A DNA stretch of 22,674 bases from a virus: IMG/VR virus record IMGVR_UViG_3300031675_000028, positions 1 to 22,674 of that record; one strand, written 5' to 3'. The notes under the pieces were generated by a model. That model saw only the letters and a list, made by a program, of their open reading frames with translations. It had not been told where the DNA came from and did not search any database. The position numbers and the translations under genes are program-made. Positions within the stretch are counted from its first letter, which is position 1; each line of letters begins with the position of its first letter. Shown here piece after piece: positions 1 to 22,674 of this stretch.

Positions 1-299
1 GATCCACCTGATGCGTTAGCACTTTTAAGAGAGTTAGTATTTAATCTTACTACTCTTAGTGAGGAACCATACTTTAAAAAGGATTCTGCTGTGTAAAAAT
101 CTTCAGCACTAGCATTTGTGTTTGCTGGTTCTCCGAAATTATTTACTAAACCCTTTGCGTCTGAAACTGTTATTACTTCATCAACAGGGCCCCATTGAAA
201 TGAACCCGCGAATGCACCAGTTGTGGTTGATACCGCTGGCACCACATTGGTTAGATCAATCTCGTTGACCTGAACGCCGGGTGATACTTGAAATGCCAT
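1..299 (-). CDS. 18: Tail sheath protein gp18, N-terminal part (cut by window edge)
   Basis: About 99 codons are visible from the ATG at 299-297, and the frame is still open at base 1. The product begins MAFQVSPGVQVNEIDLTN and continues with AFAGSFQWGPVDEV and SLRVVRLN. This matches the N-terminal region of T4-like sheath proteins, where T4 gp18 has a comparable AGKFQWGP segment and an RVVRA-type strand. Sheath subunits polymerise around the tail tube and contract during DNA injection. The start has a good Shine-Dalgarno sequence (AGGAG, 310-306) and lies about 40 bases downstream of a TATAAATA late promoter, so gp18 probably has its own transcription start as well as readthrough from the terminase genes. 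Its position directly after gp17 is the T4 order. The rest of the gene is outside the window. Confidence 0.93.
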   Translation of the reverse strand, partial: MAFQVSPGVQVNEIDLTNVVPAVSTTTGAFAGSFQWGPVDEVITVSDAKGLVNNFGEPANTNASAEDFYTAESFLKYGSSLRVVRLNTNSLKSANASGG

Positions 300-340
300 A
301 CTTTTCTCCTGTTAATGTAAAAAGTTGTTGTTTACTGTTT

Positions 341-348
341 TATTTATA
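341..348 (-). promoter_or_regulatory. T4-type late promoter (TATAAATA) for gp18
   Basis: The minus strand reads TATAAATA, the T4 late-promoter -10 octamer recognised by the phage sigma-like factor gp55 with the sliding clamp. It lies in the 90-base gap between the terminase stop and the gp18 start. The predicted leader is about 35 nt and contains AGGAG. This fits high expression of the sheath late in infection. Confidence 0.85.
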
Positions 349-389
349 ACAATATCTAATCTAACAACCTATATACATTCTTAATTATT

Positions 390-1982
390 CTAATTTATAT
401 CCTTTATATACCATCTGTCACCGCCCTCTACAAAAGAGGTTTGTTCGGGACTGTTACTGGGGTCACCAAAGATTCCAGCTGGTAATAAATCTTGTTCTAT
501 CAATTTCTGTTGTTCTGCATACAAAAGGTCTTTTATCTGATGATTAGTGAGATGGTGAAAATATTCTGTGGTAACAAACCAACTGAACAACACGCAGTTC
601 ATAACTAAATCATCATGATAACCTTTTGCAGCTTCAAATGACATACCTTTATTTATGAATGTCATAAGTTCAGTGACCGTATGTCTGTCTACTAACTGCA
701 ATCTATTCTCTTCTAACAGTTCCTTTAGGGTAGAACAACCGATCCTTTTAATCTTCTTGTTCATGGTAACACCAATATCTTCTGCCTTGATGACTCCCTG
801 AACAAATACATTATCGTACTCAATATCCCAGTGTAGTTGATTTGCTACCATAGCACCTTCTGCGTTATTTTCTACAATAACTAGTGCCTTGTTGTATGCA
901 CTTGCATACTTATTTATGATATCAGGAAACAGCATAGGGGATATCATACTGTTTCTATACACTGCAACCTGTGTAAAGGGTGTAGTGGATATATCAAATA
1001 TTGTGAAGGTTGAGAAATCCATTCCCCGACCCTTTGCAACATCTACTGTACATATATAGGTGTGATCGTCAACTGGCCTTTTGTACATGGAGAAGTCTTC
1101 CTTTCCCCACTCTGCATCTATTGTCCTCATTCCTAATAGACACGCACTACTAATAAGTGTATTACCTGTTCCTAAGAAACTGTTACCATACTCTTGTTCA
1201 AACTGAGTCTCAGAAGTGTTTGCGATGGTTTCTTTTTTCCATTTTGCATCACGGCCAGGCACATCATTCCAACTAATTGTAAACGGTTTGTACTCTGATT
1301 GTTTCTGAACTGCACTTTCATATATCTTGTAGAACATATTACCAACACCATTAGCAGTCGAGGTAATTATGACCTTTGAGTTTTTACCTGATGTTACCAC
1401 TGGATATGTTGCAGTATAGAATTCTTCTGCATTTTCTACGAATGCAAACTCATCGAGGTATAGTAAGTTAATTGAAAGACCACGAATAGAACTTGATGAT
1501 GTTGCAGCTGCAACTAGGCGACTATCATTTGCAAATTCGATTGAACCTTTGTTTAAAATCTTAACGCCAGGCTGCAAGAAGAAAGGTACTGACTCTAACA
1601 TGGTGACAATACGAGAGACCATTTCTCTTGCGATTGCACCTTTGTTTGCAAGGATAGCTACTGTAACTTCGGGGTGAAATAACAGATACCATACAAGGTA
1701 TGCACAAGATGTAATGGATTTACCTGACTGTCTTGATGCAAGTACTACATTGAATCGGTTTGTGTCATAGTGTTCAATTAGTCTATTTTGATAACCACGA
1801 AGTTTAAACGGAACCATTCCCTCATCCAATGAGATAACCTGTGTGTAGTTCTCGATGAAATGAGTTGGATTCTCTGAACACTTCATGTACTCATTCAATT
1901 GATCTTTAGAGTACTGGATTTCTACACCAGCTCTTTTAATTAGATTGTTACCGAGATATCCTTCATTTTTTGAATCAGTCAT
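390..1982 (-). CDS. 17: Terminase large subunit gp17 (packaging ATPase and nuclease)
   Basis: This 530-residue protein (T4 gp17 has 610) is the motor that pumps DNA into the prohead and cuts the concatemer. ATPase domain: Walker A SRQSGKS at residues 83-89, Walker B LLYLDE at 173-178 with the catalytic glutamate, and coupling motif ITSTANG at about 206-212. RNase H-like nuclease domain: acidic residues are visible in TVDVAKGRG (Asp314), VIVENNAEG (Glu371) and GYHDDLV (Asp457/458), which corresponds to the metal-binding triad of the family. The ATG overlaps the stop of the small-subunit gene by one base (TAATG), so translation is probably coupled. All key residues are present and the gene looks intact. 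The next gene downstream is gp18, as in T4. Confidence 0.97.
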   Translation of the reverse strand: MTDSKNEGYLGNNLIKRAGVEIQYSKDQLNEYMKCSENPTHFIENYTQVISLDEGMVPFKLRGYQNRLIEHYDTNRFNVVLASRQSGKSITSCAYLVWYLLFHPEVTVAILANKGAIAREMVSRIVTMLESVPFFLQPGVKILNKGSIEFANDSRLVAAATSSSSIRGLSINLLYLDEFAFVENAEEFYTATYPVVTSGKNSKVIITSTANGVGNMFYKIYESAVQKQSEYKPFTISWNDVPGRDAKWKKETIANTSETQFEQEYGNSFLGTGNTLISSACLLGMRTIDAEWGKEDFSMYKRPVDDHTYICTVDVAKGRGMDFSTFTIFDISTTPFTQVAVYRNSMISPMLFPDIINKYASAYNKALVIVENNAEGAMVANQLHWDIEYDNVFVQGVIKAEDIGVTMNKKIKRIGCSTLKELLEENRLQLVDRHTVTELMTFINKGMSFEAAKGYHDDLVMNCVLFSWFVTTEYFHHLTNHQIKDLLYAEQQKLIEQDLLPAGIFGDPSNSPEQTSFVEGGDRWYIKDIN

Positions 1983-2377
1983 TACTTTTTATTCTTCTTT
2001 AGGTATTTCTGCAACTCTGAAGTGGAACCCACATACAAATGATTGTGTTGGGTCTTAATTCCATCATCGTCTTTTTCTAATTCTTTGATCTTTTTTTGTA
2101 AATCTAAGAGTTTTTCTGCAGTATCACCAACAGTTTTTATTAACTGTCCAGCAACTTCATATGCCCTTGGGTGTTCGGTTTCTTTGCATAGGTCGAGTAT
2201 GCCGTCAATGGCATCCTGACCTCTCTCAACGAGGTTGTAGAGGGTTTCACGACCATACCTATAGTCTGAGTCCATTGAGTCCTGCCGAGCTGGCAGTTTT
2301 ACCACTTTGGTCTCTTTTTGAATATTGGTTCCGATATCTAGGATATCATCCAACTTAGAATCTATATCTTTTGCCAT
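1982..2377 (-). CDS. 16: Terminase small subunit gp16
   Basis: This 131-residue protein (T4 gp16 has 164) lies directly upstream of and overlaps gp17. Recognisable family segments are RETLYNLVERGQDAIDGIL and CKETEHPRAYEVAGQLIK, which correspond to the central helices of T4-like small terminases, followed by a coiled-coil-like stretch (KLLDLQKKIKELEK). Small terminase oligomers recognise DNA and stimulate the gp17 ATPase. The C-terminus is very Lys-rich (LQKYLKKNKK). The upstream gap is 21 bases with only a weak ribosome site (GAG), so expression probably depends on the gp15-gp16-gp17 transcript. The gene is intact. Confidence 0.92.
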   Translation of the reverse strand: MAKDIDSKLDDILDIGTNIQKETKVVKLPARQDSMDSDYRYGRETLYNLVERGQDAIDGILDLCKETEHPRAYEVAGQLIKTVGDTAEKLLDLQKKIKELEKDDDGIKTQHNHLYVGSTSELQKYLKKNKK

Positions 2378-2398
2378 AATTTACTCGCATTGGTATGA

Positions 2399-3439
2399 TT
2401 ATTCAGGTGCATCTGCAAATGTTGAACCAGTACCGTCATCATAAAAGTTTACCGTTTCAGCAACTACAAAGGTGTCGGTTGGGTTCACTGAACCTACAAA
2501 CTTAAGTGTTTTTGTATGTGCCAGTGTAATTGCTGCACTAAGTGTAATACTTAGTTTATCCGCCGCAATTGCTGTAATCGTTGGGTTAGTGGCATTCCCT
2601 GTATCAAATACCTCGTCTGCAACACTTATCTTACTATTTATTGCAGTTGCAAACACTACATTTGTGGATGAGGACTGTGCATTTGCAATCTCTCCGAATG
2701 CAGGCTCGTAGTGTTTAACTTCCTTGATAAGTCCTGACTCTTGTATCTGAGTTGTTGTAAACCCTTTAGTAACATCAGGATTAATGTATGTTCTTTCAAT
2801 AACATTCTTAATGATTTCACCAGTGTAAACTGGGCCAAAGAAGTATATCTTCATTGAAAAATCTAATTTATGTTCGATGACTCGTCTTTCCGTGAACTCA
2901 CCTTCGTAAGTATCTTCCATTGATACATTAATAAGTGTAATAGGAACGTCTCGAACTTCCGTCATTGAGTCTACTATTTTCATAGAAACCGTGTATTCGG
3001 GTTGAAAGTATGGTAGAATCTGTTCTACAATTTGAAGTCCGTCATTAGCATTTTTTGCTAGAACACTTAAAGAAAAGTTTATAGTATACGGTGCTGGAGC
3101 ATACTGAAATCCTCGTTTACCTGTATCTGCAGTTTCTAGTGTACTTTTAGTAGTACGGATTAGTTTGTTCTGTTGTCTAGGTGCATCATATTCAAATCCA
3201 GTGATCTCAAATGCCATTCTAGGTAAACTGATTGCACTTCTGTTACCATCAGTTAGGTTTGCTTCTTCATTAAGTCTTGCTAACCATCGTTGTTTAGGGC
3301 CGTAAGATATGGGTACTATTTGTTGAGCTAGTACTGTACCATCCGATTTTGTCTTCTTAATGGTGATATTATTGAACAGTGTACCGAAAATTGATACACT
3401 TCTCTTGATTGTTTCATGATAAAAATGAGTGCCAAACAT
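2399..3439 (-). CDS. 15: Tail sheath stabiliser / tail completion protein gp15
   Basis: This 346-residue protein is longer than T4 gp15 (272). The first ~215 residues follow the family: MFGTHFYHETIKRSVSIFG at the start, then SYGPKQRWLARLN, LPRMAFEITGFEYDAPRQQN, and EQILPYFQPEYTVSMKI, which is nearly the T4 EQILPYFQP sequence. In T4 a gp15 hexamer caps the tail tube and sheath and joins them to the neck. The C-terminal ~100 residues are an extra Thr/Ala/Val-rich segment with no match I recognise. The likely ribosome site is AAGGAAA, and the ATG overlaps the stop of the acyl carrier protein gene (TAATG). The gene lies between gp14 and gp16 as in T4, apart from that inserted gene. Confidence 0.93.
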   Translation of the reverse strand: MFGTHFYHETIKRSVSIFGTLFNNITIKKTKSDGTVLAQQIVPISYGPKQRWLARLNEEANLTDGNRSAISLPRMAFEITGFEYDAPRQQNKLIRTTKSTLETADTGKRGFQYAPAPYTINFSLSVLAKNANDGLQIVEQILPYFQPEYTVSMKIVDSMTEVRDVPITLINVSMEDTYEGEFTERRVIEHKLDFSMKIYFFGPVYTGEIIKNVIERTYINPDVTKGFTTTQIQESGLIKEVKHYEPAFGEIANAQSSSTNVVFATAINSKISVADEVFDTGNATNPTITAIAADKLSITLSAAITLAHTKTLKFVGSVNPTDTFVVAETVNFYDDGTGSTFADAPE

Positions 3440-3654
3440 TACGAATTTTCCTTAATATATTGCTGTAACTGACCAACTGTAAATATGTCTTCTACATCTT
3501 CATCAGGCATATCCATGTCATATTCATTTTCACAAGCCATGATGATTTCTACGATGTTTAATGAGTCTGCACCCAAATCCTTGACAATGTCTGACGCGTC
3601 TGTTATACTGTCTTGATCGATTCCAATTGTTTCTGCAATTATTTTATATAACAC
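3439..3654 (-). CDS. acpP: Acyl carrier protein (phage-encoded)
   Basis: This 71-residue acidic protein has the hallmark phosphopantetheine site DLGADSLNIVEIIMACE, with the modifiable serine at residue 31, followed by an acidic helix and MPDEDVEDIFTVGQLQQYI. It follows bacterial AcpP almost position by position, though its first helix is about five residues shorter than in E. coli AcpP. Such proteins carry acyl chains on a 4'-phosphopantetheine arm added by holo-ACP synthase. No such synthase is visible here, so a host enzyme would be needed. The start is GTG (3654-3652) with GAGG seven bases upstream; the frame closes at a stop shortly upstream and no ATG is available. The gene overlaps the gp14 stop (TAGTG) and the gp15 start (TAATG), so it is an integral part of the neck operon. 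Its identity as an ACP is near certain, but its role in the phage is unknown. Confidence 0.93.
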   Translation of the reverse strand: MLYKIIAETIGIDQDSITDASDIVKDLGADSLNIVEIIMACENEYDMDMPDEDVEDIFTVGQLQQYIKENS

Positions 3655-4511
3655 TATGTAACCTCACCAAATGGGTTTGTTTCACTAAAGTCTAGGTAAT
3701 TATCTGCTTTAGTTTCAAAATCTAAGTTATCTGCACTTCCATCATTACCCATGGTCATGACATCTAGGATGCTGTTAACCACATGAGAAGCAGCTCCTGA
3801 TGCACCAACTAGTGTATCCCCAGCAACAAGTGTCTTAGTGTTGTCTCTAATTTTAAGATTTCTAGTAGTTGGATTCCAAGAAATAACTTCTCCTACTACA
3901 ACACTACTTAGTGTGATATTCTCATTATTGACATAGTTTCCTGAACCACCTGTGTTCATTGTAAGATCAATGTAGTAAGATTGTTCATCTTCAATAAGGT
4001 CAATATTTGTAACACCAGTATCGAAATCTTCTCCACCGTATTCAAACAGTTCACACTGTAATTTAAAGACAAAGAGTTTTCCAACCTGATAGAATGGGTT
4101 CTCGTGTTCTACAAATTTGATTTCAAATATAGAACCAGTTAAAGGGAAGTGAATTAGATCACCCTCATTAGGTCTCATTGATGTTGCAAGGTTTGAATCT
4201 AATGATATGAATCTTTCCCATGATCTTAAGGATATAACGAAAGTCGCAGTATCCCTGACAGCTACACCAAACTTAGACATTAAGTCCCCCTCACCCTCAA
4301 ATCCTTCAGGGTTTTCAAGGTACATCTCAACAGCATATGAATCACCAAATCGTGATTGCACATCTTCGTTTAAGATAGTGTCCTCTTCTACAACCTGTCT
4401 AGGTAGGTAGTGAGTTTCATGTCCATACAGTCTAAGGGACTCAACAATCAAATCCTCATAGAGGTGCTGTTCAGTATTTACTGCATGATTAAAAAATACA
4501 TTCGTTGGCAT
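3654..4511 (-). CDS. 14: Neck protein gp14
   Basis: This 285-residue protein is slightly longer than T4 gp14 (256). Family segments are visible: VFFNHAVNTEQHLYEDLIVE near the start, YGHETHYLPRQVVEEDTIL, RPNEGDLIHFPLTGSIFEI and FVEHENPFYQVGK. These correspond to T4 YYVPREYV, EGDLIYFPMDNSLFEI and VEPYDPFYQLG. gp14 forms a neck ring with gp13 that closes the head and receives the tail. Residues ~185-260 carry an inserted beta-rich stretch (EVISWNPTTRNLKIRDNTKT) that looks like a small barrel-type module absent from T4. The ATG lies 12 bases after the gp13 stop, with GGGG as the probable ribosome site. The stop overlaps the GTG of the acyl carrier protein gene. Confidence 0.92.
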   Translation of the reverse strand: MPTNVFFNHAVNTEQHLYEDLIVESLRLYGHETHYLPRQVVEEDTILNEDVQSRFGDSYAVEMYLENPEGFEGEGDLMSKFGVAVRDTATFVISLRSWERFISLDSNLATSMRPNEGDLIHFPLTGSIFEIKFVEHENPFYQVGKLFVFKLQCELFEYGGEDFDTGVTNIDLIEDEQSYYIDLTMNTGGSGNYVNNENITLSSVVVGEVISWNPTTRNLKIRDNTKTLVAGDTLVGASGAASHVVNSILDVMTMGNDGSADNLDFETKADNYLDFSETNPFGEVT

Positions 4512-4522
4512 TTATTACCCCG

Positions 4523-5338
4523 CTAGCCCATCATGTCCAAGACTGGCATTTCAAAATTCAGTCTAGACTCTTCTTCTAATCTTGTTATCTCATCTTTAGC
4601 TTCTGTTTTCATCTGTTCTGAATTAAGTGTAACTCCGCCAGGCAATGCTATACCTGTGAATTTAGCAAGGTTCTCCCCCCACTGATACTTAACTAGTGCA
4701 GTTGCGTATTTCTTTAACCACATGTCGTTGTATACGTCTGTCATATCTGCTGGATCGATCTTTCTGTAACACTCGATGATAATCCACTCGTTTGCAGTCA
4801 ATTTATTTGCGTTGTAGTCAATGTAGAGTCTATTACTATGCATGTTATACCTTATAGGTATCTGACCAACCAACATTTGGTTGAGTAATGCAAGGTGTTG
4901 TTGAACTTGTGAGTAGTACATTACACTAGTGGATGTTAAATCCCACAAATCATTTAGTCTAAGTTGATACTGGATATCAAACATGTTAGACTGAGTTCCA
5001 CTTGAGAAAGGGAATAGATTGATAACTGAAAGTACATGTTCGGGTAGTGTTATGTAATTCTTTGCTTCACCATAAGTCTGATTTGCAATTGCTTGTGTTC
5101 CAGTGGTTGCAGCTGCATGTGACTCGTTTGTTTTAAAAGAATCAATCTCTGCTTGAGTAATCTGATGTTTCAGATATGTTTTGATGGAACCTTCGTAATG
5201 AAATTCCCGAAAGTATTGCAATGCCTCATCAACCCTGTCATCCATTTGGTCATCGTCAATATTTATTTCCACAACAGGAGCTCCTAGAGCTCTTTTGATG
5301 TAGTCCTTAAAGGTTGCTTTTGAATTCGGTGCTGCCAT
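4523..5338 (-). CDS. 13: Neck protein gp13 (head completion)
   Basis: This 271-residue protein (T4 gp13 has 309) begins with TFKDYIKRALGAPVVEINID followed by DDQMDDRVDEALQYFREFH, a very characteristic start of T4-like marine-phage gp13. Further segments are NYITLPEHVLSVINLFPF and ECYRKIDPADMTDVYNDMWL. gp13 forms part of the head-to-tail connector ring with gp14. It is the first gene after a TATAAATA promoter (5378-5371) and heads the unit gp13-gp14-ACP-gp15-gp16-gp17. Its ribosome site is weak (GGA). Confidence 0.94.
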   Translation of the reverse strand: MAAPNSKATFKDYIKRALGAPVVEINIDDDQMDDRVDEALQYFREFHYEGSIKTYLKHQITQAEIDSFKTNESHAAATTGTQAIANQTYGEAKNYITLPEHVLSVINLFPFSSGTQSNMFDIQYQLRLNDLWDLTSTSVMYYSQVQQHLALLNQMLVGQIPIRYNMHSNRLYIDYNANKLTANEWIIIECYRKIDPADMTDVYNDMWLKKYATALVKYQWGENLAKFTGIALPGGVTLNSEQMKTEAKDEITRLEEESRLNFEMPVLDMMG

Positions 5339-5370
5339 AGTAGTTATCCAGTAGTGATCTTGTCTACTAC

Positions 5371-5378
5371 TATTTATA
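5371..5378 (-). promoter_or_regulatory. T4-type late promoter (TATAAATA) for the neck-terminase operon
   Basis: The minus strand reads TATAAATA in the 52-base gap between the 5391 stop and the gp13 ATG at 5338. It predicts a leader of roughly 27 nt. It would drive gp13 through gp17. Confidence 0.85.
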
Positions 5379-5390
5379 CAGTTTGGGAAC

Positions 5391-5651
5391 CTATTCTTGG
5401 AAGTATGTCTTAGATTGGAGTTTGTCTATCTTGGTGTCTATTCTATCCATAGAGTCAATCATTCGTTGGAAGTCCTTTTCTATCTGATCTCGTGTAACAT
5501 AATCTCTGGCCACCTCTTCTCGTGTCTTATTTACAAGTATTGCTAATCGAGATTGTTCGGATAGGACGGAACGAACTAAGAACCCTATCGGAGCTAGAAT
5601 GAAGGTTAGGAGTAGATTCCATATGAGATGTGCATCGATTATAATTTCCAT
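5391..5651 (-). CDS. Small membrane-anchored coiled-coil protein, unknown function
   Basis: This 86-residue protein has one predicted transmembrane helix at about residues 8-30 (LIWNLLLTFILAPIGFLVRS) and a charged helical region from about 33 to 80 with coiled-coil-like heptads (MIDSMDRIDTKIDKLQSK). I do not recognise a named family. Small membrane proteins of this shape in phages include holin-like, spanin-like and superinfection-exclusion proteins, and nothing here separates these. No signal-peptidase or lipobox motif is visible. There is no Shine-Dalgarno sequence before the ATG; instead CTAAATA lies five bases upstream (see the promoter entry). It stands as an isolated gene between the oxygenase gene and the gp13 promoter. 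Confidence 0.75.
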   Translation of the reverse strand: MEIIIDAHLIWNLLLTFILAPIGFLVRSVLSEQSRLAILVNKTREEVARDYVTRDQIEKDFQRMIDSMDRIDTKIDKLQSKTYFQE

Positions 5652-5656
5652 ACTAC

Positions 5657-5663
5657 TATTTAG
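5657..5663 (-). promoter_or_regulatory. Probable variant late promoter (CTAAATA)
   Basis: The minus strand reads CTAAATAGTAGTATGG across the start of the 86-residue membrane-protein gene. The sequence resembles TATAAATA and has exactly the same spacing to the ATG as the two TATAAATA elements at 17089-17082 and 20908-20901. The predicted transcript would begin at or next to the ATG. Confidence 0.55.
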
Positions 5664-5668
5664 AGAAT

Positions 5669-6373
5669 CTACTTTGTTATTGGGTTGCCTTTATCATCTA
5701 ATTCAAACAAATATTCATCTCTATGGTAGTTTTCAACCTTACCGATATTTGCATCTTTCTCTAAATAGTCCATCCCAACATTGAATGATATACTGTATCT
5801 TTCCTTGTCGGTCTGATTTGGTTCCACCATATGCATTGCACCACTTGGGAAAAGAATACACTCACCCCCAATAGGTTCAAATCCCACTGAAGTTTGAAGT
5901 CGTTCACTTTGAGGGAAGTCTGCAACAACTTTTGACTCAGTTTCAATCATCTGAATTTGACCCTCATCTCCATCTGCTTGTATATAGAAGACTCCTGAAA
6001 ACCAACACCCATTATGTAAGTGAGGTGCATTCCACGCTCCCTTATCATTGATGTTTGCCCAAGAGTTAGTAATACAAAGTTTAGCTTTGGTTGGGTCTAA
6101 CCCATAATATGGTAATACTTCATCATTGAAGAAAGTTATAATTCGGTTGATACACTTAGTAAATATTGGATTCTTTTCAACTCCATCATGAGATTGCCAC
6201 CCAGTATACTGATTAGATAGCTGTCTACCCACTGGGTCTCTTCGTCTCATTGCATCCATTTCTTCTTGGAGCATATTTAAATAATCAGGTTTAAATCCAC
6301 GAGTTGGACAAAGACCTTCCTGAATCATATTCCTATGAAATAGTGTTGTTGGAAATATTAATCTAACTGCCAT
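5669..6373 (-). CDS. 2OG-Fe(II) oxygenase, TIGR02466-like
   Basis: This 234-residue protein is predicted to use 2-oxoglutarate, oxygen and Fe(II). The core NAPHLHNGCWFSGVFYIQA (from residue 115) supplies His118 and His120. A second block, CILFPSGAMHMVEPNQTDKE, followed by RYSISFN, supplies His181 and the 2-oxoglutarate-binding Arg192. This FPS..H.VEPN...R.SISFN pattern is typical of the putative oxygenase family TIGR02466, common in marine bacteria and T4-like marine phages. The usual HxD is replaced by HxH here, so the metal ligand set differs from classic prolyl hydroxylases. The substrate is unknown. Its start overlaps the end of the upstream DUF6065-like gene by 11 bases (ribosome site GGGG). 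The gene is intact. Confidence 0.85.
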   Translation of the reverse strand: MAVRLIFPTTLFHRNMIQEGLCPTRGFKPDYLNMLQEEMDAMRRRDPVGRQLSNQYTGWQSHDGVEKNPIFTKCINRIITFFNDEVLPYYGLDPTKAKLCITNSWANINDKGAWNAPHLHNGCWFSGVFYIQADGDEGQIQMIETESKVVADFPQSERLQTSVGFEPIGGECILFPSGAMHMVEPNQTDKERYSISFNVGMDYLEKDANIGKVENYHRDEYLFELDDKGNPITK

Positions 6374-7277
6374 CTGTGTTGTCCCCGAAATCTATCTCTA
6401 ATTGTTCATCATGTTGTTTGGTCTCATATTCAGGTTTCATCTTACCAGTCTTGGGATCAAAAGGACATTCTGATAGGTCTTCTTTGAAAAATTTAAACTT
6501 AGGTTTCCATACTTTTGCTTTCTTATACGGCCCTGCAGTGTGAAGTGTATCAGCCATTCCAATCCTACTTGCTTCTGCCATCGTCAAATGTTCTGTTTCC
6601 GAGGTGTATTTGGATAGATTTGTGACATATGATTTATGGTCTTTTACCTGATAGGTTGCAACCCATTCCTCTCTTTGGAATGGAATAACCTGACATAGAG
6701 GTGTTCCCTTTTTTATCACAAAACTGTGATCTACTTTAGGATAAAAGATAATTTGTGAATTGTCTTTGTTAACATTAAACTCATCGGTATCAATAATCCC
6801 TTGCCATGTCGCAAAGAAGTCATTTTGGAATAGAAATGGGTCTAAGTAGAAACAAGAGTATCCTTTAGGTGTTGTAACATTCCATGGATTAGACATCTTG
6901 AATGCATCTTTGATTGGTGCTTCACTTGTACCCATATATTCAAATCCATCATGTGTCTGAACTGATGGGTGAGTTTGAGACGAGTATGCCTCTAAATCCC
7001 CTTTTTTAGGGTCTGATGCATGGAAGTAAATAGAATCTGAATCATTTTCTGTGATGCCATTCTTAATAATCATATCTCTGTTTGCAACAAGAATATAACC
7101 CATCTGTAACCAGTCTTGCATCGCAGGACATGACCTTATGGTTTTATTAATAGTTCCGTTAACAACTTCTGCAACTTTACCCTTCTTCCACCAATCGGGC
7201 TGAATACTTCTTGCAAGAACTGGTTTAAAGTTCTTTAGGGTATCACTATCGTATGTATGAAAGTCTATCGTTGGCAT
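6363..7277 (-). CDS. DUF6065-like conserved phage protein
   Basis: I prefer the ATG at 7277 (MPTIDFHTYD, 304 residues) to the in-frame ATG five codons upstream, because GAGGAAAA covering that upstream ATG is a good Shine-Dalgarno sequence for the downstream one. The segments IQPDWWKKGK, IRSCPAMQDWLQMGYILV, NPWNVTTPKGYSCFYLDP, GIIDTDEF and KGTPLCQVIPFQREEW follow a protein family widespread in marine T4-like phages. I believe this is DUF6065, though the family number is from memory. The function is not established. The C-terminal ~100 residues are charged and Lys-rich. It sits between two 2OG oxygenase genes, overlapping the upstream one by 32 bases and the downstream one by 11, which suggests co-expression and perhaps a shared process. 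Confidence 0.75.
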   Translation of the reverse strand: MPTIDFHTYDSDTLKNFKPVLARSIQPDWWKKGKVAEVVNGTINKTIRSCPAMQDWLQMGYILVANRDMIIKNGITENDSDSIYFHASDPKKGDLEAYSSQTHPSVQTHDGFEYMGTSEAPIKDAFKMSNPWNVTTPKGYSCFYLDPFLFQNDFFATWQGIIDTDEFNVNKDNSQIIFYPKVDHSFVIKKGTPLCQVIPFQREEWVATYQVKDHKSYVTNLSKYTSETEHLTMAEASRIGMADTLHTAGPYKKAKVWKPKFKFFKEDLSECPFDPKTGKMKPEYETKQHDEQLEIDFGDNTDGS

Positions 7278-7968
7278 AGTAATTTTCCTCATTATCTGTA
7301 AGTCTTACTTCATCTCCACGGATGACTAAAGACCTTCTGTCCATATATCGAGCTGAAGAATTAGGTGCATCTGCACCATGGGGTATCCTTCCATCAAACA
7401 TAATCAATCTATTAGGTTTGAACTCTACTTCTGCAATTTGGTGGTTTTTAATATGTTCGTCTCTTCCGTCTAAACCTTGTTGCATTTCATCATATAATCT
7501 TAGTGTCCCACCCCATCTATCGTTCCACATTCTATTGGGATAATACAAGAAAGAAATATTCCACTCGTCCTCATCTTTACAATCTGCATGGGTAGTTCCT
7601 TCTAATCCTTGTGTCTGTGAGTTCAATCCAGCATACTGAAATCTAACCCACTTAAAACCAAACTCTGTCTGCAATCTTCTGTCTAGATACTTTGTAAAGA
7701 AAGTGTCTTCGATCCTTGTTTCTGCATCCATCTCATACCTTTCGCGAAAGAAAGTTCCACCCCAAAAACTATGGTGTGGAAGTCCTGTGGAACTGTCACT
7801 ATTTACTTGATTAGTTTTACTCCATAAATTTCCCTGAGTAATTTGGGTATCATAGTGATGATGAAGAGACGTTGACAACCAATTGTCAAGAACATAGATA
7901 TCCTTTAAAGGTAAATCTTGTACTTTAAACGGCTCGTCAATAAAGACTACTTTAGGAGTATACTCCAT
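7246..7968 (-). CDS. 2OG-Fe(II) oxygenase, prolyl-4-hydroxylase-like
   Basis: This 240-residue protein has a classic HxD...H...R layout. GTTHADCKDEDEWNISFLYY gives His127 and Asp129. PNRLIMFDGRIPHGADAP gives His197, and an Arg in the SARYMDRRSLVIRG stretch (residues 207-212) would bind 2-oxoglutarate. WGGTLRLYD between these blocks is also typical of the P4H-like superfamily. The predicted reaction is Fe(II)- and 2-oxoglutarate-dependent hydroxylation; the substrate is unknown. It is not closely similar to the oxygenase at 5669-6373. Its 3' end overlaps the DUF6065-like gene by 32 bases, and the upstream unknown gene ends five bases before its ATG. Confidence 0.85.
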   Translation of the reverse strand: MEYTPKVVFIDEPFKVQDLPLKDIYVLDNWLSTSLHHHYDTQITQGNLWSKTNQVNSDSSTGLPHHSFWGGTFFRERYEMDAETRIEDTFFTKYLDRRLQTEFGFKWVRFQYAGLNSQTQGLEGTTHADCKDEDEWNISFLYYPNRMWNDRWGGTLRLYDEMQQGLDGRDEHIKNHQIAEVEFKPNRLIMFDGRIPHGADAPNSSARYMDRRSLVIRGDEVRLTDNEENYYANDRLSYIR

Positions 7969-7973
7969 GAGTA

Positions 7974-8537
7974 TTAAACTCTATGATCGGGTAAGCGAGT
8001 AGGTTGTGGAAGATGTTTCATATACTCTTCCATGTCCTTTAGAGTATCTTCACGAGTTGCTCTAACTTCCTGACATATTTGGTCAAGTACATTATAAACT
8101 GCATCTCCATATTCCATTACTCGTCTTGCATTAGAACGCTGTGGGTGATTAGACCCCTCTCTCCCTGCAAAAATAACTTCATTTAGATCAGTAAATCCAT
8201 GTATATCAACAACTTCATTTAAGTAGTTATTAGCTCTGTCTGTTAGACTTGCCATGACTTGATTGTTTAGACTTGTTCCGAAAGGTGGTTCAGAGTTCTC
8301 AATATATTGCTCACACATTTCTTTCTCTGCATCTGACAAATCAGTTTTATCTTGCATGTCAAAATTAACTTCCCTGTTCCAACTCAGAATTTTAACTTCT
8401 ATATCATCATAAACTAAGACATCAAAGTCAAATCCTATCTCAGGCCTGTCAACTCCTTTAAATTCATATTCCAGTCCATTTGGTTTTCTTACAAAAAGAT
8501 TACTTTCTTCTGTAAATATTAACGCATTTGTATTCAT
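7974..8537 (-). CDS. Conserved hypothetical protein of marine T4-like phages
   Basis: This 187-residue protein has no domain I can name with confidence. It has a beta-rich N-terminal third (VRKPNGLEYEFKGVDRPEIG), a middle with PPFGTSLNNQVMASLTDRAN, a motif FAGREGSNHPQRSNARRVME and a helical acidic C-terminus (EVRATREDTLKDMEEYMKHL). Its general layout recalls small proteins encoded near tail-fibre genes in marine myoviruses, but assembly-chaperone function is only a guess. The ribosome site is good (GAGGAAA). It lies between the glycosyltransferase-like gene and the P4H-like oxygenase gene in one transcription unit. Confidence 0.7.
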   Translation of the reverse strand: MNTNALIFTEESNLFVRKPNGLEYEFKGVDRPEIGFDFDVLVYDDIEVKILSWNREVNFDMQDKTDLSDAEKEMCEQYIENSEPPFGTSLNNQVMASLTDRANNYLNEVVDIHGFTDLNEVIFAGREGSNHPQRSNARRVMEYGDAVYNVLDQICQEVRATREDTLKDMEEYMKHLPQPTRLPDHRV

Positions 8538-8567
8538 AATTATTTCCTCATAATCTTTTATTATACT

Positions 8568-10100
8568 CTATTTGGGTTGATTCTCATAGAGGGTTTTGTA
8601 TTTATTATATACTTCTAAGTTATTTATGGGGGTTGAATCCATCCCATCTATCCAAGGGCCCCCTCGTGTGTAGTGAATACCAGTGTAATCCCATTTCTCT
8701 TCAGGGTTATCATACCCCTCAACAAAGATATATTTCTGAGGTATCTCACTAATTGCATCTGTCCACTCAAACTGATGCAACTGTTTTCCTGTCCAAGTGT
8801 TAACCACTTCAGGTGTTAATTTTTTACAGTCCTCGTGACCATTATTAAAGAACATCATACTTGACCACAATTTACATGGGTAATCTATGTTTATTTCTCC
8901 ATCAAACTTAGTTGCATCATGTTCGTAATGTGGATACTTAATACATGCAACTGCATCATCAGGATTTAAGTAATAGAACATGGGGAGTAAATTCTTTGTA
9001 AATATAAAATCATTATCTACAAATAGACTAAATCCTTCATAACTTTCTAGATAGGGTATTAAAAATCTACTGTATGTAAATGCAGTACTTTGATTTGCAT
9101 ATTCTCTATTATACTCAGGAATTTTATCGTAGTCAAGGAATTTAATCTCAGGTTTAAACTTAATGTATTCACTGTGGTGGCCATGTATATGTGCATCCTG
9201 AATGTTTTTTGCAATAGAAAATTTAGAAACCTCTTCTAAGTCATTCATCTTACTGTCATAGCCGATGTAGATGGTTAATGGTTTACCTTTAGTAAGTTCA
9301 TGAACCTTTCTGTTAAACGCACTAACATCCTTTCTAAATGCAAGTTCAGCAAGATCGGTTTGCCACTCTATTATACCACGAGTATATAAAAATGCAAGAT
9401 TTAAATGTTTACCTTTTTGGTCTAGTTTTCCTTTCCAGTATTCTAGTGTTTCATCAAGTGTTGCACTAGGTAGTGTATCCAATGAGTTCTCAACATCCCA
9501 TATCATGAGTTCCATGTCTTCATTTTCCATCTCTTCAAAACACCCTGATCTAACAGAGCCGGGATGAATAGTAAGTCCTAGATTCTCTCCAACCGTTCTA
9601 GTATATCCTTGAATCGGAGCCCAAAGACCTTCTTTCTGAATACTTTGAATTAGCCAGTGTGCTTTTGAAGAATGATAGTAAACTGATCCCACACTTTCTT
9701 GAGCTACACTGTCCTCTACTAGGTCTGATGGTTTAGCAGTAAAACAAGTAGATAATATATGTTGTTCATCTCCTGCTGTATTCTCAAACCCAAATCCAGC
9801 ATGACCCTCTGAAAGTTTTGTATTGGTGACTCCTTTATGTAGATATGCATGATAGGAAACAGATTTATCTCTGAGACCATTAAAACCTGTAAATTTTTTG
9901 TTTTTTCTCTGTTCGAGTAGATCACCCCATTTGAAAATCTTCAAGGGTGGAAGGACATTTTCAAACATATATGTCATGATCTTATATGTTTCATTGTCTG
10001 TTTCACCGATGTTTAAACTACCAAGGTGAAACATTTCTTCACTCCCACTTGCTGGGATTTGTTCTTTAACCTCTGAGAGGGATGTAAGTTTCGTTAGCAT
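8568..10100 (-). CDS. Glycosyltransferase-like protein with an extra N-terminal domain
   Basis: This 510-residue protein appears to have two parts. The C-terminal ~230 residues look like a GT-A glycosyltransferase: PLTIYIGYDSKMN (from ~274), FTYSRFLIPYLESYEGFSLF (~341-360), a DxD-type motif VDNDF (Asp362, Asp364), WSSMMFFNNGH, and a terminal HYTRGGPW. This pattern is known from GT8-like bacterial sugar transferases. The N-terminal ~270 residues contain AHWLIQSIQKEGLWAPIQG and IHPGSVRSGCFEEM, a segment also seen in marine-phage hypothetical proteins. The sI..eGlw.PI layout is loosely ParB-like, but I would not claim that. A plausible role is glycosylation of a virion or host surface component; no acceptor is identified. 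CTAAATA lies about 20 bases upstream of the ATG and the ribosome site is weak. Confidence 0.8.
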   Translation of the reverse strand: MLTKLTSLSEVKEQIPASGSEEMFHLGSLNIGETDNETYKIMTYMFENVLPPLKIFKWGDLLEQRKNKKFTGFNGLRDKSVSYHAYLHKGVTNTKLSEGHAGFGFENTAGDEQHILSTCFTAKPSDLVEDSVAQESVGSVYYHSSKAHWLIQSIQKEGLWAPIQGYTRTVGENLGLTIHPGSVRSGCFEEMENEDMELMIWDVENSLDTLPSATLDETLEYWKGKLDQKGKHLNLAFLYTRGIIEWQTDLAELAFRKDVSAFNRKVHELTKGKPLTIYIGYDSKMNDLEEVSKFSIAKNIQDAHIHGHHSEYIKFKPEIKFLDYDKIPEYNREYANQSTAFTYSRFLIPYLESYEGFSLFVDNDFIFTKNLLPMFYYLNPDDAVACIKYPHYEHDATKFDGEINIDYPCKLWSSMMFFNNGHEDCKKLTPEVVNTWTGKQLHQFEWTDAISEIPQKYIFVEGYDNPEEKWDYTGIHYTRGGPWIDGMDSTPINNLEVYNKYKTLYENQPK

Positions 10101-10119
10101 AATATATTTTCCATGTCAA

Positions 10120-10126
10120 TATTTAG
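10120..10126 (-). promoter_or_regulatory. Possible variant late promoter (CTAAATA)
   Basis: The minus strand reads CACCTAAATATTGACATGG just downstream of the terminator at 10130-10156 and upstream of the glycosyltransferase-like gene. Since the terminator would stop readthrough, a promoter is needed here, which supports the call. Confidence 0.55.
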
Positions 10127-10129
10127 GTG

Positions 10130-10156
10130 AAAAAAAAGGACTCCTAAGAGTCCTTT
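10130..10156 (-). terminator. Intrinsic terminator after the 412-residue repeat-protein gene
   Basis: Read on the minus strand, AAAGGACTC and GAGTCCTTT form a 9-bp stem around a TTAG loop, followed directly by a run of eight T. It lies 18 bases after the stop at 10174 and closes the second Hint/repeat cassette. Confidence 0.92.
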
Positions 10157-10173
10157 AGTTCTATTGTATACTC

Positions 10174-11412
10174 TTATCCTGTTACTGGTGTAGCAGGCCA
10201 TTGTTGTGACAATGTATTATCCCATCTAATTACAGGAGCTCTACCTTGTCTTGCATAAGTCGAAGGTTGTCTATTCTGATAAGTGAATGGAGTCTGACCT
10301 TGTCTAGTGTATATACTAGGTGACCTATGTTGATAAGTAAATGGTGTTTGACCTTGTCTAGCATATGTAGACGGTGTTCTATGTTGATAAGTAAATGGTG
10401 TTTGACCTTGTCGTGCATAAGTGCCTGGCTGTCTGTTTTGATAGGTAAATGGTGACTGACCTTGTCGTGCATAAGTGCCTGGCTGTCTGTTTTGATATGT
10501 TGTAGGTGTTTGACCCTGTCTAGCATAAGTTGCCGGCTGTTGTGCAATCCTAGGATATGTCGCAGGTTGTCTGTTTTGATAAGTGAATGGAGTCTGACCT
10601 TGTCTAGCATATGTACTAGGTGTCCTATGTTGATATGTGGTAGGGGTCTGACCTTGTCTTGCATAAGTAAACGGTGACCTATTGTTATAGGTGAATGGAG
10701 TCTGACCCTGTCTTGCATAAGTCGCTGGAGTACGAGCACTTCTTGGATATGTACTAGGTGTCCTATGTTGATATGTGGTAGGGGTCTGACCTTGTCTTGC
10801 ATAAGTAAACGGTGACCTATTCTGATAAGTCGTAGGTGTTTGCCCTTGTCTAGCATAAGTCGCTGGAGTACGAGCACTTCTTGGATATGTACTAGGTGTC
10901 CTATGTTGATATGTGGTAGGGGTCTGACCTTGTCTTGCATAAGTAAACGGTGACCTATTGTTATAGGTGAATGGAGTCTGACCCTGTCTAGCATAAGTCG
11001 CTGGAGTACGAGCACTTCTTGGATATGTGGCAGGTGTCCTTGCCTGATAAGTGAACGGTTGTCTCGCTGCATTCTGATAAGTGAACGGTGACCTTGCATT
11101 ATAAGTGTAAGGTTGTCTCATTGCCCTCTGATAAGTGAACGGTGACCTTGCATTATAAGTGTAAGGTTGTCTTGCATTATAAGTGTAAGGTTGTCTTGCA
11201 TATGCAATTGCTGGTTGTTGACCATTCGCAGGGTACGTTGCTGGGTACGATACTTGATAAGTGAACGGTGACCTTGCATTAAACGTAAACGGACTTTGAA
11301 TATTAAACGTAAACGGACTTTGAATATTATAAGTAGACGGCGTCTGAATATTATAAGTAGACGGCTGTTGTGAGTTTCCGATGGTTGGTTGTTGAGCGTT
11401 ACCTATAGGCAT
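10174..11412 (-). CDS. Tyr/Pro/Thr-rich octad-repeat protein (structural or adhesive, inferred)
   Basis: I place the start at 11412 (MPIGNAQQP, 412 residues). This gives a TAATG overlap with the upstream gene, a good ribosome site (GGGAG) and the same opening as the paralogue at 20914-21813 (MPTGQQP). An in-frame ATG exists 15 bases upstream. Nearly the whole protein consists of units of the form xxPxTYxx, such as QTPFTYQN, RSPFTYAR and RTPSTYPR, with an optional two-residue extension (QG or SA). Lys, Asp, Glu and Cys are absent from the repeats and Arg is frequent, so the array is strongly basic. Three copies of a 46-residue super-repeat are encoded at 10613-11040. The short C-terminus (RAPVIRWDNTLSQQWPATP) is non-repetitive. 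No known family is recognised. The late context suggests a virion surface component. A strong terminator follows. Confidence 0.8.
   Translation of the reverse strand: MPIGNAQQPTIGNSQQPSTYNIQTPSTYNIQSPFTFNIQSPFTFNARSPFTYQVSYPATYPANGQQPAIAYARQPYTYNARQPYTYNARSPFTYQRAMRQPYTYNARSPFTYQNAARQPFTYQARTPATYPRSARTPATYARQGQTPFTYNNRSPFTYARQGQTPTTYQHRTPSTYPRSARTPATYARQGQTPTTYQNRSPFTYARQGQTPTTYQHRTPSTYPRSARTPATYARQGQTPFTYNNRSPFTYARQGQTPTTYQHRTPSTYARQGQTPFTYQNRQPATYPRIAQQPATYARQGQTPTTYQNRQPGTYARQGQSPFTYQNRQPGTYARQGQTPFTYQHRTPSTYARQGQTPFTYQHRSPSIYTRQGQTPFTYQNRQPSTYARQGRAPVIRWDNTLSQQWPATPVTG
10613..11040 (-). repeat. Tandem 138-bp super-repeat in the 412-residue protein gene
   Basis: The same DNA block recurs at a spacing of 138 bases: anchors at 10721, 10859 and 10997 begin identically. 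The first 101 bases of the 10721 and 10859 copies are identical, and 10613-10720 matches the later part of the copy ending at 10996 almost base for base. The period equals 46 codons, made of units of 10, 8, 10, 8 and 10 residues. High DNA identity, beyond what protein conservation needs, suggests recent duplication or ongoing unequal recombination. Confidence 0.92.
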
Positions 11413-13235
11413 TAGAATTTCTCCCATGCATTATGAACCAACACACCTTCAGTAAAGTAGGTATGCGTATGTTCAATCTCGGCCAAATGGTAAACTGTTG
11501 CAGTATCTTTAGACTCTATAGAATCTACTTTCACGGAACTTTCTCCCATGGTAAAGACTTCGTCTCCTACCGCTAATAATCCTGTAATATCACAACCCCA
11601 ATCCACGCCCTCTGCTATCTCAGCATCATAACATTCTTGGTTTGCAAATTTCCAACCTGAATCAGTATGTATTGGATGTCCACCTGTTACACCTAGTGTC
11701 TTACCGTTAGATAATTTAACATCATAGACTTTAATATTTTCTCTTGGAACCATAATTCTATTAACATTCTGTGGCATTAACTTCATGTGTGAGAAGTCGA
11801 AAGTCATTACTGAATCACCTACCACAACATCTTCTATGTTTGTGTATGAGTTGTTTGCCATCCAAATTTGTGTTCCAGCGACGAAACAACCACCACCGCC
11901 ACCAAATGGGTATGTGAAAGGGTTTCTATGGTTGTATGTGACAGGTGATCTAGTGTTACCAATAGAAGGTGATCTAGTGTTACCAATAGAAGGATTTCTT
12001 CCTTGTCCAATAGAAGGATTTCTTCCTTGTCCAATAGAAGGGCTTTGACCATTCGCAGGGTACGTTGCTGGGTACGATACTTGATAAGTGAATGGACTTC
12101 TCTGATTAAAACTGAAAGGAGTCTGACCATTCGCGATATAAGGGGTTTGGCCATTCGCAATATAAGGTTGTTGTGCAGCTGCAGGATATGTAAATGGTGT
12201 TTGACCAGCTGCAATATATGGTTGTTGTGCGTTAGCAGGATATGTAAATGGGGTTTGGCCATTCGCAATATAAGGTTGTTGATAGTTTGCCTGATAAGTA
12301 TATGGTTGTTGATAGTTTGCTATATACGGATACGGTTGTTGTGCAGATGCAATGTATGGTTGTTGTCCAGCAGCGATATAAGGATATGCATTCTGTCTAT
12401 TTGCAATACTTGGAGTCTGTGCAGCTGCCTGATAAGTATATGGTTGTTGATAGTTTGCAATATAAGGATATGCATTCTGTCTATTTGCAATATATGGTTG
12501 TTGTCCAGCAGCGATATAAGGATATGCATTCTGTCTATTTGCAATACTTGGAGTCTGTGCAGCTGCCTGATAAGTATATGGTTGTTGATAGTTTGCTATA
12601 TACGGATACGGTTGTTGTGCAGATGCAATGTATGGTTGTTGTCCAGCAGCGATATAAGGATAAGCATTCTGTCTACTAGCAATACTTGGAGTCTGTGCCG
12701 CTGCAATATAAGGGTATGGTTGTTGTGCTGATGCAATATAAGGTGTCTGACTTGCCGCCTGATAAGCATAATTTGCTTGAGTATTTGCAATATAAGGGTA
12801 TGCATTTTGTCTACTAGCAATATAAGGTGTCTGTGAATTCGCTATATACGGATACGGTTGCTGTGCAGCTGCAATATAAGGTGTTTGACTTACTGCAATG
12901 TATGGATACGGTTGTTGTGCTGCTGCAATACTTGGAGTCTGTGCCGCGGCAATATAAGGGTATGGTTGTTGTGCGTTAGCAATACTTGGACTCTGTGCAG
13001 ATGCATTATAAGGATAAGATTGTTGTGCTGATGCAATATAAGGTGTCTGTGCTGCTGCAATATAAGGATAAGGTTGCTGTACTGTAGTCTGACCCGATGC
13101 ATTATTCCACCCTGTAGGTGTCTTAACATAAATTTGTTCGGCCGCTGTCCACGTTCCTGAAGCAGTCTTAACCCAACCACCTTGGGTGGCATTCCACCCT
13201 GTAGGTGTTTTGACTTTTTGTGAACCTGTAGCCAT
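11412..13235 (-). CDS. Repeat protein with C-terminal Hint (intein-like) domain
   Basis: This 607-residue protein has three parts. Residues 1-50 carry two copies of KTPTGWN and a related VKTASGTW segment, a short motif seen in phage tail proteins. Residues ~50-444 are repeats of the type QxPYIAxx (8 residues) alternating with QxPYPYIAxx (10 residues), changing near the end to PFTYP-type and RNPSIGxx units. After a Gly run comes a Hint domain at 450-602 with Cys450, block B GVTGGHPIH (Thr517, His520) and C-terminal block YFTEGVLVHN, followed by a five-residue tail AWEKF. Hint domains catalyse self-cleavage or splicing. The tail starts with Ala rather than Cys/Ser/Thr, which fits a bacterial intein-like domain that cleaves rather than splices. 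The gene follows TATAAATA at 13286-13279 and has ribosome site AGGAA. Its stop overlaps the next ATG. Confidence 0.88.
   Translation of the reverse strand: MATGSQKVKTPTGWNATQGGWVKTASGTWTAAEQIYVKTPTGWNNASGQTTVQQPYPYIAAAQTPYIASAQQSYPYNASAQSPSIANAQQPYPYIAAAQTPSIAAAQQPYPYIAVSQTPYIAAAQQPYPYIANSQTPYIASRQNAYPYIANTQANYAYQAASQTPYIASAQQPYPYIAAAQTPSIASRQNAYPYIAAGQQPYIASAQQPYPYIANYQQPYTYQAAAQTPSIANRQNAYPYIAAGQQPYIANRQNAYPYIANYQQPYTYQAAAQTPSIANRQNAYPYIAAGQQPYIASAQQPYPYIANYQQPYTYQANYQQPYIANGQTPFTYPANAQQPYIAAGQTPFTYPAAAQQPYIANGQTPYIANGQTPFSFNQRSPFTYQVSYPATYPANGQSPSIGQGRNPSIGQGRNPSIGNTRSPSIGNTRSPVTYNHRNPFTYPFGGGGGCFVAGTQIWMANNSYTNIEDVVVGDSVMTFDFSHMKLMPQNVNRIMVPRENIKVYDVKLSNGKTLGVTGGHPIHTDSGWKFANQECYDAEIAEGVDWGCDITGLLAVGDEVFTMGESSVKVDSIESKDTATVYHLAEIEHTHTYFTEGVLVHNAWEKF
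11430..11888 (-). other. Region encoding Hint domain 1 (complete end motifs)
   Basis: These bases encode residues 450-602 of the 607-residue protein, about the size of a mini-intein without a homing endonuclease. The N-terminal block is CFVAGTQIWM preceded by a Gly run, block B is TGGH, and the C-terminal block ends with His601-Asn602. The Cys codon is at 11888-11886 and the Asn codon at 11432-11430. These residues are what thioester formation and Asn cyclisation require in the intein/BIL/Hedgehog superfamily. Confidence 0.88.
12301..12734 (-). repeat. Tandem 138-bp super-repeat in the 607-residue protein gene
   Basis: Blocks starting at 12355, 12493 and 12631 are spaced by exactly 138 bases. 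12355-12458 is identical to 12493-12596 over 104 bases, and 12301-12354 is identical to 12577-12630 (two periods apart), which gives a mosaic of two alternating sub-blocks. The third copy has several substitutions. The 46-residue unit is built from 8- and 10-residue motifs (QQPYIANR, QNAYPYIANY, QQPYTYQAAA, QTPSIANR, QNAYPYIAAG). Confidence 0.92.
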
Positions 13236-13278
13236 ATTCTATTCCTAGACTTGTTTTAAAGAATTAATTAACAAAAGG

Positions 13279-13286
13279 TATTTATA
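13279..13286 (-). promoter_or_regulatory. T4-type late promoter (TATAAATA) for the second Hint/repeat cassette
   Basis: The minus strand reads TATAAATA in the 59-base gap between the 870-residue fibre-like gene and the 607-residue repeat-Hint gene. The predicted leader is about 38 nt and contains AGGAA. Confidence 0.85.
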
Positions 13287-13294
13287 CTCCACTA

Positions 13295-15907
13295 TTAGGA
13301 GTACAATACCCATAAATCACCAACCGCTCCATCACCACTTGTAGGTGCAGAAGTAGATTGATGTACATTTCTTACATATGCACCTGCGTTCGAAGCATTA
13401 CTTGTTGTCAATGTTCCAGCTACGATATTTGAACCACTTGCATATTTAGCGTCTAGGAATCCTTGTAAACCATCCACATTTGCAACAGTATGATTGTGTG
13501 AATCATCAGCAACTACTGTTGTGATTGAGAGGTTCCCAGTTCCATCAAATGAACCTGAACCCGATACGTCTCCAGCAACAGCAATTGTTCTTGCAGTTGC
13601 AAGTGCTGTAGCAGTAGCTGCATTACCAGTTGTTGAACCTGAACTACCTGAAGTGTTACCAGTAACATTACCAGTTAAGTTACCAAGAATGGAAGAACTG
13701 AATGTTTTCGTCCCACCGATAGTTTGAGTACCAGTAGTATAAACTCCATTAGTGACTGTTCCTGCGTTACCTGTAGCTGAACCTGCTGTACCTGTTACGT
13801 TACCAGTGACATTACCTGTCAATGCACCTTCAAAAGTAGTTGCAGTCAATGTTTCTGAACCAACAGACCACTTGTCTTCTGATTCATCCCATACGAATGA
13901 TTTAGTTGCACTTCCACCTCTTAATACTGAGAAACCAGTATCTTCTGAAGGTGTTCCTGAAGTGAAGTTTGAATTAAGAACAATGATGTTGTCTGCAAGA
14001 GAAATGGTTTCAGAGTTAACTGTAGTAGTTGTTCCCGAAACGATTAGGTCTCCTGTGACTGTCAATGCATCTGCAACGGTAACGATACCTGTTCCGTTTG
14101 CACTTAGTGTTAAGTTAGTGTCTGTTGATCTTGATTCAATTGCATCTACATCGATTGCAGAAGCAAATGCGATTGCATTACCATCTGTTGATGTAACATT
14201 AGAACCTGCAGTAATTTGCACTGGGCCTTTAAGACCAATCACACCTGAACCAGTTGGGTCTAGGTCTACATCACCTGATCCTGAAGTTTGTACTGTTACA
14301 TTTTGGTTAATGTCTGCAGAAATTGTAATTGTTCCTGAATTATCTGATACTACTTGTTGTCCATTAACATATAATGAACCAGGCCCTACATATACATCTG
14401 ACCACTGTTTCGATGCACTACCTAGTGCGTAAGTGTCATCTGCTGATGGAATAAAATTACCAGTGATTTCTGAGTTTGCAGTTAATGTGACACCTGCGAA
14501 TGAAGGTTTAGATGTGGTTGCGACTGCTTGTCCGATTGAGACTGCTGTTCCTGAAACTCCAACACCTGTTCCTGCTGTCATTGTTGTTATGTTTGCTGAA
14601 CCATCGAATGAAACACCCTGAATTGTTCTTGCAGTTGCTAGTGTCGTTGCTGACCCAGCGTTTCCTGTAGTTGTTCCAGCACTTCCTGATACGTTACCTG
14701 TGACATTACCTGTAAGATCAGATACGATTGCTGATGAGAATGTTTTTACACCAGCGACTGTCTGAGCACCAGTAGTGTAAACACCATTGGTCACTGTCGC
14801 TGCATTACCAGTTGTATTTTGGTTAAGGGTGCCGACTGTAAAGTCTACAGTTCCATCTAGATCATCATATGCAACTGTAATGCCCGATTCTGTATTAGCA
14901 GTGAACATTGCGCCGACTGTATCTTGAACTGTTTCTGATAAGTCAATGTTAGCAGAACCATCAAATGCTACACCATGAATTGTTCTAGGTGTTGCAAGTG
15001 TAGTGGCATCAGCTGCTAATGCAACTGCTATGTTTGCTGAACCATCAAAAGATGTTCCGCCAATTGTTCTTGCTGTTTCAAGTACGGTTGCATCTGCCGC
15101 TGTACCTGTTGTGTCTTGGTTACCAGTTGCGTTAACGCCTGGCAGATTTATACTTGCAGAACCATCAAATGCTACACCACCTATGTTTCTAGGTGTTGTT
15201 AAAGTTGCCGCTGAACCTGTTGTACTTTGGTTAAGTGTACCAACTACAAAATCAAGTGTGTTATCTGAGTCTTCGTAAGTTACTGTGATGCCTGATTCGT
15301 TATTTGAACCAACCATGCCGCCTACTGTATCTGCAACTCTTTCTGCTGTATGGTAAAGGTTAGAACTTCCTTCTGTAACGCTATCTGTTCCAAAGGTTAT
15401 GTCTGCACTACCGTTAAACCCAACACCATTAATTGTTCTAGTTGTTGTTAAAGTTGCCGCTGAACCTGTTGTACTTTGGTTAAGCAGTCCGACTGTAAAG
15501 TCTAGTGTGTTATCAGCATCGTCATATGCAACTGTAATACCTGATTCTGTATTAGTTGTGACCATTGCGCCGACTGTGTCAGCAACGGCCTCAGAAAATA
15601 CTGTTCCAGTATCAAGAGTAAGAGTTACATCACCTGAAGTACCACCGCCTGAAAGACCCGAACCAGCGACAACACTTGATATGTCACCTGTTTCCGCATC
15701 TCTTGTAATTGTAAGTGTTCCAGCAGTGTCATCATAAGATAATGATACACCTGAACCTGCTGTTAGTAAGGTATTAACTTGATCATCGATTGCTTCTTTT
15801 GCAGCTGTTCCAAATGCACCTACGACTAGATCAGCAGATGAATCAACTACTTCTACACCACCAACGGATAAACCATTCTTTACATTAAAATTCTTTTCAC
15901 CTGCCAT
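13295..15907 (-). CDS. Large tail-fibre-like structural protein
   Basis: This 870-residue Thr/Gly/Val/Ser-rich protein is beta-predicted. It is built from repeated modules typical of phage fibres: ESGITVAYDDADNTLDFTVG followed by LNQSTTGSAATLTT and then R.I.GV.FDGSA, repeated several times in the first half. Two copies of a block containing NGVYTTG and GVKTFSS/GTKTFSS lie near residues 385 and 720. A central module TVTGDLIVSGTTTTVNSETI is shared with the 582- and 277-residue proteins in this window. At DNA level, copies near 15195 and 15444 share a ~40-base identical stretch 249 bases (83 codons) apart. The start overlaps the stop of the preceding small gene (TAATG; ribosome site GGGGG). Late expression and composition suggest a virion appendage that may contact the host. 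The gene cannot be matched to a specific T4 gene. Confidence 0.8.
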   Translation of the reverse strand: MAGEKNFNVKNGLSVGGVEVVDSSADLVVGAFGTAAKEAIDDQVNTLLTAGSGVSLSYDDTAGTLTITRDAETGDISSVVAGSGLSGGGTSGDVTLTLDTGTVFSEAVADTVGAMVTTNTESGITVAYDDADNTLDFTVGLLNQSTTGSAATLTTTRTINGVGFNGSADITFGTDSVTEGSSNLYHTAERVADTVGGMVGSNNESGITVTYEDSDNTLDFVVGTLNQSTTGSAATLTTPRNIGGVAFDGSASINLPGVNATGNQDTTGTAADATVLETARTIGGTSFDGSANIAVALAADATTLATPRTIHGVAFDGSANIDLSETVQDTVGAMFTANTESGITVAYDDLDGTVDFTVGTLNQNTTGNAATVTNGVYTTGAQTVAGVKTFSSAIVSDLTGNVTGNVSGSAGTTTGNAGSATTLATARTIQGVSFDGSANITTMTAGTGVGVSGTAVSIGQAVATTSKPSFAGVTLTANSEITGNFIPSADDTYALGSASKQWSDVYVGPGSLYVNGQQVVSDNSGTITISADINQNVTVQTSGSGDVDLDPTGSGVIGLKGPVQITAGSNVTSTDGNAIAFASAIDVDAIESRSTDTNLTLSANGTGIVTVADALTVTGDLIVSGTTTTVNSETISLADNIIVLNSNFTSGTPSEDTGFSVLRGGSATKSFVWDESEDKWSVGSETLTATTFEGALTGNVTGNVTGTAGSATGNAGTVTNGVYTTGTQTIGGTKTFSSSILGNLTGNVTGNTSGSSGSTTGNAATATALATARTIAVAGDVSGSGSFDGTGNLSITTVVADDSHNHTVANVDGLQGFLDAKYASGSNIVAGTLTTSNASNAGAYVRNVHQSTSAPTSGDGAVGDLWVLYS

Positions 15908-16140
15908 TAGATTGTGCCCCCATCAATAGCCGCATTAGCTATAGTTTTTGCTTGACCACTATCTGCAAGATATGTTCCAACTTTTGAATTAGCATAATAA
16001 AGGTTAGTAGAACCTTCTGAAAGATCATCGGAGTCTAGGTTAGTGATTGCCGCCGCCGCCAACTTTCCTGCACTATCGATAACATCTGAAGTTCCCACTT
16101 TAAGACCATATTCGATTACGAATTTGTTTTGAGTTGCCAT
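15907..16140 (-). CDS. Small fibre-associated structural protein (77 residues)
   Basis: The product begins MATQNKFVIEYGLKVGTSDV, resembling the starts of the 277-residue (MATQSKFYADLGIKS) and 870-residue (KNFNVKNGLSVGGVEV) proteins. It contains NLDSDDLSEGSTNLYYAN, a motif common in marine-phage tail-fibre proteins, and ends NAAIDGGTI, close to the DGGTF ends of two other proteins here. It looks like a fibre N-terminal module encoded alone and may be a truncated or split-off fibre gene. The start has ribosome site AGGAT, and the stop overlaps the ATG of the 870-residue gene, so the two products are probably made together and may interact. Confidence 0.7.
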   Translation of the reverse strand: MATQNKFVIEYGLKVGTSDVIDSAGKLAAAAITNLDSDDLSEGSTNLYYANSKVGTYLADSGQAKTIANAAIDGGTI

Positions 16141-16180
16141 TTGATTATATCCTGTGAATGGTAATTAATTTGTTATGTAA

Positions 16181-16188
16181 TTATTTAG
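16181..16188 (-). promoter_or_regulatory. Possible variant late promoter (CTAAATAA)
   Basis: The minus strand reads GACTAAATAATTAC in the 102-base gap upstream of the 77-residue gene. The predicted leader (~35-40 nt) resembles those of the clear TATAAATA promoters at 341 and 13279. Confidence 0.5.
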
Positions 16189-16242
16189 TCATATCAGTTG
16201 TTCCCGACACCACTTCTTATAAAGAATCTGAAAATATTTTGA

Positions 16243-17076
16243 CTAAACTACGAGTTCGATCTTTTTAAATTTAAATACAGTAGAATTTGTAGAGGCTGGA
16301 GTAACCCTGAGCCTTAATGTTCCTATATTTATATCTACAGTGAATGTTGCAAGTGGAGAAGACCCTGTGTGCATCTCTCCATATTGAACATGGTACGCTG
16401 TAGTTCCATTATGTATTGTTTGGATTTCGATAACGTGGTATTCACCCGAAGTCGAATCACTTGCTTGAATTTGGTATTTAGAACTTCTGTATGTCGAAGT
16501 TGACCATGAGTCTAAAGTTGTTTGTGTGGTTGCAGTAGTTGTTAGATTTCCCTCTGTAAGTCCCCCTGCATCATCAAAAGATAACCCACCACTACCATTC
16601 GTTTTAATAAACTGTCCACTTGTTCCATCACTGGTTGGGTAAGTTATAGATGAACCTGTAAGTCCATTGGTTGCAGTCAAGGTAGTTGCAGTTAGATCAC
16701 CAACCGTTAAATCTGCAAGTGCATAGTTTCCACCCGATAAATCTACTGTTGTAGTTGGTTCTGTTTCTAGACCATCAAATAACTTCCATGTTGAGTCACT
16801 TGCGTCCCTGAATAAACCTGTGTATTCTGATACGTCACCTTCACCTGACAGACCATCATTATAGTTTCCATAGAACCCAATGTCAATTAAATCTGCAGAA
16901 GTGTTCCCACTAGCTAGTTCCATCATAGAATCAACAACTGAACTTGTTGTTGAATCAATAATCGTTTGTGAGCCAGTTACAGTTAGGTTTCCACTAACTT
17001 GAAGATTGCCATCAATCTCAGTATGAGTTAGAGATTTGATGCCTAGATCGGCATAGAATTTTGATTGAGTTGCCAT
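16243..17076 (-). CDS. Fibre-like structural protein with shared C-terminal domain (277 residues)
   Basis: The N-terminal part, MATQSKFYADLGIKSLTHTE, leads into the module LQVSGNLTVTGSQTIIDST, then DIGFYGNYNDGLSG and GLFRDASDSTWKLFDGLETE. This arrangement is common in marine T4-like phage structural proteins. The last ~95 residues (YRSSKYQIQASDSTSGEYHV, TIHNGTTAYHVQYGE, LRLRVTPASTNSTVFKF) form a domain shared with the two genes immediately upstream at 17160 and 17583. The role is probably virion decoration or fibre. TATAAATA ends five bases before the ATG and there is no proper Shine-Dalgarno sequence, so the transcript may be leaderless. A terminator lies just upstream, so this gene depends on its own promoter. 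Confidence 0.78.
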   Translation of the reverse strand: MATQSKFYADLGIKSLTHTEIDGNLQVSGNLTVTGSQTIIDSTTSSVVDSMMELASGNTSADLIDIGFYGNYNDGLSGEGDVSEYTGLFRDASDSTWKLFDGLETEPTTTVDLSGGNYALADLTVGDLTATTLTATNGLTGSSITYPTSDGTSGQFIKTNGSGGLSFDDAGGLTEGNLTTTATTQTTLDSWSTSTYRSSKYQIQASDSTSGEYHVIEIQTIHNGTTAYHVQYGEMHTGSSPLATFTVDINIGTLRLRVTPASTNSTVFKFKKIELVV

Positions 17077-17081
17077 AATAC

Positions 17082-17089
17082 TATTTATA
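17082..17089 (-). promoter_or_regulatory. T4-type late promoter abutting a start codon
   Basis: The minus strand reads TATAAATAGTATTATGGCA. T4 late transcripts start about six bases after the octamer, which here is the A of the ATG. The terminator at 17108-17136 isolates the gene from readthrough, so this promoter is probably the main source of its mRNA. Confidence 0.85.
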
Positions 17090-17107
17090 CCCTAAAGAGT
17101 CTCATGT

Positions 17108-17136
17108 AAAAAAAAGGGGACTCGAAAGTCCCCTTT
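17108..17136 (-). terminator. Intrinsic terminator with UUCG loop after the 136-residue gene
   Basis: On the minus strand AAAGGGGACT and AGTCCCCTTT form a 10-bp stem closed by a TTCG tetraloop, followed by a run of T. It is 24 bases beyond the stop at 17160 and just before the next promoter. Confidence 0.95.
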
Positions 17137-17159
17137 AGATTTATAATATATCTGATAAT

Positions 17160-17570
17160 TTACGCTTCAACTAGAGTCCTATCAAATTTAATGATAGTAG
17201 ATGCTGTACTCGCAGGTGTTACCAATAAACGAACATTTGAACCACTGATATCTGCATCTATTGATGCAAGTGTTCCGTCTTTCAATGTTCCGTACGCGGT
17301 TAAAGTTACAACTGAACCATCGTGTACCAACATTATTTCTGTAGAGTGGAAATTAGTCCCCTCTGCCATTGCAATGATGTATCTTGCTGCACGATAATCT
17401 GCTTTCGCAAATGTATCGAGAGAAAATTGTGACACGGATGTTTTAGTCTGCCTTCCGACCTTTTTACTCTTAGAGTTAATATGTTTGGAAGTTGTAATGA
17501 CATCGTTCTCGATATCAAACTGTATTCCACGAATTAACTCTGCTATTTTAAAACTATTTGTCTTAGCCAT
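17160..17570 (-). CDS. Small structural protein with shared C-terminal domain (136 residues)
   Basis: The first ~45 residues are distinct and basic (VITTSKHINSKSKKVGRQTK). The remainder, from about residue 48, is the same domain that ends the neighbours at 16243 and 17583: YRAARYIIAMAEGTNFHSTE, MLVHDGSVVTLTAYG, SNVRLLVTPASTASTIIKFD. This makes it a nearly free-standing copy of that domain, without the fibre-like N-terminal modules. The function is inferred from context to be a virion component. The ribosome site is good (AGGAGA, nine bases before the ATG), 13 bases after the stop of the preceding gene. A terminator follows. Confidence 0.75.
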   Translation of the reverse strand: MAKTNSFKIAELIRGIQFDIENDVITTSKHINSKSKKVGRQTKTSVSQFSLDTFAKADYRAARYIIAMAEGTNFHSTEIMLVHDGSVVTLTAYGTLKDGTLASIDADISGSNVRLLVTPASTASTIIKFDRTLVEA

Positions 17571-17582
17571 TTGTTAATTCTC

Positions 17583-18407
17583 CTATGTTAATCTAATTTG
17601 AAAGGTAGTAAATGTTGTATTTGTATTCGCAGGGGTAACTAACAATCTCATGTTCCCACTGTTCACATCCGAATTGAATGTAAATAATGAGGAAGCAGAG
17701 AATGCATCACCATATTGAACGAAATACGCATTTGTACCGTTATTTATTAATAATACTTCAGCAGCGTGTGTTCCACTTGAATGGGTTGCCATTACGACAT
17801 ATTTAATCGCTTTATTTGCGACTCCATTCGAAGATAACACTTGGTCTGCAGTTGTCGCTGTCAATGCAGAGGTAGTATAATTACCTTGCACTAAGTTTGA
17901 CACTGAAGTTTGCGCTACAACCTGTAAGACATCTCCATCTACGGCATTCGCCTGTAATGTAACTACGGTAGAAGAAGTAGTAACATAATCGTCACCACTT
18001 ACTAATTTAACACCGTTTAGATAAACACCTTCTAAACCAACTGTGTAACTTAAAGTTGCACTGTTGTCATCCGATCCTGAGAATACAGTTTGAGTTGAAC
18101 TCGTAACTGTATAGATGAATGTTGATAATGAGCTTGACGCTGCATCTGCCCATCCAACTGTTCCCGAACCGTTTGTAGAAAGTAATTGTCCATTTGTTCC
18201 ATCACTTGTAGGAAGAGATACCGCTCCATTGATAGTTAGTGAAGATGGATTTGACCCCACCTCAACTATGGCAGCTGAACCGTCATTTTTCTCGGTGTAA
18301 AATCTACCTGAGTAGGTATTTACTGCCAATTCACCTAGTGATAAATCACCTGTGAGTGGCACTGCATTTTGAGTGCTAGACCTTTTGAATTGAATAACTG
18401 TTGCCAT
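17583..18407 (-). CDS. Fibre-like structural protein with shared C-terminal domain (274 residues)
   Basis: The N-terminal MATVIQFKRSSTQNAVPLTG, followed by LSLGELAVNTYSGRFYTEKN, is the common phage fibre opening (IQIKRS...P...L..GELA). Its close relative begins the 582-residue protein just upstream. The middle (LEGVYLNGVKLVSGDDYVTT) resembles fibre segments in many marine phages. The last ~85 residues (IKYVVMATHSSGTHAAEVLL, NNGTNAYFVQYGDAF, MRLLVTPANTNTTF) are the domain shared with the genes at 16243 and 17160. The ribosome site is AGGGG. It lies 15 bases after the 582-residue gene and 12 before the 136-residue gene, within one unit that ends at the 17108-17136 terminator. Confidence 0.78.
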   Translation of the reverse strand: MATVIQFKRSSTQNAVPLTGDLSLGELAVNTYSGRFYTEKNDGSAAIVEVGSNPSSLTINGAVSLPTSDGTNGQLLSTNGSGTVGWADAASSSLSTFIYTVTSSTQTVFSGSDDNSATLSYTVGLEGVYLNGVKLVSGDDYVTTSSTVVTLQANAVDGDVLQVVAQTSVSNLVQGNYTTSALTATTADQVLSSNGVANKAIKYVVMATHSSGTHAAEVLLINNGTNAYFVQYGDAFSASSLFTFNSDVNSGNMRLLVTPANTNTTFTTFQIRLT

Positions 18408-18422
18408 GTTATGCCCCTATAA

Positions 18423-20171
18423 TTAGAACGTACCGCCGTCTATTGCTGTTAATGAGACCGCACCTGATGCTACTGTAAAGTTAGCAGCTGCAAATGAAGC
18501 TATTCCTTTTACTGTAGCAGTTGAGTCTTTAATTGACACTGCACCCGATGTAACATCGAATATTGCAGTTGCAAATGAAGCTATACCTTTGTTAGACACT
18601 GTTGCATCTTCTGCTGCGATAGTAATACTACCTGAAGCATTAGTTACATCAATACCTTCACCAGCTGTTACTGTCCCAGCTGCAAAGTCAGAACCAGTAC
18701 CAATCATTAACTGGCCAGCTGTTGGAGCTGAACCGTCTAGAGAAGTAATTGAACCTGAAAGTGCTAAACCTGAAGCTTCTACTGCACCAAAGGTTGCAGC
18801 CATAGCTGTACCTGAGAATACTGAAGAGGAATCTGTTGCACTAGAAAGAGCTACGAACTTACCACTTGAGTCGTCCATACCGAAGAAACCAACTTTCGCA
18901 GTTCCATCGTTATATTCAAACTTAATACCACGGTCTAAGTTGTCATCTGAAGCATCTGAACCAATTTGAAAAACTGGGTCTGCAATAGAGACTGTAGTAG
19001 AGTTTACTGTAGTAGTAGTTCCGTTGACTGCTAAGTCACCTGTAACTGTCAAGTTACCTGAAGTTGTCAAAGTAGCTGTAGTAATATCGTCTGATATTAA
19101 GTTACCTGAAACTGTCAAGTTATTTGCAATTGTTACGTTTGAAGGAAGACCAACTGTTAGAGTTTGTCCTGACATTGCTGTATCAACTTCGTTTGCTGTA
19201 CCAGCAATTGTAAGTGATTGTGCGTCAAAGTTAACTGTACCTGATCCACTGTCACCTGCTACTGTTAGATCATCATCAACATCAATTGCAGAAACATAAT
19301 CGTATACTGCTTTAGTTGTTGGGAATGTAACATCAGATGTTGAGTTGCCTGCAACTGTTTCAGTTGCATTAACTACCGCTGCACCGTCTACGGAAGCAAA
19401 TACTACCGCGTTGGATGCTAAGGCAGCTGCATCAACAGCGTCTGCTGCAAAGTGAGCTGTGTCTATTGAACCATCAACATACTGATCTGAGTCAACTGAA
19501 TTTGCACTCATGTGTGCAAGATCAATCGAACCATCTACATAATGTTCTGAGTTAATAGAATCGTCTGCAATATTAGTTCCGTCTGCTACGTCTGCGCCAA
19601 GAGTAAATACTCCAAGGTCGGACATAGTAACATCACCTGATACTGCTTTGTTTATCCACTTAGAAGTTGCAGTGTCATACACACTTAGGTCTGCATCTGC
19701 AAGGCCTGAATAAGTTGTGTCAGAAGCACCTGCGACTGTGGATGTTGTTGATATAAAGCTTAAGACTCCTGCACCACTAGTACCAAGTACTTGGTTTGCA
19801 GAACCATCAGCTGAGGGGAGTTCGAATGTTAAAGATGAACCTAGTGTATTGGGTGATTTCAATGCAACGAAATTAGTTCCGTTGTCTGAATCTTCCATAA
19901 ACTTAACACTACCACCAGTAGTTGCACCATTACCGACTAATAAGTCAGCAGGAGTTGCACTTGAACCACCTAAGATATCAGTATAATACTTACCACCAAT
20001 CGCATGGATTAGGGGTGTAGAGTTATCTGAATCTACGGATTCAATGTAAAGTTTTGCACTAGCACCTGAATTCGATCTATCTTGTACATATGCCAATTCA
20101 CCTTCACTAAGATTAGTAGTAGAAGGAGCACTGGAACCTGTACTTCTTTTGATTTGAATTACTGTTGCCAT
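18423..20171 (-). CDS. Fibre-like structural protein ending in DGGTF (582 residues)
   Basis: The protein starts MATVIQIKRSTGSSAPSTTN and continues LSEGELAYVQDRSNSGASAK, a typical phage fibre N-terminus. Near the middle are repeats of SEHYVDGSIDLAHMSANSVD and related phrases, then LTVTGDLAVNGTTTTVNSTT, then DRGIKFEYNDGTAKVGFFGM, a module order shared with the 870- and 277-residue proteins. The C-terminal region has tandem copies of KGIASFA..F.V.SGAVS and ends TAIDGGTF. The composition (Ala, Ser, Thr, Asp, Val) fits a beta-rich trimeric fibre. The exact T4 counterpart is not clear. The ribosome site is AGGAAA, and a 145-base intergenic region lies upstream. Confidence 0.8.
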   Translation of the reverse strand: MATVIQIKRSTGSSAPSTTNLSEGELAYVQDRSNSGASAKLYIESVDSDNSTPLIHAIGGKYYTDILGGSSATPADLLVGNGATTGGSVKFMEDSDNGTNFVALKSPNTLGSSLTFELPSADGSANQVLGTSGAGVLSFISTTSTVAGASDTTYSGLADADLSVYDTATSKWINKAVSGDVTMSDLGVFTLGADVADGTNIADDSINSEHYVDGSIDLAHMSANSVDSDQYVDGSIDTAHFAADAVDAAALASNAVVFASVDGAAVVNATETVAGNSTSDVTFPTTKAVYDYVSAIDVDDDLTVAGDSGSGTVNFDAQSLTIAGTANEVDTAMSGQTLTVGLPSNVTIANNLTVSGNLISDDITTATLTTSGNLTVTGDLAVNGTTTTVNSTTVSIADPVFQIGSDASDDNLDRGIKFEYNDGTAKVGFFGMDDSSGKFVALSSATDSSSVFSGTAMAATFGAVEASGLALSGSITSLDGSAPTAGQLMIGTGSDFAAGTVTAGEGIDVTNASGSITIAAEDATVSNKGIASFATAIFDVTSGAVSIKDSTATVKGIASFAAANFTVASGAVSLTAIDGGTF

Positions 20172-20304
20172 TTTTATATTTCCTATAAAATTTGATTTAT
20201 TTAATTATGACCTGTCACTGTCGAGGCCGTGATTGCATAATATATACTGTCCACTCACAATGTGGGTCGTTGTCTCACTGGTTGACAACCTTGATTTGAT
20301 ATAG

Positions 20305-20312
20305 TTATTTAG
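20305..20312 (-). promoter_or_regulatory. Possible variant late promoter (CTAAATAA)
   Basis: The minus strand reads TTTACTAAATAACTATATC at the start of the 145-base gap (20172-20316) between the 79-residue and 582-residue genes. The leader would be about 125 nt, longer than at the other promoters. Apart from this element and a short inverted repeat (GGTTGNCAACC type, near 20280-20290), I see nothing definite in the gap. Confidence 0.4.
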
Positions 20313-20316
20313 TAAA

Positions 20317-20556
20317 CTAGAATGTTCCACCGTCAAGTGTGGTAGTTGTTACCCACTTATCTGTCGCTGCATCATATGAAAGAAGACCGTCATCGCTCTC
20401 CGTCACGTTTACATCTGCAAGTTCATTGATTGATCTTGCTGAAATATTTGTGTCACCACTTGTCCCAATAGCTACTTGTTTCGCACGAATTGCTCCGGCC
20501 CCAACAATGCTACCACCAATTGTGGCTACTCTACTTAATGTTCCTTTAATTGCCAT
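20317..20556 (-). CDS. Small structural protein ending in DGGTF (79 residues)
   Basis: The product begins MAIKGTLSRVATIGGSIVGA and has INELADVNVTESDDGLLSYD followed by KWVTTTTLDGGTF. The phrase L.DVnvt...dG.L.YD..t.kW is widespread in phage fibre-like proteins, and the final DGGTF is shared with the 582-residue protein. It resembles a single fibre module encoded as its own gene. The ribosome site is GAGG. It starts seven bases after the stop of the Ig-like gene and is probably co-transcribed from the promoter at 20908-20901. The function is not established. Confidence 0.7.
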   Translation of the reverse strand: MAIKGTLSRVATIGGSIVGAGAIRAKQVAIGTSGDTNISARSINELADVNVTESDDGLLSYDAATDKWVTTTTLDGGTF

Positions 20557-20562
20557 ATTGAA

Positions 20563-20895
20563 TTACCTCGTTACGCCAGGCGTTACAATTACCTGACCTT
20601 CCACTACTCTTGTAGTTGTTCCACCACCACTCGTTACGTTTAAGTCATATACATAACGTCCTGCTTCAATAGCAGCTGTTTGTGTATCCGTTAGAGTTAA
20701 AGTTACCTGACCCGCAGCTGCATTAATTGAATTCGAAAAGGTCTTAGATATACTAGAAGAACTATAAGTTTTTCTTATTTGTGCCGCTGCAGTATAACCA
20801 GTGAGACTCAATACATTTCCGTCTGCATCAGATACATCTACAGTAATACTGAAGTCCGCACCTTGATCTATGAATATGTTTGCAATGATTGCCAT
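20563..20895 (-). CDS. Ig-like / BppU-N-like structural protein (110 residues)
   Basis: This is a compact beta-rich protein: IFIDQGADFSITVDVSDADG, SLTGYTAAAQIRKTYSSSS, GQVTLTLTDTQTAAIEAGRY, VYDLNV and RVVEGQVIVTPGV. The pattern of a modified polar strand, DADGNVLSLTGYTA.AQIRK, then aGrYvYDl.v, resembles the N-terminal beta-sandwich of phage baseplate-upper-type proteins and is common as a single-domain protein in marine T4-like phages. The assignment to that fold is inference. TATAAATA lies five bases before the ATG. An AAGGTGG about 13 bases upstream might serve readthrough mRNA but is too distant to be optimal. Confidence 0.72.
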   Translation of the reverse strand: MAIIANIFIDQGADFSITVDVSDADGNVLSLTGYTAAAQIRKTYSSSSISKTFSNSINAAAGQVTLTLTDTQTAAIEAGRYVYDLNVTSGGGTTTRVVEGQVIVTPGVTR

Positions 20896-20900
20896 AATAC

Positions 20901-20908
20901 TATTTATA
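20901..20908 (-). promoter_or_regulatory. T4-type late promoter abutting a start codon
   Basis: The minus strand reads TATAAATAGTATTATGGCA, identical over these 19 bases to the element at 17089-17082. The predicted first transcribed base is at the ATG of the Ig-like protein gene. Confidence 0.83.
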
Positions 20909-20913
20909 CCACC

Positions 20914-21813
20914 TTAAGTTTGATACTGTGCCGAAGGAACAGATTGATGAACTTTTTCTAATGATCCACTAGAATTTGTAAATACTTCGTCTACTTTTTC
21001 TACACTTCCAGCCTTATTTACAAATACTCCCTTGACTTTTGCAAGTGGCCCGATTGTTCTTGTATTAGTGTATGTAACCTGATAAGCATAAGGTTGTTGA
21101 AAACTATACTGTGTTATGTAAGGCTGTTGGACGATAGTTGGTTGTTGTCCATTTGCAATATAAGGTTGTTGTCCACCGGCTATATACGGATAAGGTTGTT
21201 GTCCGTTTGCAATACTTGGAGTCTGTGTACTTGCAGTATTCTGTACATTGATATTAGTCTGACCATTCGCAATATATGGAGTCTGTGAATTTGCTTGATA
21301 AGCATAAGGGGACTGTGTATTAGCAATATAAGGATACGGTTGTTGTGCATTCGCGATATATGGAGTCTGTGAAGCTGCCTGATAAGCATAAGGTTGTTGT
21401 GAAGTCGATTGTCCATTTGCAATACTTGGAGTCTGTGCAGAGGCCTGATAAGGGTATGTAGTCTGTGCTTGTCTAGCATAGGTAAACGGTGTCTGAGTAA
21501 TCGTTGGATGTTGATAGATACTCGGTGTTCTATGTTGATAGGTACTCGGATGCTGATAAGTAACCTGTGCAATCCTAGGATATGTGCCTGGCTGTCTATT
21601 AGAATAGGTAAATGGAGACTGTGCAGAGGCTATATATGGATAAGGTATTCGGCCAACAGCAATCGCTTGCACCACAGCTTGAGCTTGTCTCGCATAAGTA
21701 AATGGAGACTGTGCATTTGCAATAATGGGTTGTTGTGCGTTAGCAGTATACCCATATGGGGTTTGACCTATTGCTGGAATTGTATAAGGATATGGTTGTT
21801 GACCTGTAGGCAT
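20914..21813 (-). CDS. Tyr/Pro/Gln-rich repeat protein with mixed unit types
   Basis: This 299-residue protein starts MPTGQQPYPYTIPAIGQTPY. Residues ~1-240 mix both repeat classes found at 10174-13235: YIA-type units (QTPYIANG, QQPYPYIAGG) and TY-type units (QTPFTYAR, RTPSIYQH, RQPGTYPR). No Lys, Asp or Glu occurs in this part. The C-terminal ~50 residues (LAKVKGVFVNKAGSVEKVDE and VFTNSSGSLEKVHQ) are two copies of a V.gVFvN.sGs.eKV motif reminiscent of the VYVK..G.WK.V repeats of phage tail proteins. The start overlaps the stop of the upstream Hint-containing gene (TAATG). This is the same gene order as in the cassette at 10174-13235, so the two pairs are probably related by duplication. Function is unknown; a virion surface role is inferred. 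Confidence 0.8.
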   Translation of the reverse strand: MPTGQQPYPYTIPAIGQTPYGYTANAQQPIIANAQSPFTYARQAQAVVQAIAVGRIPYPYIASAQSPFTYSNRQPGTYPRIAQVTYQHPSTYQHRTPSIYQHPTITQTPFTYARQAQTTYPYQASAQTPSIANGQSTSQQPYAYQAASQTPYIANAQQPYPYIANTQSPYAYQANSQTPYIANGQTNINVQNTASTQTPSIANGQQPYPYIAGGQQPYIANGQQPTIVQQPYITQYSFQQPYAYQVTYTNTRTIGPLAKVKGVFVNKAGSVEKVDEVFTNSSGSLEKVHQSVPSAQYQT

Positions 21814-22674
21814 TATGCAATGTCCTCAATGTTTAAGTCTTTAACAACACTATCTACCATTACACCATTTGCATACCAGTTACCCTGTTTTGTTAGTAAT
21901 GCATAGTTATCATGTGTGCCTGCATATGCAGTTATACTAGTAACTTCTTCTGTTGTTCCATCACCCTTCATCATAACATCACCAATTACAAGTTGATCTA
22001 CCTCTAGTCCATAGTTTACCATTGTTAGTTCAGGATTAACCGATGCTCGTCTTCCACCACTCAAACCTGCTGACCCATCCATTTTATGTCTACGCATTCC
22101 GTCTGATAAGTATATTGGGTGATCTTCTGTTAGTAACAAGTCATTAACTTGGTACTCACAATCTCTTGGGATCAGAACCTTATGGACTATTGGAGTTAAC
22201 ATCTTACCACCACCTAAGAAGTCATATGCATAAACCATATCTCCAACCGATAGTGTACTAACATTAACTTCTCCATCTGCTGTCTCTACGGTCATATTTA
22301 CATGGACACAACAGCCTGGACATTCTTCTTCCGTTAAGTTAACATCAATTAACATATCCAAGTTCAGTGTATGTGTTGTATCTCCTGACTTTTCAAAGAT
22401 TAATGAAAATCTAGCACGACTTTCTCCTTCACCGGCACCAATACACACTTTATTCAAATTACACTCTCTCATGCTTGAGGTGACTGATGTAGCTGATGTT
22501 GTTATGGTGCCACTAAATGAAGTAGAGCCGTCCCCACCGTCATATGTAGAAAATCCACTCCAATAGGCAGTAGTTCGTCTAACCGTGTATCCTGAAGCGG
22601 CATCCCTAATTCTTCCTATTTCTGCGTAGCTACTAAAATAAGTGACACTTGTGTCAGTCCCAGTTCCATAAGTC
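21813..22674 (-). CDS. Protein ending in a Hint domain (N-terminal part beyond the window)
   Basis: Although an ATG occurs at 22472, the frame stays open to base 22674. The residues before it (TYGTGTDTSVTYFSSYAEIG, then YTVRRTTAYWSGFSTYDGGD) look like ordinary beta-rich structural protein, so I treat the gene as truncated by the window edge, with 286 residues visible. The C-terminal ~165 residues contain a Hint domain: CCVHVNMTVETADG as the N-terminal block, LSVGDMVYAYDF, VLIPRDCEYQV, block B TEDHPIYL, and a final WYANGVMVDS where inteins have ...HN. It is followed by VVKDLNIEDIA. The stop overlaps the ATG of the repeat-protein gene downstream. Predicted activity is N-terminal thioester chemistry with reduced or no C-terminal Asn cyclisation. 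Confidence 0.82.
   Translation of the reverse strand, partial: TYGTGTDTSVTYFSSYAEIGRIRDAASGYTVRRTTAYWSGFSTYDGGDGSTSFSGTITTSATSVTSSMRECNLNKVCIGAGEGESRARFSLIFEKSGDTTHTLNLDMLIDVNLTEEECPGCCVHVNMTVETADGEVNVSTLSVGDMVYAYDFLGGGKMLTPIVHKVLIPRDCEYQVNDLLLTEDHPIYLSDGMRRHKMDGSAGLSGGRRASVNPELTMVNYGLEVDQLVIGDVMMKGDGTTEEVTSITAYAGTHDNYALLTKQGNWYANGVMVDSVVKDLNIEDIA
21849..22310 (-). other. Region encoding Hint domain 2 (C-terminal HN replaced by DS)
   Basis: These bases encode about 154 residues, nearly the same length as Hint domain 1 (153). Two adjacent Cys codons lie at 22313-22308. The TEDH block B is present, and the expected His-Asn pair is Asp-Ser (codons 21854-21849). The PR.....V..L and HPI segments align with domain 1, which shows common ancestry. 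Confidence 0.75.

Follow-up and report, generated by a model that had tools for sequence, protein, structure and literature searches.

A candidate A-type bacterial intein-like domain in the C-terminal glycine linker of a viral repeat protein with a conserved tail lysine

Introduction

Bacterial intein-like (BIL) domains of the A type reportedly go back to Amitai 2003 and Dassa 2004, and to our knowledge little has so far been learnt about the biological role of BIL domains. A-type BILs end in His-Asn and carry no nucleophile at +1, and their proposed chemistry runs through a thioester, Asn cyclisation and ligation by the freed alpha-amine, with the published examples mostly cleaving rather than ligating (PMC4031507). 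BIL2 of the Tetrahymena BUBL1 locus has been reported to form an isopeptide with the epsilon-amine of a Lys, dispensing ubl4 onto other proteins (PMC8616854). Here we describe a Hint domain close to the C-terminus of a viral repeat protein (gene A), best read as an A-type BIL of a phage, in which an amine would resolve the Gly thioester.

Results

The window, meaning the whole stretch of DNA analysed, comprises 22,674 bases and is a complete IMG/VR virus record. The genes between 1 and 5.4 kb include a gp17-like terminase (phrog_5989, phrog_2) with ~55% identity to that of Phage C48C1 (Kyanoviridae), and its neighbours look, by position and by comparison with C48C1, like sheath, gp16, gp15, gp14 and gp13. 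Gene A lies beyond this terminase and structural block, close to tail-fibre-like genes. Pelagimyophages have a hypervariable host-recognition island between VrlC and gp14 (PMC7029224), and we infer that the location of gene A is its counterpart. The source appears to be a marine, bacteria-infecting virus with a repeat-rich tail-region protein that bears a self-cutting domain, and the gene A product is probably a tail or host-recognition appendage.

Gene A (11412..13235, minus strand, as are all features of genes A and B below) encodes a 607-residue repeat protein ending in a Gly run, the Hint domain and the pentapeptide AWEKF. Its conserved N-terminal domain (residues 1-49, MATGSQKVKTPTGWN...WNNASGQ; 13089..13235) holds four of the five Lys found outside the Hint domain (K7, K9, K23, K38 and K606) and is followed by ~395 residues of Tyr/Pro/Gln-rich repeats of a 9-residue type without Lys or Cys (residues 50-444; 11904..13088). 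Structure prediction for these two regions gave no usable fold (pLDDT 34), and no Pfam family was matched in gene A outside the Hint domain, the upstream part being a repeat protein. The Gly run GGGGG (residues 445-449; 11889..11903) forms the N-terminal junction. From there the protein reads ...FTYPFGGGGG-C450FVAGTQIW...VT517GGH520PIHTDSGW...HTYFTEGVLVH601N602-AWEKF-stop. The preliminary description had placed a Hint domain with splicing-type ends at 11430-11888, and these positions are exactly the 153 codons from C450 to N602 of this A-type BIL-like domain. The Cys450, TGGH, VHN, Ala603 and AWEKF that it listed are likewise all in the reading frame, namely the predicted thioester nucleophile Cys450 at position 1 (11886..11888), block B from Thr517 through Gly-Gly to His520 (11676..11687), block G with His601-Asn602 (11430..11435) and the five-residue C-extein (residues 603-607; 11415..11429), in which Lys606 (11418..11420) is the only Lys outside the Hint domain after residue 38.

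When the domain alone was scanned against Pfam, Intein_splicing (8.8e-10) and Vint (5.7e-7) scored above cut-off, while PT-HINT, Hint and Hint_2 were matched more weakly, with PT-HINT below it. A confident Hint fold was predicted for residues 450-602 by AF2 from 25 homologues (mean pLDDT 89.6, pTM 0.86). Likeness to BILs was ranked by structure and by profile. Foldseek placed BIL2 of Tetrahymena BUBL1 at the top (TM by target length 0.81-0.85), then the C. thermocellum BIL (2lwy, 0.85) and then DnaB inteins, and a profile search of PDB sequences returned the same Tetrahymena BIL2 at the top. With Pfam scores above cut-off, a confident fold and structural matches to BILs and inteins, the assignment is not a chance match. 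The profile search and the structure prediction, both of which the preliminary description had proposed, thus agree with its view of a BIL-like domain rather than a standard intein, since the closest structures are BILs and the domain has a His-Asn end with no nucleophile after it. Values of dN/dS between 0.05 and 0.37 in 14 pairs indicate purifying selection on the Hint domain.

Relatives were collected by IMG/VR scans with the Hint domain, the N-terminal domain and the end of protein B (the neighbouring gene product, described below), giving 35 distinct Hint-bearing and 26 Hint-less A proteins. The -1 Gly, Cys1, TxxH or SxxH and His-Asn each occur in 35/35 Hint-bearing homologues, down to ~33% identity, and the five residues that the preliminary description had named are kept throughout the family with one T-to-S change at the Thr517 position. 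At +1 we found Phe (15), Gly (11), Met (4), Tyr (2), Leu, Arg and Ala (one each) and never Cys, Ser or Thr, and tails are 4-29 residues long. Canonical phage inteins retrieved by the same searches almost always have +1 Cys, with a single Ser, so the missing nucleophile is a real property of the family. The preliminary description had set the domain apart from standard inteins by their nucleophilic +1 residue and long C-exteins; this holds for those inteins, but a short tail with a non-nucleophilic +1 residue is the norm here (35/35) and no peculiarity of the window. At the block F position occupied by Asp in class 1 inteins, the family has His or Asn. In one relative (L059) the domain is replaced by another kind of Hint that lacks His-Asn and could not carry out the C-terminal step.

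Hint-less members close with a Gly-rich linker and then a short tail, and matched alleles can be compared across the junction. For example, Hint-less ARTPYQLPGGGSPGHQQK corresponds to Hint-bearing ARQPVFFPGGGRGGG-Hint-RQQK of L292 (around the junction, GGGSPG-HQQK versus GGGRGGG-Hint-RQQK), with ARTPYQLPGGGSPG-HQQK (L094) and ARTPVQIPSGGGPG-HQQK (L319) as Hint-less forms beside it; another occupied allele reads ...PVYYPGGGSPGLPTGHG-Hint-MQKR (L137). Similarly, Hint-less YRFPYFFQSFGGGGTPNFQEP and YRFPYFFQSFGGGG-TPNFQEP (L063) correspond to YRFPYFYTNFQGGGGG-Hint-FNSQETKTFEP (L123). Some occupied and empty pairs align poorly at the tail. Since Hint-less alleles share both linker and tail, the Hint domain interrupts the native C-terminus of the protein, and the tail amounts to a very small C-extein. 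A tree of the N-terminal domain and B shows at least seven changes in Hint presence, an approximate figure given the short alignment.

A Lys is found in the tail of all 35 Hint-bearing proteins, and within the last two residues in 34/35 compared with 9/26 Hint-less ones (Fisher 8.5e-8, a p-value that overstates independence because the sequences are related); 9.9% of 394 other ORFs in the same contigs have Lys there. After clustering of the Hints at 70% identity the tail Lys is retained in 14/14, and across seven independent Hint/no-Hint pairs it occurs in 7/7 Hint-bearing members and 2/7 of their counterparts. In the clade ending in EP, the Hint-bearing L123 has a tail Lys and the Hint-less L063, L086 and L270 have none. 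The repeat regions contain 16 Lys in 10,501 residues and the tails 40 in 316. This near-constant, lone tail Lys of the relatives suggests an unusual form of protein stitching. The view implied in the preliminary description, that the tail is left over, is not supported: linker and tail persist in Hint-less alleles and the Lys is tied to the Hint (35/35 versus 9/26). The tail is therefore more likely to be religated, or itself the acceptor, than discarded.

Gene B (10174..11412) encodes a repeat protein without the N-terminal domain, ending in RAPVIRWDNTLSQQWPATPVTG and free of Lys. The two genes overlap where A stops and B starts, with the first ATG of B at 11427 and an ATG at 11412 suggested by relatives, most of whose B genes start <20 bases from the A stop. 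A and B are paired at every Hint-bearing locus (10174-13235 of the window and 35 related loci); A has the N-terminal domain and B the RWD...WPATPVTS end, both are built of the same repeats, and Cys is absent from B and from the repeats of A. The two look like halves of one appendage. We rejected a frameshift or read-through fusion in which B would be a normal C-extein, since the A-B spacing varies between -16 and +65 bases and no frame is conserved. B lacks Lys in 24/35 loci, so a Lys of this protein is an unlikely acceptor. The N-terminus of B could conceivably be an acceptor, yet many B proteins begin with Met-Pro.

Other Hint domains were also seen. A second, divergent Hint-like domain lies in the window at 21813-22472 on the minus strand (CCVH..., TEDHP, ending ANGVMVDS). 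It lacks His-Asn, and a further repeat protein (20914-21813) comes immediately after it. In L059 a Hint of this kind closes gene A in place of the His-Asn one. Among isolate phages, the N-terminal domain, the C-terminal part of B and this second Hint had no match, and the gene A Hint matched only Vibrio phage proteins, several of them annotated as DNA helicase. A lambda gpI-like tail assembly protein (L138:5158-6465; phrog_32, 6e-41) ends GG-Hint-HN-RQNVGQQIKA, so that another phage protein shows the layout of gene A. Hints whose +1 residues are Val and Lys lie near Gly runs within a tape measure protein and a second large virus protein (L139:2878-6708, L143:5152-7560), and a further virus protein ends in a tandem Hint pair, the last closing with HN-K (L140:4132-6450). 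Among bacterial and archaeal Hints that the same profile retrieved from genomes (L162-L241), +1 is Lys in 64/98, a position that the scan patterns did not include. Many of these proteins end at HN-K or a few residues later (HN-KRIN), and beta-helix, CBM and T4SS-pilin domains are among the exteins. The cellular +1 Lys may reflect shared inheritance rather than repeated selection.

Discussion

We favour, with a probability of roughly 0.55, the reading that gene A carries an A-type BIL within its C-terminal Gly linker and that the tail is rejoined once the Hint domain has left. From Cys1, TxxH and the fold we infer that Cys450 would attack the Gly449-Cys450 bond to give a Gly thioester. With no nucleophile at +1, the thioester would not pass to a +1 side chain and an amine would resolve it. 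In the route proposed for A-type BILs this would be the alpha-amine of the tail, freed as Asn602 cyclises; alternatively, the conserved tail Lys would attack through its epsilon-amine and leave an isopeptide like the one that Tetrahymena BIL2 is reported to form. The Hint domain would then leave and the tail stay joined to the Gly run, forming the C-terminus that Hint-less homologues encode directly. That a Gly thioester might join an amine had been suggested in the preliminary description, and the analogy with BIL2, the nearest solved relative, speaks for it (PMC8616854). The anatomy fits either route, with an unhindered Gly as acyl donor, a Gly-rich or aromatic-started tail to offer the alpha-amine and a Lys to offer the epsilon-amine. 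Self-processing of the gene A protein is highly probable, ligation of the tail about an even bet, and the isopeptide route through Lys a possibility to be held tentatively. Against the favoured reading we count the replacement of the block F Asp by His or Asn, the predominance of cleavage among published A-type BILs, the L059 Hint without His-Asn, the poor tail alignment of some occupied and empty pairs, and the Lys at the end of about one third of the Hint-less members, which may mean that this residue serves a function of the tail itself.

The same predicted thioester might instead, as in the reading of the preliminary description, be hydrolysed or handed to an amine of another protein, such as a virion partner or the host surface, with the tail discarded. 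A-type BILs mainly yield cleavage products (PMC4031507), BIL2 conjugates to outside Lys (PMC8616854), and the ability of the L059 Hint to substitute without His-Asn implies that the N-terminal chemistry may be what matters. A discarded peptide, however, needs no conservation, whereas every Hint-bearing member has a tail Lys and the Hint-less alleles retain the tail; B, without Lys in most loci, would also be a poor Lys acceptor. We regard this outcome as unlikely, if far from negligible. Loss of processing, leaving the Hint domain as a structural C-terminal cap, is improbable: the non-canonical block F residue would suit it, but Cys1, TxxH, His-Asn and the -1 Gly are all invariant, which would be superfluous in a simple cap, and the domain evolves under purifying selection.

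The tail Lys could also be a by-product of the ribosome-binding and start signals of the overlapping gene B, given that most B genes start so near the A stop and that some tails contain a GAGAAA-type sequence. Yet the Lys is kept where B starts 40-48 bases downstream (L044, L054, L061, L080, L083), has AAA in some members and AAG in others as its codon, and is far rarer at this place in the other ORFs of these contigs (9.9%), which makes such an origin very improbable. Returning to an A-type BIL with a rejoined tail, it is a doubtful extension that there is a class of Hints in which a C-extein Lys replaces the +1 Cys, Ser or Thr, its epsilon-amine resolving the Gly thioester so that the flanks become isopeptide-joined. 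In such a class, should it exist, the phage Lys would stand at the end of a short tail and that of many bacterial and archaeal Hints at +1 itself, a proposal we hold equally loosely. Our literature search, largely of openly accessible papers, found no paper on the gene A phage family or on a Hint class with +1 Lys. If the Lys route were true, the domain would be a natural splicing element that forms isopeptides, and it might be put to use for protein ligation. More generally, this family has gained or lost the Hint repeatedly, its occupied alleles can be set beside empty counterparts, and the conserved Lys leads one to expect a particular product, whereby Hint function without a +1 nucleophile becomes testable through one small expressed domain.

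Among described systems, A-type BILs such as that of C. thermocellum (PDB 2lwy) share with gene A the Hint fold, the N-terminal Cys with TxxH, the C-terminal His-Asn, the lack of a +1 Cys, Ser or Thr and a setting in a variable, non-conserved protein region. Gene A differs from them in its phage host, its invariant -1 Gly within a Gly run, its family's Lys-bearing tail of 4-29 residues and the existence of occupied and empty alleles of one gene. B-type BILs have no intein-like block G, which in gene A is present as His601-Asn602. BIL2 of the BUBL1 polyubiquitin-like locus (PDB 6y75, 6tmm) is the best match by fold and profile and hands its upstream segment to an amine, as proposed for gene A, with a reported Lys isopeptide product. 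It has ciliate ubiquitin-like exteins on its flanks where gene A has a repeat protein upstream, shares ~22% identity with the gene A Hint and was crystallised as a C1A/N143A mutant. A Zn-dependent histidine switch belongs to BIL2.

PT-HINT (pretoxin HINT, PF07591) matches the C-terminal part of the gene A Hint at 1.9e-4, below the Pfam cut-off, but polymorphic toxins of this type have a toxin domain after the Hint, whereas gene A has a phage repeat protein as its extein and only AWEKF after the Hint. Class 1 inteins, represented by the DnaB mini-inteins, share the fold and blocks A, B and G; gene A departs from them in having Ala603 at +1, where 0/35 relatives have a nucleophilic residue, in His or Asn instead of Asp at block F position 4, in a short tail as C-extein and in having no homing endonuclease. 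The Hog-Hint of Hedgehog (1at0) has the same Gly-Cys junction and the thioester chemistry proposed here, but it is a weaker fold match (1.7e-5) and has a sterol-recognition region and no His-Asn end, whereas gene A has the His-Asn end, no sterol-recognition region and a stop five residues later.
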